This document shows, piece by piece, positions 1 to 64,000 of a stretch of DNA of 64,000 bases. The notes beneath the pieces were generated by a model that saw only the letters and a list, made by a program, of their open reading frames with translations, did no database searches and was not told the origin of the DNA. Each line of letters opens with the position of its first letter. Within the stretch, counting starts at the first letter, position 1. Origin of the DNA: Ahrensia marina (GTDB taxonomy: Bacteria; Pseudomonadota; Alphaproteobacteria; Rhizobiales; Rhizobiaceae); the NCBI RefSeq assembly GCF_001293565.1, contig NZ_JXMU01000018.1:1-64000 (forward strand), written 5' to 3'. A program made the position numbers and the translations under genes.

Positions 1-31
1 CCATACCGTCCATCATGCCGTTTTCCATCAT
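1..31 (-). CDS. 5' end of a Met-rich micro membrane protein (partial)
   Basis: The frame starts at ATG 29-31 on the minus strand and reads MMENGMMDGM before leaving the window. It follows merA by 27 bases, so it is probably the next gene of the mer transcript, and an AAGGA-like element lies just upstream. The start resembles that of the complete 38-residue membrane protein at 46906-47022 (MMNETMGNGMMDFG), which sits in the copper island. I infer a member of the same small family, but only ten codons are visible and function is unknown. Confidence 0.45.
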   Translation of the reverse strand, partial: MMENGMMDGM

Positions 32-58
32 TTGTAATTCCTTGCTCTTTTATGTTAA

Positions 59-1468
59 TTAGCCTGCACAACAAGATAGCTTTTTAATGTCCAAATCGAA
101 GGTTTGTGCAGCAAGCTTGAGGCCTTCCACGGTTGTTAGATATGGGAAAATCATCGACCCAAGCTCTTCATACGTCATGCCTGCCTTAATTGCAAAAACC
201 GCCGTTTGAATGCTGTCCGACCCTTCGGGCGCTAAAATGTGTGCGCCAAGCAGGCGTTTCGTTTCGCCGTCAGCGACCAGTTTGATGAGGCCGCGTGTGT
301 CACGGGCAGCCAATGCGCGAGGCACGTTGTCGAGTGTGATAACAGAGGTGCGAACGTCAACGCCTTGTTGCTTTGCTTGCGCTTCAGTGAGGCCAACACT
401 GGCAATCTGCGGGTCGGTGAAGACCACAGCGGGCATGGCGGAATTGTCGTAGGAAAGCGAGCTGCTGTACATGGTATTTTTGGCAGCGATTTTTGCGCCA
501 TAAGCGGCCATGTAGACGAACTGGTCATGTCCCGTGACATCACCCGCCGCATAGACGTTTTCGCGTGTGGTGCGCATTCGCTCGTCGATTTTCACACCAC
601 CAAGCGGGTTTATGTCGATGCCGGCAGCGCCAAGATTGAGGCTTTCGATATTGGGAGCGCGCCCCGTTGCGATTAAAACCTTCTCGGTTGAAATTTCACG
701 AGGCTTGCCGTCATGTTGAACAGTAAGGACAACAGAGCCGCTGCGTTCTTCAATGCGGTCGTAGGAAATCCCGCTAATGAGCGTGATGCCTTCATTTTCA
801 AAATATTCAGTGAGAGCTTTACCTATTTCAGGTTCTGCCTCTGGCAGAAGGCCACGGCGACTAATGATTGTTACCTTTACCCCTGCCCGTGCGAACATTT
901 GAGCGATTTCCGCGCCAATATAGCCTGCCCCAATTACCAAGAGCGATTCAGGCAGTGTTTCCAGTTCAAGGGCGGTCGTGCTTGTGAGGTATGGGATGCT
1001 TTCGATGCCTTCGATTGACGGCAGAGCAGGCCGCGTTCCCGTAGCAATGATGACCTTGTTGGCATCGATGATATCTCCGCCAACCGAGAGCTTTCCGTCT
1101 TCGAAAAACGCTGCTTCGCCTTCGATATAGGAAACGGAATCGTATGCTGGCAGCAGGTCGCTGTATTTCGCTTTGCGAAGGTCATCGACCAGTTCTTGTT
1201 TTTGTTGCACTGCGGCTTGCCAATCGGTCACCTTTGCCGAGGCTTCAATGCCGTCGAAACGGTCAGCGGCTTTTGCAATGTGCAGAGTTTCGGCGGCACG
1301 TATTAGAGCTTTTGACGGAACACAGCCAACATTGACGCACGTTCCCCCGATTGTGCCGTAGCCAATGAGCGCGACTGTCGCCCCTTCGTCGGCTGCCGTA
1401 ATCGCTGCCGAAAATCCTGCCGACCCTGCGCCGATAACGGCAACGTCGAATTTCTGATTGGTGCTCAT
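59..1468 (-). CDS. merA: Mercuric reductase MerA
   Basis: A cytosolic FAD- and NADPH-dependent flavoenzyme that reduces Hg(II) to Hg(0). The 469-residue product has the N-terminal FAD dinucleotide fold (VIGAGSAG), the redox-active disulfide in GGTCVNVGCVPSK (C44 and C49), a second nucleotide fold (VIGAGYIGAE), the ATGRAPN stretch and the C-terminal vicinal cysteine pair LSCCAG (C466, C467) that hands Hg(II) to the active site. The start at 1468 is chosen because it begins the conserved fold and overlaps the merF stop as ATGA; the longer open frame upstream is read-through of merF. There is no N-terminal HMA (NmerA) domain, unlike Tn501 and Tn21 MerA. Confidence 0.96.
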   Translation of the reverse strand: MSTNQKFDVAVIGAGSAGFSAAITAADEGATVALIGYGTIGGTCVNVGCVPSKALIRAAETLHIAKAADRFDGIEASAKVTDWQAAVQQKQELVDDLRKAKYSDLLPAYDSVSYIEGEAAFFEDGKLSVGGDIIDANKVIIATGTRPALPSIEGIESIPYLTSTTALELETLPESLLVIGAGYIGAEIAQMFARAGVKVTIISRRGLLPEAEPEIGKALTEYFENEGITLISGISYDRIEERSGSVVLTVQHDGKPREISTEKVLIATGRAPNIESLNLGAAGIDINPLGGVKIDERMRTTRENVYAAGDVTGHDQFVYMAAYGAKIAAKNTMYSSSLSYDNSAMPAVVFTDPQIASVGLTEAQAKQQGVDVRTSVITLDNVPRALAARDTRGLIKLVADGETKRLLGAHILAPEGSDSIQTAVFAIKAGMTYEELGSMIFPYLTTVEGLKLAAQTFDLDIKKLSCCAG

Positions 1469-1677
1469 GATGCTTGCGCCTTTGTCTTGCGCCATACGGC
1501 ATAGATTGTGATGCCGATGAAGATTGCGAGCGCGGGTAACAGCACGATGTCGAGATAGCCGACGATTGCCGATAGGCCGACCGCGCCAAGCAGCACGACA
1601 AGAACGGTTGTGAAGCAACACAGAGCCGCAATGACGGTGCCGATTATCCCTGTTGCCAATAGTTTGTTGTTCGTCAT
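1465..1677 (-). CDS. merF: Mercury transporter MerF
   Basis: A 70-residue inner-membrane protein with two predicted helices that brings Hg(II) into the cytoplasm for MerA. The first helix carries the vicinal pair in ALCCFT (C20, C21), and the stretch GLSAIVGYLDIVLLPALAIF matches MerF. Characterised MerF proteins have a second cysteine pair near the C-terminus; this one ends KTKAQAS without it. It overlaps merA (ATGA) and the end of merT, so translation is probably coupled. Identification as MerF rather than MerT rests on size and the helix pattern. Confidence 0.88.
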   Translation of the reverse strand: MTNNKLLATGIIGTVIAALCCFTTVLVVLLGAVGLSAIVGYLDIVLLPALAIFIGITIYAVWRKTKAQAS

Positions 1678-2066
1678 GATTGTTGCCTCAAAATTTCCCA
1701 GAGGGAGCGTGCAACGTCATCTTCCCAAAGTGGCGCGGTGAGTGCGCCGAGGAAAACGAGCGTTGCAATGCTGGTTAGAATTAAGCCGCTACGGTTACCG
1801 CGCAGGCCACATGGAGAACGCCACAGACGCAGCCACGACCACGCAACGGCAATGCCGACAGCAAGCAAAATAATTTCTCGGTAGCGGACGAATGGCCCCA
1901 AGAATGCCAGCCATGAACCGCCAAAGCCAAGGATAGACAGCCCCAACGGCAAAATGCAGCATGAGGCTGACAGTGCAGCAAGCACTATGGCTCCGCCCGT
2001 AAGGGCAGAGTCGGCCCCAAGATTTTGAGTCTTTGGCGGTGAAATTGAGTGTTCCGTTCGTTCCAT
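1674..2066 (-). CDS. merT: Mercuric ion transporter MerT
   Basis: A 130-residue inner-membrane protein with three predicted helices. The vicinal pair in SASCCILPLGL (C36, C37) in helix 1 is the MerT hallmark. The cytosolic loop, which normally has two cysteines, shows only one (C86 in RSPCGL). It is the first gene of merT-merF-merA and there is no merP between them. The ATG at 2064-2066 lies only 7 bases from the -10 element of the mer promoter and has no Shine-Dalgarno sequence, so the mRNA may be leaderless; no other usable start codon occurs before the first helix. Confidence 0.9.
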   Translation of the reverse strand: MERTEHSISPPKTQNLGADSALTGGAIVLAALSASCCILPLGLSILGFGGSWLAFLGPFVRYREIILLAVGIAVAWSWLRLWRSPCGLRGNRSGLILTSIATLVFLGALTAPLWEDDVARSLWEILRQQS

Positions 2067-2072
2067 TTTTCA

Positions 2073-2103
2073 ACTATAACACCTGTAGTAACTACAGGAG
2101 CAA
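2073..2103 (-). promoter_or_regulatory. mer operator-promoter (MerR type, 19-bp spacer)
   Basis: On the minus strand TTGCTC (2098-2103) and TATAGT (2073-2078) are separated by exactly 19 bases. The spacer holds a perfect palindrome, CCTGTAGT-A-ACTACAGG, at 2082-2098. The overlong spacer with a dyad inside is the signature of MerR-family activation by DNA untwisting. It lies between divergent merT and merR, so MerR probably controls both directions. Confidence 0.9.
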
Positions 2104-2110
2104 ACGAAAA

Positions 2111-2503
2111 ATGGGATGGCCTATCGGGAAAGCATCGGAGCTTAGTGGGGTAGGTATTGAAACCATTCGCTATTATGAGCGGGAAGGCATTACCCCACAG
2201 CCAGACCGCACGGCTGGCGGTCGCCGAGATTATGACTCTGGAACCGTTGCGAAGCTGCGATTTGTAAAACGATGCAGAGAGCTTGGTTTTTCGATTGCAG
2301 CCATCAAAACGTTGCTGAAACTATCTCATTCAGATGATGCCACCTGCGAAGAAGCGGGCAAAATAGGGCAGCAAAACCGCGTTTTGGTGCGTGAGAAAAT
2401 CGCAGACCTAAAGCGAATGGAGAGGGCATTAGATGAACTTGTTGCATCTTGTCGTAAAGGCCGAACAGATTGCCCTATGCTTCAAAAGCTTTTCGCTGAT
2501 TAG
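2111..2503 (+). CDS. merR: Mercury-responsive regulator MerR
   Basis: A 130-residue dimeric MerR-family regulator: winged helix-turn-helix (IGKASELSGVGIETIRYYER), then the long dimerisation helix. The three Hg-binding cysteines are present as C79 (DATCEE), C114 and C121 (SCRKGRTDCPM); the loop between the last two is shorter than in Tn501 MerR. The start at 2111 gives the normal N-terminus; the frame is open upstream across the operator but that part has no family match. It is divergent from merT and sits beside the 19-bp-spacer operator it should bind. Confidence 0.94.
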   Translation: MGWPIGKASELSGVGIETIRYYEREGITPQPDRTAGGRRDYDSGTVAKLRFVKRCRELGFSIAAIKTLLKLSHSDDATCEEAGKIGQQNRVLVREKIADLKRMERALDELVASCRKGRTDCPMLQKLFAD

Positions 2504-2581
2504 GCAGAGCCGAGTGTCGCATAATTGAATGTATGGATTTGCTCACATTTTTGGACGTGCCGCAAACGATGCCTTTGCCAA

Positions 2582-3571
2582 CTATTCAGACATCTGCGGC
2601 ATATGAATTTCTAGCACTCCTCTTTTGCCATCTCTGCGTCCCACTTGAATTATGAGATCAATGGTCTGCTTGGCGTAATCGACGACATCAGCTCTAGTCA
2701 GTCTGACCCCTGTTTGCATGACCATGAGCGCTATTCGTTCAAGTGCTAAAGCAGGGCTATCGGCGTGAATGGTCGATATGGAACCGGGATGGCCAGTATT
2801 GATGGCCTCAAGAAAATTGTAAGCTTCAGCGCCTCGAAGTTCCCCAACGATTAATCTGTCTGGTCGCATGCGCAAAGAACTCTCAAGCAGCTTTGCCGTC
2901 GTTCTATCCGACCCTTCTCGACGACTGGCGACCATAGCAACTACATTGTCGTGAGTTGGGCGCAGTTCGATTGCATCCTCAATTGTGATTATACGTTCTT
3001 TCTCATGACACAAATTCAAAAGCGCTCGAGCAATTGTTGTCTTGCCAGATGATGTCCCGCCAGAGATTAAAATGTTCAGGCGATTGTCGACGGCCGACTT
3101 GAGGAATTCTGCGAGGTCTTCATCCCGAAGGTGTTGCTTCATTCCTTCTTTAGACCAATGACGGACTGCGTCGGTATCGATGCTTTCTCCACGTACATAC
3201 TTGATCTCACTAGCATCCAAGACGCGAGAGACGTATTTGCGGATTGAAAGCGAAACACCCTTCTCAATGGCTGGTGGCACAACAACTTGGACCCGTACAT
3301 CATTGCCGAACACAAAGACCCGGCCCGATACGATCGGGTGATCTTCGCCCAGTGCATTTCCAGTGTCGCCAGCAAGATTACTTCCTAGTGAATGGATTTC
3401 ATGCTCAGACATTTGCACGTCTGTCACTTCTTCCATGTGGGCCTTGTTCGTGTATTCGACAAAAATGCGGTCATCTGGGTTGATAACCACCTCGTTGACG
3501 TCGTCGGAGACCAACAATGCTTCAAGGGGCTTCAACCCTTGTTCCGCATAGCTATTCACGCTCTCATTCAT
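2582..3571 (-). CDS. virB11: T4SS ATPase VirB11
   Basis: A 329-residue hexameric traffic ATPase at the cytoplasmic face of the VirB channel, switching between pilus assembly and substrate transfer. Visible motifs are Walker A SGGTSSGKTT, the Asp box (IITIEDAIEL), the Walker B region (RMRPDRLIVGELRGAEA) and the His box (TGHPGSISTIHAD). It is the last gene of the virB operon and its ATG overlaps the virB10 stop by four bases. Length is normal for the family. It ends 78 bases from the convergent merR gene. Confidence 0.95.
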   Translation of the reverse strand: MNESVNSYAEQGLKPLEALLVSDDVNEVVINPDDRIFVEYTNKAHMEEVTDVQMSEHEIHSLGSNLAGDTGNALGEDHPIVSGRVFVFGNDVRVQVVVPPAIEKGVSLSIRKYVSRVLDASEIKYVRGESIDTDAVRHWSKEGMKQHLRDEDLAEFLKSAVDNRLNILISGGTSSGKTTIARALLNLCHEKERIITIEDAIELRPTHDNVVAMVASRREGSDRTTAKLLESSLRMRPDRLIVGELRGAEAYNFLEAINTGHPGSISTIHADSPALALERIALMVMQTGVRLTRADVVDYAKQTIDLIIQVGRRDGKRGVLEIHMPQMSE

Positions 3572-4965
3572 GAGAAGATCAAATCCTGATTTACCAACAC
3601 ATTCATCTGCGTGCCTTGTGGAATACGAATGATTGGAGGGAGCTTCAGATACTCTTCCAGAACATCTTCGGTTGTGTCTTTCAGATCGTCGGACACGTCC
3701 TGGGCGACACCTGTGGCAGCCTGCGTTGAAGAATTGTTTCCCGTCGCCTCATCATTGGCCAAGAAAGAGGGGATGGCTGAGATGGAAGTGATCAAAACGG
3801 CCGTGCCAAACCTTTGGAAGAACCGGCTATCGACATTGCCAGCCTGTCCGCCACGACCCAACCGATCAATGCCGGTTGCAGCCAGCTTTACGGACTTGCC
3901 TTCCGGCGTGATGGCTCGGTTCCAAGCAATTAACACTCGCTTCTGTGCAATTGATATCTTCGGATTGTAGGTGCCAATCAGCCGCGTGCCGGCAGGCATC
4001 AGAATGTTCTGACCATCGAAGGAATAAACAGGTCGCATCACCTGCGCACGGATATTACCAGGCAACTCACTGTTTATGGCCGTTTCCAATATCGCTGAGA
4101 TTATCGTGCCTTGAACGATGGTCTTGGATATATCTTCAAGATCAGAGGCACGGGCGGTTTCAAAACCTTGGCTGGCCGCAGATTTGAGGAACTTCTCATT
4201 GTCCGACAGTTCGCGAACGCCGGTCTCTTCCTCTTTGTTGCCTGAAACAGACTTTCCTTCTTCGGATTCATCAAAGACATTTCCATCTGAGCGAACGCGT
4301 TCCAAAAGCTCGGCCTCGCGGGCCGCTCGACGCTCTTCCAAAAGTTTGCGGAGACGTGCTCTTTCTTCCGCCTCCAAACGCAGACGCTCTTGTTCTGCAA
4401 GTTCTGCAGCAGTCGGACCTGTTGGAACTTTTGTCTGGGCTTTGAGCGCTTCAAGTTGGGCTTTCAGCAATTGCTCACGGGTTTCAGCCTCGGCACGCAA
4501 TGCAGCAGCCTGCTGATCCAGAAGCTTTTTGATGTCCGCGCTAGTAGGACCGCCTTCAGGTGCTGGGCGATTGGCAATATCCCTCAATGCCTTTTCCAAA
4601 GCATCAATTCGAGCTTTGGCTTCCGGATCAAGTTCAGCGGGTTTGGGGTCGGCTTTGGGAACGACGACATCGACAGCTGCTTCGGGAGCTTTCACATCCA
4701 GATCAGGCTGACGGACGATTTGGGTAGAGATACCACTGCTGTCGAGCTTAGATGTTTGCTGTATGTCTTCGGAGGAGGACGTGCCAAATCCGAGCAATCG
4801 CCGTGCCTCATTGGGAAAGACAACGAAGACAGCTGCCAATGCCATCAATATTATAAAGAAGAGGATTGCCCATACCGGTGAACCCCGGCGCTGAGCGCCG
4901 GACATACGTTCTCGCCGTGCTTTCAGGCGGTCATTATCTTCCACGTCGATTGTATCGTCTGCCAT
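3568..4965 (-). CDS. virB10: T4SS core-complex protein VirB10
   Basis: A 465-residue protein that spans both membranes and links ATPase energy to the outer-membrane core. It has a cytosolic N-terminus, one membrane helix near residues 30-50 (VWAILFFIILMALAAVFVV), a long Pro-, Ala- and Glu-rich coiled region (about 70-230) and the C-terminal TrbI/VirB10 beta-barrel domain (VQGTIISAILETAINSELPG onwards, then MPAGTRLIGTY and IPQGTQMNVLVNQDLIF). It follows virB9 after three bases and overlaps virB11. Confidence 0.95.
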   Translation of the reverse strand: MADDTIDVEDNDRLKARRERMSGAQRRGSPVWAILFFIILMALAAVFVVFPNEARRLLGFGTSSSEDIQQTSKLDSSGISTQIVRQPDLDVKAPEAAVDVVVPKADPKPAELDPEAKARIDALEKALRDIANRPAPEGGPTSADIKKLLDQQAAALRAEAETREQLLKAQLEALKAQTKVPTGPTAAELAEQERLRLEAEERARLRKLLEERRAAREAELLERVRSDGNVFDESEEGKSVSGNKEEETGVRELSDNEKFLKSAASQGFETARASDLEDISKTIVQGTIISAILETAINSELPGNIRAQVMRPVYSFDGQNILMPAGTRLIGTYNPKISIAQKRVLIAWNRAITPEGKSVKLAATGIDRLGRGGQAGNVDSRFFQRFGTAVLITSISAIPSFLANDEATGNNSSTQAATGVAQDVSDDLKDTTEDVLEEYLKLPPIIRIPQGTQMNVLVNQDLIFS

Positions 4966-4968
4966 GAT

Positions 4969-5700
4969 TTATCCAAACACGCCTTTGACGACCTTCGGGC
5001 CGTTGTGAATGCAGATCGCATCTGGGCCGATGCGCACGGTCCAATCCTTCTCAACACCGTCAACGATGATCTGGCGTCCCGATGTGCGTGAATTGACGAT
5101 GTATTCTTTGCCGCCCTTGCCGACTTTGAAAATGCCGGGGAGAGGGCCGTTTTCGGGGAAGGTGAAAAAGGTTTGCTTGCCGTTATCAAACACTTCAATC
5201 GGGGCGAATTCAGCGCTTCCAGCTATGTGATAATCAAAATTGCGACCGCGTTTGGATCCACTGGCGGCGCCATATTCAGACACAACGGGTGTTGGGTATT
5301 TGAAGGTGGTTCTGAAATTGTGGTTCTGGCGATGACCAGCTTTGCCACGATGAGCGCGTAGCTCAAAGGAATAGACTCGGCGATCTGTGTAAACCGTCAT
5401 ATTGGTGACGGCATCCACATTCAGCGGCTTTATGGATATGACATCGCCGCGCTTAAGCCGGATGATTTGCCAAGACGCGCTGTCGCCGACTTGAATGCTT
5501 TCAACGACCTCATTTTTTCCAAACTGCACCGTCGAGATAAAGTTGGTGTGCATATCCAATCGATACACGGTGTTTTCATTGTAGACGAATTGTTTGATCC
5601 TGCCATCAGCGGGCAAAGGGGCAGGGCGTTGCTCAGCTAGCCCAGAAATTGATGATGCAAGGAGAAGCCCCAATGTGGCCGCTACGATTTTCTTATTCAT
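4969..5700 (-). CDS. virB9: T4SS outer-membrane complex protein VirB9
   Basis: A 243-residue secreted protein of the core complex. The start at 5700 gives a clear signal peptide (MNKKIVAATLGLLLASSISG, cleavage near LAEQ), and the ATG overlaps the virB8 stop. It carries the CagX/VirB9 features: an N-terminal domain with IKQFVYNENTVYRLD and a C-terminal domain rich in beta strands ending in GPDAICIHNGPKVVKG. The reading frame extends upstream into virB8 but the signal peptide decides the start. Confidence 0.94.
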   Translation of the reverse strand: MNKKIVAATLGLLLASSISGLAEQRPAPLPADGRIKQFVYNENTVYRLDMHTNFISTVQFGKNEVVESIQVGDSASWQIIRLKRGDVISIKPLNVDAVTNMTVYTDRRVYSFELRAHRGKAGHRQNHNFRTTFKYPTPVVSEYGAASGSKRGRNFDYHIAGSAEFAPIEVFDNGKQTFFTFPENGPLPGIFKVGKGGKEYIVNSRTSGRQIIVDGVEKDWTVRIGPDAICIHNGPKVVKGVFG

Positions 5701-6404
5701 TGTAAAGCCTCTCTGTCTGTCCCGTTGGTTTGTTTTCTTGGGCTTAGTGTTTCTGCGTCTACGCGGTAATTTGTGACGATAAATCCAAACGGGTTTTTCC
5801 AAACGGCCTGAAGGTTTCGCTCCACTTTTGGCTGGAATGCAAAACCGACCGTTGCCACGAAATCACGCACGATCGGCTGTTCCCCTTCGGTCTCAAGTGA
5901 TTTTCGGAAGCGCACTTGAGCCGTTCCCTCCGTGAGCAATGTGATGGAGATGATCTCCACTGACAGCCGGGATCTTGTCGTGTAAATATTGGGTGGGTAG
6001 TTCTCATTGCCGCGGGTCCAAAGGGCAACGAGTGAGGACCGCGCCTGTTCTTCGGAACGGGTCAAAACATCTGGAATACGTGTCTCATTGTCGGCAATGT
6101 CATAGGTTTCCCGATCTGTGACATAACTAACGAGTTCAGCTTGGCGCACCGCTTCTTGCTCGGCCAGTGAGACAGGACGGACCTGCACGACCTTTTCAGC
6201 CGCGCCTGTGGTTTTGTCGACCATCACCACATAGGGACGGATTTCCTTCAAAGGTAGCAATGACAGCACTGCGACCATGCAGACAACTGCCATGGTTAGC
6301 GCCAGCAGAGCAACAAGCATCCAACGATTGCGCTGTGAACGAAGTTGGAAGAAGACCTCATCCTCAAAAGTGTATGCTGTCTCCTCAGCGGTTCGCTTTG
6401 ACAT
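5697..6404 (-). CDS. virB8: T4SS inner-membrane assembly factor VirB8
   Basis: A 235-residue bitopic inner-membrane protein: short cytosolic N-terminus, one helix at about residues 30-53 (WMLVALLALTMAVVCMVAVL), then a periplasmic NTF2-like domain with the VirB8 features KEIRPYVVMVDKTTG, YVTDRETYD and the C-terminal NPFGFIVTNYRVDAE. It nucleates assembly through contacts with VirB10 and VirB9. It lies between virB6 and virB9 and overlaps the latter. Confidence 0.95.
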   Translation of the reverse strand: MSKRTAEETAYTFEDEVFFQLRSQRNRWMLVALLALTMAVVCMVAVLSLLPLKEIRPYVVMVDKTTGAAEKVVQVRPVSLAEQEAVRQAELVSYVTDRETYDIADNETRIPDVLTRSEEQARSSLVALWTRGNENYPPNIYTTRSRLSVEIISITLLTEGTAQVRFRKSLETEGEQPIVRDFVATVGFAFQPKVERNLQAVWKNPFGFIVTNYRVDAETLSPRKQTNGTDREALQ

Positions 6405-6456
6405 TCTCGCCCCAACCCATTTCTTTTTTTAAGTCTTGTTGTTTTTGGAAGGTCAT
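6385..6456 (-). CDS. Possible 23-codon micro-ORF between virB6 and virB8
   Basis: An ATG at 6454-6456 overlaps the virB6 stop as ATGA and opens a 23-codon frame beginning MTFQKQQDLKKEMG. It ends 20 bases inside virB8 in another frame. There is no convincing Shine-Dalgarno site and no membrane segment. It could be a translational coupler that carries ribosomes from virB6 to virB8, or chance. Confidence 0.2.
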   Translation of the reverse strand: MTFQKQQDLKKEMGWGENVKANR

Positions 6457-7610
6457 TTGCGCCCCCCATTCAAACCAGCTTGTGTTCTTGCTGCATCCGG
6501 TTTTGAAGCGCCGCCAGAAGCACCGCCTTGTGAAGCATCAAAGGCTGCAGCCTTCTTGTTGGCTGATGACGAAGCGCCTCGACCACCTGGTTGAAAGAAT
6601 GAGGGATCGCTAAAGCGTTGACGATCACGGCTCATGCGCGTCGCTTGCGTCACAAAGGCTGCTGTTTGAGCTACCCGGCCACCGCCATTCTCGCGAACAT
6701 TGTCTGCCGCCTGTCGCCCTGCATCGACACGGGCGACACCGCTGTAAGCAGCTCTGACCGGCGCGGTTGCCGTGTTTGCAATATTGCGATAAGCAGCGCG
6801 CGCCTCAGCAATACCTGTACCCGTTGTGACGATCGTTCCTGCAAGCCCGGTGACGAGGCCTGGGATGTTGAACATCATGAAGATTGCAGCAAAAATTACG
6901 ATGATGAAGCCTGCGGCTTGAGACATCTCCGAAGCAACTCCTACGCCACCCGCTAAGCTCTTTCCGACACCTATTACGGCACCCATAACTCCAGCCAGTA
7001 CCAAGGGAATGAGAGCAAAACCGATTGTAAAACGGGTCCAAGATTCAAAGAGGCTTTTAGTCGCTGAGAATAAGAGGCACGCGATGAAAACTGGAGCGAA
7101 TGAGACTGCCATTGCCAGACCGACTTTGGCCAAAGCCGAAACAAGAATGGCAACACAGGCCATCAATGCGCCAAGAACGATGAGCACGACAGCAGTAAGG
7201 CTGATGCCCAGCCAACCGCTCTCTTCATTAGCTCGATCTGAGAAGTTGAAAATCTCAGTGACCATTTCGTCCATGGCCAAGTTGAGGTTAGGGGCACTCG
7301 TTGCTGAAAGAAGTGCGGCCCCGATATTGCCAGGCGTGTTGGTCAGAATATTGTAGATCGGTTGAAACTGCGACCATGTGGTCGCGACCGAGAGGATGAG
7401 AACATATCGAACGCCCCAAGTGAGGTAGCTCGACATTCTGATCGGGACGAATTGCATAATTGCATTGGCGGCAATCAGAACCAAACCAACCAGTCCGCCA
7501 GCTTGAATCATTGTTGTCACCGGGCCAGCAAAGTCCGTGAACACGGACTGCGCATAGCTAGCAATCGCGGTATCGATGAGTGTCAGAGTATCGTTGATGT
7601 GGGTCGCCAT
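6453..7610 (-). CDS. virB6: T4SS polytopic channel protein VirB6
   Basis: A 385-residue inner-membrane protein with several hydrophobic segments between residues about 30 and 270 (for example LVGLVLIAANAIMQFV, LTAVVLIVLGALMACVAILV, AAGFIIVIFAAIFMMF) and a Trp-containing central loop, as in TrbL/VirB6 proteins. The C-terminal tail of about 110 residues is Ala-, Arg- and Ser-rich and probably cytosolic. VirB6 forms the inner-membrane part of the substrate path. It lies between an unrecognised exported protein and virB8. Confidence 0.92.
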   Translation of the reverse strand: MATHINDTLTLIDTAIASYAQSVFTDFAGPVTTMIQAGGLVGLVLIAANAIMQFVPIRMSSYLTWGVRYVLILSVATTWSQFQPIYNILTNTPGNIGAALLSATSAPNLNLAMDEMVTEIFNFSDRANEESGWLGISLTAVVLIVLGALMACVAILVSALAKVGLAMAVSFAPVFIACLLFSATKSLFESWTRFTIGFALIPLVLAGVMGAVIGVGKSLAGGVGVASEMSQAAGFIIVIFAAIFMMFNIPGLVTGLAGTIVTTGTGIAEARAAYRNIANTATAPVRAAYSGVARVDAGRQAADNVRENGGGRVAQTAAFVTQATRMSRDRQRFSDPSFFQPGGRGASSSANKKAAAFDASQGGASGGASKPDAARTQAGLNGGRK

Positions 7611-7625
7611 GGCAGAGCAGTTTTC

Positions 7626-8060
7626 CTACCGTTTCATCACCCCAAGAGCTTCGCATTGCTTTAGAGCGGCCTCACGCGGTCGTTCTTTAGCTCGCTGCTT
7701 TTGGAATTCGAGTTGAAATGGTCGGAGTGTGGCGGGATCCATTGAGAAGTAACTCTCAGGGACCATATCCTTTATGGCTGACCAGTCGCGCCGACCTTGC
7801 ATGCAGGTGAAATCTGCGGACTTGCCTGCGGCAGCTGCCTTACATGTTCTGACGATTTCCTCGTCCTCCCATTTTTCGGCGTACTGTTTCACGATGACTG
7901 ACATGGTCTTGTTGTGACTAAGCTTATTGACCGCGGACACCGCTCGCTCGTTCAGAAATGGAATTCTTTCACAATGAAAATTGCCATGATCAGCTAGCGC
8001 AGAGCCTGGGTGAATTGAAATGACGGTTGATGCAATGAGAATGGGGGGTTTGAGCTTCAT
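7626..8060 (-). CDS. Exported protein of the T4SS operon, unrecognised
   Basis: A 144-residue protein with an N-terminal signal-like segment (ILIASTVISIHPGSALA, cleavage near LADH). The mature part contains four cysteines (HCER, RTCKA, FTCMQ, KQCEA), which could form two periplasmic disulfides, and a charged C-terminus. It is set tightly between virB5 (one base) and virB6 (15 bases), so it probably belongs to the apparatus or to its entry and surface-exclusion functions. I do not recognise a family, and that role is inferred from position only. Confidence 0.75.
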   Translation of the reverse strand: MKLKPPILIASTVISIHPGSALADHGNFHCERIPFLNERAVSAVNKLSHNKTMSVIVKQYAEKWEDEEIVRTCKAAAAGKSADFTCMQGRRDWSAIKDMVPESYFSMDPATLRPFQLEFQKQRAKERPREAALKQCEALGVMKR

Positions 8061-8061
8061 T

Positions 8062-8796
8062 CTAATTGTCTCCGGTCTTCATGAAGTTGCGCGACGCTTG
8101 CCCATCACGGGCAGTTTGTAGCGCCTGCATGCCGGTAGCATTGGTTTGTGCAGATTGTACGCGCAGCAGTTCCATGAGCAGCACTGCGACCTCTGCGTTC
8201 ACTCTGGTGTTAAAGTCGACACTGGCCTTGAGGTCAGATGTGGAATCGATCTGATCAACAAGTGAATTGATCCGACCAACCGCGTCATTGGCGCGCTTGT
8301 AGCTGTCTTCTGCCGTTGCAACGGCGGCCAAACCGGACCCTGCAAGCGATGCTATCGCTTTATCGGCAGCGACATCTGAACTGGCGAAGTCGGCAAGATC
8401 ATCGAGCTTAAAGCGCGTTTTCAGATCAGAGATAACTGACCGCATATTGCCTATGTTGCCAGCAATGGCGTTGCCGCTGATGGCACCATCAACAATGCCC
8501 TTGAGGTCATCTGCTGCCTGTCTCGCAGCTTTTTCGGCCGTGCCGTTCAATATGCTCGAAATGCCCTTGGCTCCTGTTATTGCGGTCAGTTGCTGCTGAA
8601 GGTTCGCCAATTGGTCCTTCATTGTTGTCAACTGCTTTAACTGCTCCTCATAGTCTTTGATTTGCTGTTGAAGTTGAGCAATGACCTGGGCAATCTGGGA
8701 TGTGTCGATGACAGGGATGCCCTGCGAAGAAGCGTTCGATACAGGGAACATAGAAAGCGATATAACTAAAGCAGTACGGGCGAGAAACTTCTTCAT
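8062..8796 (-). CDS. virB5: T4SS minor pilin VirB5
   Basis: A 244-residue exported protein. The start at 8796 gives a signal peptide (MKKFLARTALVISLSMFPVS, cleavage near ASSQG); the frame is open far upstream into virB4 sequence in another phase, which is a shadow. The mature part starts with the typical VirB5/TraC helix IAQVIAQLQQQIKDYEEQLK, a coiled coil, and continues mainly helical. VirB5 caps the T-pilus tip and helps adhesion. Its ATG overlaps the stop of the small lipoprotein gene. Confidence 0.88.
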   Translation of the reverse strand: MKKFLARTALVISLSMFPVSNASSQGIPVIDTSQIAQVIAQLQQQIKDYEEQLKQLTTMKDQLANLQQQLTAITGAKGISSILNGTAEKAARQAADDLKGIVDGAISGNAIAGNIGNMRSVISDLKTRFKLDDLADFASSDVAADKAIASLAGSGLAAVATAEDSYKRANDAVGRINSLVDQIDSTSDLKASVDFNTRVNAEVAVLLMELLRVQSAQTNATGMQALQTARDGQASRNFMKTGDN

Positions 8797-8939
8797 GTCA
8801 CAGCCTTTCCACTCTCTTGGATTTGCTTGTTGAGGGGTTTGTAATCGCAGGCGCATGGTGAGGTGTATTCGGTCGGAATAGACGCACATCCGGAAAGAGC
8901 TGCGATAGTTACGAGTACAAGTGTAAGCTTCTTTTTCAT
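8793..8939 (-). CDS. VirB7-like small lipoprotein of the T4SS
   Basis: A 48-residue frame overlapping both neighbours by ATGA junctions (virB4 stop and virB5 start). It begins MKKKLTLVLVTIAALSGC, a signal peptide with a perfect lipobox ending at Cys18, followed by two further cysteines in SPCACDY. Size, lipobox and location in a virB operon fit the VirB7 role, a lipoprotein that stabilises VirB9 in the outer membrane. Its place between virB4 and virB5, rather than before virB8, differs from the Agrobacterium order, so equivalence to VirB7 is an inference. Confidence 0.85.
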   Translation of the reverse strand: MKKKLTLVLVTIAALSGCASIPTEYTSPCACDYKPLNKQIQESGKAVT

Positions 8940-11299
8940 TGTGTGAGGTCCTTCCAGAATTCGGGGATTTCTCTCCAGCCTTCGGGCGCAGTTTCACCTT
9001 TTCCGCCACCCAGTATGGGCAAGAGCGGTCCAAGAGCATGAAGGTCCATGTCTATGATTGTGCTGTCATCGCCTGACTGCATAAGGGCCAATCGGTGACC
9101 AACACTGGATTGCATGAGAAAGTCTCGCTCGCGATCTGTGAGATTGAGGGGGGCAAGTTCAGCTTCGGTATTTCTATTCGATGGATAGACTAGCCTGGTT
9201 ACGACGCTTTCGATTATCGCGCCACCAGCCGCGCTCTCGGAGATATGAGAAACGCGCTGTGTGAGAAGCAAGACCGCAACGTTCTTCTTGCGCATCGTCA
9301 GCATCCAGTCTTTCAAGCGAGACTGGAAATACGGATCATCAAGGAGCTTCCATGCTTCATCCAGGACAAGCAGGGTAGGGCGTTCGTCTTCAACGATGCG
9401 TTCAATGCGTCTGAACACGTAAGAGAGCCAAGCCGTTCTCACATCATCATTGTCAAAAATCTCTGATAGGTCGAATGCGACGATGTCGTTTTCAAAACCA
9501 AGACTGTCTTTACCCTTGCCGTTGAAGAGCCACTCAAACTGCCCACCTTTATCCCAACGACCAATGCGGGTGTGCAGGTCTTTGCCATCATCGACAGCAC
9601 GAAGCTGAGTGCGAAAATGGGAGATCGTTTGAAGGTTCTTTGCAGCCTTGGCGTTGTCACGAGTGGCTTTGGCCAGCGCATCAATCTGCACGGGAGACAA
9701 TTCGCCACCCTTAGGCTTCAATATGGCTTCAAGCCAGTCTGTCAACCACGCAGCACCACGTTCATCGCTTTCGGCTTCAAACGGATTAAAACCGGTATTT
9801 TCGCCCATCTTCACTGGAGTGTAGTCACCGCCGAGCGCGCGGATAGGCATCTCCAAGCCCTGATCTTTGTCAAAGACGATAATGCGTGTGTTTAACCGTC
9901 TGGCTTGAGCCAGAAGAAAAGCGGTGCCGAGGGTTTTGCCTGAACCTGTTTGGCCCAAAACAAGCGAATGACCAACTGTGCGTTCCCCTTCACGGCCGGC
10001 TAAGTGGAAGTTGAACCGATAGGGTTCGCCATTTCCGGTTGGTAGAACAGTAATGGCTTCTCCCCATGGCGAGAGAGCTTTATCGCGCCCTCTTGCCGCA
10101 CCGTGTAACGCACCAAGCTCCGCAAAGTTTTGGGAGGAAATCATGGAAGCCCTGGTGCGATACGAATAGTTGCCGGGTTGTTGAGCAAAGAATGCCGCGC
10201 GGGCCGCAAAGTTCTCGCGGATCATCGAGCCACCGATGCTCGTAATTGCGCGCGTGATCATGCCAAGTGTATCGTCCAGTTCGGCTTCGCTATCGGCATA
10301 GATCGCTATGGTGCAATGGTGATTGCCGAAAGCGACCCTGCCAGAAGCCTGATCATCGGCGGCTTCTTCAAGCTGCATCTGTAAAGATCGGGCTGCATCT
10401 TCAGCGGCGGCCATTTGGCGCGCCACACGTTGAATCTTCTGCAGCGCCTCAATCTTCTCAGCTGGCGTGAATGAATTCGTCACAACCATGTCGGCTGCAA
10501 GATCAAGGCCGTCCAAAATGCCCGCGAATGTTGAGCCGGGATAATCCTTTAACGTGACGATCGCACCATATTTGGTGTTTTGCGAATGAGATCCAAAAAC
10601 TGTGAAGGCATCGCCTTGGAATTGCAGAGCAGCGTTGGCAATCAGGTCATTGATCGGCGTGAACTGCCGACCCGGCACAATTGGACTAAACTCTCCGCTG
10701 ATTGTAGCTCGCAGTAACCCTAGCCATTCACCGCCAGAAACCGTCATGCGTCGAGGATTGGTTCGCGCCAATGTTTCCATAATGGCGGACACGACTTGAT
10801 TGAGGCGAACAACACGCTTTTGCAGCTGTTCTTCCGTGTGTCTTTTGCCGCCTGAGAGCTTCGCCCAAAGGCCAACCACTTTCGAAGGACGGATCGTAAT
10901 TGTTACCAAGGTGGTTCTGTGTCTCAGACCTGCAACGCCGAGATAGGACTGCCACCGGTCATCAACGGTTTGGGCAAATGGCTTGTCATCATTGACCTGG
11001 TCAAGTGATGGCGATGTTCGCGTGGAAATCCGATGAACATAAAAGCCAACATCGGGCATTTGCTGAGCTACAAGAGAGGAAAATGCACCTGCAATCTCGG
11101 CAATCTCGAGTTCATCAGCCGTAGACGCGGAAAGACCATCAACAGCGAAAGACGCCATGACGTCACCATCTCGCAACAGGATTGTCTGATCATCAATTGC
11201 TGTAATGTAGGGGAGTCCTCGAGCGAGGAGCTCTTCACTTTCACGCCCCTGTTCTTTGATGGACTGTCCGGCAAGCGTGGCGCGGCTATCAAGCACCAT
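8936..11299 (-). CDS. virB4: T4SS ATPase VirB4
   Basis: A 787-residue CagE/TrbE/VirB4 ATPase. It has the N-terminal VirB4 domain (about residues 20-230) and the C-terminal ATPase domain with Walker A LGQTGSGKT near residue 450, Walker B LLVLDEAWKLLDDP and the following LLLTQRVSHI segment. VirB4 energises pilin extraction and substrate transfer. It is the largest gene of the operon, overlaps virB3 by 11 bases upstream and the lipoprotein gene downstream. Confidence 0.96.
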   Translation of the reverse strand: MVLDSRATLAGQSIKEQGRESEELLARGLPYITAIDDQTILLRDGDVMASFAVDGLSASTADELEIAEIAGAFSSLVAQQMPDVGFYVHRISTRTSPSLDQVNDDKPFAQTVDDRWQSYLGVAGLRHRTTLVTITIRPSKVVGLWAKLSGGKRHTEEQLQKRVVRLNQVVSAIMETLARTNPRRMTVSGGEWLGLLRATISGEFSPIVPGRQFTPINDLIANAALQFQGDAFTVFGSHSQNTKYGAIVTLKDYPGSTFAGILDGLDLAADMVVTNSFTPAEKIEALQKIQRVARQMAAAEDAARSLQMQLEEAADDQASGRVAFGNHHCTIAIYADSEAELDDTLGMITRAITSIGGSMIRENFAARAAFFAQQPGNYSYRTRASMISSQNFAELGALHGAARGRDKALSPWGEAITVLPTGNGEPYRFNFHLAGREGERTVGHSLVLGQTGSGKTLGTAFLLAQARRLNTRIIVFDKDQGLEMPIRALGGDYTPVKMGENTGFNPFEAESDERGAAWLTDWLEAILKPKGGELSPVQIDALAKATRDNAKAAKNLQTISHFRTQLRAVDDGKDLHTRIGRWDKGGQFEWLFNGKGKDSLGFENDIVAFDLSEIFDNDDVRTAWLSYVFRRIERIVEDERPTLLVLDEAWKLLDDPYFQSRLKDWMLTMRKKNVAVLLLTQRVSHISESAAGGAIIESVVTRLVYPSNRNTEAELAPLNLTDRERDFLMQSSVGHRLALMQSGDDSTIIDMDLHALGPLLPILGGGKGETAPEGWREIPEFWKDLTQ

Positions 11300-11564
11300 A
11301 AATCACCCCCTTGCCCTTGAAATAGGAAGCGGTGAAAGGGGTCACTCTGATGACCGTGAAGATCACATCGAAGATGCGTGAATCATAGGCTGCAAGCAGA
11401 CGTAATGCGATGTAGCCAACAATTGCGCTCACTCCGAAATAAATGAGCGACAATGTCGCGATGAATCCACCAACAACGACCAGCATCAAGATGATGACAT
11501 AGGTCATGGGCAAACCCATCAACGACACCGGCCGCGTCAAACCTTTGAAGAGGGGTGTGTTCAA
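11289..11564 (-). CDS. virB3: T4SS inner-membrane protein VirB3
   Basis: A 91-residue protein with the VirB3/TrbD/AvhB pattern: PLFKGLTRPVSLMGLPMTYV then two adjacent hydrophobic segments (YVIILMLVVVGGFIATLSL and FGVSAIVGYIALRLLA) and a C-terminal AAYDSRIFDVIF motif. The only start ahead of the conserved LTRP motif is a TTG at 11562-11564, preceded by AGGAG some 11 bases upstream. It overlaps virB4 and works with it in pilus biogenesis. Confidence 0.9.
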   Translation of the reverse strand: MNTPLFKGLTRPVSLMGLPMTYVIILMLVVVGGFIATLSLIYFGVSAIVGYIALRLLAAYDSRIFDVIFTVIRVTPFTASYFKGKGVIYGA

Positions 11565-11576
11565 GACCTGCTGCTC

Positions 11577-11873
11577 CTAGAACCCGGCTAGAATTGTGGC
11601 GGCGCCGAAAAGGATCACAAGTCCCACGACGACTGATCCGGCGTACAGCCAGTTCATGCGTCCTGTAAGAAACAGAATCCCAACAGCCGCCAAAGCGACC
11701 AGACCAAGTGCTCTTCCTACGGGACCGGTGAGGGCGGTGCCGATGGATGTGAGCATCGTTGTTACCGGCGACAAATCTTGCGCAGCTGCTGGCGAAATGA
11801 CGACGAATGTGGCGAGCATTGCGAAAAAGCTGGCTCTTAAACATGGGGCCAATACCGAGTTCAAAATTCCCAT
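11577..11873 (-). CDS. virB2: T4SS major pilin VirB2
   Basis: A 98-residue prepilin: signal peptide ending near SPAAAQD (residues 1-32), then two hydrophobic segments of the TrbC/VirB2 type (VGRALGLVALAAVGILFLTG and LYAGSVVVGLVILFGAATIL). It would be processed and polymerised into the conjugative pilus. The gene lies between virB1, which it overlaps by 13 bases, and virB3. Confidence 0.92.
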   Translation of the reverse strand: MGILNSVLAPCLRASFFAMLATFVVISPAAAQDLSPVTTMLTSIGTALTGPVGRALGLVALAAVGILFLTGRMNWLYAGSVVVGLVILFGAATILAGF

Positions 11874-12589
11874 ACAGATACATCTCCTTCGAGGTGTTGT
11901 TCTTTTCTGTCTTGTTTCAAAGCGGGTTTGGTCGTTGCCACTTCGGAAGAGGCGGCAACGGGAAAATCAGGAAGACCAACGACTTTGAGATTGCCGGCGA
12001 TATAGCTTCTAGTTTCGGGGAAGGGCGGTATGCCACCATATTGCTCGACCCTCTGCGGTCCCGCATTGTAGGCTGCTAGCGCTAGATCGAGTGATCCAAA
12101 TCGTTCAAGTAATTGCGTGAAATACCGAGCCGAACCAATCAAATTCTGTTTGGGATCAAACGGGTTTTCGACCTTCAGATCCGCGGCAGTCTCCGGCATG
12201 AGCTGTCCGAGGCCTTGTGCGCCTTTGGGTGAAAGTGCTTTGGGATTGAAGCTGCTTTCAGCATTGATGAGTGCCTCAAATATTTCCACGAAAGTGAGTA
12301 CGTCTAACCGAGCTTTGTGAACACCGGTGGCACCGGAAAACGTCAGTGCAATATCACGGGTGAGCTGTTTCAGCGCGGACTTGTCTTTATCATCGTTTGA
12401 CAAAGCGCCTGGCACAGATTTGGGCGCAGCGGGCTTCGCCTCTGTAATCGTTAACTGGCCATCACTTCCAAACTCAATGACCGTGGCAATTGCCATAGTC
12501 GCACCAGCACAATTGAGGGCGGCAGCATGCAAACCAAGACACAAGCTTGATCCCAAACGTTGCATTGCTGAACCCCATGAGATGGACAT
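11861..12589 (-). CDS. virB1: Lytic transglycosylase VirB1
   Basis: A 242-residue protein with a C-terminal SLT (goose-lysozyme-like) domain: the catalytic Glu in INAESSFNPKALSPKGAQG, then GLGQLMPETAADL and LALAAYNAGPQRVE. It opens the peptidoglycan locally for T4SS assembly. The N-terminus contains a hydrophobic, signal-like stretch (LGSSLCLGLHAAALNCAGAT). It is the first gene of the virB operon. Confidence 0.93.
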   Translation of the reverse strand: MSISWGSAMQRLGSSLCLGLHAAALNCAGATMAIATVIEFGSDGQLTITEAKPAAPKSVPGALSNDDKDKSALKQLTRDIALTFSGATGVHKARLDVLTFVEIFEALINAESSFNPKALSPKGAQGLGQLMPETAADLKVENPFDPKQNLIGSARYFTQLLERFGSLDLALAAYNAGPQRVEQYGGIPPFPETRSYIAGNLKVVGLPDFPVAASSEVATTKPALKQDRKEQHLEGDVSVWEF

Positions 12590-13089
12590 GGTTATCTCTT
12601 TTCCCTGAATTAAAGAAGCGCCAAATTTTCCTAGGAAAACTCGGACGCTGCGATGTGCTGAATTCTGGGAATATTGAAGTGTTTATTTACAATAAAGTCA
12701 ATACAAACAATAACTTAAGTGACATTAGCAGAATTGTGCTTGGCGGGTTTGATCCTGACAATCGAGATGAAACAAGGGTTTGAGTGGCACTCAAGCTCCG
12801 AGTGCGTAAGTCGACCACAAACAAAGTCGTTGTGAACAAGTCGTAGTAGCATTCTCTCTTTGCGACATCTTCAAATTTAGGTTAGTGAATTGGTGCGCTT
12901 GAGAAAAAGTCAGGCGTGGGGCTTCGTAACCTCACAATCACTGCATCCGGTTTCGGCCGGGTGGCAATGGCGCATGTCCAAGGCTTCGGCCCAAAGGTCA
13001 TTGCGCATGACCAGCAGTGGGCATGTTACGAACACCCGGCTATTACGCTGGGCGCCTCTTTCACAACACGGTGTGCTGGGAGGTCTCAT
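12590..13089. other. 500-base intergenic region upstream of virB1
   Basis: The stretch separates virB1 from the small plus-strand gene at 13090. It holds the predicted virB promoter and, at 12780-12794, a perfect palindrome TTGAGTG-G-CACTCAA that may be an operator. The part from about 12890 to 13089 is open in several frames but none has a ribosome binding site or recognisable product; I see no gene there. Confidence 0.5.
12673..12701 (-). promoter_or_regulatory. Predicted sigma70 promoter of the virB operon
   Basis: On the minus strand TTGACT (12696-12701) and TTCAAT (12673-12678) are 17 bases apart, in an AT-rich stretch about 80 bases upstream of virB1. The -10 element is only a moderate match. 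Assignment is by eye. Confidence 0.35.
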
Positions 13090-13293
13090 ATGCAAAGTGA
13101 ACCATCATCCAATAACGACCGGTCAAGTGACCGACGACGGCTCATTGAGAAGGTAAACGATCGTCTACATGTCGACGATATTGCTGAAGCACTCCGAGAA
13201 ATCGGTCGATATATGGACAAATACGAGCTGGAAATCCCATCCAGTCTGTTAGAGGAATACACTGTTGCTGGACGGCTAAAGCTGAATGCTTGA
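13090..13293 (+). CDS. Small hypothetical protein, 67 aa
   Basis: The start at 13090 is chosen because GGGAGG (13078-13083) stands seven bases upstream; the frame is open further upstream without a start context. The product is charged and probably helical (RRRLIEKVNDRLHVDDIAEA, then LREIGRYMDKYELEIPSSLL), with no signal or membrane segment. It stands alone between the virB promoter region and the MerR-family regulator. I do not recognise it; a small cytosolic or regulatory role is possible but unsupported. Confidence 0.6.
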   Translation: MQSEPSSNNDRSSDRRRLIEKVNDRLHVDDIAEALREIGRYMDKYELEIPSSLLEEYTVAGRLKLNA

Positions 13294-13387
13294 GCTCTAA
13301 GCTCGCCTTGTTAAAAATGTTCCATAAGATAGATTATGTGACAAAAGTCGCACTTCGGCGAGAACCCACCGGTAAGAGCCTGGCCAG

Positions 13388-13798
13388 TTAGTGCTCAGTC
13401 TCACAAAGACCATGATCAGCAAGCGTTTCAATTACAGCGCAATTGGCAATATTGCCCGCACCGCATTTCGACAGCCGTTTTAGCTCTCGTTCTAGCCGTT
13501 TCAATTTGGAAATTCTTTTCTGCACATCGGCAAGATGCTGTACGGCGATATTGTGCGCATCATGACAAGGCTTTTCAGGATGTTGGCTCAAACTGAGCAA
13601 GTCTTTAATATCTTCAATGGAAAAGCCAAGATCACGGGAGTGCCGTATAAACGACAAACGGCTTAACCCGTCTTTTGTATATCGGCGTTGATTACCTTCT
13701 GAACGCTCTGGCGCGTCAATCAAACCCATTTCTTCATAATACCTGATAGTCGGAATTTTTACACCTGTCCGCTTGGAAAGTTCACCAATTGAATACAT
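13388..13798 (-). CDS. MerR-family divalent-metal-responsive regulator (CadR/ZntR/PbrR-like)
   Basis: A 136-residue MerR-family regulator: MYSIGELSKRTGVKIPTIRY helix-turn-helix, wing with EGNQRRYTKDGL, and the dimerisation helix. Cys78 (EKPCHD) occupies the position that is Cys in sensors of divalent ions and Ser in CueR. The metal loop has C112 and C120 (KCGAGNIANC) with another Cys at 132. It is divergent from two methyltransferase genes and a CadA-type ATPase, and promoters with 19-bp spacers lie beside it. A Cd/Zn/Pb sensor is the best reading; the exact metal cannot be told. Confidence 0.85.
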   Translation of the reverse strand: MYSIGELSKRTGVKIPTIRYYEEMGLIDAPERSEGNQRRYTKDGLSRLSFIRHSRDLGFSIEDIKDLLSLSQHPEKPCHDAHNIAVQHLADVQKRISKLKRLERELKRLSKCGAGNIANCAVIETLADHGLCETEH

Positions 13799-13810
13799 TT
13801 AAAAGACCTC

Positions 13811-13841
13811 TTGAACCTATAACTACTAGAGAGTTTATAAA
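13811..13841 (+). promoter_or_regulatory. MerR-family promoter for the methyltransferase-ATPase run
   Basis: TTGAAC (13811-13816) and TATAAA (13836-13841) are separated by 19 bases, with the arms CTATA and TAGAG in the spacer as at CadR/ZntR/PbrR promoters. It lies between the divergent regulator and the gene at 13871 and points to the plus strand. Confidence 0.82.
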
Positions 13842-13870
13842 GCGTGGAAACAAAATGTGAAAGGCTTTAA

Positions 13871-14329
13871 ATGAGAAATCCTCCCCTTGCCCAACTGGCA
13901 TTCTGCTTCGCATTAGCGGGCAGTCTTAGTGCGTATATACCAATTTTGAATTTCTACTCACCAAACTGGCTAGTCGCTCTTGAAGTCATTGCCGGAGTGG
14001 CCTTCCTGCTGCCAGCTGTCTTTAGCTTCATACGGCATAAAACAACCGTAAACCCGCAATCACCAAATGAAGCATCTACACTCGTGATCGATGGCATCTT
14101 CGGCATAAGCCGAAACCCAATTTATGTTGGCATGCTACTTTTACTGTTAGCCTTTGTACTTTGGCTGGGCGCACTGAGCTCTTTCATTGCTGTGGCAATT
14201 TTTTACATCTCCATAGACCGATTTCAGATCCGTGTTGAGGAACAAAGCCTTCGCGAGAAGTTTGGCGAAGCATTTGACGAATATTCAGTGCGCGTACCGC
14301 GCTGGCTGATTTTTAAGAAAGGGGTTTGA
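13871..14329 (+). CDS. Isoprenylcysteine carboxyl methyltransferase-like membrane protein 1
   Basis: A 152-residue polytopic protein with about four membrane helices and the C-terminal ICMT/PEMT signature: SRNPIYVGM for the SAM-binding helix, then EEQSLREKFGEAFDEYSVRV and PRW. Proteins of this family methylate lipids or cysteine thiols; bacterial copies are often found next to heavy-metal efflux ATPases, where the substrate is unknown. It is the first gene after the 19-bp-spacer promoter and is followed with a one-base overlap by a second copy. Confidence 0.85.
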   Translation: MRNPPLAQLAFCFALAGSLSAYIPILNFYSPNWLVALEVIAGVAFLLPAVFSFIRHKTTVNPQSPNEASTLVIDGIFGISRNPIYVGMLLLLLAFVLWLGALSSFIAVAIFYISIDRFQIRVEEQSLREKFGEAFDEYSVRVPRWLIFKKGV

Positions 14330-14892
14330 TGATGACCATTGAAATTTATATCGCTACTTTGGCTGCAGGATTGATAGCGGGCGCCTATATGCTTGGTATG
14401 CTGGCATGGTCTGCCGTATATCCTGAAAAGCGAACCTGGCCGCCTGAACATGCAACCAAGGGCATCAAATTTCGTGTCTGGTTTATGACTATTCTGATAT
14501 TTGCCGCAGCCTTCATGCTTGGGGTTTTAGATTGGAACCGCTTCGAGGGGCCTTCAACAATCAGATGGGGCATCGGCGTGCCACTCATTGTTATAGGTAA
14601 TATCGCTGTTTGGAATGGCGTATTCAAAATTGGTATGGACGCTACAAGTGGCGAAGCCACGGGACTTAAAACGGATGGTCTTTATCGCTGGTCTCGTCAT
14701 CCACAATATGTTGCCGACATCACAATCCTGTTGGGTTGGGGGGTATTGGCAGCTTCGCTGTGGGCTTTGCCTGTTCTAGCGATCGGCTTCGCAGTCCTGG
14801 CAGTTGCACCTTTCGCCGAAGAGCCTTGGTTGGAAGAGGTTTATGGCGATAACTATCGGTCATATCGAATGCGCGTACGGCGTTACATCTAG
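14329..14892 (+). CDS. Isoprenylcysteine carboxyl methyltransferase-like membrane protein 2
   Basis: A 187-residue membrane protein with about five hydrophobic segments and the same C-terminal signature as its neighbour (SRHPQYVADI, then EEPWLEEVYGDNYRSYRMRV). The start is the ATG overlapping the upstream stop as TGATG; a second ATG follows directly. The two proteins are only distantly alike, so this looks like an old pair rather than a recent duplication. Function in metal resistance is inferred from context. Confidence 0.82.
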   Translation: MMTIEIYIATLAAGLIAGAYMLGMLAWSAVYPEKRTWPPEHATKGIKFRVWFMTILIFAAAFMLGVLDWNRFEGPSTIRWGIGVPLIVIGNIAVWNGVFKIGMDATSGEATGLKTDGLYRWSRHPQYVADITILLGWGVLAASLWALPVLAIGFAVLAVAPFAEEPWLEEVYGDNYRSYRMRVRRYI

Positions 14893-15020
14893 TCCAGAGA
14901 GACTACCAAACTGGAATAGCTGCGCTTCAAATCTCTTGGGCGAAGCTACGCTAAGCGGAGCGACCGTCGGTAGCTTTGTTCATAAGAAATCATTAAGTTC
15001 AGTCATTTCCGATTTTTTGC

Positions 15021-15051
15021 TTGAACCTCAAGCAGCTAGAGGTCGTAGAAA
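15021..15051 (+). promoter_or_regulatory. MerR-family promoter of the CadA-type ATPase
   Basis: TTGAAC (15021-15026) and TAGAAA (15046-15051) are 19 bases apart. ACCTC and GAGGT arms form a dyad spanning the -35 edge and spacer. It ends 33 bases before the ATPase start, and its layout matches the sites at 13811 and 23847. Confidence 0.82.
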
Positions 15052-15084
15052 TGGAGGACATACTAAAAGTTGGAGAATTAGAAT

Positions 15085-17295
15085 ATGATTTTGGAAAAAT
15101 ACGAGTGGACTGTCTCAGGCATGGACTGCGCCTCTTGCGCTTCCAAAATTACCAAAGCTGTCGAGCGATTGCCAGGCGTAGGCACGGTCAATGTATCCAT
15201 CATGTCAGAGAAACTGAAAGTTGATCTTGATGAAGATGTGGGAAATCCCGAGGCAATTGAGAGGACAATTAAAAAGCTGGGCTATGGCGTAACCCGCCAG
15301 AGGCAGGTCGGTTCTGATATAGTTGAAAATGCAGAAGCCTATAGCGAAGACCAAGATCATGATGAACATTCAGATTCGCCGCGGCATTCGCATGATAAGC
15401 CCGAAGATCGTGGCAAGAGCTGGTATCAAACAGCCAAGGGCCAATTGGTTATCGGCACGGGCCTCCTTCTCGCGATTGCTTGGGTCGTTGAGCTTAGTGC
15501 AGGTGCAGAACTAGGAAAATGGGGATTTGTCGCAGCTTGTTTAATTGGGTTAATTCCGGTTGCGCGTAGAGCTTTTGCTGCTTTGGCAACGGGTCAATTT
15601 TTCACCATAGAAATGTTGATGACAATAGCTGCAACAGGCGCTTTGTTCATCGATGCTGCAGAAGAAGCCGCCCTAGTCGTGTTCCTGTTTGCTGTTGGCG
15701 AGCTACTTGAGGGTGTCGCTGCAAACAAAGCACGTGATGGCATTCGCGCGCTGGCGCAATTGGTGCCGAAGACAGCCCTTCTTGAGATAGATGGAACGAC
15801 AAAGGAAGTCCCTGTAGCAGCGTTGAAAATTGGCGAAATTGTTTTGGTGCGCCCAGGTGATCGCGTTCCTGCTGATGGTGAAATCATATCAGGGTTCGGC
15901 GGTTTAGATGAAAGTCCTGTCACCGGGGAGAGCATACCCGTTGCAAAAGAGCCAGGCGATGAAGTCTTCGCTGGATCCATCAATACGGACGCAGCTCTGC
16001 GAATAACTGTAGCGAAAACAGCGCAAGACAACACGATATCTCGAATTATTCAGCTTGTAGAAGAAGCAGAGTCAGCTCGCGCACCGACCGAACGCTTTAT
16101 TGATCGTTTCAGTCGTTGGTATATGCCTGCAATCGTTATTGCGTCCGCCCTTGTCGTTGTGATTCCTCCCCTAGTTTTTGGAGAAGCATGGGATACATGG
16201 ATTTATCGTGGTCTGGCTTTGCTTTTAATCGGCTGTCCATGCGCACTCGTGATTTCTGTGCCAGCTTCCATCGCTTCTGCTCTATCATCTGGTGCGAAAA
16301 AAGGTCTTCTATTTAAAGGTGGTGCTGTTATTGAAGCAGCTGCGAAAACCGAGCAAATTGCCTTTGATAAAACCGGCACTTTGACCTACGGTCGGCCTGC
16401 AGTGACCGACATTGTAAAGCTAGGCGATTACACAAACGATGCAATCTTGGAAATCGCTGCCGGCGTAGAAGCGGGCTCCAGTCATCCTCTGGCCACAGCC
16501 ATTTTGAAAAAAGCTGAATCCGAAAATGTATCCATACCCCATTCTTCAGGCTCTAAAGCGCTGATGGGTAAGGGAGTGGAAGCAATCGTTAACGGCACGC
16601 ACGCATGGGTCACAAGCCCCAAATATGCATTTTCTAATAAGGTAATCGATGACGAAGTAATGGAAATAGCGGCCTCTCACGAGCGAGACGGCAAGACTGT
16701 TGTTGTAGTCTACCGTAAAAATGAACCGCTCGGGTTGATTGCGATGCGCGACGAGCCGCGCAAAGACGCTGCCGACGCGATCGCTCAAATCAAGGAACTC
16801 GGCATAACCCCGATAATCTTGACTGGCGATAACGAGCGAACAGCTGCTGCAATTGCCGGTGGATTAGGGATGGAATTTCGCGCAGGCATGCTGCCGAAAG
16901 ACAAGTTAGAGCACATCGGTACATTGAACCTTGCCGGCAGTGTTATGATGATCGGTGACGGCATCAATGACGCACCTGCATTAAAGCAAGCAGCGGTAGG
17001 CGTCGCCATGGGATCCGGTACAGATGTTGCACTCGAAACTGCCGACGCCGCAATTTTGCGAGACAGGGTTACTGACATACCAGCAATGATCCGTATGTCG
17101 CGTGCAACCATGGCCAATATCAGGCAAAATGTTGCGATAGCTCTCGGGTTAAAGGCTGTGTTTCTTGTAACAACAGTGCTGGGTATGACAGGACTGTGGA
17201 TTGCAATTTTGGCAGATACGGGGGCGACTGTACTTGTGACGATAAATGCATTGAGACTGCTAGGATATAATCCCTCCAAAAACGATGCGAACTAA
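15085..17295 (+). CDS. Zn/Cd/Pb-exporting P-type ATPase (CadA/ZntA type)
   Basis: A 736-residue PIB-2 ATPase exporting Zn2+, Cd2+ or Pb2+ from the cytoplasm. One N-terminal HMA domain has the metal motif GMDCASC (C15, C18). A His- and Asp-rich linker (about 80-112) follows. The membrane part carries CPCALVISVP near residue 382, the phosphorylation site DKTGTLT near 427, SSHPLA, and GDGINDAPAL; the last helices hold LADTGATVLVTINALRLL, typical of this subgroup. GGAG at 15072-15075 supports the start. It has its own MerR-type promoter. Confidence 0.94.
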   Translation: MILEKYEWTVSGMDCASCASKITKAVERLPGVGTVNVSIMSEKLKVDLDEDVGNPEAIERTIKKLGYGVTRQRQVGSDIVENAEAYSEDQDHDEHSDSPRHSHDKPEDRGKSWYQTAKGQLVIGTGLLLAIAWVVELSAGAELGKWGFVAACLIGLIPVARRAFAALATGQFFTIEMLMTIAATGALFIDAAEEAALVVFLFAVGELLEGVAANKARDGIRALAQLVPKTALLEIDGTTKEVPVAALKIGEIVLVRPGDRVPADGEIISGFGGLDESPVTGESIPVAKEPGDEVFAGSINTDAALRITVAKTAQDNTISRIIQLVEEAESARAPTERFIDRFSRWYMPAIVIASALVVVIPPLVFGEAWDTWIYRGLALLLIGCPCALVISVPASIASALSSGAKKGLLFKGGAVIEAAAKTEQIAFDKTGTLTYGRPAVTDIVKLGDYTNDAILEIAAGVEAGSSHPLATAILKKAESENVSIPHSSGSKALMGKGVEAIVNGTHAWVTSPKYAFSNKVIDDEVMEIAASHERDGKTVVVVYRKNEPLGLIAMRDEPRKDAADAIAQIKELGITPIILTGDNERTAAAIAGGLGMEFRAGMLPKDKLEHIGTLNLAGSVMMIGDGINDAPALKQAAVGVAMGSGTDVALETADAAILRDRVTDIPAMIRMSRATMANIRQNVAIALGLKAVFLVTTVLGMTGLWIAILADTGATVLVTINALRLLGYNPSKNDAN

Positions 17296-17407
17296 CAACC
17301 AGGAGCAGATAGGGACACAAGATTTGGACTATGTTCTGAGATGTACCGGAACATGCTATTTTAACGGCTCGCTGCAACAGTACTGGCTTAATAAAAAGGA
17401 CTTCGAA

Positions 17408-17878
17408 ATGGTAATGACTCGACGTAGTTTGATGATGGGATCGGCAGCAATCTTTTGTGTTTCTGCTACGAAAGCGGTGAGCAACACCAGGCCGAAGATA
17501 CATGTCATCAAAGGTCGCGGTTGCGGTTGTTGTTCAGCTTGGGCTGATTTGCTCGCCGATCAAGGGTTTGAAGTAACTTCCGAAGAGCTACATCCTGCGG
17601 ACCTAATCCAATTAAAACTTAAAAAAGGTGTCCCGCAGGAGCTTGCCTCATGCCACACCGCAGAGATTGATGGCTATTTTATTGAAGGCCATGTGCCTTC
17701 GGTGGATATTTGGAGATTGATTTCAGAACGCCCAGACGCGCTTGGTGTCGGCGTAGCTGGCATGCCTTATGGATCACCAGGAATGGGGCCGGAAGACAAA
17801 CGTGAACAATATGATGTCGTCTTATTCAAGAAGGATAACACAACAGAGATATTCAATTCATATGCCTCAGCGAACTAA
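17408..17878 (+). CDS. DUF411 periplasmic metal-binding protein, copy 1
   Basis: A 156-residue DUF411 protein. AAGGA upstream and a twin-arginine-like signal (MTRRSLMMGSAAIFCVSA) set the start at 17408. The mature part has the domain hallmarks IHVIKGRGCGCCSAW, CHTAEIDGYFIEGHVP and AGMPYGSPGM, with the CGCC cluster as probable metal ligand. DUF411 proteins accompany copper and silver resistance genes. A second copy lies at 34870-35358 in the copper operon. Confidence 0.87.
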   Translation: MVMTRRSLMMGSAAIFCVSATKAVSNTRPKIHVIKGRGCGCCSAWADLLADQGFEVTSEELHPADLIQLKLKKGVPQELASCHTAEIDGYFIEGHVPSVDIWRLISERPDALGVGVAGMPYGSPGMGPEDKREQYDVVLFKKDNTTEIFNSYASAN

Positions 17879-17917
17879 GAAACATGTCGAATTTTTGATT
17901 GGATCGTTTCTCGCCAA

Positions 17918-18649
17918 ATGACAAATAAATTTGTTCGCATCATCGAAGTCGACATAATCCGTGGAATGGCAATCCTCGGCGTGGTCATCTTCCACGTCGT
18001 GTGGGATCTCGAATTTACCGGATTTATTTCTGGCTTTGCCTTTCATCCGATTTGGCTTGGATTTGGCAAGTCTCTAGCGGGAACTTTTATGTTTCTTGTG
18101 GGTGTCAGTCTTGTCTTAGCGCACGCGCAATCGTTCAAGAAAAACGCGTTCCTCCAACGACTGCTATTAGTTGCGTTGGCAGCGTTTCTTATTAGTGCAG
18201 TTACTTGGTTCGCATTCCCAAATAGTTTCATCTATTACGGAATCTTGCATGCTATTGCCGTAGCGAGTTTGATTAGCTTGCTCTTTTTAAGACTGCCCGT
18301 ATATTTGATCATACTTGCAGGAGTGATATCATTGCTACTTCCGCAATGGTTTAGCTTTGAAACCTTTGATACACGCTGGCTTGCATGGACTGGGCTTTAT
18401 AACGTTGCCCCAAGCAGCAACGATTTTGTGCCACTTTTCCCGTGGGTTGGCCTCAGCATTTTAGGCGTTGCCTTTGCAAAATTCGTAAATTTACCGAAAC
18501 GAAGTAGTGCGCTATCGTCAAAGACGAGAAACCGCCCAATTGTGAAGTTTATCGCATGGGCGGGACAAAAAAGCTTGCCAATTTACCTCCTACATCAACC
18601 GATACTCTTGGCGCTCATTATCCCGCTTTCGTGGCTATTTGTCGCCTAA
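17918..18649 (+). CDS. DUF1624/HGSNAT-type membrane acyltransferase-like protein
   Basis: A 243-residue integral membrane protein with about seven helices. The N-terminal IIRGMAILGVVIFHVVWDLE is the signature of the heparan-alpha-glucosaminide N-acetyltransferase catalytic family (DUF1624), with the conserved His in helix 1, and the C-terminus has KSLPIYLLHQP. The substrate in bacteria is unknown. No good Shine-Dalgarno site is seen before the ATG. It follows DUF411 by 39 bases and converges with the YafK-like gene. Confidence 0.8.
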   Translation: MTNKFVRIIEVDIIRGMAILGVVIFHVVWDLEFTGFISGFAFHPIWLGFGKSLAGTFMFLVGVSLVLAHAQSFKKNAFLQRLLLVALAAFLISAVTWFAFPNSFIYYGILHAIAVASLISLLFLRLPVYLIILAGVISLLLPQWFSFETFDTRWLAWTGLYNVAPSSNDFVPLFPWVGLSILGVAFAKFVNLPKRSSALSSKTRNRPIVKFIAWAGQKSLPIYLLHQPILLALIIPLSWLFVA

Positions 18650-18657
18650 ATTTTCAT

Positions 18658-19659
18658 TCATTTAGGTAAGAACGGATCGGATAATGCTGCCTTTGGCCTG
18701 CTGACGGGAACCTTAGTTGAGGATGTGCGCTTTGACAAAAAGTCAGCTCCCTTCTGTGACAATATACTTCGATAGATCGGGTGCATTCCGCCATCGGAAT
18801 ATGCGTAGGTTTTTGTGTATCCCTCGTCCAACAGTGTTGCGACCTTGCTTAAATCGTTGGCTGTCTTTGATGCCACCATTTCTGGTTCCGGTGCAAACGT
18901 CGGGCAGCTTCCCATAGCGCTAGCGGGCAACTGCCCCTCTACTGGCGAGCCAAACCGATAACGTCCTTCGCAAAAGTTGAACTTGGGCGGCTCTTTAGTG
19001 ACCTCGAAGTGATCATATCCTTTTTTTAAGTCCAGCCAGAAGTCATAATTTGGGTTGCTGCTATACGCAGCTAAGTTTTCCGGTTCCATTCGGAATGGAT
19101 ATGATTGAACTTGAAACGCAGTTTGCCCGCCTTTGAGCGCATCACGTACAATAGAGTATAGCTCTGCAACATATTCATCTGAGATCGCAAAACAGCCAGA
19201 AGACGAACAGGCTCCATGCACCATTAGTGCAGAGCCCGTATATCCCTTTGCCTTTTCAAGCTTGTTGGGGAATCCCAAATCGAAGGATAAGTAGAACTGC
19301 GAGTTGGGGTTAAGCCGGCTGTAGTTTACCTCGTAAAAACCCTCAGGTGCTTGGCGATCGCCCTCGGCTTTTTTGGGACCAAGCTGTCCAGACCACCGAC
19401 ACATTGGATACGTGCGCAGAAGTGCATACTTGCCCGTACTATCTTGTTTCCAAAGCTCCAGCTCGCTTTCCTTTTTGAAGATTCTAACCAGAACAGGAGC
19501 TTTCACGGACATGTTCTTCTCGCGCATGTCTGTTCGGACCTTGGCGGGAATCGCAACTGAGCCTCGATTAGAAAGATCGAGTGTACTGCTCACACATCCT
19601 GATATAGCGGCGGTCGTTAACATCAGCAGAGAGATACGCAGTCCGTTCCGAATATTCAT
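18658..19659 (-). CDS. YafK-like murein L,D-transpeptidase family lipoprotein
   Basis: A 333-residue protein with a lipobox (AAISGC, Cys22), so it is probably membrane-anchored on the periplasmic side. The catalytic region reads ALMVHGACSSSGCFAISDEY, that is the His and the SxGC Cys of the YkuD fold in the YafK (DpaA) arrangement. YafK-type enzymes act on the bond between Braun-type lipoprotein and peptidoglycan or cross-link murein. The C-terminal 100 residues have extra repeats of unknown role. It ends the minus-strand metal operon and follows two smaller L,D-transpeptidase genes. Confidence 0.85.
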   Translation of the reverse strand: MNIRNGLRISLLMLTTAAISGCVSSTLDLSNRGSVAIPAKVRTDMREKNMSVKAPVLVRIFKKESELELWKQDSTGKYALLRTYPMCRWSGQLGPKKAEGDRQAPEGFYEVNYSRLNPNSQFYLSFDLGFPNKLEKAKGYTGSALMVHGACSSSGCFAISDEYVAELYSIVRDALKGGQTAFQVQSYPFRMEPENLAAYSSNPNYDFWLDLKKGYDHFEVTKEPPKFNFCEGRYRFGSPVEGQLPASAMGSCPTFAPEPEMVASKTANDLSKVATLLDEGYTKTYAYSDGGMHPIYRSILSQKGADFLSKRTSSTKVPVSRPKAALSDPFLPK

Positions 19660-19708
19660 ATCAGATCGCCTTTTTCACGCACTATAATCAGCTGCGTCGA
19701 TAAATAAG

Positions 19709-20377
19709 TCACAGTACAACAAGTCGGTTTTTTCCTGACGCACGCCCATAGAGGTCAATGACGTCGTGGTTTATCATTCTGACACAACCGCTGGATACGG
19801 ACTTCCCGATCGTCCAAAATTCCGGTGTGCCATGAATACGATAAAGTGTGTCTTTTCCATCCTGGAAAATATAAAGCGCCCTTGCTCCCAAGGCATTGCC
19901 TAATCCTGGCGGCTGACCACCATTCGCCGCACTCCACTTTTCAAGCTCAGGCTGTCTTGAAATCATTTCTGCTGGCGGTGTCCACGTAGGCCACTTTTGT
20001 TTCCATTGGATTACGCCTTCGCCAGACCATTCGAAGCCTTGGCGCCCCAAGCCTACACCGTACCGCATCGCCTTCCCATTTGCTTGCACCAAATGTAGGT
20101 AATATGAACTTGTATCAACAATGATTGTGCCAACAGGATACTTGGTCGGAAAACTCACCTCCCGGCGCCAAAACTTTCTTGGAACACGGTCAAGATCAAT
20201 CCCGGGAATAGGAAACCGTTCCTTCGGTAACGGGCCGTACATTGACTTATAATTTGAAGGAACACTCGGTTCACTTCTTACCGTTGGATCCAAGGCTTCG
20301 GTGGTCGTTGAGCATGCGGCAAGCGGCATAATAGACAATGCAGCCGAACCGGTTAGAAATTGGCGTCTTTTAATCAT
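19709..20377 (-). CDS. L,D-transpeptidase (YkuD/ErfK family), copy A
   Basis: A 222-residue exported cysteine transpeptidase. The start at 20377 gives MIKRRQFLTGSAALSIMPLA, a twin-arginine-like signal that also has a lipobox (LAAC). The YkuD domain covers about residues 80-222, with catalytic HGTPEFWTIGKSVSSGCVRM. Such enzymes form 3-3 peptidoglycan cross-links or attach lipoproteins. It is closely similar in layout to the broken copy at 34184-34870, including the PPAEMI and PELEKWSAANGG stretches. Confidence 0.9.
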   Translation of the reverse strand: MIKRRQFLTGSAALSIMPLAACSTTTEALDPTVRSEPSVPSNYKSMYGPLPKERFPIPGIDLDRVPRKFWRREVSFPTKYPVGTIIVDTSSYYLHLVQANGKAMRYGVGLGRQGFEWSGEGVIQWKQKWPTWTPPAEMISRQPELEKWSAANGGQPPGLGNALGARALYIFQDGKDTLYRIHGTPEFWTIGKSVSSGCVRMINHDVIDLYGRASGKNRLVVL

Positions 20378-20453
20378 GATATAAACTTTAAATTGTGCCG
20401 CAACCAACATCGGAGGTTACGGCTATTAAATGAATTTTGATCGGCTCTAGTAT

Positions 20454-21014
20454 CTAGATGACCACTACTTGCGCCCCGAGTGAAACACGCTCGTATAAGT
20501 CTTCAACATGGGCGTTGATCATACGAATACATCCATTGGAAACTGACTGACCGATTGATGAGGGCTGAGTGGTTCCGTGAATTCGGTATAATGTGTCTCG
20601 TCCATTTTTGTATAAATACAAAGCCCTTGCGCCCAACGGATTTTTGGGGCCGCCGGGTACGCCGCCAGCAAATTTTGCATATTTCTGCGGTTCGCGCTTG
20701 ATCATGTTTTGAGTTGGCGTCCAACGCGGCCACTTTGCCTTGCGAGCAATAGTAGCTTTGCCTTTGAACCTGAGGCCCGCACGTCCTACTCCAATACCGT
20801 AACGCCGAGCTTTACCGTTTCGAAGTTGAAGATAGAGAAAATGGTTTTTAGTATCGACCACAATAGTACCCGGCTTGTAACCAGAGTATTTTACGGTTTG
20901 CGGCTGATATTTAGAAGCTACATTGGCATCTTTTTTGTACGCAAACGCGGTAATTGGTTTAAATGATAGTGTTGTCGCGGCTAAGCCGCATAGAATAGAT
21001 CTGCGAGAAAGCAT
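20454..21014 (-). CDS. L,D-transpeptidase (YkuD/ErfK family), copy B
   Basis: A 186-residue exported L,D-transpeptidase. GGAGAC precedes the ATG, and the signal (MLSRRSILCGLAATTLSF) is twin-arginine-like. The YkuD domain has GTIVVDTKNHFLYLQLRNGK at its N-terminus and the active site HGTTQPSSIGQSVSNGC. It matches the copper-operon copy at 35660-36214 in length, in QNMI.REP.KYAKFAGGV and in the C-terminal NAHVEDLYERV. The pair A and B here mirrors the pair in the copper island. Confidence 0.92.
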   Translation of the reverse strand: MLSRRSILCGLAATTLSFKPITAFAYKKDANVASKYQPQTVKYSGYKPGTIVVDTKNHFLYLQLRNGKARRYGIGVGRAGLRFKGKATIARKAKWPRWTPTQNMIKREPQKYAKFAGGVPGGPKNPLGARALYLYKNGRDTLYRIHGTTQPSSIGQSVSNGCIRMINAHVEDLYERVSLGAQVVVI

Positions 21015-21073
21015 TGAATGTCTCCAAAAGTAAATGAAAGTCCTCCGGACGTGCCGGTATTGATGAACCCGAC

Positions 21074-21409
21074 TTAAACTTTTGGAGGGCGTAGCAAGTT
21101 GAAAAAATTTTCAGAAAGCACGATTTCAAAACCTATCGTATTTTCAATATGTGATGTGATGACGAAATCCTGTCCTACTTCATCAGGCATCATGAATACT
21201 GCGTGCGTTAAGCAGTGTTCATTACTGTCGGCATCAATATCAAGTGACTGTGGACTTGCAAAATCTGTTTCAGCTACAACGGTCGAAGAATGCCCAACAT
21301 CTTTGATGGACGGATGCTCAAAGGCCGCCTTTGCTGCATGCATAGAAAAAATCATACTTGTTAGAAGCATGAGCGCACACAATAGAACATTTGAGCTTTT
21401 TAAAACCAT
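21074..21409 (-). CDS. CopL-like/DUF2946-like small exported protein 1
   Basis: A 111-residue protein with a hydrophobic signal (LLCALMLLTSMIFSMHAAKA). The mature part is short, contains NEHCLTHAVFMM, and ends in FFNLLRPPKV. The terminal RPP and overall build resemble the exported protein at 36273-36602 and the CopL/DUF2946 class found in copper loci. Metal ligands are fewer here than in that copy. It lies between the PCuAC-like gene and L,D-transpeptidase B. Function unknown. Confidence 0.6.
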   Translation of the reverse strand: MVLKSSNVLLCALMLLTSMIFSMHAAKAAFEHPSIKDVGHSSTVVAETDFASPQSLDIDADSNEHCLTHAVFMMPDEVGQDFVITSHIENTIGFEIVLSENFFNLLRPPKV

Positions 21410-21524
21410 GAAGTCTCTATACCGCGATTATGGTCAACACGCAGTAAACATTTGCGTGAAATAGATTTTGAGTTTTTGCAGACTAATTCTGTTGCAGTTT
21501 TGGCACAATTCCTATTTGGCGAAC

Positions 21525-22037
21525 TCATTTTCCATCGAGCAATCCATGGTGATGATCTGTAGGAGGGGTGCCAAACGGTAAAACACTTGCGGATGCTTCG
21601 ACTGGCTGCCCGTCGACAAATTTAAACAGCATACGGAGCTTATCGGCGTTAGCATTATTGAGTACAGCAGCATCGACAATAAGACGAAATGAATCGGCCT
21701 TAGCGGTAAATTCGCTTTTTGGTGGAATCACTTTTGGCATAGAGACGTTTTGCCATTGTAAGTTTCCATCTAGTTCTATTGATTTTTGAAGAGTGAAAAT
21801 TAGACCGGATTGATTGGTAATTTTGGCTAAGTAGATACCCCGTTCGGTGCCGTTCCAAATGGTGAAATACGCTTGTGCATTCGGCGCACCTCGCAATGGT
21901 CTTATTATTTCGAGGTGTTCGAGCGCTATAGTATCATTCAACATCAATTTTGAGTCCGAGGCTGTATGGCCTGCCCCAGTTGACAACATCAGGAACAGCA
22001 GGGCCACAAAGCGACTGACGCCGAACTTGGATTTCAT
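21525..22037 (-). CDS. Degenerate PCu(A)C-like periplasmic protein
   Basis: A 170-residue exported protein; the start at 22037 gives the signal FVALLFLMLSTGAGHTASD. The core (EIIRPLRGAPNAQAYFTIWN, later GLIFTLQKSIELDG and SFRLIVDAAV) follows the PCu(A)C beta-sandwich layout but lacks the His and Met ligands of true copper chaperones. The C-terminus has a DHHHGL cluster. It follows sco closely, so it probably serves the same pathway. Family placement is tentative. Confidence 0.6.
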   Translation of the reverse strand: MKSKFGVSRFVALLFLMLSTGAGHTASDSKLMLNDTIALEHLEIIRPLRGAPNAQAYFTIWNGTERGIYLAKITNQSGLIFTLQKSIELDGNLQWQNVSMPKVIPPKSEFTAKADSFRLIVDAAVLNNANADKLRMLFKFVDGQPVEASASVLPFGTPPTDHHHGLLDGK

Positions 22038-22112
22038 TTCTAATTCCCATCTGTCGATATCAACGGGTGCGGTGTCGCTGATTGACACTAGCAACCAATT
22101 CGGCCTGATATT

Positions 22113-22718
22113 CTACCGTTCGAAAATGGTTCGTTTTATTTTCGGCAAAGCCTGTTCTCTAGACTCATGATAATCGATTGTGCGCGCAAAGCGACCATCC
22201 GCACGAAAGAGATATACGCCTGATGTATGATCAATTGTATATTCGCCGTCGCCTGTTTCAACGCGTTTGTAGGTTATGCCGAATAATTTCGCTGCCTCAC
22301 GAAGTTGCGCCTGATTGCCGACCCAGCCCTTAACCGTTGGATTGAAATAACTGAGATATTCGGCCACAGCGTCCACATTATCGCGTTCAGGGTCTACTGT
22401 GATGAAAACCACGTTCAAAGACTTCGCATCATCGCCCAGCGCTGATATCCATGATGAAATATCGTTCAACGTTGTTGGGCAGATATCTGGGCAAAAGGTG
22501 AAACCGAAAAACACCATTGTAGGCATACCGACCAGTTCTCTTGGATGAACCGCAAGCCCCAAATGATTTGTCATCTGAAAGTCCATGTTAGTCAGCGAAA
22601 CTGGTATGTTTCTGGGCTCGTCTTTTTTGCCGGGTCCATCAACCTGCCACCACCCAAAGGCGATGAGAACGGTTACAAAACAGATAGCAATTCCGGCGGA
22701 CTTAAAAGCTGACGTCAT
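22113..22718 (-). CDS. Sco1/SenC-type copper chaperone and thiol-disulfide protein
   Basis: A 201-residue membrane-anchored protein: one N-terminal helix (GIAICFVTVLIAFGWW) then a thioredoxin-like domain. The metal and redox motif CPDICP and the distal His in YTIDHTSGVYLF are intact. Sco proteins deliver Cu(I) to the CuA site of cytochrome oxidase or reduce its cysteines. It overlaps the PCuAC gene by ATGA, matching the known Sco-PCuAC partnership. Confidence 0.93.
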   Translation of the reverse strand: MTSAFKSAGIAICFVTVLIAFGWWQVDGPGKKDEPRNIPVSLTNMDFQMTNHLGLAVHPRELVGMPTMVFFGFTFCPDICPTTLNDISSWISALGDDAKSLNVVFITVDPERDNVDAVAEYLSYFNPTVKGWVGNQAQLREAAKLFGITYKRVETGDGEYTIDHTSGVYLFRADGRFARTIDYHESREQALPKIKRTIFER

Positions 22719-23197
22719 TTGGCGTCTGCGCTACGAGCGCCGATACTCAAGATTGGAACACTAAACAGCTTCTGCGAGCCGTCTTCAAACATGAGAGACA
22801 TAGAAGTGGAAGCCCCTTCCAAAAGTGGCTCATTAAGTTCCATAAGCATGATGTGATAACTTCCAGGCTTAAACTCTAATGTTCCGCCGGGCGATAAATG
22901 CACCTCTTTCACAGGTTTCATCGTTCCTACACCCTCAGCGCTTACCGACGTTTCGTGGATTGAACTTCGACCCGCAATTTCAGACACAACACCAGTAATA
23001 GTGATCATCTGCTCACCTGTATTAACAACGGTCAAATATGCTGCTGTGGGCCTCATCGTCCCAACACTGGCTCTAGCCCACGATGAGGAAACCTGGACTA
23101 GCTCACTCTGAATAACTTCTTGAGCCGACAAAACGCTCGGGAGCATTATGGCAATGAAGGTCGCAATTACTCTCGCATTTAGTGATAAATACCTCAT
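22715..23197 (-). CDS. PCu(A)C periplasmic copper chaperone
   Basis: A 160-residue exported protein. The ATG at 23197 is preceded by AAGGTGAG at good spacing; a GTG at 23215 overlapping the upstream stop is the alternative. The signal peptide ends near VLSAQE. The copper site is complete: SSIHETSVSAEGVGTMKPV supplies His and Met, and SYHIMLMEL the second pair. It probably passes Cu(I) to Sco and on to an oxidase. Confidence 0.91.
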   Translation of the reverse strand: MRYLSLNARVIATFIAIMLPSVLSAQEVIQSELVQVSSSWARASVGTMRPTAAYLTVVNTGEQMITITGVVSEIAGRSSIHETSVSAEGVGTMKPVKEVHLSPGGTLEFKPGSYHIMLMELNEPLLEGASTSMSLMFEDGSQKLFSVPILSIGARSADAK

Positions 23198-23211
23198 CAC
23201 TGTGCTCACCT

Positions 23212-23748
23212 TCACTTACTAGTTTCACGTGATTGCTCAACAGCTGCACGTACCTGCGCAATAAGTTGTTTTGCACCAAACTCAGCCAAAGGTTTCCCAT
23301 TGACAAAAAATGTTGGTGTCTGCCTGACGCCAACGGTCTGCACATCAGCTTTGTCTTGATTGAGAATACCCACGATACTGGGAGACTTAATTTGCGTGAG
23401 CGCCTCCTCCATATTAAGTCCAGCGTCAGCAGCAATCTCTAATATTTTTCTGGTGTCAGGCGCGCCATGGGAGGCCCACTCATCTTGATTGTTTAGCAGC
23501 GCTTCCTTGACGGGAACAAAAATGTTTTGAAGCCGCGCGGCCTCCAATATTAGAATTGCCAATTCAGATCCCTCGCCGTGAAACGGCGTATATCTCACTA
23601 CAACGTTTACCTCTTCGGGATACTCAGCCATTATCTCTTTCAAGGTAGGGTAAAATGCGCGGCACGCCTCACAAGCCGGATCGAAAAACTCGACGATCGT
23701 CACGGGCGCATCTTCTGGCCCCATAATTGGTGAATATGGACGTACCAA
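23212..23748 (-). CDS. DsbA/thioredoxin-fold protein without signal peptide
   Basis: A DsbA-like protein of about 178 residues with EFFDPACEACRAFYP (CxxC) and the cis-Pro loop RQTPTFFVNG. The frame extends back to a stop at 23827-23829, but contains no ATG or GTG and no hydrophobic segment before the conserved RGLVRPYSP. The only starts are a TTG at 23746-23748 or the ATG at residue 9. Relatives normally have a signal peptide, so the N-terminus may have been lost. It is the first gene of the PCuAC-Sco operon and has a MerR-type promoter upstream. Confidence 0.75.
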   Translation of the reverse strand: MVRPYSPIMGPEDAPVTIVEFFDPACEACRAFYPTLKEIMAEYPEEVNVVVRYTPFHGEGSELAILILEAARLQNIFVPVKEALLNNQDEWASHGAPDTRKILEIAADAGLNMEEALTQIKSPSIVGILNQDKADVQTVGVRQTPTFFVNGKPLAEFGAKQLIAQVRAAVEQSRETSK

Positions 23749-23846
23749 TCCCCTCTGGCGTTCATTACCTATATCAATCTGCCAGCATTGGAAGCTTTGG
23801 CCTTGAGCGCAAAACGACGCGGGAAACTATTAGGCAATCAGTGACG

Positions 23847-23877
23847 CTTATAAAACCTCATGTAGATAGAGGTTCAA
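23847..23877 (-). promoter_or_regulatory. MerR-family promoter of the DsbA-PCuAC-Sco operon
   Basis: On the minus strand TTGAAC (23872-23877) and TATAAG (23847-23852) are 19 bases apart, with ACCTC and GAGGT arms as at 15021-15051. It would be read by the regulator at 13388-13798 and drive the minus-strand genes down towards 18658. Confidence 0.75.
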
Positions 23878-24026
23878 GAGATTTTTTCACAACAGTCAAC
23901 TGGAACAATTTCGAGTGTTAGCGCCTTATAACTCAAGAAGTGATATTGATTGTGCCCGTTACACACGTTTCTAGGATTAACTGTTTGCCTTTCGCAAATG
24001 AAGCCAAAATATGAGAGGTAAGAGAA

Positions 24027-24935
24027 GTGCCGCATGATCATTCACATCTTAACGCTGCCTCTGGAGATAAGCGCGTTGGAATTGCCATATTTGCTAACGC
24101 GTTACTCACTGTAGCCCAGATAACTGGTGGAATCTACTCGGGTAGCCTGGCGCTTATAGCTGACGCCATCCACAATTTCTCAGATATGGCATCGCTCGTC
24201 ATCGCTTTCGTCGCGCGCAAAATAGCGCGTCGTCCAGCTGATTCAAAAATGACTTATGGATACGGGCGAGTAGAGATTGTAGCGGCTCTGATAAATTATA
24301 CCTCACTCATAATTATTGGATTTTATCTAATCTATGAAGGCGCAATGCGGCTCATTGATCCGCCAGAAATTGCAGGTTGGACAGTTGTGGTTTTGGGTGG
24401 AGTAGCATTGATCATTGACGCCCTGACAGCACTGCTAACCTATTCAATGCAGAAGGGTAGCGTGAACATCCGTGCCTTATTTCTACATAATCTATCTGAC
24501 GCGCTAGCATCGGTCGCAGTTATTATTGGCGGCTCGTTGATACTTCTCTACGATATCCGGTGGGTGGATCCCGCCATTACCATCTGTATTGCAGCCTATA
24601 TCTTGTATCTGTCTTTTACCGAGATCGGTGGGCCAATACGAATATTGATGCTCGCGAGCCCGCCCGATATTGACGCCGGAAAAGTTATTGAGGCGGTTGA
24701 ACAAGTAGATGGGGTCAAAGAATTGCATCATGTCCACCTTTGGCAGATGGAGGAAAATATGGCCGCGCTTGATACCCATGTTGTTGTCGAGACGGACCAA
24801 TTGAGCGAGATCGAAACTATCAAAACAAAGATAAAATCGCTGCTAGCTGATCAATTCAACATCGAACACACAACACTTGAGTTTGAAAACTTCAGGCATA
24901 CGCATGAGGACGCCGCAAAAATTGGTCACGAATAA
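24027..24935 (+). CDS. CDF-family divalent cation exporter (CzcD-like)
   Basis: A 302-residue cation diffusion facilitator exporting Zn2+, Cd2+ or Co2+ by proton exchange. It starts at GTG 24027 with GAGAGG upstream and a His-rich MPHDHSH. There are six membrane segments; the transport site residues are in IADAIHNFSDM and LFLHNLSDALAS, followed by the C-terminal regulatory domain (VDGVKELHHVHLWQMEENM) and a His-rich end. It stands alone, divergent from the DsbA operon. Confidence 0.93.
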   Translation: MPHDHSHLNAASGDKRVGIAIFANALLTVAQITGGIYSGSLALIADAIHNFSDMASLVIAFVARKIARRPADSKMTYGYGRVEIVAALINYTSLIIIGFYLIYEGAMRLIDPPEIAGWTVVVLGGVALIIDALTALLTYSMQKGSVNIRALFLHNLSDALASVAVIIGGSLILLYDIRWVDPAITICIAAYILYLSFTEIGGPIRILMLASPPDIDAGKVIEAVEQVDGVKELHHVHLWQMEENMAALDTHVVVETDQLSEIETIKTKIKSLLADQFNIEHTTLEFENFRHTHEDAAKIGHE

Positions 24936-24967
24936 GCAAACAGGGCAACCGAAAGATTTTTTAGAAA

Positions 24968-25777
24968 CTAACCGAGCCACACATCCAAGAACAACATGAT
25001 GACCAAGCCAACAGCAAGTCCCATCGTTGCGTGATTTTGGTGACCGCTGCGATGAGTTTCCGGGATTATCTCATGGCTGATAACATATAGCATAGCACCA
25101 GCGGCAAAGGCCAACCCCCACGGTAACAATGGTTGCGCGAATACGATCACACTGGCACCCAATAGTCCTGTTACCGGTTCTATCAAGCCGGTCAGCGCAG
25201 CAACGATAAATGCGCGTTTCGCCGTATATTTTTCGCCTAGCAAAGCAACCGCCACAGCGAGGCCTTCTGGCGCATTTTGCAGGCCGATGCCCAAGGCTAC
25301 AGGAAAGCCCCCTTCTAAACCCTCGGCGCCAAATGCTACACCCACCGCAAGTCCTTCAGGCGCGTTATGGATAGCGATAGCGATTACAAAAAGCCAAACC
25401 CTACGCAGTGATGCAGAGGCAGGTCCTTCTCGACCTGTTTTGAAATGTTCATGCGGGATTAGTTCGTTCAGCAGTGCCACCGCACCCATACCGATTAATA
25501 TGGCGATGCAAACAATAAGCGCTGGCATCGGTCCCTCGCCGTAGCGAATTTCCGCCACATCCAATGCCGGAATGATCAATGAGAAAAAGGAGGCGGCTAA
25601 CATCACGCCAGCAGCAAAACCGAGAGAAACATCACGCCATTTTTGAGTTGGAGTTTTACCGAACAAGACTGGCAACGCACCAACACTCGTCATGAGCCCC
25701 GCTAGCAGGCTACCAAGGAAGCCAAGCATAATTGGCGACAAGCCATTTAATGTATTGAAAATTTCGGAACTGGTCAC
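24968..25777 (-). CDS. ZIP-family divalent metal transporter (probable Mn/Zn importer)
   Basis: A 269-residue ZIP protein with about eight helices. The metal-path motifs are AIAIHNAPEGLAVG, LQNAPEGLAVA, and HEIIPETHRSGHQNH. The start is GTG at 25777 with GGGGAG six bases upstream; a TTG at 25801 is less likely. It is divergent from mntR across an MntR box, so manganese import repressed by MntR is the best reading. ZIP members can also move zinc or iron. Confidence 0.88.
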   Translation of the reverse strand: MTSSEIFNTLNGLSPIMLGFLGSLLAGLMTSVGALPVLFGKTPTQKWRDVSLGFAAGVMLAASFFSLIIPALDVAEIRYGEGPMPALIVCIAILIGMGAVALLNELIPHEHFKTGREGPASASLRRVWLFVIAIAIHNAPEGLAVGVAFGAEGLEGGFPVALGIGLQNAPEGLAVAVALLGEKYTAKRAFIVAALTGLIEPVTGLLGASVIVFAQPLLPWGLAFAAGAMLYVISHEIIPETHRSGHQNHATMGLAVGLVIMLFLDVWLG

Positions 25778-25884
25778 ATCAACTCCCCGATTAATAGTCA
25801 ACGCTTAGCAGGCGTTGTTTTCGATCCATCGCGCCAACAGAATTGCCGCGTTGACCAAAGATTCTAATTAGCCTCCTATTTAAA

Positions 25885-25904
25885 ATATAGCAATGGCTAT
25901 ATTA
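25885..25904. promoter_or_regulatory. MntR operator box
   Basis: A perfect inverted repeat AATATAGC-AATG-GCTATATT between the divergent ZIP and mntR genes. The core TAGCAA..GGCTA resembles the known enterobacterial MntR site. It is placed to repress the ZIP gene and perhaps mntR itself. Confidence 0.85.
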
Positions 25905-26000
25905 TTTAAGACCTAACCAACTTGCGTAGCGTAGGCATGATTGCGTACTGTGATGGCTGCTGGGCCATTTCTAACGTTTTACATTATGAGATGATTAACA

Positions 26001-26468
26001 ATGAGCACATTGAAGAAAACGGCAACAACGGCAGAGAAGGTCAACGAAACGGACTTGCAAATTCATGGTTTTCGCCAGACGCGTCACAATCGCCGCTTGG
26101 AACTAGTTGAGGATTACGTCGAGCTCATTGCAGATTTGATTTCTAAACATGGCGAGGCACGGCAAGTTGATATAGCCCGAGAACTTGGCGTTGCTCAGCC
26201 GACCGTTTCCAAGATGCTCAAACGGCTCGCCGCAGATGAAATGATTGTTCAAAGGCCCTGTCGCGGGGTATTCCTTACCGACAAGGGAACTAAGCTGGCG
26301 AAGCACTGCCGGGAGCGCCATTCCTTGGTTGAAACGTTTTTAGTAGCGCTGGGCGTACCAGCTGAAGTTGCGAGCATTGATGCTGAAGGTATTGAGCATC
26401 ATGTAAGTGAGCAGACGATTTCTGCGATTAAGAAATTTCTGAATTCTGATGGCGCGTCCAAAAATTGA
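26001..26468 (+). CDS. mntR: Manganese-responsive regulator MntR
   Basis: A 155-residue DtxR/MntR-family repressor. The N-terminal winged helix (LISKHGEARQVDIARELGVA, then QPTVSKMLKRLAADEM) is followed by the metal-binding dimer domain with HCRERHSLVETFLVALGV and EGIEHHVSEQT, whose Glu and His residues match the Mn site. There is no SH3-like third domain, as in MntR of proteobacteria. It is divergent from the ZIP transporter gene. Confidence 0.92.
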   Translation: MSTLKKTATTAEKVNETDLQIHGFRQTRHNRRLELVEDYVELIADLISKHGEARQVDIARELGVAQPTVSKMLKRLAADEMIVQRPCRGVFLTDKGTKLAKHCRERHSLVETFLVALGVPAEVASIDAEGIEHHVSEQTISAIKKFLNSDGASKN

Positions 26469-26609
26469 AGTTTCACAGAGTAAACAAATTCCTGCCAATA
26501 TTATTTGTGTTTTAATCGCATTTACTCTTAATCCAAGCATCTGATTTTGCAGAGATTTTAGCCCTTTATGATAGCCATAGTTTGACTGGCTAAATGGAGG
26601 ATGGAACCA

Positions 26610-27200
26610 ATGCTACGCGCTTCACTGATGACTGCAATCTTAATCTTGTCAACGATTTCGGCAAATGCCAACGCACTGCACTTAAACCCTAGTCAGCCAG
26701 AGACAGCGGTCAGCATGCAGACTTTCGGACCAACAACGATACCGATTGGTTACTACGAGTATTGTCAGCGCTATCAAGAACGCTGCGCGCGTCCCTCCGG
26801 CGGTTCTTATATCGAATTGACGCAACAACGTTGGTCAGAAATCGTCGATGTGAACTATCAAGTGAACCGCACCGTCAAACCGTTGACTGATCCGGAGATC
26901 TTCGGCGTTGAGGAACTTTGGGAATACCCAAAAAACGTGGGTGATTGCGAAGACTACGTACTTCAAAAGCGCAAAGTTCTGAACGAGATGGGCTACCCAC
27001 TTGGCTCGTTATTGATCACAGTCGCACGCGATGCACAAGGCGGCGGACACGCAGTTCTTACTGTTGTGACAGATAGGGGCGATTACATTCTGGATAACGT
27101 CGAGCAAAATGTGATGCATTGGAAAGACGCGGAACTCTATTATTTGAAACGCCAATCTGAATCCAATCCTAATGCATGGGTTAGCTTAGTGCAAAACTGA
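26610..27200 (+). CDS. BTLCP-family transglutaminase-like cysteine protease, copy 1
   Basis: A 196-residue exported protein of the bacterial transglutaminase-like cysteine proteinase family (LapG-related). GGAGG at 26596-26600 fits the ATG at 26610. The signal ends near ANANALHL. The triad is visible as Cys in NVGDCEDYVLQKR, His in GGGHAVLTVV and Asp in DRGDYILDN. LapG-like proteases cleave large surface adhesins in response to c-di-GMP, but no LapD or adhesin gene is near. A related copy follows directly. Confidence 0.88.
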   Translation: MLRASLMTAILILSTISANANALHLNPSQPETAVSMQTFGPTTIPIGYYEYCQRYQERCARPSGGSYIELTQQRWSEIVDVNYQVNRTVKPLTDPEIFGVEELWEYPKNVGDCEDYVLQKRKVLNEMGYPLGSLLITVARDAQGGGHAVLTVVTDRGDYILDNVEQNVMHWKDAELYYLKRQSESNPNAWVSLVQN

Positions 27201-27332
27201 TACCCTGCTATGATTTCGAAACTTTCGGTTTTATCCGTCGATTAACTATATATTAACCAACAAAATTCGCTGGTTGCCTCCGCTCTCCAACAATGATTAA
27301 CTTTTCGTTAATTGGCGTTTCGGAGAGTGACT

Positions 27333-27944
27333 GTGAGTTTAGTGATAAAAGCAATTTGCGTCGTAGGATTAACCTTGTTGAGCGCGTCGCTATCTGTATC
27401 CGCGTTGGCTGAGCCGATGAAGACCGGCAAGCTAACATCTCAGCCGATTGGCCATTATGAGTTTTGCCTCGCCTATCCTGACGAATGCAAACAGCTTCGA
27501 GGTATTGACATTAAACCAGTGAAGCTGACCAAAGAGATTTGGTCATCCATGGTGAACATAAACTCTGCTATCAACATGGTCGTAGAACCAAAAAGCGACC
27601 TGGATATTTATGGTCGTGAAGAAGTTTGGACATTCCCTGATCAAGCGGGTGATTGCGAAGACTACGTGCTGTTAAAACGACAGATGCTAATTAACGAAGG
27701 CGTTTCGCCATCTTCCCTGCTGATCACTGTTGTACGACGTCCTGATGGAGAAGGTCATGCAGTTCTAACGGCAAGAACTGACCGAGGTGACTTCATACTT
27801 GATAATTTAACAAATCAAGTGAAGTCTTGGGATCAGACACCTTACACCTACCTAAAGCGTCAGTCTATAAGGCACCAAGGACATTGGGTTAGTATAGAAA
27901 CGACTGACGACACGCTAGTGGGTTCGGTGACGAAATCCGAGTAA
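27333..27944 (+). CDS. BTLCP-family transglutaminase-like cysteine protease, copy 2
   Basis: A 203-residue paralogue of the preceding gene. GGAGAG five bases upstream supports the GTG start at 27333; a TTG at 27312 is less likely. The signal peptide ends near VSALAEP. The triad is intact in QAGDCEDYVLLKR, GEGHAVLTAR and DRGDFILDN. Both copies share the QPIGHYEFC or IPIGYYEYC N-terminus, so they arose by duplication but have diverged. The substrate is unknown. Confidence 0.87.
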   Translation: MSLVIKAICVVGLTLLSASLSVSALAEPMKTGKLTSQPIGHYEFCLAYPDECKQLRGIDIKPVKLTKEIWSSMVNINSAINMVVEPKSDLDIYGREEVWTFPDQAGDCEDYVLLKRQMLINEGVSPSSLLITVVRRPDGEGHAVLTARTDRGDFILDNLTNQVKSWDQTPYTYLKRQSIRHQGHWVSIETTDDTLVGSVTKSE

Positions 27945-27982
27945 GAAGTTTCAACAGTCAGATTTTATATAACACTTTTGAA

Positions 27983-28564
27983 CTAGCTTTCGACCACTAC
28001 CCCCGGAATTTTGAATATGCGGCGCCACAAGAGCGCAATAATCAAAACTACAATAAGTAGAAGAACGAAACTGAAAGCGCCCCAGCCCTGCTCTACAGCC
28101 CTTTCAATTGCGGACCCCAAGAAGTAGCCGGCCCCAACCATTAGTGTTGCCCACAAGAGTGCGGACGCACAATTCAAAGCCGTGAATTTTTGCCACGAGA
28201 TTTCTGTTATACCTACAGGCAAAGCACCTATAGTGCGCATGCCCTTTGGATAGCGGTAGATAAAAATATATGCCGAGCCATAGCGATCAAGCAAAGTTAT
28301 TGCCTTATCCGTTCTCGATTTTAGCTTGGGATGAGATTTAAGGAAACCAGCGCCATACCGCTTTGCGACAAAGAAACGTAGTTCATCTCCTAAATACCCT
28401 CCAGCAAACGTAACTGCAGCCACCAGAGACAAATCCAACGCTCCGACTTGGGCTGCATATCCACCGAACAAGGGTAGTGAGCCACTTTTTAGTGCGCAAT
28501 ATCCAAACAAAAGAAGGTAAACAGCAGTGCCGTGGTTATTGATGAGCGTCAAAATTTGTTCCAC
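27983..28564 (-). CDS. DedA-family membrane protein
   Basis: A 193-residue DedA/SNARE-associated protein with four to five helices, starting at GTG 28564 after AAGGAG. It has the family's re-entrant region (AGGYLGDELRFFVAKRYG) and the conserved FIYRYPKGMRTIGALPVGI. DedA proteins are probable proton-driven flippases for polyprenyl-phosphate or phospholipid. The terminal hydrophobic stretch is followed by WRRIFKIPGVVVES. Confidence 0.88.
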   Translation of the reverse strand: MEQILTLINNHGTAVYLLLFGYCALKSGSLPLFGGYAAQVGALDLSLVAAVTFAGGYLGDELRFFVAKRYGAGFLKSHPKLKSRTDKAITLLDRYGSAYIFIYRYPKGMRTIGALPVGITEISWQKFTALNCASALLWATLMVGAGYFLGSAIERAVEQGWGAFSFVLLLIVVLIIALLWRRIFKIPGVVVES

Positions 28565-28708
28565 TTATCCGCTCCTTAAACTGATGCTTCGCCAAAAAGT
28601 GACAATCTCTTAAGCTATTATTTGTGGTGCTAAACTGATCCGGCAAGGTTAGTGCGCACTCCAAATATTTTAGTCACCAATATCCTATCGCGAATAATAT
28701 TGATATTT

Positions 28709-29275
28709 TCAGGCAAGTGAGTATTTACCCCGCGCTGTTTTCCTAATTCTTCCGGCCGCTATTAATTCTGAAAGCGCCCGATAAGTCGCTTCATGCGTAA
28801 GGCCGATCTCAGTTGCCAGTGAGATGACATCACTCGTGAGCATTCCCTGAGCTATTGCGGTGTATACGCGTTCAATGGCTGGGCGTGTTGACCTGATCTC
28901 AAGGCTATGCCGATAAGCTTGCACTTGGTGCGCAAAGCGCGCCGTTAAAGTCTCGGCAAAATGTAAATTTGTCCTCATGGCATTCAAAATAGCTGATTTC
29001 TGAAGAACAATGATTTGTGAGTGAGTGATTGTCACAGCATCACAATGATAAGCCTCGGAAAATAAAGATGCCTCGGCAAACGTCTGACCTTCACTAGCAC
29101 GATGAATAATGACCTTATCACCATGGGCAGTATGTCGCTCCAGCTGGACGATACCAGTTTGCAAGAAATATATGGAATACGGGCCATCGTTTTGCCGAAA
29201 AACGAATTCACCTTCGTCATAGGTTTTTGCCGCGTAGGCGTTCTTATCGAGTTCATTAAATGGGCTAGGTAACAT
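28709..29275 (-). CDS. Crp/Fnr-family transcription regulator
   Basis: A 188-residue protein, shorter than Crp. It has a cyclic-nucleotide-type beta-barrel (YDEGEFVFRQNDGPYSIYFL, RASEGQTFAEASLFSEAYH), the dimer helix, and a short winged helix near the C-terminus (LATEIGLTHEATYRALSELI). No Fe-S cysteine cluster of Fnr type is present. It is divergent from the His-rich protein gene across a palindrome of Fnr type, which suggests autoregulation and control of that gene. Confidence 0.85.
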   Translation of the reverse strand: MLPSPFNELDKNAYAAKTYDEGEFVFRQNDGPYSIYFLQTGIVQLERHTAHGDKVIIHRASEGQTFAEASLFSEAYHCDAVTITHSQIIVLQKSAILNAMRTNLHFAETLTARFAHQVQAYRHSLEIRSTRPAIERVYTAIAQGMLTSDVISLATEIGLTHEATYRALSELIAAGRIRKTARGKYSLA

Positions 29276-29284
29276 TATTCCATT

Positions 29285-29302
29285 ATATGATCGAAATCAT
29301 AT
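29285..29302. promoter_or_regulatory. Crp/Fnr-type palindrome
   Basis: A perfect 18-base palindrome, ATATGAT-CGAA-ATCATAT, ten bases upstream of the Crp/Fnr gene and 50 bases upstream of the gene at 29352. It differs from the Fnr consensus TTGAT-N4-ATCAA by one base in each half. Confidence 0.65.
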
Positions 29303-29303
29303 T

Positions 29304-29334
29304 TGAACAAGGGCGCTAGGACTAGGGTTATCCG
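29304..29334 (+). promoter_or_regulatory. Possible MerR-type promoter of the His-rich protein gene
   Basis: TTGAAC (29304-29309) and TTATCC (29329-29334) are 19 bases apart on the plus strand. The spacer dyad is weak (CTAG-GA-CTAG), so a metal-regulated promoter is only a possibility. Confidence 0.35.
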
Positions 29335-29351
29335 GGAAAAGGAGAACTAAA

Positions 29352-29918
29352 ATGACCCGCAAAACAGTCTTGGCTATCTCTGCTGCTGTGATTTTTGGTG
29401 GCGGGGTGACAGCATTCGCTATGCAGGAGCATACTGATCACGATGGACATAACATGCCAACGTCAACGGCGAACACTCCATCAGAAACAGGTCAGTCAGC
29501 TTTCGCTGCAATGGCTGAGATCGTACGAATGCTTGATTCCGACCCAGATACAGATTGGTCAAAGGTTAGTATCCAAGCATTACGCGACCATCTCGTTGAT
29601 ATGAATGAGTTGACGCTAAACGCTGAAGTCAAACAACAGGTCAACGATGCTACAATAACGTATTTTGTAACCGGCGAAGGCAATGCAATTGAGGCCATTC
29701 AAGCTATGGTTTCTGCTCATGCGCTGCAACTCGATAAAATGGACGGTTGGTCGGCTTCAACAAGCAACGAGGTCGATGGTGCCAAATTGATGATGCAGCC
29801 AGCGACGGAAGTAGAGCGAACCAAAATAATTGGACTGGGCTTCTTTGGATTAATGGTTACTGGTGCCCATCATCAACCGCATCACTTTGGTATAGCAACG
29901 GGTCAAATGACGCACTAA
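29352..29918 (+). CDS. His/Met-containing periplasmic protein, unrecognised
   Basis: A 188-residue exported protein; AAGGAG precedes the ATG and the signal ends near TAFAMQ. The mature N-terminus is HTDHDGHNM and the C-terminus TGAHHQPHHFGIATG, both likely metal-binding. The centre (SIQALRDHLVDMNELTLNAE) is helical with conserved-looking His and Met. It converges with the CueO gene and follows an Fnr-type palindrome. A periplasmic copper-binding protein is a reasonable guess, but no family is recognised. Confidence 0.72.
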   Translation: MTRKTVLAISAAVIFGGGVTAFAMQEHTDHDGHNMPTSTANTPSETGQSAFAAMAEIVRMLDSDPDTDWSKVSIQALRDHLVDMNELTLNAEVKQQVNDATITYFVTGEGNAIEAIQAMVSAHALQLDKMDGWSASTSNEVDGAKLMMQPATEVERTKIIGLGFFGLMVTGAHHQPHHFGIATGQMTH

Positions 29919-29939
29919 ACTGTCGATGTTCGTATGGGG

Positions 29940-31439
29940 TCAAGATACTGTAAATTGACCCATCATACCTCGGTCCTCATGTTCAAGAATATGGCAGTGA
30001 TACATGAATGGGTTGTCTTGACTTGCGGGCATTTCGAACTTGACCAGCATTTCGGTGACACTGTCAACAACAACAGTATCCTTCCAACCGATACTCTCTG
30101 GTTTCGGCTGGCCACTATTCTCGCGGAGCACTTGGAAAGCGACGCCATGGATATGAAACGGATGAGCAAGCATTGAGGTTGAAACGATCCATTTCTCGAC
30201 AGTGCCCAGCTTAACTTTTAAATCCATACGAGACATTTCAAAGCTCTGACCGTTAATGCCCATGTTCGACATCATACCGCCGCCCATCATGCCACCACCC
30301 ATCATACCACCAGACCCAGTGTTCATATCCAGTGAGAATTGGCGAACTGCAACTTCCTGGTTTTCCAAATCTGGTTCGTCACCATTTATCTGATCAGGCA
30401 CAGCAGTAAATCTAACAGGCAATCTATCATCAACAACAAAAGGCATAACGACGAAGGAACGATCAACTACATTATCTATCATTCCGCGGACACGTCCCAT
30501 CATGCCACCCGGCCCGGTGTTTGGATCACCTGCTGAAATCATAGTCATGGTGTTACCATTGCCAAAATCCACAAGTAACTCTGCGCGCTCACCAGGAGAA
30601 AGTCGAAGCGTATCAATGGATCTCGGTTTATTTAAATACCCACCATCTGTTGCAATCAAATGAAGCGAGCGGTCATCGTCGGCAGACAACGTATAAATGC
30701 GCGCGTTAGATCCATTGATAAGGCGGAGCCTTACAATTCCTTTTGGGACTGAGGCCACAGCATTCACTTGCCCGTTCACCAAAATGGTATCGGCCGTAAA
30801 GCCATGCATTGCATCCATCATTGATAAATCATAGCTAAGCTGACCTCGGCTCGTGAACCTGCGGTCCTGAATTACCATCGTCAAATCATCTACGCCATAC
30901 TCACTCGGAATGGCGCGATCTTCGTCACGATTATCACTCACATGAATTATACCTCCTAATCCCGCATAGACATCAGACGCGGTACGACCATGTATGTGGG
31001 TGTGGTAGAAAGCGGTCGCAGGCTGCTGATTAATCTGCATTTGAGGCATCCAGCTTTCGCCGGAATTTACGGGAATATGTGGGCCACCGTCATGTTCACC
31101 GGGCACCAAGAGTCCGTGCCAATGGACTGTCACTGGGTTCCGCAATTCATTGTTGACCTGAGCCTGAAGTGCACCGTTTTTCATGCGGATCGTTGGACCA
31201 AGATAGCTTTGATTAAACCCTATGGTGTCAGACACCATATTCTCGAAGAAGGCGGTTTTCCCCGATTGTGCCGTTAGGTTGAGCTTGCCACTGTTTGTAG
31301 TGTCTAGAAGCGGTGGCATTTTCAAAGCCGTGCGCTTGCTCAAGTCTACTTTCAATTTCCCTGAATTTGCGGCTAGCACATATGCACCACCAAATGCGAT
31401 TAGCGCGCCACCACCGAGTAGAAAATTTCGACGATTCAT
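29940..31439 (-). CDS. cueO: Multicopper oxidase, CueO type
   Basis: A 499-residue periplasmic cuprous oxidase. The twin-arginine signal is MNRRNFLLGGGALIAFG. The copper sites are HWHG, HTHIHG, HPFHIHG and HCHILEHEDRGMM, so all type 1 to type 3 centres are present. A Met-rich insert of GGMM repeats near residues 370-390 matches the Met-rich cap of CueO that binds Cu(I). It oxidises Cu(I) to the less toxic Cu(II). A CueR-type promoter is directly upstream. Confidence 0.95.
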   Translation of the reverse strand: MNRRNFLLGGGALIAFGGAYVLAANSGKLKVDLSKRTALKMPPLLDTTNSGKLNLTAQSGKTAFFENMVSDTIGFNQSYLGPTIRMKNGALQAQVNNELRNPVTVHWHGLLVPGEHDGGPHIPVNSGESWMPQMQINQQPATAFYHTHIHGRTASDVYAGLGGIIHVSDNRDEDRAIPSEYGVDDLTMVIQDRRFTSRGQLSYDLSMMDAMHGFTADTILVNGQVNAVASVPKGIVRLRLINGSNARIYTLSADDDRSLHLIATDGGYLNKPRSIDTLRLSPGERAELLVDFGNGNTMTMISAGDPNTGPGGMMGRVRGMIDNVVDRSFVVMPFVVDDRLPVRFTAVPDQINGDEPDLENQEVAVRQFSLDMNTGSGGMMGGGMMGGGMMSNMGINGQSFEMSRMDLKVKLGTVEKWIVSTSMLAHPFHIHGVAFQVLRENSGQPKPESIGWKDTVVVDSVTEMLVKFEMPASQDNPFMYHCHILEHEDRGMMGQFTVS

Positions 31440-31468
31440 GATCGTTTTCCTTTATCCGCTTTTTAGAG

Positions 31469-31499
31469 TTCGTACGCGTTCCACCTGATGGAAGGTCAA
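31469..31499 (-). promoter_or_regulatory. CueR-type promoter of cueO
   Basis: On the minus strand TTGACC (31494-31499) and TACGAA (31469-31474) with a 19-base spacer holding TTCCATCAGGTGGAA. This matches the CueR promoter pattern seen eight times in the copper island. Confidence 0.85.
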
Positions 31500-31542
31500 G
31501 GCTTAGATACGAGTGGTATGGACTAATTATCCATCCGCAATT

Positions 31543-32250
31543 TTATGCGATTGCCGGACGAATTTTCCTATAGGCAATCAAAAGAAACGGTATCGCAACG
31601 GCTATCCCGAGAAGAGCTGAGAACCACATTGCAAGATCGGTATCACCATCGATCGCCATTTCTCCGAGGTGCGCCATGAGAAAAGCTGTTGGAACAACAC
31701 CGATGAGTGTAGCCAAAGCAAATCGCCAAGTTTTGATGACGCTCAATCCTGCCGCATAGCTAATCATGTCGAATGAGACGAACGGCAATAAACGACTTAA
31801 AAAGATCGTAGCAGTCAGCGCATTTTGCGAACCTAAAAGACCTTTGTCTGCTTTTTCACCAAACCATTTTTGAACAGCATTTCGTCCAAGCCACCTTGAT
31901 AAATTAAATGCGATCATCGCGCCAATAAATGCGCCCATAATGACATAAACTGTGCCAAGCGTTTGCCCGTAAGCGGCACCGGCTGCTATCGCAATAGGCG
32001 CACTTGGTATTGGACTGGCAACGACTGCAGCCACCATAAATCCAATGACAATCAACGGGCCCCAATTTCCCGCGCGTTCAACCCAAGCAGAGATATTATC
32101 GGAATTTATACTAGTGAAAAACGAGCCCAACAGACCTGATGCCCACAAATATCCAAGTAGAACAATGGCAAGAAGAACGATCGTTACCTTTAACCAGGTT
32201 ATCTTTGAAGACGCGTGAGACACCCATAAAATCCGATTCTTGATTGGCAA
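31543..32250 (-). CDS. TVP38/TMEM64-family membrane protein
   Basis: A 235-residue DedA-superfamily protein with five to six helices and the VTT domain (SPIPSAPIAIAAGAAYGQTL, FNLSRWLGRNAVQKWF, SRLLPFVSFDMISYAAGL). The nominal start is TTG at 32250; a GTG at 32223 is possible, and neither has a strong ribosome binding site. The family is often encoded beside mercury and copper genes; a lipid-scramblase role is inferred from relatives. It is preceded by a CueR-type promoter. Confidence 0.85.
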   Translation of the reverse strand: MPIKNRILWVSHASSKITWLKVTIVLLAIVLLGYLWASGLLGSFFTSINSDNISAWVERAGNWGPLIVIGFMVAAVVASPIPSAPIAIAAGAAYGQTLGTVYVIMGAFIGAMIAFNLSRWLGRNAVQKWFGEKADKGLLGSQNALTATIFLSRLLPFVSFDMISYAAGLSVIKTWRFALATLIGVVPTAFLMAHLGEMAIDGDTDLAMWFSALLGIAVAIPFLLIAYRKIRPAIA

Positions 32251-32268
32251 ATCCGTCCGCCGAAATCG

Positions 32269-32299
32269 TTCATACGCCTTCCAGCAGATGGAAGGTCAA
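32269..32299 (-). promoter_or_regulatory. CueR-type promoter of the TVP38 gene
   Basis: Minus strand TTGACC (32294-32299), 19-base spacer with TTCCATCTGCTGGAA, and TATGAA (32269-32274). Confidence 0.85.
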
Positions 32300-32354
32300 G
32301 CAGTATTAAAACGTAACTCAGTCGGCATCCAAATATCTCCATAAAACCATGTGA

Positions 32355-33131
32355 CTACTGGCTCTCAAGCCTTGCTTCATCGACCATTTGAACCAGACGG
32401 TCTGTCTCGACCAAGCCGGGCGCAATTGATTTTCCGATAATGAATGTTGGTGTGCCAGTGATATTAAGACCCTCAGCAAGCTCCATTGAGACAGCGATAT
32501 GACTGTCGATCTCGGGCGCATTCATGTCAGCTTGTAATTGCTCAATATCCAACCCGATTGAAGCTGCGGTCTCCAATATAGCCTGCTCTTCCGCACGGCC
32601 TTCAAGTGACATCAATGCCCAATGAAATTCTTCGTACTTACCTTGGCTTTGCGAAGCTAAAGCAGCGCGCGCGGCATATACCGAACCAGGTCCAAGAATA
32701 GGCCATTCGCGATACACAAGACGTACATTGTCATCGCGCTCCAACAGCGCTGCAATCTCTGGCTTTACACGTCTGCAGTAGGGACAATTGTAGTCGAAAA
32801 ACTCCACGATGGTAACATCGCCGTCAGGGTTGCCCAATATTGGCGCATTTGGATCACGCTCCAATTCATCGCGTCGATCCGATAAAATAGATGCTAATTG
32901 CGCGTCTTGGCGCTCTTTAGCGATCTGCTCTAACCGCTCGAAAGCCTGTTGGATAATTTCAGGATTTTCCATGATTGCTTCAAGCGCTAATTGCTTGATC
33001 TGGTCTTCGCTCATTTGATCATCGGCTGTTGCAGGGACAGACATCCAGGCAAGAGCAAGAATGATAAGCGAGCCTCTTAAAAGATGGATGATTATGTTGG
33101 ATCGCGTAATGGCTTTTGTGTTAACTCTCAT
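32355..33131 (-). CDS. Periplasmic DsbA-family thiol oxidoreductase (ScsC/Com1-like)
   Basis: A 258-residue exported thioredoxin-fold protein. After the signal (LIILALAWMSVPATA) comes a helical oligomerisation stretch (EDQIKQLALEAIMENPEIIQ), then the catalytic EFFDYNCPYCRRVKPEI and the cis-Pro loop NITGTPTFIIG. The N-terminal stalk resembles ScsC and BdbD-type proteins, some of which protect against copper by repairing mis-oxidised disulfides. It follows dsbB in the copper operon, which would reoxidise it. Confidence 0.9.
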   Translation of the reverse strand: MRVNTKAITRSNIIIHLLRGSLIILALAWMSVPATADDQMSEDQIKQLALEAIMENPEIIQQAFERLEQIAKERQDAQLASILSDRRDELERDPNAPILGNPDGDVTIVEFFDYNCPYCRRVKPEIAALLERDDNVRLVYREWPILGPGSVYAARAALASQSQGKYEEFHWALMSLEGRAEEQAILETAASIGLDIEQLQADMNAPEIDSHIAVSMELAEGLNITGTPTFIIGKSIAPGLVETDRLVQMVDEARLESQ

Positions 33132-33138
33132 GATGAAC

Positions 33139-33678
33139 TCACTTTGGATTACTTGATTTGTTTGAAGCTGACGCCGCCGCTAGGAAACATCCAGCAGACA
33201 AACCGATGCTGGCCACAACGTTCCAACCGGCAAAGGAAAGACCTAGAAAACGCCCAGCGGCTTCATTGCAAGACGGAGGTCGTGTGGTGGATAATGCACC
33301 AAGTAAGTCGTTAGCATCAGTTGTAGAGAAATTGCCTCCAGCACCGCAGCTTATGGGCCCAAGCCAGAAGCCCCACTCTACGCCTGAGTGATACATCGCA
33401 AGCAATGTACTGCCAACAAAAATGAGCCCCACAGTGAATAGGACCGCTCGAAGCACTTGCTTGCTTAAGCGGTCGCCGAACGCAATGAGACCAGCGCCCA
33501 ATAGCAATGGTATCGCAACATAATAGGGTATTCTCTGCCATAGACAAAGTTGGCAAGGCAGGTATCCCGCGAACTGAAACGCCCATGCCGAGCCAACAAC
33601 TAAAAGCGCTAAAGCGCCAAGGATCAGCGTAACGGATGCGGTTTTTTCACGCGCAACATTTTGGAGGTCGGCGATCAT
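33139..33678 (-). CDS. dsbB: Disulfide bond formation protein DsbB
   Basis: A 179-residue inner-membrane quinone-linked oxidase with four helices. The first cysteine pair is in PCQLCLWQRIPYY, and the second periplasmic loop has cysteines in GPISCGAGG and RPPSCNEA. It reoxidises DsbA with ubiquinone. AAGGAA precedes the ATG. It lies between cytochrome c and dsbA in the copper operon. Confidence 0.93.
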   Translation of the reverse strand: MIADLQNVAREKTASVTLILGALALLVVGSAWAFQFAGYLPCQLCLWQRIPYYVAIPLLLGAGLIAFGDRLSKQVLRAVLFTVGLIFVGSTLLAMYHSGVEWGFWLGPISCGAGGNFSTTDANDLLGALSTTRPPSCNEAAGRFLGLSFAGWNVVASIGLSAGCFLAAASASNKSSNPK

Positions 33679-33680
33679 AT

Positions 33681-34169
33681 TTATTCCTTTGCTTTATAGG
33701 ATTTGTTCATTGCATCGTGACGGGCCCGTGTCTCCTCGGACCATGTACTTTTAATGTAGGAGAGGACCGCAATGATCTCTTTGTCCGACAACACATCTTC
33801 ATAGGCCGGCATTGCAGACTCGTAGTTTTTCAAGTTTGCGGCTTTAACGACACCGAGCTTGGTAATATTGAACAAGACTTGATCAGGATGATGCCAAGTA
33901 TGGCCCGTTTCATCGTGGGGTGGTGCAGGCATCATCCCGTCGGCGCCTGGGCTTCTCCAGTCCGCTACCTGCCCCTCCAAATTCACACCATGACAAGACG
34001 CACAGCTTTCGCGGTAGACACGCTTACCAATAGAAACGAACTCGCTATTGTCGGGCAAAAGTATGCCCACAGTTTCAGCCCGACTTGGAAGCAACCAGAA
34101 GCTGACTGCAGCGGCAACGATTGCAGCACAGAGTAAAGCGAAAAGCGTGAAACGGAAATTCTTAATCAT
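33681..34169 (-). CDS. Membrane-anchored cytochrome c, copy 1
   Basis: A 162-residue class I c-type cytochrome. An N-terminal helix (LFALLCAAIVAAAVSFWLL) anchors or exports it. Haem attachment is RESCASCHG, and the distal Met is probably in ESAMPAYEDVLSDKEI. It could shuttle electrons in the oxidation of Cu(I) or feed a terminal oxidase. It follows the broken L,D-transpeptidase gene by 14 bases. Confidence 0.88.
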   Translation of the reverse strand: MIKNFRFTLFALLCAAIVAAAVSFWLLPSRAETVGILLPDNSEFVSIGKRVYRESCASCHGVNLEGQVADWRSPGADGMMPAPPHDETGHTWHHPDQVLFNITKLGVVKAANLKNYESAMPAYEDVLSDKEIIAVLSYIKSTWSEETRARHDAMNKSYKAKE

Positions 34170-34183
34170 TTTGCCATGCCGCC

Positions 34184-34870
34184 CTAAACTACAATTAGCG
34201 TTGAGCCCTTGGGCACGCGCGCGTAAAGATCAATGATGTCTTGGTTCATCAATCGAACGCAGCCGCTGGAGACCGCCTTGCCGATTGACCAGTATTCTGG
34301 CGAGCCATGAATACGGTAAAGGGTGTCGACGGTTCCCTCGAAAATATAAAGCGCGCGAGCACCGAGCGGATTATCTAAACCAGGCGGCATACCACCATTG
34401 GCGGCGCTCCATTATTCGAGTTCAGGTTCGCGTTCGATCATTTCAGCGGGCGGTGTCCACTTCGGCCACTCCTGCTTCCAAGCTATCCGTCCCTCTCCAG
34501 ACCATGAAAAACCCGCGCGCCCAAGACCAACGCCATAGCGCATCGCGGTGCCACCCTCTTCGACCAGATAAAGAAAAAATGTGCTCGTATCGACGATGAT
34601 CGTCCCCACCGGATATGGCGTCGAATAATCGATTTGCCGCCGCCAGAATTTCCGTGGAACTTTGTTTAAGTCCACGGCTGGCAAAGGGAATTTTTCCTGC
34701 GGCATTGGTCCATATGCAGCGACATAGTTTGGCGGAATTGAAGGCTCTTTTGGCTCAACAGGTTTGTCTGACAAGACATCAGTAGTCGAACAACCGGTGA
34801 CGGCAAGCCCTAACAGGCTTGCCGAACCAGCTACAAAACGTCTTCGGTGTAGAGTTTTGTTCACCGTCAT
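34184..34870 (-). pseudogene. L,D-transpeptidase gene (copy A type) broken by a nonsense codon
   Basis: One continuous frame of 229 codons with a TAA at 34412-34414, 153 codons in. The part before the stop has a twin-arginine signal with lipobox (LHRRRFVAGSASLLGL, VTGC) and half of the YkuD domain; the part after has GARALYIF and the active site HGSPEYWSIGKAVSSGC. At the stop the intact paralogue at 19709 has Lys in PELEKWSAANGG, so AAA or AAG to TAA is the likely change. There is no frameshift. The catalytic half would be lost unless the stop is read through. Its start overlaps the DUF411 stop. Confidence 0.88.
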
Positions 34871-35358
34871 TATTCACTTCGCCCAGCTTCGTAAAAAACA
34901 GTCGGGTCAGCAGCAGGATCTGAAGTGTATGCATAGACTGTGTATTGGGCACTTTCGTCGTATCCCATACCGAGTGAGCCCATGGGCATGCCGGGTGTCG
35001 AAATGCCTCTTATTTCTGGCTTCTCCGACTGAAGCTTTTCAATGGCTGCCAGCGGTACATGGCCTTCAAGCACATATTTGCGTTCACCGCCAAGAACGGC
35101 TGTATGGCAGCCTTCAAGGCTTTTTGAAATTTCTGCTTGCTGCTTAATGCTTGAGAGATCATCGAGATCATTGACCTTTACGGTGTATCCAGCCCTCTCA
35201 ATCGCTTCGACCCAGACTTGGCAACAACCGCACCAAGGCGTTTTGAAAACGGTCATGGTTTTTTCGTCATGCCCACTTGCTGCATGGGAAATCCCTCCGA
35301 TTGCGAATGTGGAAAAGCCCGCAAAGAGAATTGAGGTGATAATATTTGATTTTGTCAT
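34870..35358 (-). CDS. DUF411 periplasmic metal-binding protein, copy 2
   Basis: A 162-residue DUF411 protein with a signal ending near GISHAAS. Metal cluster TPWCGCCQVWVEA, the EGCHTAVLGGERKYVLEGHVP segment, and TPGMPMGSLGM are all present. It is shaped like the copy at 17408-17878. It overlaps the small membrane protein gene upstream and the broken L,D-transpeptidase downstream, so the three are cotranscribed. Confidence 0.9.
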   Translation of the reverse strand: MTKSNIITSILFAGFSTFAIGGISHAASGHDEKTMTVFKTPWCGCCQVWVEAIERAGYTVKVNDLDDLSSIKQQAEISKSLEGCHTAVLGGERKYVLEGHVPLAAIEKLQSEKPEIRGISTPGMPMGSLGMGYDESAQYTVYAYTSDPAADPTVFYEAGRSE

Positions 35359-35663
35359 TTTGCATCTTTCTGGTCTGTTTTGCTGTGGCAGGATTTGCCC
35401 ATGAATTTATGCATCACGAAGTGCAGTCCGAGACAGCCGGCTAAAGGAGCCAATGCAAATAGTCTTGCAGATAGCCCCTGTTCGGCTGGTATCGCGAAGA
35501 ATATAATTGCCCCGCCAATTAACATTGGTATGCAGCATGCCATCATGAACATGTTCATGACCAAATGGTTTTGCTCGGCTTTCGTCTGCTCCGGCTTTCG
35601 GATTGCGGGGACGCCGCTTGTGTAGTTGTAGGGCGATAATTTTTCTTTTGTTTCTTCAATCAT
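35355..35663 (-). CDS. Small Cys/His membrane protein (DUF2933-like)
   Basis: A 102-residue protein with two hydrophobic segments (NMFMMACCIPMLIGGAIIFF and LFALAPLAGCLGLHFVMH) and a tail with MGKSCHSK. Vicinal Cys in the first helix and Cys, His and Met in the second suggest metal handling. The build is similar to the DUF2933 proteins of copper loci, but I am not certain of the family. It overlaps its neighbours on both sides (ATGA). Confidence 0.72.
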   Translation of the reverse strand: MIEETKEKLSPYNYTSGVPAIRKPEQTKAEQNHLVMNMFMMACCIPMLIGGAIIFFAIPAEQGLSARLFALAPLAGCLGLHFVMHKFMGKSCHSKTDQKDAK

Positions 35664-36214
35664 AGCACCACCACCTTCGTTCCAATGGGTACGCGTTCAT
35701 ATAGATCTTCAACATGCGCGTTGATCATACGAATGCAGCCGTTTGAAACCGACCTACCAATAGATGATGGGTCAGTCGTACCGTGAATCCGATACATCGT
35801 GTCCCTTTTACCGCGATAAAGATAAAGTGCCCGAGCGCCCAGCGGATTGCCCGCACCGCCCGCTACACCGCCAGCAAATTTTGCATATTTTTCAGGCTCC
35901 CTCCGGATCATATTTTGTGTTGGTGTCCAACGAGGCCACTTAGCTTTTCTGGCAATTGTCGCAGTGCCCCGGAAGGCTCTACCAGCCTTACCGACACCCA
36001 CACCGTAGCGGCGAGCTTTGCCGCCCGGCAGCTGCAAATAAAGAAAATGATTGCGTGGATCGACGATAATAGTACCGGCCGCATAGCCCTTAAACCGAAC
36101 GGTCTGCGGTTGATATTTCTTGTCTAAATTGAATTTTTTATGCGCCGCCGCCGGGGCGACAGGAGCAAGTGCAATGACCCCAAGGCCAAGCACAAAACTA
36201 CGTTTCGTAAGCAT
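35660..36214 (-). CDS. L,D-transpeptidase (YkuD/ErfK family), copy B type, copper operon
   Basis: A 184-residue exported L,D-transpeptidase. The start at 36214 gives MLTKRSFVLGLGVIALAPVA. The YkuD domain has GTIIVDPRNHFLYLQLPGGK and the active site HGTTDPSSIGRSVSNGC. It is clearly paralogous to 20454-21014. Placement in a CueR-controlled operon, with copper known to inhibit enzymes of this family in Escherichia coli, suggests a role in keeping 3-3 cross-linking or lipoprotein attachment working under copper stress. That role is an inference. Confidence 0.93.
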   Translation of the reverse strand: MLTKRSFVLGLGVIALAPVAPAAAHKKFNLDKKYQPQTVRFKGYAAGTIIVDPRNHFLYLQLPGGKARRYGVGVGKAGRAFRGTATIARKAKWPRWTPTQNMIRREPEKYAKFAGGVAGGAGNPLGARALYLYRGKRDTMYRIHGTTDPSSIGRSVSNGCIRMINAHVEDLYERVPIGTKVVVL

Positions 36215-36272
36215 GATATGCCCTTTTTCACTAATCAGAAAAGACGCCAGTAAAGGCGCCAACTACGTTTGA

Positions 36273-36602
36273 TTAATTGAAAATCGGTGGGCGGAAATGG
36301 CTAGAATTCGTCTCAACAATGCGCTGATCACGCACAGATGCGGTGAAGTGTACGGCGTCATACCCAAAAGATATGTTAGAGTAGTAAGCCAGTGCAGGAC
36401 AGTCCATTGAACAATGCACGCTACCGTGATGCATGGAACTCATCGGCATCTCACAGCAATCCGCAAGTTTGTTTTCCGCTCCACCGTGTGAAACAGTTTC
36501 CATCAGGTGATTTTCACCAGATGCACTGACAACCACAGTTTGCAACGGCAAAGAAGCCATTGCTAAAACAAGCACCAACAATGTCGCTACAAACCTACGC
36601 AT
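36273..36602 (-). CDS. CopL-like/DUF2946-like Cys-His-Met-rich exported protein 2
   Basis: A 109-residue exported protein with signal FVATLLVLVLAMASLPL. The mature part holds a dense cluster, DCCEMPMSSMHHGSVHCSMDC, cut here to its core, that would bind several Cu(I) ions, and it ends SSHFRPPIFN. The terminal RPP is shared with 21074-21409. It sits between multicopper oxidase and L,D-transpeptidase genes. CopL proteins are required for copper-inducible expression in Xanthomonas; equivalence is not shown. Confidence 0.7.
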   Translation of the reverse strand: MRRFVATLLVLVLAMASLPLQTVVVSASGENHLMETVSHGGAENKLADCCEMPMSSMHHGSVHCSMDCPALAYYSNISFGYDAVHFTASVRDQRIVETNSSHFRPPIFN

Positions 36603-36660
36603 GCAAATATAATACACTTTTCTAGAAATTATTCCAACTTCTTAAACTTGGCTGTCTCAA

Positions 36661-38052
36661 TCAAGCTACATTGAACCATGTATTCATGCCTGCTGCGGCA
36701 TGCTCCAGCATATGGCAATGAAGCAGCCATTTGCCTTTATTATCGGCAACAAATGCAATTTGTGTTGTTTGTTCAGGACCAATCAAGAATGTGTCTCTCC
36801 ACATTTCGTCCTCATCGACTTCAACTCCTGAACGGTTCAAAATCTTAAAGTGATGTCCATGCACATGCATGGCATGAACCCATCCAGTGTTGTTGATCGT
36901 TTCGACTATTACCGTTTCACCTGCCGCCACATCAAAGAATGGATTCTCCGCGAGATTGGCGACACCGTTAAAGGCCCAAGCCTGCCCAGTTGTTCTGAAA
37001 GCTTCGCCTTCCAGCTTTTTGCCATTGTAGACCATCTCCACAAAACCACCCATGGCGCCGCCAGCCATGTCCAACGTAAATTTCTTGGCATTTTGCAGAT
37101 CGGGCTCTGGCAGTGAATTAGGAAACAGCTTGATCGGATTTGCTGACGGCATTCCATCACCCGAAACTTTAAACTCGATTATCGAAAATGGATCATCACC
37201 TGAAATTTCATCAAGTGTGAAATCATTTTCTGGTGTGACTAAGAGATCCACACGTTGAGCAGGACCAATCATAAGTGGAGCATAGTTTAATGTTCGAGGT
37301 TCAGCGAGCAGTTGCCCATCATAGCCCAAGACCCTCGCATTGAAGCTGTTTGGATCGATTTCAAACACACGTGCATTAGCAGCGTTTACCAGTCGCAAGC
37401 GGTAATTTTCATTACGGTTCAATCTTATTTTTGGCACTGGTTCACCATTCACAGTCAACCAGTTACCCAGTCTTCCGCCATGGCTCCAATCCATGAGCGA
37501 TCCAAGGCTCGCTACGTCGAGCGTACCCTCACCGGCCAAACGCCAATCATCTATCATCAGTGTTAGATCATGCGCTGCATCAAACAGCGGTTCGACATCA
37601 TCTATTATAAGCGGACCATAGAGGCCGCGAGCAACCTGGTTCCAACTCTTATTATGGGCATGATACCAATAGGTACCAGCATCGGGCGCAACAAAATCGT
37701 AGACAAAACTATCGCCCGGCTGAACCGGTTCTTGAGTGAGGCCTGACACTCCATCCATTGCATTTTCAATGCGTATACCATGCCAATGAACTGAGGTTGG
37801 CTCTTCCAAATTATTGATGAACTTGACCTGGACGCGCTCACCCTTTTTTATTCGAATTTCTGGCCCTGGCGCTGAACCATTATAAGTCCATAGATCAGAT
37901 TCTGCGCCATCTGGCCGATACAATTTCCGCTTTGATGGCCCAGCTGTTAATTCGAAATACCCATCATCAACTTTTGCAAGCGCAAGGGTTGGTAGTTGAA
38001 CGGCAGCGACAGCGCCGGCAAATCCAAACAAAACATTACGTCTAGAAATCAT
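36661..38052 (-). CDS. Multicopper oxidase, CopA (PcoA) or laccase type
   Basis: A 463-residue periplasmic multicopper oxidase. The start at 38052 gives the twin-arginine signal MISRRNVLFGFAGAVAAVQL. Copper ligands are HWHGIRI, WYHAHNKS, HAMHVHGHHFK and LHCHMLEHAAAGM. It has the spacing of CopA-like oxidases but is shorter than PcoA and lacks long Met-rich repeats. The chain copC-copD-oxidase in one operon matches the pco/cop arrangement. Confidence 0.92.
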   Translation of the reverse strand: MISRRNVLFGFAGAVAAVQLPTLALAKVDDGYFELTAGPSKRKLYRPDGAESDLWTYNGSAPGPEIRIKKGERVQVKFINNLEEPTSVHWHGIRIENAMDGVSGLTQEPVQPGDSFVYDFVAPDAGTYWYHAHNKSWNQVARGLYGPLIIDDVEPLFDAAHDLTLMIDDWRLAGEGTLDVASLGSLMDWSHGGRLGNWLTVNGEPVPKIRLNRNENYRLRLVNAANARVFEIDPNSFNARVLGYDGQLLAEPRTLNYAPLMIGPAQRVDLLVTPENDFTLDEISGDDPFSIIEFKVSGDGMPSANPIKLFPNSLPEPDLQNAKKFTLDMAGGAMGGFVEMVYNGKKLEGEAFRTTGQAWAFNGVANLAENPFFDVAAGETVIVETINNTGWVHAMHVHGHHFKILNRSGVEVDEDEMWRDTFLIGPEQTTQIAFVADNKGKWLLHCHMLEHAAAGMNTWFNVA

Positions 38053-38063
38053 AAATCGTGACC

Positions 38064-38975
38064 TTATAAGGGAACTGTGAATGAGGTTGTGAGTACGGCG
38101 GTAGTTGCGAACACTAAAAGGAAGACAAACCCTTCCCATCGCAAGGAGCGACGAAAGCGGATTGCTGCGCCCGGTAGGGATTCAGCAAGATCTGGAACAA
38201 ATTTGAGTTTATTCATCGCTGCAAACAATAGGATTATTGAAACGATCCCAAGTTTGACGAACAGGACGATTCCGTAATTTGTGCCAAGTAGTTTTGCAGG
38301 ACCGCCTAGAATGAACCATGAGAACGTTACGCCTGCAGCTATTAGCATAGGGACAATAATGCTCGCCTGTTTGCCGAATTTATCTGCTACTTCGGCAGCA
38401 TGAGCGGCATCCTTGCTTGGGTGAGCCAATCTATAAAGCGGTGGCAATGCACCGAACCAATAGCTAACAGCCAGAAGATGAAATGTGATTAGACCACCCA
38501 GAAGCCATTGAGGGTCGCGTGTAGCATGCCCCGTCAAAGCGAAGGAACCAGCTACCATTATCACGCCAAAAAGAGTAGCTGGCGCACGGACGGGGCGCGA
38601 TAGCACCGCAATCAAAAGCATTAGAAGACCACCTAATCGCAAATAGGTCGACTGGCCAAGTGGACCTTCGAGACTAATCGCAATGATCTCTGGATCGAGC
38701 ATGCCTGCGATGCCGTCGTCCATCATACGACCGGCTTGTACGAGTACACGAGCTATCGTGGACAAGGCCGAAACAACGATCACAATTAAAGCCAAGGGTC
38801 TTAAGGTATTGGATATTTCATCTCCAGCACGCGGCAAGGCCATGCGAAAAAGCAATAACCCAACGGCCATCAAGCTGCTAATGTAAATCACAAACTTGGC
38901 GAGGCTTGCCGCCATCCCCCAAGGAGTGAAAGCCGTAGCGCTTATTGTGCTCCAAAAGGAAACGACGTTTTCCAC
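38064..38975 (-). CDS. copD: Copper resistance protein CopD
   Basis: A 303-residue inner-membrane protein with eight predicted helices and CopD features such as ALTGHATRDPQWLLGGLITF, HLLAVSYWFGALPPL and FSWFILGG. The start is GTG at 38975 with AGGA eight bases upstream. CopD works with CopC in copper uptake or delivery to the cytoplasm. It follows copC by six bases. Confidence 0.93.
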   Translation of the reverse strand: MENVVSFWSTISATAFTPWGMAASLAKFVIYISSLMAVGLLLFRMALPRAGDEISNTLRPLALIVIVVSALSTIARVLVQAGRMMDDGIAGMLDPEIIAISLEGPLGQSTYLRLGGLLMLLIAVLSRPVRAPATLFGVIMVAGSFALTGHATRDPQWLLGGLITFHLLAVSYWFGALPPLYRLAHPSKDAAHAAEVADKFGKQASIIVPMLIAAGVTFSWFILGGPAKLLGTNYGIVLFVKLGIVSIILLFAAMNKLKFVPDLAESLPGAAIRFRRSLRWEGFVFLLVFATTAVLTTSFTVPL

Positions 38976-38981
38976 TTTTGC

Positions 38982-39341
38982 TTATCCTGCCACATCAAAA
39001 GTGAAGTCGCCTTTAATGACATGTCCATCTTCACCAAGCGCTCGCCATTCCACCTTATAAGTGCCTTCACCCATAAATTCAGGGGTGAGATGCATTTCTT
39101 CGACGGCATCTTTGGTTGGGATTTCGACACGTGTCTCATGCGATGCATCGGCCGTGGAGTGCGTCATTACGACTTTTAGAACGCGAGCTGGTTTCGCGAA
39201 ATTTAAATGCAGCATCTCCGGCTCAGCATCTAGCATCGCCTCGTTTTCCGGCGATGTCGATTTCATTGGCGAATGCGCAAGCGACGCAAAAGTCGAAAAT
39301 AAGACTGTAAGGCCGCCCAAAAGTATTGTTTTAATTTTCAT
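38982..39341 (-). CDS. copC: Periplasmic copper-binding protein CopC
   Basis: A 119-residue exported beta-barrel protein. The signal ends at SLAHSPM, leaving the mature N-terminal His for Cu(II) as in CopC. The fold shows MKSTSPENEAML, FAKPARVLKVVMT, and the C-terminal EDGHVIKGDFTFDV. AGGAG precedes the ATG. It is short and lacks the Met-rich Cu(I) loop of some CopC proteins. Confidence 0.93.
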   Translation of the reverse strand: MKIKTILLGGLTVLFSTFASLAHSPMKSTSPENEAMLDAEPEMLHLNFAKPARVLKVVMTHSTADASHETRVEIPTKDAVEEMHLTPEFMGEGTYKVEWRALGEDGHVIKGDFTFDVAG

Positions 39342-39395
39342 GTTCTTCTCCTAATTTGGCTCGCGCCAGGGCTTCAATTGAGTATTTGTAGGCCG

Positions 39396-39836
39396 TTATT
39401 GGATACCGTTTGCGCGTTGCAACTCACGCACATAAACAACGATTTGAGCGACTTCTTCGTCTTCAACGCCTTTGATTTGCGGCATGTTACCAAAGCGCCA
39501 ATGGTGGGCCCGCACGCCATTCTTGACGGCGAGCAAGAACGATGCATCACCATGATGATTTGGCTCATAGATTTTATGAACCAATGGCGGAGCAACACCG
39601 TCTTGCCCTGCGGCGTTTACGCCGTGGCAGCTCGCGCAATTAGCCTCAAAAGCAATTTTTCCAGTTTCTGCAACGGCCGATAATTCAGGAACAATCACAT
39701 TGGCCAAGGGAGCTCCCTGTTCACCAGAGGTCGCCTGGACTGAATGAGGATTTTGCTCGGTCGAGATAAATTGTTTGCCTACAAACACAACAGCCGCCAA
39801 GCCAAAAAATCCGAGAACTAAATATTTGGGGTTCAT
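39396..39836 (-). CDS. Membrane-anchored cytochrome c, copy 2
   Basis: A 146-residue class I cytochrome c. An N-terminal helix (YLVLGFFGLAAVVFVGKQF) is followed by the haem motif ANCASCHGVN and a Met ligand in WRFGNMPQIKGV. Its ATG overlaps the stop of the C-terminal cueR frame by four bases. It probably accepts electrons from periplasmic copper oxidation or serves an oxidase. Confidence 0.9.
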   Translation of the reverse strand: MNPKYLVLGFFGLAAVVFVGKQFISTEQNPHSVQATSGEQGAPLANVIVPELSAVAETGKIAFEANCASCHGVNAAGQDGVAPPLVHKIYEPNHHGDASFLLAVKNGVRAHHWRFGNMPQIKGVEDEEVAQIVVYVRELQRANGIQ

Positions 39837-40227
39837 TTATCCATATGTCCTGCAATATCATTTATGATTGGACAGTCGGGACGGCTGTCACCGTGGCAAT
39901 GATCAGCCAATTGTTTGAGTGTTGATCGCAGCGATTTTAGTTCTTTTAGTTTGCGGTCAATCTCGGTTATTTTTCTAGTGCAAGATCTTTCACGTCTGAA
40001 CTTGCCCGTTCCTTGTCCTCATAGAGCGACAGCAACAAGCGACATTCTTCGATCGTAAATCCCAAACTGCGAGAGCGCTGAACGAACGCCAGGCGATGAA
40101 TGTCCGCGTCTGCATAATCGCGATATCCATTGGCAGCGCGCGCTGGTTTGACCAGTTTAATATCCTCGTAATAGCGGATAGTCTTAGCTGGCAGTCCAGT
40201 TGTCTCGGATGCTTCACCTATGTTCAT
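39833..40227 (-). pseudogene. cueR: Copper-responsive regulator CueR, frameshifted
   Basis: A MerR-family Cu(I) regulator split by a one-base shift. The first 86 codons (MNIGEASETTGLPAKTIRYY, helix-turn-helix and part of the dimer helix) end LALEK then TAA at 39967-39969. The shift is at an A5 tract (39970-39974); one more A would continue ITEIDRKLKELKSLRSTLKQ and restore the metal loop CHGDSRPDC (C111, C119) to a stop at 39833 that overlaps the next gene as ATGA. Ser76-Ser77 replaces the divalent-sensor Cys, so this is a Cu(I) type. A real mutation, a sequencing slip in a homopolymer, or slippage are all possible. Confidence 0.88.
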
Positions 40228-40399
40228 GACCTGCCTCCTTTAGCTCTTTGCAGTACAATTCACGTAACCGTTCTATTTCTTGTTCGCTAAAACCTAATTC
40301 GATTGCCCTAGACAGAAAATCCGAATTCGAACTTTCATTGATTTCAGGCTTGTGTCTTTCGCCCAATAACTTCTCGGGTGGTTGTGGCTCATCTCTCAT
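40214..40399 (-). CDS. Small charged protein at the head of the cueR operon
   Basis: A 61-residue soluble protein (MRDEPQPPEKLLGER at the start, LSRAIELGFSEQEIERLREL in the helical half) with one Cys and a His-rich end (KEAGHEHR). It overlaps cueR by 14 bases. The CueR-type -10 element ends seven bases from the ATG, so the message would have almost no leader. No family is recognised. A copper-linked regulatory or binding function is possible from context only. Confidence 0.6.
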   Translation of the reverse strand: MRDEPQPPEKLLGERHKPEINESSNSDFLSRAIELGFSEQEIERLRELYCKELKEAGHEHR

Positions 40400-40406
40400 T
40401 AAGCGC

Positions 40407-40437
40407 CTTTTAGGGCTTCCACCTGCTGTAAGGTCAA
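40407..40437 (-). promoter_or_regulatory. CueR-type promoter of the cueR-copCD-dsb operon
   Basis: Minus strand TTGACC (40432-40437), 19-base spacer with TTACAGCAGGTGGAA, and TAAAAG (40407-40412). It would drive about 14 tightly packed genes down to 32355. Confidence 0.85.
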
Positions 40438-40444
40438 GCCAAAA

Positions 40445-41005
40445 TTATCCAATTGCCAATAGCGTATCGGATTTGAACTCATAAGGCGGTACAACAAGAT
40501 TTTTCGGAGCCGGACCCTTCATTATCCGACCCGATTGATCATAGTGGGATCCATGGCATGGGCAAAACCACCCACCCCATTCGCCGCGATTGTCACCATC
40601 GCCTTGTCCCAGAGGGACGCAGCCTAAATGCGTACAGACGCCGACAACGACTAGCCACTCATCCTGTTTAACGCGCATTTCATCAGTTTGCGAATCTTTG
40701 AGTTGCGACACGTCAACAGCTTGCATTTCACTTATAGTTTCTGGCCTGCGTCGATCAATAAATACCGGTTGGCCGCGCCACGTGACTGTTACTCTTTGTC
40801 CCAGTTCGATTGATGACACATCTATTTCTGCTGATGCCAAACTTAGAACATCAGCAGCAGGGTTCATTTGGTCAATAAATGGCCAAGCTGTCGCCGCCAA
40901 ACCAAATGTGCCCATCATACCAGTTGCGACGTAAATGAAGTCCCGACGCGTACCCTCGGTTTCTTGGTCTAGTTTATTTTCTTCGACTGCTGTTTTCGTC
41001 ATCAT
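40445..41005 (-). CDS. petA: Rieske iron-sulfur subunit of cytochrome bc1 (solitary)
   Basis: A 186-residue ubiquinol-cytochrome c reductase Rieske protein. The twin-arginine motif [11 protein letters not shown] and one helix anchor it, and the 2Fe-2S motifs CTHLGC and CPCHGSHYD are intact, followed by [16 protein letters not shown] at 41011-41015 supports the ATG at 41005. No cytochrome b or c1 gene accompanies it; it follows the copper ATPase by 26 bases and shares its promoter. It may supply a replacement subunit for the chromosomal bc1 complex. Confidence 0.92.
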
Positions 41006-41031
41006 ATCTGCCTCCAATTATGGGCATTTGA

Positions 41032-43488
41032 CTACGGTAAGAGTTTAACGGATCGAAGCCTTAGAGAGTTTGCGACTACAGACACTGAAGACAAGCTCAT
41101 TGCTGCTGCTGCAATCATCGGTGACAAAAGTGTGCCGCTAAGCGGGTAGAGTATACCTGCCGCAATCGGTATGCCTGCGGTATTATATGCAAACGCAAAA
41201 AACAGGTTCTGTTTGATGTTACTCAACGTTGCGACAGAAAGTTTTCTCGCACGTACAATGCCTGTGAGATCGCCCTTGAGCAGTGTCACGCCTGCACTCT
41301 CAACGGCAACATCAGCGCCCGTGCCCATTGCAATGCCAACTTCAGCTGCGGCCAGAGCTGGTGCATCGTTAACCCCATCTCCGGCCATCGCCACCTTGTG
41401 GCCTTGCGCATGAAGTTCGTCGACGAGCGCCTTCTTATCTTCCGGCAACACGCCTGCTCTCACTTCATCAATACCAAGTTGATCAGCAACAGCGCGCGCT
41501 GTTTTCTCATTATCGCCGGTCGCCATGATGATCTTTAAACCTGCTTCATGCAGAGCAGCTATCGCATCGCGGGATGTGGCTTTTATTGGATCGGTAACAG
41601 CGATTAAACCTGCGAGCTTTCCATCGATTGCGATATACATTGCAGTCTTGCCTTGTACACGCAGTGCATCTGCCTGTTTATCCGCAGCCTTATGATCTGC
41701 ACCAGCGACATCCATCATCGCCGCGTTGCCAAGGGCAATCTTTTGTTTACCTGAAGTACCTTGTACGCCTTTGCCAGTGATTGCCTCAAAGCTGGTTATT
41801 GGTGCAGCGGCGATATCTTTCGCCTCAATGCCTTCCACAATAGCTTCAGCCAATGGGTGTTCAGAACCGGCTTCTATACCCCTAACCATCGCGAGCATGG
41901 CTTCCTCGGATACGTTGCCAAAGGTAACTACATCAGTCAGCGCAGGTTTGCCCTCGGTGAGCGTTCCGGTTTTATCGACGATAAGAATATCAACCTTGGC
42001 CATACGTTCCAACGCCTCGGCATCTTTGATAAGAACACCGGCTTGGGCGCCGCGCCCCGTGGCTGTCATGATCGACATGGGTGTCGCCAAACCAAGCGCA
42101 CAGGGGCACGCAATTATCAGCACGGACACCGCCGATACAATTGCAAATACAAAAGATGGATCGGGGCCAAAGGCAAGCCAGATGAAAAACGTGAATATTG
42201 CAATGATAACAACAGTTGGTACAAAATAAGAGGCAACTCTGTCTGCCAATCCTTGGATTGCTGCGCGCGAGCGTTGCGCCGATGATACCATTGAGACGAT
42301 ACGCGCCAGCACGGTCTCATCACCGACGCGGGCCGCCTTAATGATCAGCGATCCATTTTTGTTAATCGTGCCGCCTGTGACCGTATCACCCTCCGACTTC
42401 TCAATTGGTAGCGGCTCTCCGGTCAGCATACTTTCATCGACCGATGTGCGCCCTTCCAGAACAATCGAATCCACAGGGATCGCTTCTCCAGGACGAACGC
42501 GCATGTGATCGCCTTCAATGATGTTTTCCAGTGGCGCATCATATTCATCACCATCTGGCGTGATGCGGCGCGCCATTTTGGGCGCTAAATCTAGCAGAGC
42601 GCGGATCGCGTCTCCGGTGCGTTCGCGGGCGCGCAGTTCCAATACCTGCCCAACGAATACCAAAGCGACAATGACAACTGCAGCCTCATAATAAACAGGC
42701 ATGTGGCCGCCTGGCATTTGCAGCCCGGCCGGGAATAAACCTGGCAAGAACGTGGCGATGGTCGAATAGAGATAAGCCGCCCCGACCCCAATCATGATCA
42801 GGGTCCACATATTAAGATTCCACGTTTTGATCGAGGTCCAACCGCGATGGAAAAACGGAGCAGCGGCCCATACGATCACCGGTGTCGCTAAAGCGAACTC
42901 TAGATACAGGCTGACCTTCTCGCCTAGCCATTCTCGAATAGGTAAGCCGAAGAACGGTCCCATTGTTAAAATTAGAAGAGGAACCGCTGCTCCGATACTC
43001 ACCCACAGTCTGCGCGTGAAATCGATTAGCTCATGGTTAGGGCCTTCAGCGACGCCGTCCATCGGCTCCAGCGCCATGCCACAAATCGGACATGTGCCCG
43101 GCCCTTCCTGAACAATCTCTGGGTCCATCGGGCAGGTAAACATGCTGTTCTTGGGTGCAGCTTGCTTCTTTTTGGCTTTGTTGCCGGATAGATAAAAATA
43201 GGGATCATTTTCGAACTTGTCGTGACAGCCTTGGCTACAAAAATGAAAATCGTCGCCCTTGTGAGTGAGTGTTGGTTTTCCCGCATCCAGTTTAACAATC
43301 ATGCCGCAAACCGGATCTTTTACCGCACCGTCTTGCGGCACGGTCGCATTTTTCAGGATATCTGCCGGTAAAGCTAGCTCAACAGCCCTGGCATCATGTT
43401 CAAAGTGATTGTGGTTATGACCACTGTGTTCACCGCTGCAACAACTGCTCTTGTCAGCCCGATGATCGCTGTGGTCTGCTTTTTCCAT
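41032..43488 (-). CDS. copA: Cu(I)-exporting P-type ATPase with YHS and metal-binding N-domains
   Basis: An 818-residue PIB-1 ATPase. The N-terminus is His- and Cys-rich, then a YHS domain (about 57-97, [11 protein letters not shown] and [12 protein letters not shown]) and a heavy-metal-binding domain (about 115-141, TCPMDPEIV and [10 protein letters not shown]) replace HMA domains. The core has [29 protein letters not shown] and [11 protein letters not shown]; the last helices hold the YN and MSLSS motifs of copper pumps. GGAGAC precedes the ATG. A CueR-type promoter is directly upstream. Confidence 0.95.
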
Positions 43489-43512
43489 AGTCGTGTCTCC
43501 GAATTTGTATCG

Positions 43513-43543
43513 ACCGTAAGGCTTCTGGCTGATGGAAGGTCAA
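43513..43543 (-). promoter_or_regulatory. CueR-type promoter of copA-petA
   Basis: Minus strand TTGACC (43538-43543), 19-base spacer with TTCCATCAGCCAGAA, and TACGGT (43513-43518). It is back to back with the next promoter, 20 bases away. Confidence 0.85.
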
Positions 43544-43562
43544 GCGATATTTTTCTATTTTT

Positions 43563-43593
43563 TTGGAAACCTCCAGCGCTGGAAGGTTGTTAT
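43563..43593 (+). promoter_or_regulatory. CueR-type promoter of the plus-strand membrane protein pair
   Basis: TTGGAA (43563-43568), 19-base spacer with the near-perfect dyad ACCTCCAGCGCTGGAAGGT, and TGTTAT (43588-43593). This has the best dyad of the eight sites. Confidence 0.85.
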
Positions 43594-43621
43594 GAGCGCG
43601 TAAGACACGAAGGAGATGACA

Positions 43622-43972
43622 ATGGCTTACTCACGCTTTTTCGCAATGATTGCGACTTCGACCATAATTATGTTGGGTCTGATGTACCTAAATACTTATG
43701 CACTAGACCACGTATTTTTCAGTGAAACACGCAGCTATATGGCGCTTTATATGGGTGCCGTGATGGCGATTGTGATGCTCGCATTTATGCTCGGCATGTA
43801 TACCAATACTAAGATGAACATTGCGATCTTCGCTGGCGCGGCAATTATTTTTGCTGGATCGCTTTATTTGGTGAGTAGTCAGGACACAGTCGCAGACGTT
43901 TCGTGGATGAAAGCGCTGATTGCTGACTTGAATGGCGGGCCATCTGCGACGCCAGAAATCGATGGGAAATGA
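43622..43972 (+). CDS. Membrane part of a DUF305-type protein, lacking the DUF305 domain
   Basis: A 116-residue protein with about three helices (FFAMIATSTIIMLGLMYLN, YMALYMGAVMAIVMLAFMLG, MNIAIFAGAAIIFAGSLYLV). AGGAG six bases upstream fixes the ATG at 43622. The end, VADVSWMKALIADLNGG, starts like the join to a DUF305 domain, which normally continues with a His-rich helix, but here it stops. It is the first gene after a CueR-type promoter and overlaps the glutaredoxin-MauE gene. Relationship to DUF305 proteins is from memory of their layout. Confidence 0.65.
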   Translation: MAYSRFFAMIATSTIIMLGLMYLNTYALDHVFFSETRSYMALYMGAVMAIVMLAFMLGMYTNTKMNIAIFAGAAIIFAGSLYLVSSQDTVADVSWMKALIADLNGGPSATPEIDGK

Positions 43973-44718
43973 CGATGACAAAAACAGCTGAACTCTACCG
44001 CATGGTTATGGAAGATCATGTCTGTCCTTATGGTTTAAAATCCAAGCATTTGCTTGAGAAGCATGGCTTTAAGGTCGATGACAATCACCTGACAACGCGC
44101 GAGGAAACCGATGCGTTCAAGAAAGAGCATGATGTAGAAACAACGCCGCAAACTTTTATCGATGGAAAGCGCATAGGAGGCCATGAGGCGCTGCGTAAAC
44201 ATTTTGGACAAGAAGTACGCGCCGATGACGAAACGACCTATCAGCCTGTCATTGCAATATTTGCAGTCGCTGCACTGATGGCCGTTACGCTCGGCATAGG
44301 CATGCTTGGCACCGTACTAAGCATGCGCGTGTTCGAATGGTTTATCGCGATTTCGATGTGTTTTCTTGCGGTACAAAAGCTTCAGGATATTGAAAGCTTC
44401 TCGACCATGTTCTTGAACTATGACCTCCTAGCGCGCAGATGGGTTCCCTATGGTCGCATATATCCTTTTGGTGAGGCAATTGCCGGCATATTGATGGTTG
44501 GCGGCATTCTTCCATTGGTTTCTGCACCCATTGCTTTGTTCATAGGCTCAGTTGGAGCGGCCTCTGTCTATAAAGCTGTTTATATCGACAAGCGCGAACT
44601 CAAATGTGCATGCGTTGGCGGCAGCTCGAATGTGCCGCTCGGCTTTGTATCGCTCACAGAAAACGTAATGATGGTCGTTATGGGCCTTTGGATGGGCTCA
44701 AAAGCGCTATTTCTATAA
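43969..44718 (+). CDS. Glutaredoxin domain fused to a MauE/DoxX-like membrane domain
   Basis: A 249-residue protein. Residues 1-80 are glutaredoxin-like (EDHVCPYGLKSKHLLEKHGF, TTPQTFIDGKRIGGHEALRK) with a CPYG active site, so only the nucleophilic Cys is kept. Residues about 90-249 form four helices of the MauE/DoxX class, with RRWVPYGRIYPFGEAIAGIL and a C-terminal loop KCACVGGSSNVPLGFVSL carrying two Cys. MauE-type proteins take part in disulfide handling. It overlaps its partner by ATGA under a CueR-type promoter. Confidence 0.85.
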   Translation: MTMTKTAELYRMVMEDHVCPYGLKSKHLLEKHGFKVDDNHLTTREETDAFKKEHDVETTPQTFIDGKRIGGHEALRKHFGQEVRADDETTYQPVIAIFAVAALMAVTLGIGMLGTVLSMRVFEWFIAISMCFLAVQKLQDIESFSTMFLNYDLLARRWVPYGRIYPFGEAIAGILMVGGILPLVSAPIALFIGSVGAASVYKAVYIDKRELKCACVGGSSNVPLGFVSLTENVMMVVMGLWMGSKALFL

Positions 44719-44723
44719 TCCCC

Positions 44724-44754
44724 TTGACCTTCCCCCCACTCTAAGCCGTAGCAA
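44724..44754 (+). promoter_or_regulatory. CueR-like promoter of the APC permease gene
   Basis: TTGACC (44724-44729), a 19-base spacer with only the left arm conserved (TTCCCCCCACTC), and TAGCAA (44749-44754). Weaker than its siblings. Confidence 0.6.
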
Positions 44755-44816
44755 TTAAGCTTAAGCCCCCATGGACAGTGTGTTTCTACAAGCTATTGGA
44801 AGCGAGCTGAAATAGC

Positions 44817-46148
44817 ATGCAACATAACCAAGCCGAGCACGAAGCCAGAAATAACTCTATTTCATTGAGCAGTGCAGTTGCGATGGGAACCGGCGTGATG
44901 ATCGGCGCGGGCATATTTGCGCTGACAGGGCAAATTGCCGAACTTGCCGGTCCACTATTTCCATTAGCTTTCATCGCAGGTGCATTCATCTCAAGTGTGA
45001 GTGCGTACGGCTACATTAGGATGTCAAACAAGTGGCCATCGTCAGGTGGCATCGCGATGATTTTGCAAAAATGCTATGGATCCGGGGCGGTTGCCGCAGG
45101 CGCTGCACTATTGATGGCGCTAAGCATGGTTATTGCTGAGAGCTTAGTAGCGCGTACATTTGCAAGCTATGTTCTCCGCCCGTTTGATATCGCTGATGGC
45201 CCGTTAGTACCGATACTCGCAGTCGGAGTCATTGCCTTTGCTTTTCTCGTAAACATAGCTGGAAATAAGTCAGTTGGCCTTTTTTCAGTTGTGATGGCAG
45301 GCCTAAAAATTGGCGGTATTGCATTGTTCGGGATCGCCGCACTCTGGTCCAGTGGCTTCCAATTTACTGCTGCTTCACAATCGAGCCAAACATTTACAAT
45401 CACCGGCTTCGTAGCATCAGTAGCTCTTGCGATCTTAGCGTTTAAGGGATTCACGACCATTACCAATAGTGGTGGTGAGATTGTTGATCCCAACCGCAAT
45501 GTGGGAAGAGCCATTGTGATTTCTATCGCAATTTGTGCCGCGGTCTATCTGCTAGTAGCCTTCGGCGTTGGATCGAGCCTTACTATCGATGAAATTATCT
45601 CCGCACGAGATTACTCGCTTGCGGAGGCCGCCGAGCCCGCGCTTGGGCAGATTGGGTTCTACTTAACGATTTTGCTTGCAGCTGTGGCGACTGCGTCTGG
45701 TGTATTGGCAAGCGTTTTTGCTGTGTCACGCATGCTCGCGATGCTGACAGAGATGAAAATGATACCGCACAGTCATTTTGGAATGAAAGGGCCGATCCAG
45801 CGTCACACTTTGATATACACAGTGGTTATTGCATCCATACTAGCTGTGTTTTTTGACCTCGGCCGTATCGCATCGCTTGGCGCCTTCTTCTATCTCGTGA
45901 TGGACATCGTTGTTCAGTGGGGTATTTACCGATTTCGTCGACAAGAAATCGGCGCTTCTGCAGTGGTTCTGTTGGCAGCTATAGCGTTTGATGCAGTAAT
46001 ACTTGCAGCATTCACTATGATGAAATTGCAGAGCGACCCAGCCATTGTAGTTTATGCTATTGGCGCAATTTCAGCGGTCTTCATTTTTGAACGATTTTAT
46101 CTTTCAACTTGGATCGAATCTGAAGAGGGCGTCAACAAATCTAGTTGA
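44817..46148 (+). CDS. APC-superfamily amino acid permease
   Basis: A 443-residue transporter with about 12 helices. Helix 1 has GTGVMIGAGIFALTGQIAEL, typical of the APC fold; FKGFTTITNSGGEIVDPNRN is the conserved helix 6 region. The substrate cannot be read from sequence. No binding-protein or enzyme partner is near. A CueR-like promoter lies upstream, so the transporter may answer to copper, for instance by taking up a Cu-chelating or protective amino acid; that is conjecture. Confidence 0.88.
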   Translation: MQHNQAEHEARNNSISLSSAVAMGTGVMIGAGIFALTGQIAELAGPLFPLAFIAGAFISSVSAYGYIRMSNKWPSSGGIAMILQKCYGSGAVAAGAALLMALSMVIAESLVARTFASYVLRPFDIADGPLVPILAVGVIAFAFLVNIAGNKSVGLFSVVMAGLKIGGIALFGIAALWSSGFQFTAASQSSQTFTITGFVASVALAILAFKGFTTITNSGGEIVDPNRNVGRAIVISIAICAAVYLLVAFGVGSSLTIDEIISARDYSLAEAAEPALGQIGFYLTILLAAVATASGVLASVFAVSRMLAMLTEMKMIPHSHFGMKGPIQRHTLIYTVVIASILAVFFDLGRIASLGAFFYLVMDIVVQWGIYRFRRQEIGASAVVLLAAIAFDAVILAAFTMMKLQSDPAIVVYAIGAISAVFIFERFYLSTWIESEEGVNKSS

Positions 46149-46188
46149 TAGCGCCGATACACCCGCTTTCGAGATGATATTTTGCAAT

Positions 46189-46281
46189 TCATTCGTCGCC
46201 GATATTTGGAAAGAAGATGACCCACACGAACGCTGACAGCACGCCGGCAGTTAGACCAATAATTACAAAGCTAAATGTCAT
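46189..46281 (-). CDS. 30-residue single-helix membrane protein
   Basis: A micro-gene from ATG 46279-46281 reading MTFSFVIIGLTAGVLSAFVW then VIFFPNIGDE. It is one hydrophobic helix with an acidic end. A CueR-type promoter points at it from 46326-46356, giving a leader of about 38 bases, and no other gene lies in that direction before the convergent permease. The Shine-Dalgarno context is poor. It is unrecognised and could be a small regulator or subunit of a membrane protein. Confidence 0.6.
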   Translation of the reverse strand: MTFSFVIIGLTAGVLSAFVWVIFFPNIGDE

Positions 46282-46325
46282 GAGCGCTTTTCAATAGGTT
46301 GCGACTTAGTGCGTTGTTCTTACCA

Positions 46326-46356
46326 TTCGTAAGCTTTCCACTGGCTGTAAGGTCAA
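46326..46356 (-). promoter_or_regulatory. CueR-type promoter of the 30-residue gene
   Basis: Minus strand TTGACC (46351-46356), 19-base spacer with TTACAGCCAGTGGAA, and TACGAA (46326-46331). Confidence 0.8.
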
Positions 46357-46386
46357 GTGAAAAGCGCATTAAATTCAATAAGAGAC

Positions 46387-46417
46387 TTGACCTTCTACCT
46401 ACTGGAGGCGCTAGCAA
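46387..46417 (+). promoter_or_regulatory. CueR-type promoter of the 46433-47411 genes
   Basis: TTGACC (46387-46392), 19-base spacer with TTCTACCTACTGGAGG, and TAGCAA (46412-46417). It is back to back with the site at 46326-46356. Confidence 0.8.
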
Positions 46418-46432
46418 ATACTTGGAGGCTTT

Positions 46433-46906
46433 ATGAGTAGATCACTAAGAACAATCATTAACACACCAGAATTCAACATTGCGGTGTTTTCATTTCTGCT
46501 TCATTTTGTTTGGGAATTCGTTCAGGCACCGACTTATTCAGGTATGGTCGAAATGAACCACTGGGACGGCATCAAGCTTTGCATGTCTGCCACTTTTGGT
46601 GATGTGGGTTTTGCGCTTACGGCCTTTATTGTAACGAGCATAGCAGCCAGATCACGCGATTGGTTCGCATCTCCTAAAGCTTGGCAGCTCCTGCTTTTCT
46701 TAAGCGTTGGGATCGCACTGACTGTCGGCTTTGAATATTACTACACGAACATAACCTTGCGCTGGACCTATTCTGACTTGATGCCTCTGGTACCGCCATT
46801 TGGCACCGGCCTTAGTCCCCTCCTCCAATGGATCATCGTACCCCTACTCGCGCTTGGTATAACGCGGCGCCAAATTGCAGGCGCTGCAACAATGGAGGCC
46901 ACATAA
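46433..46906 (+). CDS. Copper-island membrane protein, unrecognised
   Basis: A 157-residue protein with four hydrophobic segments (IAVFSFLLHFVWEFVQAPTY, CMSATFGDVGFALTAFIVT, WQLLLFLSVGIALTVGFEYY, LQWIIVPLLALGI). GGAGG precedes the ATG by four bases. Conserved-looking residues include His, Trp and Glu in helix 1 (LHFVWEF). It is first in a three-gene set under a CueR-type promoter. No function can be given. Confidence 0.78.
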   Translation: MSRSLRTIINTPEFNIAVFSFLLHFVWEFVQAPTYSGMVEMNHWDGIKLCMSATFGDVGFALTAFIVTSIAARSRDWFASPKAWQLLLFLSVGIALTVGFEYYYTNITLRWTYSDLMPLVPPFGTGLSPLLQWIIVPLLALGITRRQIAGAATMEAT

Positions 46907-47022
46907 TGATGAATGAAACAATGGGAAATGGCATGATGGACTTCGGTTTTTTTTGGATGGTTATGTTGGGCCTTCTGATCATTTTGGCGGTATTCGCACT
47001 CGCCAAATATCTAATGAAATAG
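46906..47022 (+). CDS. Met-rich micro membrane protein, 38 aa
   Basis: A 38-residue protein, MMNETMGNGMMDFGFF at the start then one helix (WMVMLGLLIILAVFALAKYL). GGAGG at 46894-46898 lies seven bases upstream of the ATG, which overlaps the preceding stop as TAATG. The Met-rich N-terminus would face the periplasm or cytosol and could bind Cu(I). The visible start of the gene after merA (1-31) is alike. Possibly a widespread but little noticed family of metal-island microproteins. Confidence 0.78.
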   Translation: MMNETMGNGMMDFGFFWMVMLGLLIILAVFALAKYLMK

Positions 47023-47069
47023 ATGGAAGGCGACCCAGATGTTCCTATCTTTGGAAAGAATACTGTTCA

Positions 47070-47411
47070 ATGACTGATCAAAAAAGTCTATTGGCAAAAC
47101 ACCCATTGCCAATAGCAGGCTTTCTGGCGCTTATTGCCGGCGTTTATATTGGCTTTGCTGCGAAAGACGGCAGGATATCGTGTCTAATCTTAGAGACTTG
47201 CGTTGCAGTTCTTTTCGCAGTTTTTGCGATGGTCGCGCTGGCAATAAATCCCCTGTGGATAGTCGCGGGATATATCGCTCACGGAGCTTGGGACGCATTG
47301 CATCATTCCCCATTTTTCGATGTCGAAATGCCCAGATGGTATATTCCCATGTGTGCTGCCTATGATGTGTTGGCGGGCATAGGACTACTTATCATCTGGA
47401 CATTAAAGTAG
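47070..47411 (+). CDS. DUF6010-like membrane protein
   Basis: A 113-residue protein with three to four hydrophobic segments (LPIAGFLALIAGVYIGFAA, CVAVLFAVFAMVALAINPLW, AAYDVLAGIGLLIIWTL) and the motif YIAHGAWDALHHSP, which I associate with DUF6010. The His residues might be metal or haem ligands. It is the last gene of the CueR-controlled set. Family name is tentative; function unknown. Confidence 0.7.
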   Translation: MTDQKSLLAKHPLPIAGFLALIAGVYIGFAAKDGRISCLILETCVAVLFAVFAMVALAINPLWIVAGYIAHGAWDALHHSPFFDVEMPRWYIPMCAAYDVLAGIGLLIIWTLK

Positions 47412-47481
47412 GATTTCAATCGGTGTATCAATGACTATGCGACTATCTAATTCCAGTTCTGATCCCGACCAACAAATTTCT

Positions 47482-48441
47482 TTAAGCCATCAATACAGAT
47501 CGCTCACTCCCTTCTCTGTTTATCAATCCGGTACGCGAAATCACCGCCTGGTAGCTAGGATCATGTTTCAAAAGAAATTTATGTGCATGCCGTTGTTTCC
47601 ACCAAGAAACAGAGGGGTAAAGATGATGCAATGCATGCCATGCATCGCCAGCGGGATGAATGAGTAAATGGTCCAGCCACCCAAGATTGTTAAATGTGGT
47701 CTCGGCAATATTCTCACCACGCTCGTAGTCATGCTCTGAGAGTTCAGCGACGCTGCGCAAAAAGGGCAGCAAGCAAAGCTGGCAGGTCAACCAAATCGCC
47801 GCCTGAAACAGTGCAAATTCTATTGAGACCAAAAGAGCTGCACAGATGGATATTGCCAGATGCCATGCTAAGAAAAATATGGTTTGCTTGCGACTCGAGC
47901 GAACCTCCCGATAATACTCAACCAAATAGTCTGGAAACCAACGCACAATGGTCATGAAGAGTTTGCGGTTTGTATCGATTTCGGCCATTGGGACACCAAT
48001 GTGTTCCAACCGAGTGCGGCACGGGTCTCTTTCAGATCCATAATCAGCATGGTGAGTTTGATGAAAAACGCGGTAGCGCGACACATCCTGCATCATGGGC
48101 CAGGCCGCAAGCAGGTTTGTCAGGAAATCGTTCAATCGTTTCTGGCGTGTAAAGTTGTTATGGCTCCCAAAGTGGACAATGTTCTCAAGAGTGCGTTGCT
48201 GTCTAATAATGACCAACACGCAAAAGCAAAAAGCCAGACAAGTGATGACAGGCGTCAATTTGCTCGTCAAAACGACATAACTTGTTCCAACCGCTCCGAA
48301 CAGAACGGCCAAATGACCCATCGCAGGAACACTGCCCTTGATCAGCGATTTTTCACAAAATCTGCGTTGAAACATCTGCTTATCGTGCTTTGTCATTTTA
48401 GACATATAGCCGCGTTGATAAGTACCGGTGCTTGGTGCCAT
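47482..48441 (-). CDS. Membrane fatty acid desaturase-family protein
   Basis: A 319-residue di-iron membrane oxygenase-type protein. GGAGAAG upstream supports the ATG at 48441. The three His boxes are present as ENIVHFGSHNNF, FHQTHHADYG and WHALHHLYPSV. There are four to five hydrophobic stretches. The substrate may be a fatty acyl chain or another lipid. It converges with the DUF6010 gene and is divergent from argP. Confidence 0.85.
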   Translation of the reverse strand: MAPSTGTYQRGYMSKMTKHDKQMFQRRFCEKSLIKGSVPAMGHLAVLFGAVGTSYVVLTSKLTPVITCLAFCFCVLVIIRQQRTLENIVHFGSHNNFTRQKRLNDFLTNLLAAWPMMQDVSRYRVFHQTHHADYGSERDPCRTRLEHIGVPMAEIDTNRKLFMTIVRWFPDYLVEYYREVRSSRKQTIFFLAWHLAISICAALLVSIEFALFQAAIWLTCQLCLLPFLRSVAELSEHDYERGENIAETTFNNLGWLDHLLIHPAGDAWHALHHLYPSVSWWKQRHAHKFLLKHDPSYQAVISRTGLINREGSERSVLMA

Positions 48442-48601
48442 CGCTTTCTTCTCCAAATAATCAATGAAATTCCGTTGGAGAATTCGACCCAGATAAATAA
48501 TAAAAATCAAGGTTATACTAATCCAACATAAGCAGAATTAACTTCAAATATCTGATGTGAAAAATGCATAGTTCTAAAGTGACTTAAGGAAGACTGTATA
48601 G

Positions 48602-49501
48602 ATGATGGACTATCGCCTACTCGAAGCTTTGTTAGCGGTCGAACGTGAGGGGAATTTTGAACGGGCAGCGCACGCAATAGGCGTAACGCCTTCGGCGATC
48701 TCTCAACGCATCAAGCTGCTTGAAGAGCGATATGGCGGTATCATGGTTTACAGAAACCCAACGAAAGTCTCCGAACTCGGGCAACGGTTTTGCCGTCATG
48801 CGGCATCGGTAAAATTGCTGGAGCAGAATTTCATTGGCCAAAACGACCGTAGCTATTTGGCTACTTCAGAAGATCCCATCACCGTCCACATAGCTGTCAA
48901 CGACGACAGCCTTTCCAGTTGGTTCGAGCAAGTGTTTATCCCACCCAACCGCGTTACGCCGAAATTCTATCTTGATGTCGAAATCACAGACCAGGATTTT
49001 GCCGAAGACACTATGCGCAGCGAGAAAGTGCTTGCGGCAATCTCATCTAGCTCAAACTCAATTCAAGGCTTCAAGTCTCACTACCTTGGAAAGCATATCT
49101 ATAAAGCCACAGCGAGCCCTGAATTTTGCGCGCAATACTTTGCTGACGGCGTGAACGTGGAAAGCATAAGCAAAGCGCCATCGCTGCGTTATTCCCCGCT
49201 TGATGATCTCCAACTTCAATGGATGCAAAGCGTATTTGGCCAGCACGCTGCTTTGAATTTTTACCGTCTCCCCTCCTCCTATGGCTTTGTCAAAGCCTGT
49301 CGCAATTCAGTGGCGTGGGGCATGAACCCTGCCTTGATGGTCGATAAATATATCGAACGCGGAGAGCTTGTTGAATTGATACCTGGGAAAGTGCTCGCCA
49401 AACCCCTTTATTGGCATGTGAGCCGCGTGGTGCTCGACACGATTTCATGCGTGACCAATCGTGTGCTGACCGCAGCGCGGCAGCATCTCGATCAATCATG
49501 A
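48602..49501 (+). CDS. argP: LysR-family regulator ArgP/LysG
   Basis: A 299-residue LysR-type regulator. The N-terminal helix-turn-helix is LLEALLAVEREGNFERAAHA then VTPSAISQRIKLLEERYGG, and the effector domain has the ArgP/IciA layout (SLRYSPLDDLQLQWMQSVFG). ArgP responds to Arg and Lys and activates the exporter ArgO/LysE. It is directly followed by that exporter, overlapping by ATGA, whereas lysG and lysE are usually divergent. Confidence 0.9.
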   Translation: MMDYRLLEALLAVEREGNFERAAHAIGVTPSAISQRIKLLEERYGGIMVYRNPTKVSELGQRFCRHAASVKLLEQNFIGQNDRSYLATSEDPITVHIAVNDDSLSSWFEQVFIPPNRVTPKFYLDVEITDQDFAEDTMRSEKVLAAISSSSNSIQGFKSHYLGKHIYKATASPEFCAQYFADGVNVESISKAPSLRYSPLDDLQLQWMQSVFGQHAALNFYRLPSSYGFVKACRNSVAWGMNPALMVDKYIERGELVELIPGKVLAKPLYWHVSRVVLDTISCVTNRVLTAARQHLDQS

Positions 49502-50109
49502 GTGCATTTGTTTCAGGTTTATTGCTCGGTGCGGGACTGATTATCGCCATCGGCGCCCAAAACGCTTTTGTCCTGCGCCAGGGCTTGCTGAAAACACATG
49601 TCTTTGCCTTATGCCTTCTGTGTGCAAGCTCAGATGCCTTGCTCATCACACTTGGTGTATTGGGATTCGGCACCCTCATTCAGCAATCGCAAACCGCCCT
49701 CATCATCGTGCAGTTTGCAGGCGCTGCCTTTCTTTTTTTCTATGGTCTGCAAGCGCTCATGCGCGCTCTCAAGCCGCAAGCCATCGAAGACATCGCAGGT
49801 ACGGGATCTAGCCTGAGATCAGTTTTGGTCACTGCTCTGGCGCTGACATTTCTTAACCCGCATGTCTATCTCGATACCGTGGTTTTGCTGGGTGGCATCT
49901 CAACGCAATATGCTGGGTTTGACCGCCTATGGTTTGGGGCTGGTGCAGTGCTGGCCTCCTTTTTGTGGTTCTTTGTTCTGGGATATGGCGCGCGCTTCCT
50001 CATACCGATCTTTCAAAAGCGCCGCTCATGGCAGATCCTCGATACGTTGATTGCCATCATCATGTGGGTGATCGCATATTCGCTGATTGCCGACTTCGTT
50101 TGGGGCTGA
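49498..50109 (+). CDS. argO: LysE/ArgO-family basic amino acid exporter
   Basis: A 203-residue exporter with six helices. The signature GAGLIIAIGAQNAFVLRQGL is at the N-terminus and LTFLNPHVYLDTVVLLGGI in the middle, both typical of LysE/ArgO. The start at 49498 overlaps the argP stop. It removes excess Arg or Lys or their toxic analogues such as canavanine. Confidence 0.92.
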   Translation: MSAFVSGLLLGAGLIIAIGAQNAFVLRQGLLKTHVFALCLLCASSDALLITLGVLGFGTLIQQSQTALIIVQFAGAAFLFFYGLQALMRALKPQAIEDIAGTGSSLRSVLVTALALTFLNPHVYLDTVVLLGGISTQYAGFDRLWFGAGAVLASFLWFFVLGYGARFLIPIFQKRRSWQILDTLIAIIMWVIAYSLIADFVWG

Positions 50110-50207
50110 AGCGCTGACTTTGCTAATGTAGCTTTAGCATTATTCAGTACATTGTCTGGCCATCGAAGCTAGTGTTCTTGCAGCAATTGCATGAGCCGGT
50201 CGTCACA

Positions 50208-50516
50208 ATGTTCCAAACCCTCACAGAAATGAAACTCAATGCCATCGGTGTTGTCGCGGTGGCTCTGATGTGTTCGTCTTTCACGCTGATCGGCAGCTAT
50301 TTGATTGAACAAATATTGCTGAGGCCTGTGCCTGAACTGACACCCATTCTAAGTGCCGTTCCGTCCGCAAGTGTTCTCGAGTGTACCGAAGGCGTCTACT
50401 CGCCGGTGCAACGCCGATGCGTTAGCCAAGATATCTTTGACGCGGAAATGAAACGTCTCTTCTCAGCCCTTGGTATCGATACAGCCGTCTACGACCAACA
50501 AACACAGAGTGAATGA
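50208..50516 (+). CDS. Small membrane-anchored protein, unrecognised
   Basis: About 102 residues with one hydrophobic segment (IGVVAVALMCSSFTLIGSYL) and a periplasmic part containing two cysteines (VLECTEGVYSPVQRRCVSQD). The start is uncertain: GTG 50172, ATG 50208 and ATG 50229 are all in frame and none has a good ribosome binding site. It precedes two other exported proteins and may form a unit with them. Confidence 0.5.
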   Translation: MFQTLTEMKLNAIGVVAVALMCSSFTLIGSYLIEQILLRPVPELTPILSAVPSASVLECTEGVYSPVQRRCVSQDIFDAEMKRLFSALGIDTAVYDQQTQSE

Positions 50517-50547
50517 TGAGTTTCACATTCTTGAGAAAGGAAATCCA

Positions 50548-51114
50548 ATGCGTCTGACTAAAGCCCTCAAAACATCCGTCGTCACTGTTGGAGTGCTCGG
50601 AACGGCAGCGGTCATGAGCGCACAAGATGCCCATGCCTATGACATGGATTGCAAAGTAATTCTGTGCATCGCTGGTGGCTTTCCCACAGGATGCGCCGAT
50701 GCCTATTCCTATATGATCAAACGCATCACGCGCTTTCCAAATCCCCTGCCCCCATTCGGATTTTGTGCGATGTCCGACGGTTCAGAATACAAAGCCCATA
50801 ATGTCGACTATCGCTATCTACGCGAGCGCGATGCTTATGATTGTCCAGAAGGCAAAATGCTCTTTTACCGCCGCGAAGAATCAGACAGCGGCAATGTCCG
50901 TGAGACAGCGTTTTGTTATACGCGTTCGGAGCGTAAACGTATTGGCTGGGGCGATGATGACCTATACCAGACGATTTATCACGGCCGATCTGCCGCTACG
51001 CCCGTCAATTTTGAACTGAAGATAACGATTGAACCTGGCACTGAGGTGGAGTTTAAATCACCGCTGTTTCGCATCAATTGGAATACAGGCTATCTGGCAC
51101 AGCGCCAATCCTGA
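50548..51114 (+). CDS. Cys-rich exported protein, TrbM-like
   Basis: A 188-residue protein with AAAGGA six bases upstream and a signal ending near DAHAYDM. The mature N-terminus MDCKVILCIAGGFPTGCADA resembles the TrbM/conjugal-transfer exported proteins, and four more cysteines follow (GFCAMS, YDCPEG, AFCYTR). Disulfide-bonded periplasmic location is likely. It overlaps the next gene by one base. Link to conjugation is by resemblance only. Confidence 0.7.
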   Translation: MRLTKALKTSVVTVGVLGTAAVMSAQDAHAYDMDCKVILCIAGGFPTGCADAYSYMIKRITRFPNPLPPFGFCAMSDGSEYKAHNVDYRYLRERDAYDCPEGKMLFYRREESDSGNVRETAFCYTRSERKRIGWGDDDLYQTIYHGRSAATPVNFELKITIEPGTEVEFKSPLFRINWNTGYLAQRQS

Positions 51115-51443
51115 TGCATCAATTTGTGATATTAATCACATTGATTGGCTTGCTAGGCCCTTCAATCGCTTCAGCGCAGGAAAGCACCGTGATCGGCCTT
51201 TATGATCTGGGTGCTTGTTATCAACCCGCCGAAACCTATCCCTTCAAACTTGATAATTCTGATCCGCTCTATGAGACAGCGCGAGCAGACCATCAGCGGT
51301 TTTTGGAAGAGATGGAAGGTTACGTGAATTGTCTCGATAAAGAACGCCTAGCAGCCCTCAATGCGTTTCGCGCGTCTTATGATCTCTTTGTTACGAACTT
51401 TGGCGCAGACGCAGTGTTTCGTTATGGACCAAGCGAGGATTAA
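51114..51443 (+). CDS. Small exported protein, unrecognised
   Basis: A 109-residue protein with a signal (FVILITLIGLLGPSIASAQ). The start at 51114 overlaps the upstream stop as TGATG; an earlier in-frame ATG lies inside the neighbouring gene. The mature part has GACYQPAETYPFKLDNSDPL and YVNCLDKERLAALNAF, with two Cys likely bridged. It is cotranscribed with the TrbM-like gene. Confidence 0.68.
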   Translation: MHQFVILITLIGLLGPSIASAQESTVIGLYDLGACYQPAETYPFKLDNSDPLYETARADHQRFLEEMEGYVNCLDKERLAALNAFRASYDLFVTNFGADAVFRYGPSED

Positions 51444-51528
51444 AGATGGATAGAATAGGGTATTGAAGCGCCCAAATGCGCCGAAACGCGACCATGTGTT
51501 CGGCTGTATTTTGCGGGCTTGTCGGTGA

Positions 51529-52203
51529 TTAGCTTGTTTCAAGTGGTTCAACCAGATGCGAACCGCTTGCCTTATTAGAATTAACAGCACGCGCTACGCG
51601 GTAGCTTACAAGTTCCGATCTGCGATTATTATCGAGCAGTGCTTTTGCGTCTTCAACCTTAGTCCCCGCATCAAGCCATTCTTCCCACACACCCTCTTTG
51701 GGAATGATAGGCATTCGATCATGAAGATGAGCGATCTGAGGAGCAGCAGCTGCCGTTAAGATCGTGCAGCTCGTCACATCCAGATTGTAATTATGCGCCC
51801 AAAGACCGGCAAAGAAAAAAGGCTCATTGTCCGGCAGATGAATATTGTACGGATCCTTGCCGCCATCCTCGGCTTTGGTCCATTCATAATAGCTGGAGGC
51901 AGGGATCAAACACCGTTTGGACTTAAACGCCTCGCGAAACGAGCTTTTGCTAACAGCTGTCTCAGACCGGGCATTGAACAAGGGATATTTCGGTAATTCC
52001 TTGGCCCAAAAAGGCACCAGCCACCATCGACCATCTTGGACCGACAGCCTGCCATCCTTGTCTCTTGTGACAAAGCCCACCTGCTGTGTCGGTGTCACAT
52101 TATAGCGAGGTGGATCATTGCGGCCCTTTGCCTCGGTCGGAATGAGATTGAGCGCATCGTAATACACAGCCCAGCTATGTTGAATGGTAAATCGTCCGCA
52201 CAT
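51529..52203 (-). CDS. SRAP-family abasic-site-binding protein (YedK/HMCES type)
   Basis: A 224-residue SRAP protein that crosslinks to abasic sites in single-stranded DNA through Cys2. The start at 52203 is required by the MCGRFTIQ N-terminus. The other active-site elements are YPLFNARSETA, CLIPASSYYEWTK and HLHDRMPIIP. The ribosome binding site is poor. Plasmid-borne copies may protect single-stranded transfer intermediates. It begins the backbone-like part of the window. Confidence 0.93.
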   Translation of the reverse strand: MCGRFTIQHSWAVYYDALNLIPTEAKGRNDPPRYNVTPTQQVGFVTRDKDGRLSVQDGRWWLVPFWAKELPKYPLFNARSETAVSKSSFREAFKSKRCLIPASSYYEWTKAEDGGKDPYNIHLPDNEPFFFAGLWAHNYNLDVTSCTILTAAAAPQIAHLHDRMPIIPKEGVWEEWLDAGTKVEDAKALLDNNRRSELVSYRVARAVNSNKASGSHLVEPLETS

Positions 52204-52555
52204 TAAGGAACCATAGCGCCACAGTAATTTTTGAGCAATTTCTAGTCGAGCGCTGCAGTTGTGGCCGTCAAAGCCTAAAAAAGAAAAGATGGATTTGACG
52301 CATCCGTGGGAAGCCACGGACCAGGCTCTTTTCGGCAGGTCAACCCTGCCTCACAAAGCCAGCCAGCGCTCCGCTCCAGCGGGTCTTTGCCCATAAAGGG
52401 AAACGATCCTTTGCGTGGGATCAAAATCAAACCTTCTTACAAATGCATTCGCTTCCATCGAACAAAGAGTGAGAGGAAAGAAAGCCCGCTGGTGCCGGGC
52501 TTGAAAGGAAAGAGAGAGTTTTTCCGGGCCCGCTTCCGCCAATAGGAGCAAGACC
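52204..52555. other. Structured leader between the SRAP and ParB-domain genes
   Basis: The 352-base gap contains stem-loops at 52334-52350 (GGCAGG-TCAAC-CCTGCC) and 52484-52500 (GCCCG-CTGGTGC-CGGGC), followed by a purine-rich stretch and AGGAG before the ParB-domain ATG. The leftward part is open in other frames but no gene is supported. It may hold the promoter and an attenuator for the downstream gene. Confidence 0.45.
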
Positions 52556-54676
52556 ATGGCCACTCAAAAAGCACCATCCAAAAAATCAGCAACTAAAAAG
52601 ATCGCCGCGAAAAATGCCGAAACCACCGATCATCATCAGGCACACGCCAACATCCGCCTCATCGCGTTAAACCAGTTGGAACTCTCCCCAAACAATGTGC
52701 GCAAAGTTGCACCCTTAGATGCCGATGACGCAGAACTTCTTGCCTCTATCAAAACCCTCGGGATCAAACAAAACCTCGTTGTCCACGAAGACACGAAAGG
52801 CAAATTCTTCGTGGTCGCCGGCGGGCGCCGCCTCAAAGCGCTGCAAACACTGGCCGAACAAGGTGATCTGAACAAAGACTATTCAGTCCCTTGTCTTGTC
52901 GAAGACAAGGAGACGGCAACCCTTTCCTCAACCACGGAAAACGCGCAGCGGGCGGCCATGCATCCAGCAGACGAATTTGCAGCCTTCGCAGCCATGATCG
53001 ATGAAGGTCGCACAGAAAGCGAAATCGCAACAACCTTTGGCGTGCCCGAAAGCAAAGTGCGCCGCCGCCTCAAACTTGCCCGCGTCGCACCGGAGATCTT
53101 TGAGGCCTATCGTCTGGGCGAGATCACTTTGGAATGCGTTATGGCCTTCACCCTCACCGATCACCATGATCGTCAAATGACAGTGTGGAATGCGATCAAA
53201 GAGCAGCACCATTATAATCAGCACATCATCAAGCGCATGCTGACAGAAACCTCCTATTCAGCCAGCTCCAAGCTGGGCCAGTTTGTGGGTGTCGAAGCTT
53301 ATGAAAAAGCCGGAGGCGCCATCATGCGTGATCTCTTTTCAGAGCGCGATACGACCTATTTTGAAAACCCTGAACTGGTCGAACGCTTGGCGCTCGCAAA
53401 ACTGACCGAGACCGCCAAGGCCTATGAAGCGGACTGGAAATGGATCGATACCCATCTGGACCTCGAACACGGCGCGCTCCGATCTTTTGGCAGCGTTGAA
53501 CCGCAAGAACTTAGCTACGATCATCCTTTGCTGATTGAACTGGAAACGGTCAATGCACGCGAAGAAGAACTGGCCAAAATTGGCGATGAGCGCGATCCGA
53601 CCGACGAAGAAGCCAAAGAATACGAGACGATCGAACAGCGCCTGCGGGATATCGACGATGAGATTGAATTGGCCAAACCCTTTAGCGATGAACATCGCGC
53701 CATCGCCGGCGTTGTGATCACCATTGGCTGGCATGGCGAAACGCAAATCACCCGCGGTCTTGTGCGGCCAGAAGACATGCCCGGGCGTGATGCAAATGAC
53801 GACACAGATGACATCAGTGCTGGGTTTAATGCGCCAATGTCTTCGACGCCTGCCCCGGTCTCTGATCCGGCAGCGGCAATGCGCAAAGCCGAAGGCATGC
53901 CAAACTCTTTGGCCGATGATCTGCGCACGGCGCGTCATCACATTCTGCGGGCGCATTTAGCAGCCGACTATGATGTGGCGTTCGATGCCATGCTCTATTC
54001 CATGGCGAAAAAAGCGCTCGCCAACTGCTATGTCGACGTTCTGCCCCTAGATGTCTCATTGACCAGCTATTATGCGCCGAATGCGGACAAGCTGTTAACC
54101 GGATCTGTTGCCGATCGCATGTTGATAGCCCTCAAAGAAGGTCTCAATCTCGATTGGGTTGACCTAGAACAGCCCTCTGACTTCAAAGCCATGTGTCTGC
54201 TATCCGTCGAAGACAAACAGAACCTCTTCGCATGGGCAGCAGCCACAGCCCTGAAAGGCCAGCTGTCTTCTGACAATCGGCCTTCTGCGGTAGTCGAAGA
54301 GCTTGGTTCCCGCATGGACGTGGATGTCGCCGCGTGCTGGCGACCTACCGTGGCCAATTATTGGGGATCGGTCACAAAGGCTCATATCGCTTTGATCGCC
54401 GGCGAGATCATCAGTGATGACTTTGCCGAAGAACGCAGCGCAGAAAAGAAGATCGATGCCGCGGCGGCCATGGAACCGGCCTTTGCTGAAAACGCACTTG
54501 AAGCCGCGGGACTTGAAAAGGCGGTTGCGCTCAAAACAGCGCGTTGGCTGCCCAAAGGCATGGAATTTGCCGAGGCCAATGTCGTCGATGAAATGATCGA
54601 TGACAAAACGCCGGCTGAAAATTCAGACCCTGAAGACGCGCTGCCCGCCTTCTTGGCAGCGGACACAGCAGCCTAG
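52556..54676 (+). CDS. Large ParB/RepB/Spo0J-domain plasmid protein
   Basis: A 706-residue protein. Residues about 30-125 are a ParB N-terminal domain (IALNQLELSPNNVRKVAPLD, GKFFVVAGGRRLKALQTL) and a KorB-like helix-turn-helix follows (ESEIATTFGVPESKVRRRLK). The remaining 450 residues have acidic and Ala-rich segments and no family I know. ParB domains bind CTP and partition DNA, but no parA is beside this gene, so a regulatory or nuclease-like role is also possible. Similar proteins are common on alphaproteobacterial plasmids. AGGAG precedes the start. Confidence 0.88.
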   Translation: MATQKAPSKKSATKKIAAKNAETTDHHQAHANIRLIALNQLELSPNNVRKVAPLDADDAELLASIKTLGIKQNLVVHEDTKGKFFVVAGGRRLKALQTLAEQGDLNKDYSVPCLVEDKETATLSSTTENAQRAAMHPADEFAAFAAMIDEGRTESEIATTFGVPESKVRRRLKLARVAPEIFEAYRLGEITLECVMAFTLTDHHDRQMTVWNAIKEQHHYNQHIIKRMLTETSYSASSKLGQFVGVEAYEKAGGAIMRDLFSERDTTYFENPELVERLALAKLTETAKAYEADWKWIDTHLDLEHGALRSFGSVEPQELSYDHPLLIELETVNAREEELAKIGDERDPTDEEAKEYETIEQRLRDIDDEIELAKPFSDEHRAIAGVVITIGWHGETQITRGLVRPEDMPGRDANDDTDDISAGFNAPMSSTPAPVSDPAAAMRKAEGMPNSLADDLRTARHHILRAHLAADYDVAFDAMLYSMAKKALANCYVDVLPLDVSLTSYYAPNADKLLTGSVADRMLIALKEGLNLDWVDLEQPSDFKAMCLLSVEDKQNLFAWAAATALKGQLSSDNRPSAVVEELGSRMDVDVAACWRPTVANYWGSVTKAHIALIAGEIISDDFAEERSAEKKIDAAAAMEPAFAENALEAAGLEKAVALKTARWLPKGMEFAEANVVDEMIDDKTPAENSDPEDALPAFLAADTAA

Positions 54677-54704
54677 GCACATTCTCTTCAAACGGACTTC
54701 AGTG

Positions 54705-54728
54705 GATCGCTCTCATCAGAGAGCGGTC
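54705..54728 (+). terminator. Stem-loop after the ParB-domain gene
   Basis: A ten-pair stem (with one G-U pair), GATCGCTCTC-ATCA-GAGAGCGGTC, 28 bases after the stop and followed by CTTTCT. It could end transcription partly or stabilise the message. The T run is short. Confidence 0.5.
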
Positions 54729-54790
54729 CTTTCTGCCTGGCGGGTTCGAAAGTTGGAACATCTTCCAACGGCCCGCTCAGGAGAAACAAT

Positions 54791-55084
54791 ATGGCCAAGC
54801 CAATTGATTATAAAATCACGCTCTATCCCGCGCATAAAGAAGGATCCTTCGTGGTCACCAAGTTCGAGATGTTTGGGAAGTCCTATCCCGAGAAAAGCAT
54901 CATCGCCGCCGGCATGGATGATCTTGTTGATCAGGTCACACACTTTGCCATGGAACATGGAGAGGGGTGTCGCGCCTCGGTGAAGTGCCTCGCGCGCAGA
55001 AAGCCGCCAGGCTTTAAGGCCACAACTGAACATCTCGTCTTCAATCTATCAGAAAAGCCGCTTGGCACAGCGTCAGCGGCCTGA
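54791..55084 (+). CDS. Small hypothetical plasmid protein, 97 aa
   Basis: A 97-residue soluble protein with AGGAG before the ATG. It has PIDYKITLYPAHKEGSFVVT and SIIAAGMDDLVDQVTHFAME, suggesting an alpha/beta fold. No signal, membrane part or known motif. It stands between two stem-loops, after the ParB-domain gene and before a strong terminator. Confidence 0.7.
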   Translation: MAKPIDYKITLYPAHKEGSFVVTKFEMFGKSYPEKSIIAAGMDDLVDQVTHFAMEHGEGCRASVKCLARRKPPGFKATTEHLVFNLSEKPLGTASAA

Positions 55085-55108
55085 GTTCAAACCACAACAA
55101 TACTGCCC

Positions 55109-55138
55109 GCCCGCCAGACACTCTGGCGGGCTTTTTTT
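55109..55138 (+). terminator. Rho-independent terminator
   Basis: A perfect nine-pair stem, GCCCGCCAG-ACACT-CTGGCGGGC, followed by seven Ts. It closes the unit 52556-55084. Confidence 0.92.
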
Positions 55139-55156
55139 GTTTTAAGGAGACCCACC

Positions 55157-55759
55157 ATGTCAGAACTTGTCCACGAAGAAACCAACGGCAAAGCCACCAT
55201 CAAAATCTACTATGACACCGATCCCGAAAACCCGCGCTCTTGGGACAATCTTGGGACGATGATCTGTGGCCATCCACGCTACAATCTGGGTGATGATCAC
55301 AGCTTTGACGGCGGACGCGCTTTTCTGCTGGATCTGCTCAAGCTGGATGAAGACGTGCCCTACGATGTGGATGCACTTTTCACGCGCGCGCAAAAGCAGG
55401 CAATCATTCTGCCCGTCTATCTTTATGATCATTCTGGTCTTGCCATGAACACGAGCGGGTTTTCTTGTCCGTGGGATTCAGGCCAAGTCGGTTTCATCTA
55501 TGTGACGCTCGAAGAGGTGCGCAATGAATACAAAGTGCAGCGCGTCACCCAAAAATTGCGCCAGTGCATATCAGAATTTCTTTCAAATGAGGTGAAAACC
55601 TACAGTGATTATCTGTCAGGCAACGTTTATGGTTATGTCATCGAGGAAGACGGAGTTGAGACAGAAAGCTGTTGGGGTTTTATCGGAGACTATGATGATC
55701 ATTGTCTAAAAGAGGCGCGTAATTGTGTGCCATTGTGTAAAGCGCATTCTGATCACTAG
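55157..55759 (+). CDS. Hypothetical plasmid protein, 200 aa
   Basis: A 200-residue acidic, soluble protein with AAGGAG before the start. Stretches such as KIYYDTDPENPRSWDNLGTM, ILPVYLYDHSGLAMNTSGFS and YSDYLSGNVYGYVIEEDGVE recall small unknown proteins of phages and plasmids; I know no function. Four Cys are near the C-terminus. It starts 19 bases after a strong terminator and overlaps hipA tail to tail by four bases. Confidence 0.75.
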   Translation: MSELVHEETNGKATIKIYYDTDPENPRSWDNLGTMICGHPRYNLGDDHSFDGGRAFLLDLLKLDEDVPYDVDALFTRAQKQAIILPVYLYDHSGLAMNTSGFSCPWDSGQVGFIYVTLEEVRNEYKVQRVTQKLRQCISEFLSNEVKTYSDYLSGNVYGYVIEEDGVETESCWGFIGDYDDHCLKEARNCVPLCKAHSDH

Positions 55760-56988
55760 GGCTGTGTGTCTTCGTGTTCCAGCGCCGGTCGCATAATTTT
55801 GATCTCTGAAGCAGGTGCGCCTCGTTTGAGTGCGAAATCCTGCCATTGTTGTACCACAGATCTGCATTCCTCAATAACGGTGTCAGCTGTCTTCATCGGT
55901 AAGAAAAATTCTGCAACGGAGCGCAGCAATCCAATAGAGGCTGTCGCCTCCTCAAAATCGATACGCGTCGACAGAATGCGAGGCTTATCTGGTGCTGGAT
56001 TAATGTCATAGACCGGACTTAATCGCCAACCTTTCTTGCCTGTCCATAAGAAACCGTGATTCCTGAAATGATCATCTGTATTTGAAATCAGGATGGAAAA
56101 CGCCATTCTTCGGAATAGTTCAACCCGGTCTTTTTCGGGCTGCGCACCCCGCGCATTGATGGCATCTACAATCTCCAGATAACTGCAATCATCATCGCCA
56201 TCATTGTGTTCTGTAACGGCCATCGCGGACATAAATGGAATACGATGATGATCATCGCCGCTCGTGATGCGGTCAAAACGTCGGGATAGATAGACGATGT
56301 TATCTCCCGCGTTCAGCAGGTCATAGTCACCGACCTCGATGCCAGCTGCTTTTGCCATATCCATAGCAATCGCTTCCCATCGCTCAACGGAATACTCATC
56401 TTGGTTCTTCGGGAATTTAGCAATTGAGAGATTGCCATGCTGATCGTAAACAGACGCTTTGGGCCGCGCGCCTCCCAAAGATGAACCCGGCGCGAAGATC
56501 ATCATAAGATCGTTGTCGGTTTCCTCACCACGCTCAATGCGCTGGGCAGCATTGAGAAGATCACCAAGTGCAACCGTTGAAGGCACACCTTTGTCCTGCG
56601 GCGACTGGAAAATACCTTTGACGCAAAACCGTATGCCACCCAGGCGCGTTTCGTCGGATACACCTAGTAAGTAGTCTGCCTCATGGAGCGTTCGAACGGC
56701 CCTACCCTCCCGTTCAGCTTCTCGTCTTTCACGACGCCTCATCAAATTGCGACCCCATGTATCTGGTGCACTATCACCCAATGTTCCAAACATTGGCTTG
56801 TTCTGGCCGGGATGAAGGTTACCGGCCTGCAAGGGCAGCGAAGGATCAAATTGAAAGGCTTCTGGCGATTTCATCCAATCGGGATCATGTTCATAAGTCA
56901 CACGCTTGTGACCTGAACCCGAATGACGTCGCAAAGTTCCCGCTTTCCGGTTAACGCCGTAAGCATCAATAAATACATCAATGCTCAT
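55756..56988 (-). CDS. hipA: HipA-type serine/threonine kinase toxin
   Basis: A 410-residue HipA-family kinase. Visible motifs are the N-subdomain region, the P-loop-like GSSLGGARPKASVYD, KFPKNQDEYSVERWEAIAM, the catalytic loop SILISNTDDHFRNHGFLW and the metal site WRLSPVYDINP. Toxins of this family phosphorylate aminoacyl-tRNA synthetases (GltX in Escherichia coli). It overlaps hipB by ATGA; the pair should stabilise the plasmid. Confidence 0.93.
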   Translation of the reverse strand: MSIDVFIDAYGVNRKAGTLRRHSGSGHKRVTYEHDPDWMKSPEAFQFDPSLPLQAGNLHPGQNKPMFGTLGDSAPDTWGRNLMRRRERREAEREGRAVRTLHEADYLLGVSDETRLGGIRFCVKGIFQSPQDKGVPSTVALGDLLNAAQRIERGEETDNDLMMIFAPGSSLGGARPKASVYDQHGNLSIAKFPKNQDEYSVERWEAIAMDMAKAAGIEVGDYDLLNAGDNIVYLSRRFDRITSGDDHHRIPFMSAMAVTEHNDGDDDCSYLEIVDAINARGAQPEKDRVELFRRMAFSILISNTDDHFRNHGFLWTGKKGWRLSPVYDINPAPDKPRILSTRIDFEEATASIGLLRSVAEFFLPMKTADTVIEECRSVVQQWQDFALKRGAPASEIKIMRPALEHEDTQP

Positions 56989-57287
56989 GTCAGATCCTTC
57001 GGTGCACGCTTACGCAATTGCTCTTCAGCAAGTTGATCACCGAGGCTGTCGGCAATGTTGCCCCAACCCTCCAACAAGCCGAGGGATTGCAACACCATGG
57101 CGTACGCACCCATGCTGACGGCCGGATCCCCCTTCTCAATTCGCCAGATGGTTCTAGTACTGACGGACGCTCGTTCTGCGACTAACTCTTGCGTTAATTC
57201 ACGGCGCAAACGAGCCTCTCGGATTCGTGATCCAAGGCTTCTCAATTCCCTTTTGGTACCGGGGCTAACTGAAACTTTCGTTTTCAT
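56985..57287 (-). CDS. hipB: HipB-type antitoxin
   Basis: A 100-residue XRE-family protein with helix-turn-helix LRRELTQELVAERASVSTRT and IWRIEKGDPAVSMGAYAMVL. The start at 57287 (MKTKVSVSPGT) is preferred over an ATG 33 bases upstream. It would neutralise HipA and repress the operon. It is divergent from the large helicase gene. Confidence 0.88.
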   Translation of the reverse strand: MKTKVSVSPGTKRELRSLGSRIREARLRRELTQELVAERASVSTRTIWRIEKGDPAVSMGAYAMVLQSLGLLEGWGNIADSLGDQLAEEQLRKRAPKDLT

Positions 57288-57369
57288 AACTCGATCTTTA
57301 TGGCAATTTACGTCGCGCAATATACCATAAAAATCTGATTATGCAAGATTTAGAGCCAAAGCCTTGAAG

Positions 57370-57434
57370 GGAGGGGGTGAACCCCTCCGGGCAAAAGAGA
57401 GAGTGCTCTCCCCCGATCGGGTTCCAAAGAACCC
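57370..57434 (+). promoter_or_regulatory. Leader with four consecutive stem-loops
   Basis: Stems in order: GGAGGGG/CCCCTCC (57370-57388), GAGAG/CTCTC (57397-57410), the palindrome CCCGATCGGG (57412-57421) and GGGTTC/GAACCC (57419-57434), the last two mutually exclusive. AAGGAG and the ATG of the 1454-residue gene follow at 57439-57454. It looks like a regulated 5' leader, but no known riboswitch is recognised. Confidence 0.6.
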
Positions 57435-57451
57435 AATCAAGGAGACCTTAC

Positions 57452-60400
57452 ATGCTAGCCCAAAAACTCACGACCCAAAACACTACCGACGACGAACCCA
57501 CCCAATCTTCCGCAAGCAAGATTTTGGCGGCAGCGCAGCAGCTGACAAAGCATCTGGAAGCAGGTCGCGTACTGGATGCCAAGCTTTTGCGCAAAGCCAT
57601 GCAAGATGCCTATCAAGCCTCAGATGCAGACGGTGCCTGGATCTGGAAAGAGGCCTATGAAGCCGCAGAGATCGCGCAAATTATGATGATGCAGCGCTAC
57701 GGCTTTGCCATGGAGAAATCCGTCGCACACCCGCGCGCCTTTCTAACCATGATCGAAAAACTGGCAGGGCTCATTCCAACACAAACGCGTCGATCCGATG
57801 ACATGGTGGCATTGCAGCAATTCTCCACGCCCCTGCCCTTAGCGGCCATTGTAGCGCAGGCCGCCTGTTTCCAAGACGATGATGTCGTACTGGAGCCGTC
57901 CGCTGGCACCGGTATGCTCGCCGTCTTCGCGGCCCTCAAAGGCTGCCAATTGCATCTCAATGAACTATCCGATCTGCGTCGCGCGCTTCTTTGCAACATC
58001 TTCGATCGTGCCACCGTGACAGATTACGATGCGGCCAGCATCGACGATCGTCTCTCTCGCTCAGTTGCGCCCAGTCTGATCCTGATGAACCCACCCTTTT
58101 CGGTGGCAAAGCATGTCGACGGCAAACACAAATCAGCCACAGCCGATCATGTGCTCTCCGCGTTATCACGGCTACAAACCGGCGGCCGGCTCGTCGCTAT
58201 CACGGGCTCAAACTTTAATCCTGCCACCAAAGGCTTTCGCACAGCCTTTGAACGCATTGCCGATCAGGCAACAATTGCACTGTCCGCACCAATTGCCGGC
58301 TCGGTCTTTGCGCGCCACGGCACTTCTGTGGAAACCCGCCTTACCGTGATCGACAAGAGGAAAGCGGGACAAAACTGTGAAATCAATTCCAAAGCCTTTT
58401 TCCCCTTTATGGAAAATCTGGATAAACTTGCAGAGCTGGTGTTTCAAGAGATACCGCCGCGTTTGGAGCGCGTGACAGTTGCCGAGCCAGCCTCAACTCC
58501 TAACTCGATCCTCTCCATCCGAGATGCCGCCCGCTCTCAAGTGCGCCAAATAGCTGCCAAAGCTTCAGAGCATCCGTTTGACAGCGCTGAGAGCATCACT
58601 CTCGATTATGAGGCGCAGGCAACAGCAAAGTCTGCTTCAACCGCATCACAAGATTCGAACGTCTACGAGGCCTATTCCCTTCAAGCTATAAAGATCCCGG
58701 GCGCAGCCGAGCACCCTACAAAACTGGTTCAGTCCGCCGCCATGGCCTCGGTGGTCCCGCCGCTTCCCAAACACCGTCCAAAGTTGCTCAAGACTGTTCT
58801 CGATGATGGCGTTCTTTCCGGCCCGCAGCTCGAAAGCGTCATCTATGCAGGTGATGCTCACAACACGCATCTCAAAGGCTGGTTCAAATCATCTGAGATT
58901 GCAGGATCACTGCAGGCAGCCAACAAAGAGGATGAAGGCGCGTTCCGCCTGCGCCGTGGCTGGTTCCTTGGAGATGGCACGGGTTGCGGAAAAGGGCGCC
59001 AAGTCGCCGGTATCATCATGGACAATTGGCTTCATGGTCGCAAACGCGCCGTTTGGGTCTCCAAGTCAGACAAGCTGCTCGAAGATGCCAAACGGGATTG
59101 GATGGCACTCGGCGGCCGTGAGAGCGATATCGTACCGCTTGCGAAATTCAAGCAAGGCAAAGAGATCAAACTTGCCCAAGGCATCCTCTTTGTGACTTAT
59201 GCCACATTGCGCTCAGCAGAACGGGAGGGAAAAGCGGCCCGTCTCGACCAAGTGGTCGATTGGCTCGGATCAGATTTCGATGGCGTTATCGCCTTTGATG
59301 AAGGTCATGCCATGGCGAACGCCGCCTCTCAAAAAGGCGAGCGCGGTGATACCAAAGCTTCCCAACAAGGTCTTGCCGGTTTAGCGCTGCAAAACCGCGT
59401 GCCCGATGCGCGCGTGCTTTATGTTTCAGCCACAGGCGCAACTATTGTCTCTAACCTGGCCTATGCCTCGCGTCTTGGTCTTTGGGCGACAGGCGACTTT
59501 GCCTTCAAGACCCGTTCTGAGTTCGTCACATCAATGGAAGCTGGCGGCATTGCTGCCATGGAGATCATCTCACGCGATCTTAAAGCCCTTGGCCTCTACC
59601 TCGCCCGTTCGCTTTCATATGAAGGCGTGGAATACGAGATGCTGGTTCATGATCTGACACCGCAACAGGTGGAGATCTACGATTCCTATGCCGACGCATT
59701 CCAGATCATTCACAACAATCTGGAAAAAGCCCTCGAAGCGTCAGGCATCTCGACCGAAGATGGCTGTCTGAATAGCCAAGCAAAATCCGCAGCGCGCTCC
59801 GCATTTGAAAGTAACAAACAGCGCTTCTTCAATCACCTCATCACAGCCATGAAATGCCCCTCCATTATCAAGGCGGTTGAGGCCGACCTTGAAGCTGGCC
59901 ATTCGGTCGTGATTCAAGTTGTCTCCACCTCCGAAGCGCTCATGGAACGCCGCTTGGCAGAAATCCCAGCTTCCGAATGGGCCGATCTGCACGTGGACGT
60001 GACACCGCGCGAATATGTCATGGACTATCTGATGCATTCCTTCCCAACACAGCTCTTTGAGCCCTACACCGATGAGGATGGCAATCTGCGGTCACGTCCT
60101 GCCGTCGACAGTGCTGGCAATCCAATCATATGCCGGGAGGCCGAGCGCCGCCGCGACGCGCTGATGGAACATCTTGGCCTGCTCGCACCCGTTCAAGGTG
60201 CCCTTGATCAGATCCTGTGGCATTTCAGCACCGACCAGGTGGCTGAAGTGACGGGGCGCAAACGCCGCATCGTGCGCGATGAGGATGGACGATTATCCGT
60301 CGAAAACCGGCCCGGCTCTTCCAATATCGGCGAAACCCTTGCCTTCATGGATGACACAAAACGTATTCTGGTATTCTCCGATGCTGGCGGCACCGGCCGT

Positions 60401-61816
60401 TCCTACCATGCGGATTTGAACGCCAAGAACCAAAGACTGCGTGTTCACTATCTACTGGAACCAGGCTGGAAAGCTGACAACGCCATTCAAGGCTTGGGCC
60501 GTACCAACCGGACCAATCAAGCCCAGCCTCCCCTCTTCCGGCCAACTGCCACCAATGTAAAAGGCGAGAAACGGTTCCTATCAACAATCGCCCGACGTCT
60601 CGACACACTCGGTGCCATCACAAAAGGCCAGCGCGAAACCGGTGGCCAGAACATGTTCCGCGCCGAGGACAATCTGGAATCGAAATACGCCAAAGCGGCC
60701 CTTCGACAGTTCTTCTACAAACTGCGTGCTGGTAAAATCGACGCCTGTTCCTACACAAGGTTTCAGGAGATGACTGGCCTCACCTTGGATGATGACGATG
60801 GCTCCATCAAAGAAAACCTGCCGCCTATCCAGCAATTCCTGAACCGCTGTTTAGCGTTGCGGATCGATATGCAGGATGCGATTTTTGAGGCTTTCACGGG
60901 TTTCCTCAAAACGCTCATTGACGATGCTCGCAAAGCCGGCACGCTTGATGTCGGTCTGGAGACGCTGCGCGCTGAGAAGTTCGAAATCATCGAACGCCGT
61001 GTGATTTTTGAAGACCCCAAAACTGGTTCTGAGACCACAGCGCTGACGATTGAACGCACCGACCGTAATCACCCGCTTACATTATCAAAGGTCAAGCACT
61101 ATGCCAGCCAGATCGACAATGCCGCACTCTATTGGAACAAGGCCTCAAAGCGGGCAGCCCTCTGTCTCAATGCACCAGCCTATATGGATGAGGACGGCGT
61201 TCCCATTCCTCGTTTTGAGCTTGTGCGGCCCATGGGGTCCGACCTCTTCGACATGACCGAGTTTATGAAATCGAATTGGGAGGAATGCACTGATGAGCGT
61301 TTTGAGATGCTGTGGCAGGAAGAGGTCGACAATGTGCCTGATTTCTCGACCTCAATGATCACGATGATCTGTGGTTTACTGCTGCCGATCTGGGACCGAC
61401 TTCCAAGCGACAATATGCGCATTTACCGGCTTGAAACATCGTCTCAAGAGCGCGTTCTTGGCCGCCTGATCACCCAAGACCAATTGATCAATGTCTACAA
61501 TCGGCTTGGTCTTGATTGTAAGCTTGATCTGTCGCCTGAAAATGTCGTGAAGGCGGTCATGGACCAAAGGTTCAGCTTAACTCTGTTAAGCGGAACCAGT
61601 TTGCGTCGCTCCCTCGTTATGGGTCAAAATCGCCTCGAGCTTACCGGGTTTAATCCATCAAAGGCGGCGGACCTCAAACGCATGGGATGTTTTACTGAGA
61701 TTATTCAATGGCGAACACGGCTCTTTGTTCCGCTAGCAGACATGAGCGTGTTGGCTAGGATCTTGGAAGATGATCCCGTTGGTTCACAAGCTCAGCAAAA
61801 GGCAGAAGCTGCATGA
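57452..61816 (+). CDS. DNA methyltransferase fused to a strawberry-notch-like helicase
   Basis: A 1454-residue cytosolic protein. AAGGAG fixes the start at 57452. Around residues 120-330 is an N6-adenine methyltransferase-like domain (motif I VVLEPSAGTGMLAV, motif IV LILMNPPFSVAKH). Around 480-1000 is a superfamily 2 helicase of the strawberry-notch type: Walker A FLGDGTGCGKGRQV near 507, DEGH box VIAFDEGHAM near 615, and QGLGRTNRTNQAQPP as motif VI. The last 400 residues are unassigned. Such fusions are a hallmark of large plasmids and phages in alphaproteobacteria; function is unknown, with anti-restriction and replication support both suggested. Confidence 0.9.
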   Translation: MLAQKLTTQNTTDDEPTQSSASKILAAAQQLTKHLEAGRVLDAKLLRKAMQDAYQASDADGAWIWKEAYEAAEIAQIMMMQRYGFAMEKSVAHPRAFLTMIEKLAGLIPTQTRRSDDMVALQQFSTPLPLAAIVAQAACFQDDDVVLEPSAGTGMLAVFAALKGCQLHLNELSDLRRALLCNIFDRATVTDYDAASIDDRLSRSVAPSLILMNPPFSVAKHVDGKHKSATADHVLSALSRLQTGGRLVAITGSNFNPATKGFRTAFERIADQATIALSAPIAGSVFARHGTSVETRLTVIDKRKAGQNCEINSKAFFPFMENLDKLAELVFQEIPPRLERVTVAEPASTPNSILSIRDAARSQVRQIAAKASEHPFDSAESITLDYEAQATAKSASTASQDSNVYEAYSLQAIKIPGAAEHPTKLVQSAAMASVVPPLPKHRPKLLKTVLDDGVLSGPQLESVIYAGDAHNTHLKGWFKSSEIAGSLQAANKEDEGAFRLRRGWFLGDGTGCGKGRQVAGIIMDNWLHGRKRAVWVSKSDKLLEDAKRDWMALGGRESDIVPLAKFKQGKEIKLAQGILFVTYATLRSAEREGKAARLDQVVDWLGSDFDGVIAFDEGHAMANAASQKGERGDTKASQQGLAGLALQNRVPDARVLYVSATGATIVSNLAYASRLGLWATGDFAFKTRSEFVTSMEAGGIAAMEIISRDLKALGLYLARSLSYEGVEYEMLVHDLTPQQVEIYDSYADAFQIIHNNLEKALEASGISTEDGCLNSQAKSAARSAFESNKQRFFNHLITAMKCPSIIKAVEADLEAGHSVVIQVVSTSEALMERRLAEIPASEWADLHVDVTPREYVMDYLMHSFPTQLFEPYTDEDGNLRSRPAVDSAGNPIICREAERRRDALMEHLGLLAPVQGALDQILWHFSTDQVAEVTGRKRRIVRDEDGRLSVENRPGSSNIGETLAFMDDTKRILVFSDAGGTGRSYHADLNAKNQRLRVHYLLEPGWKADNAIQGLGRTNRTNQAQPPLFRPTATNVKGEKRFLSTIARRLDTLGAITKGQRETGGQNMFRAEDNLESKYAKAALRQFFYKLRAGKIDACSYTRFQEMTGLTLDDDDGSIKENLPPIQQFLNRCLALRIDMQDAIFEAFTGFLKTLIDDARKAGTLDVGLETLRAEKFEIIERRVIFEDPKTGSETTALTIERTDRNHPLTLSKVKHYASQIDNAALYWNKASKRAALCLNAPAYMDEDGVPIPRFELVRPMGSDLFDMTEFMKSNWEECTDERFEMLWQEEVDNVPDFSTSMITMICGLLLPIWDRLPSDNMRIYRLETSSQERVLGRLITQDQLINVYNRLGLDCKLDLSPENVVKAVMDQRFSLTLLSGTSLRRSLVMGQNRLELTGFNPSKAADLKRMGCFTEIIQWRTRLFVPLADMSVLARILEDDPVGSQAQQKAEAA

Positions 61817-62832
61817 GGGGGATCTCATCACGAAACAACATCAACAAACTCTCCCTGAACTTGGCGGTAAGAGCTGAAAGCTTTTGTCGTCATTTTTTCC
61901 CCTCTGGCACCAAGCAAGGCAACTACTGGCAGATCGGCGATACATCCGGCGCCAAAGGTCAAAGTCTTGCCATCCGCTTGTCTGATCATGGCCAAGGAAG
62001 AGCCGGTAAATGGACAGACTATGCGAGCGGCGAATACGGAGATCTCATTGACCTCCTCCATGCCAATCGGGGCGGTTCCTTCAAAGACACACTCAATGAT
62101 TGCTGGTCTTTTTTGGGTGAAACGCCGGACGATTTTGACGCTTCCGATAATGCATCATCGTCCAGCCCTGCCATCAAAACCAATGAGAATATCGGCAACG
62201 CGCGGAAACTCTTCAAACTGGGAAAATCCACATACAAAACTTTGGGATCAGCTTATCTTTTCGGACGCGGCATTAAGCGCTTCGGCCCCGCCCTCAAGTT
62301 CCATCCCTCCGTCTATGTCCGGCCAGACGATCAGAGCGAAGTTCAGCAACATCCTGCGCTCCTTGCTAAAGTCACAAACAATGATGGTGTCATCACAGGC
62401 GTTGCGCGCACGTTTTTGAATCCAAAGACCAAGGGTCTTGCAGAATTCAAGAACCCCAAACGGGCTTTAGGTCAGCTTTATGGCAATGCCATTCGCTTTG
62501 GCAAAGGTGCTTACAGCGATGATCTCATCGTCGGTGAAGGCATGGAGAACGTCCTCTCAATCGGGACCGTGTTGCCCGATCATGATCTCGCGTCTTGCCT
62601 GACCGCCAATCATCTTGGGTTGTTTCAACCACCCTCCAACATCAAGCGCCTTTGGATTGCAAGAGACAATGATGAAGCCGGTGAAATGGCCGCCAAACGG
62701 CTTCGACAGACAGCTGAGAAAATGGACATCTGGGTAGGGGATATTGTTCCTGATTCAGGTGACTTCAACGATGATTTGGAGACTATGGGGACAGAAAAGT
62801 TTGAGGCGTTCATCATCTCACAGATGACGTGA
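61813..62832 (+). CDS. Toprim-domain primase-like protein
   Basis: A 339-residue protein overlapping the helicase gene by ATGA. The N-terminus has a CHC2-like primase fold without full zinc ligands (GNYWQIGDTSGAKGQSLAIR, GKWTDYASGEYGDLIDLL). The C-terminal Toprim domain has LIVGEGMENVLSIG (catalytic Glu) and LWIARDNDEAGEMAAKRL (Asp-x-Asp). It probably primes or processes plasmid DNA with the fused helicase. No helicase domain is on this chain. Confidence 0.88.
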   Translation: MRGISSRNNINKLSLNLAVRAESFCRHFFPSGTKQGNYWQIGDTSGAKGQSLAIRLSDHGQGRAGKWTDYASGEYGDLIDLLHANRGGSFKDTLNDCWSFLGETPDDFDASDNASSSSPAIKTNENIGNARKLFKLGKSTYKTLGSAYLFGRGIKRFGPALKFHPSVYVRPDDQSEVQQHPALLAKVTNNDGVITGVARTFLNPKTKGLAEFKNPKRALGQLYGNAIRFGKGAYSDDLIVGEGMENVLSIGTVLPDHDLASCLTANHLGLFQPPSNIKRLWIARDNDEAGEMAAKRLRQTAEKMDIWVGDIVPDSGDFNDDLETMGTEKFEAFIISQMT

Positions 62833-62920
62833 TTTTCTCGATCTTGCCTAATCGTGCATGACATTCCCGTCGTTACTGCGTCCCTTGAAAAAAAATAGTT
62901 TCGTTCAATCACAAGCACTT

Positions 62921-62964
62921 GCCCAAGAATTGGGCGCTGTGACCACTGCCTCCGAAAGGCAGTG
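62921..62964 (+). promoter_or_regulatory. Two stem-loops upstream of the 63036 gene
   Basis: GCCCAA-GAA-TTGGGC (62921-62935) and CACTGCCT-CCGAA-AGGCAGTG (62944-62964), both perfect. There is no T run after either, so a leader element is as likely as a terminator for the Toprim gene. Confidence 0.5.
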
Positions 62965-63035
62965 TGCCCACAGGTCTTGCCTCAGAACGTGTGCCCAAAG
63001 ACAATAGTGGCAAGTTCAAATTTTGGAGGCAACTG

Positions 63036-63494
63036 ATGATCGGTACTGAAAAGCAAACAATCAAAGACTTGGAAATTCTTGTCGGAACAGTCCGGCACGA
63101 AGTCGGTATTTATTTGGAAATGGCAGGCTATCAACTCGAAGATGACAAGGCCTTGGCGCTCCCTTTTGAACATGATCAAGAAGATGAAGACCGTTGGCTG
63201 GCAATCATGGGAGCAGAGGAACGCATGAGCAATGCCTTAAGGTCTGCCGGTCGGGAAGTGGAAACCGAATTTGATGACCTCTTTCGGCGGTCCATACCCA
63301 TTTGCTCAAAAAGTGTGGCCGACAAAATCGTGTTTGCTAAGACCGTGACGAAACCGGAAGCAGCTCCATCGTGCTGTCAAAGACAAGTTGTAAGTTTCAT
63401 GCCTGATACATGCATTTCCATATTTGCCTTGACCTGTTCCGTTTGGATGGGACGGGCGATGGATCAACGGGTCGGGGCGAGCCCCCTCATCTGA
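63036..63494 (+). CDS. Hypothetical plasmid protein, 152 aa
   Basis: A 152-residue protein with GGAGG six bases upstream. The first 90 residues are acidic and helical (TIKDLEILVGTVRHEVGIYL, HDQEDEDRWLAIMGAEERM). The last 50 (from about VTKPEAAPSCCQ) are Cys-rich and look less like the rest, so the true gene may have been shortened or altered there. No family is recognised. Confidence 0.6.
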   Translation: MIGTEKQTIKDLEILVGTVRHEVGIYLEMAGYQLEDDKALALPFEHDQEDEDRWLAIMGAEERMSNALRSAGREVETEFDDLFRRSIPICSKSVADKIVFAKTVTKPEAAPSCCQRQVVSFMPDTCISIFALTCSVWMGRAMDQRVGASPLI

Positions 63495-63530
63495 TCAGCA
63501 ATGGCTTCTGGTCATAAACATCCCCTGCCC

Positions 63531-63546
63531 GCCAATCAAGATTGGC
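63531..63546 (+). promoter_or_regulatory. Stem-loop in the gap before the last gene
   Basis: GCCAATC-AA-GATTGGC, a perfect seven-pair dyad 136 bases before the ATG at 63682. It continues the pattern of intergenic hairpins in this part of the window. Confidence 0.4.
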
Positions 63547-63681
63547 CGTCATTCCTCGCGAAGCAAGTTTCTGACCACTCTCCATGCTCCGTTTCACTGC
63601 GCTCCTGACGGATGCAAATCAGCTGCCGCAGATCCTTTATCGACCTATCCAAACCGGAAACAGGTCAAGAAGGACAAGAAA

Positions 63682-64000
63682 ATGCTACATCCTGATCACA
63701 CCCACCAAACATCGCAGACAGCAGCCATCATGGATCATCTGGCCATGCACGGCGCACCGCCCCCAGCAGATGAACCAGATCATCGTCATTTGCCCGATGA
63801 CGATCAAATTGATCTCGCTATGGTCAGTCTCTTCGGTTCCCTTCAGGAACTTCTCTCAGGCTCTCAATTGGAAGACGACCTCGAAGAGGTGCTCTGGTCG
63901 ATGACCAATATCTTCCATCGGCGCATAGCCGCACTTTCAAAACGTCTGGATGACACCGATGTTTCGATGAGAGAACTCTTGTCCGCACAGGATGGCTCTG
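63682..64000 (+). CDS. Hypothetical protein, 5' part (runs off the window)
   Basis: GAAGGA seven bases upstream supports the ATG at 63682. At least 106 codons are open to the window edge, beginning MLHPDHTHQTSQTAAIMDHL and continuing with an acidic helical stretch (SLQELLSGSQLEDDLEEVLW, then FHRRIAALSKRLDDTDVSM). No signal or known domain is visible. A plasmid-backbone gene of unknown role. Confidence 0.7.
   Translation, partial: MLHPDHTHQTSQTAAIMDHLAMHGAPPPADEPDHRHLPDDDQIDLAMVSLFGSLQELLSGSQLEDDLEEVLWSMTNIFHRRIAALSKRLDDTDVSMRELLSAQDGS

Follow-up and report, generated by a model that had tools for sequence, protein, structure and literature searches.

The window we analysed is a stretch of 64,000 nucleotides on a 93-kb contig of Ahrensia marina; many of the related copper islands occur in the family to which this genome belongs. 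Within the island, 284 bases separate the gene for an APC-type permease from that for P157, a conserved membrane protein, and both are read on the plus strand (Table 1). Inside this gap, on the minus strand, an ORF reading of the window gave a frame of 30 codons starting with ATG, MTFSFVIIGLTAGVLSAFVWVIFFPNIGDE; both this frame and the convergent permease had been correctly described in the first-pass annotation. The same annotation called it the only frame in the gap. The 30-codon frame is indeed there, but a 42-aa GTG frame (46225..46097) also lies downstream of the same promoter and extends into the 3' end of the permease gene.

Table 1. Features in and around the gap between the permease gene and P157 in the copper island.
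Feature	Position	Strand	Details
CueR-type box of copA	43513..43543	-	29.2 bits
CueR-type box before permease	44724..44754	+	24.1 bits
APC-type (amino-acid-type) permease, convergent to the 30-aa frame	44817..46148	+	behind the box at 44724..44754
30-aa frame	46189..46281	-	ATG at 46281; one predicted membrane helix; coding status uncertain; no relative found
CueR/MerR-type promoter, minus arm (putative orphan)	46326..46356	-	29.1 bits (simulated maximum 11.6)
CueR-type promoter, plus arm; predicted to drive P157	46387..46417	+	25.1 bits; -35 TTGACC, 19-bp spacer, -10 TAGCAA
P157, conserved copper-island membrane protein, predicted plus-arm target	46433..46906	+	unmatched in Pfam and NCBIfam
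mini2, conserved 38-aa Met/Gly-rich single-helix protein	46906..47022	+	overlaps P157 stop

Facing the 30-codon frame, and beginning 75 nt upstream of its ATG, we found the CueR-type promoter that had been proposed at first reading. It consists of a -35 element TTGACC (46356-46351), a -10 element TACGAA (46331-46326) and, within the 19-20 bp looked for in such promoters, a 19-bp spacer with a dyad (ACCTT..GGAAGG-like). It has been reported that a 19-bp spacer with an internal dyad is a hallmark of metal-sensing MerR promoters (PMC3431237). When scored with a matrix of 36 positions, derived from 54 copper-island boxes in related islands, this minus arm was practically equal to the copA box (29.1 vs 29.2 bits) and far above chance, the best score per simulated 64-kb sequence having a mean of 6.2 and a maximum of 11.6 (30 runs). 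Seven boxes in the window exceeded 20 bits with the same matrix. The genome also encodes a candidate regulator in trans, a second CueR on G000:C12 (87% over 86 aa, open frame of 136). The CueR copy of the island itself (39967-40227, minus strand) breaks off after 86 aa, where a run of A carries a frame shift, and the C-terminus with CHGDSRPDC sits in another frame; this shift may be genuine or may reflect a sequencing error. Before cueR lies orf61 (40217-40437, minus strand), a 61-aa frame behind its own strong CueR box, with relatives in L049 and L062.

A comparison of 92 strong boxes confirmed that the minus arm has no larger target. The longest frame behind it, 42 aa, is the shortest in the whole set (the next is 56 aa), and the other strong boxes front recognisable genes, for example those for CopZ-like HMA proteins, orf61 and CueR. 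The promoter had also been called dedicated, and this description proved untenable: a plus-strand box at 46387 stands back to back with it, before the gene at 46433, with the -35 starts of the two arms 31 bp apart.

A scan of GTDB genomes provided 80 P157 loci, and the box that precedes P157 recurs among the loci of relatives. The full divergent double box was clear in two relatives, L092/L045 and L081, where the -35 starts are 28 bp (L092) and 26 bp (L081) apart and the minus arm stands before Rieske-CopA. P157 and DUF305 are divergently oriented in L079 and L122, and on the DUF305 side of L122 there is a second CueR-like dyad that lacks a TTGAC -35. Both partner types (CopA/Rieske and DUF305) are found 2.6-6 kb to the left of the pair within the window, where copA (41032-43488) now carries its own box, and DNA similarity between this locus and other regions ends at the box. 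The DUF305-type gene of the window (43616-43972, plus strand) lacks 40 aa that its relatives have: the stretch starting MIPHHSIAIL is absent, in frame, between two MKA repeats. The island's closest relative, in G198 (L062 8617-9939), matches it at 75-86% for several proteins; its order is rearranged, and no P157 was found there.

The comparable spacing of the pairs here and in L081 and L092 would be consistent with a minus box that serves chiefly as an additional site for CueR binding, adjusting the activity of the plus promoter of P157 and giving rise to no meaningful transcript itself. We judge this to be very improbable: the minus box has a good -10 at the correct 19-bp spacing, and one box suffices for most P157 genes.

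The genes on the plus side of the pair are conserved. P157 has 35 invariant positions among 16 relatives, including H24, H43, C50 and D57; it occurs repeatedly behind CueR boxes and is also carried on many plasmids of marine bacteria. The adjoining mini2, MMNETMGNGMMDFGFFWMVMLGLLIILAVFALAKYLMK, has a strong Shine-Dalgarno sequence, and members of its family begin with a Met/Gly-rich segment, contain one helix and end in a conserved AALVKYLMK-like stretch. Using a profile made from mini2 relatives, we detected the family in 39 of the 80 P157 loci, in 28 cases at most 700 bp from P157 and on the same strand. No Pfam or NCBIfam family corresponds to mini2. It is plausible that the mini2 family represents copper-linked small membrane proteins, and mini2 is a better candidate than the 30-aa frame for the small copper membrane protein of the locus. 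The more useful outcome of this analysis is the pair of families P157 and mini2: both are conserved and associated with copper promoters, and neither has a match in Pfam or NCBIfam.

We then compared the 30-aa frame with 248 comparable spurious frames, among which it ranked in the top 0.4% for hydrophobicity (KD19 2.46) and in the top 1.2% for codon log-odds (0.34 per codon), combining a coding-like composition with a credible membrane helix. Some ORF of at least 20 aa starting 35-120 nt behind the box is expected with a probability of ~0.7, and one with helix-like hydrophobicity (KD19 >= 1.6) at the same position with ~0.04. For KD19 >= 2.4, a threshold picked post hoc once the frame had been seen, simulation and random sampling put the chance at ~0.002-0.004. 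These features, together with an intact and correctly spaced minus promoter and a regulator present in trans, suggest that the frame might be a genuine gene for a membrane micro-protein that is specific to the lineage and induced by copper, translated from a minus-promoter transcript whose leader would be ~37 nt. We treat this as a tentative and rather unlikely alternative, against which stand the dependence of the hydrophobicity argument on a threshold set after viewing the frame and the ribosome-binding-site and conservation results that follow.

The frame is preceded by almost no Shine-Dalgarno complementarity (-0.9 kcal/mol vs a random median of -2.4), so that the ribosome-binding site sought as a mark of a real small gene was missing; three neighbouring genes have similarly weak values (-0.1, -0.2 and -1.5 kcal/mol). 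Family-model searches returned no match for the frame, and the sole family listed in a Pfam-wide scan, MtrF (E 0.29), is unrelated. No relative was found in 300 close genomes, in 394 genomes of the family and 385 of the class (~780 together, with overlap between the sets), in a plasmid search, or at ~100 copper loci (80 P157 loci and 18 permease loci). The same search found the 38-aa mini2, located 0.6 kb away, in 16 other genomes. The check suggested in the first-pass annotation, a search for the 30-residue sequence in other copper islands, thus ended without a relative while its control worked. A similar micro-frame in copper loci scored 39 at best, where shuffled sequences reached up to 42 (89 vs 43 for the mini2 control), and matches with E 0.03-0.1 in three genomes fell inside frames of 121-1061 aa and were not credible. 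For the gap DNA, plasmids yielded just 30-bp chance matches, and no relative close enough to keep the flanking non-coding DNA was found in the genomes searched. Conservation of the kind expected of a real small gene was therefore not seen, in a set of genomes that offered no close sister locus, which bears on very young genes.

A related proposal is that a newly arisen, lineage-specific membrane protein of 30 residues captured a CueR arm orphaned by rearrangement of the island and became copper-induced. This seems doubtful to us; translation of the frame, if it occurs, would make the locus a clean example of gene birth behind an orphaned, metal-regulated promoter.

Concerning the RNA, the predicted minus transcript was less stable than its shuffled versions (z +2.0) and no Rfam family matched it, so that neither sign of a structured regulatory RNA, a stable fold or an Rfam match, was present. 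The initial inference that either the small frame or the RNA itself is the product is therefore not supported, given the lack of relatives, the weak Shine-Dalgarno, the unstructured RNA and the absence of an Rfam match. The minus promoter could instead reduce expression of the permease at high copper, through either a non-coding antisense transcript or colliding transcription. The permease is convergent, with 178 nt between its end (46148) and the predicted -10 (46326), and it has its own, weaker CueR box; no terminator was found by consensus downstream of the 30-aa frame and before the permease, which makes readthrough into the permease possible. However, besides the lack of a structured or Rfam-matching RNA, such an arrangement is absent among relatives of the permease, and we consider this explanation improbable.

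Our best explanation, to which we assign a probability of about one half, is that the minus arm is the intact but orphaned half of a divergent CueR-type pair whose former target was lost by rearrangement. The plus arm would drive the P157-mini2 copper-island genes, and the minus arm would still be able to fire upon binding of copper-loaded CueR. The gene that it once served would have been a CopA/Rieske- or DUF305-type partner, as among relatives, no longer adjacent to the arm, probably owing to a rearrangement of the island around the permease. The present transcript of the minus arm would be short, or antisense into the 3' end of the permease gene, and the 30-codon frame upon it would be fortuitous or at most very young. 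From these sequences we infer three things: an ancestor with the partner gene, CueR binding at the minus arm, and transcription from it.

The orphaned-arm reading is favoured because the box equals that of copA in quality and is far above chance, because divergent pairs in relatives place the minus arm before a partner gene, and because the frame downstream is the shortest of 92 while no relative of the 30-aa frame emerged from a search whose control worked. It is also favoured by the presence of the partner types 2.6-6 kb away, with copA behind its own box, and by DNA similarity that stops at the box. It is weakened by the hydrophobicity and codon-likeness of the 30-aa frame, both above those of equally short spurious frames, and by the small number of relatives, two, with a clear full double box. 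The undiminished quality of the minus box argues for recency or use, since a pure relic should decay, and the box could also have arisen independently. We infer the rearrangement itself, as no partner trace was found and the relatives include none close enough to date it. A decayed start of a neighbouring gene was considered as the origin of the frame and rejected: HMM scores for CopA, CueR, DUF305, cytochrome c, P157 and GrxMauE were within the shuffled range (Rieske, with too few N-terminal sequences, was left out), and no trace of a lost partner was found in the 30-aa frame among the neighbours tested.

Among known small proteins, FixS/CcoS (PF03597), a small protein with one helix that belongs to the maturation of cbb3 oxidase, shares with the 30-aa frame the single helix and a short stretch resembling GLxAFxW (6.9 bits, rank 4 among ~1000 shuffled versions). 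The frame is without the LIP start, the GQ(F/Y)DD motif and the RIL tail, and we rejected membership since the PF03597 model found no match at E <= 0.1 in this genome (G000). KdpF, MgtS and AcrZ are small single-helix transporter partners with regulated expression. They resemble the frame in size and in their single helix, with no sequence relationship or partner shown for the frame, and by analogy a micro-protein might adjust the activity of a copper transporter, in the manner of KdpF or AcrZ with their own transporters; the partnership with CopA or the permease suggested by the first-pass annotation gained no support. The pairing of AcrZ with AcrB is an example of such a small single-helix transporter partner (PMC7267776). 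CutF of Rhodobacter capsulatus is also a small copper-linked frame in an alphaproteobacterium (PMC8456105, PMC9973294), but its effect is on the downstream gene of its operon, whereas, judging by the gene order, no gene appears to follow the 30-aa frame. Unlike the other CueR-type boxes compared, the minus arm has no sizeable gene behind it; its motif is nevertheless that of the copA, DedA, multicopper-oxidase and orf61-cueR boxes of the window, and it shares the TTGACC -35 and the 19-bp dyad spacer with the CueR-activated copA/cueO-type promoters of the MerR family (PMC3431237).
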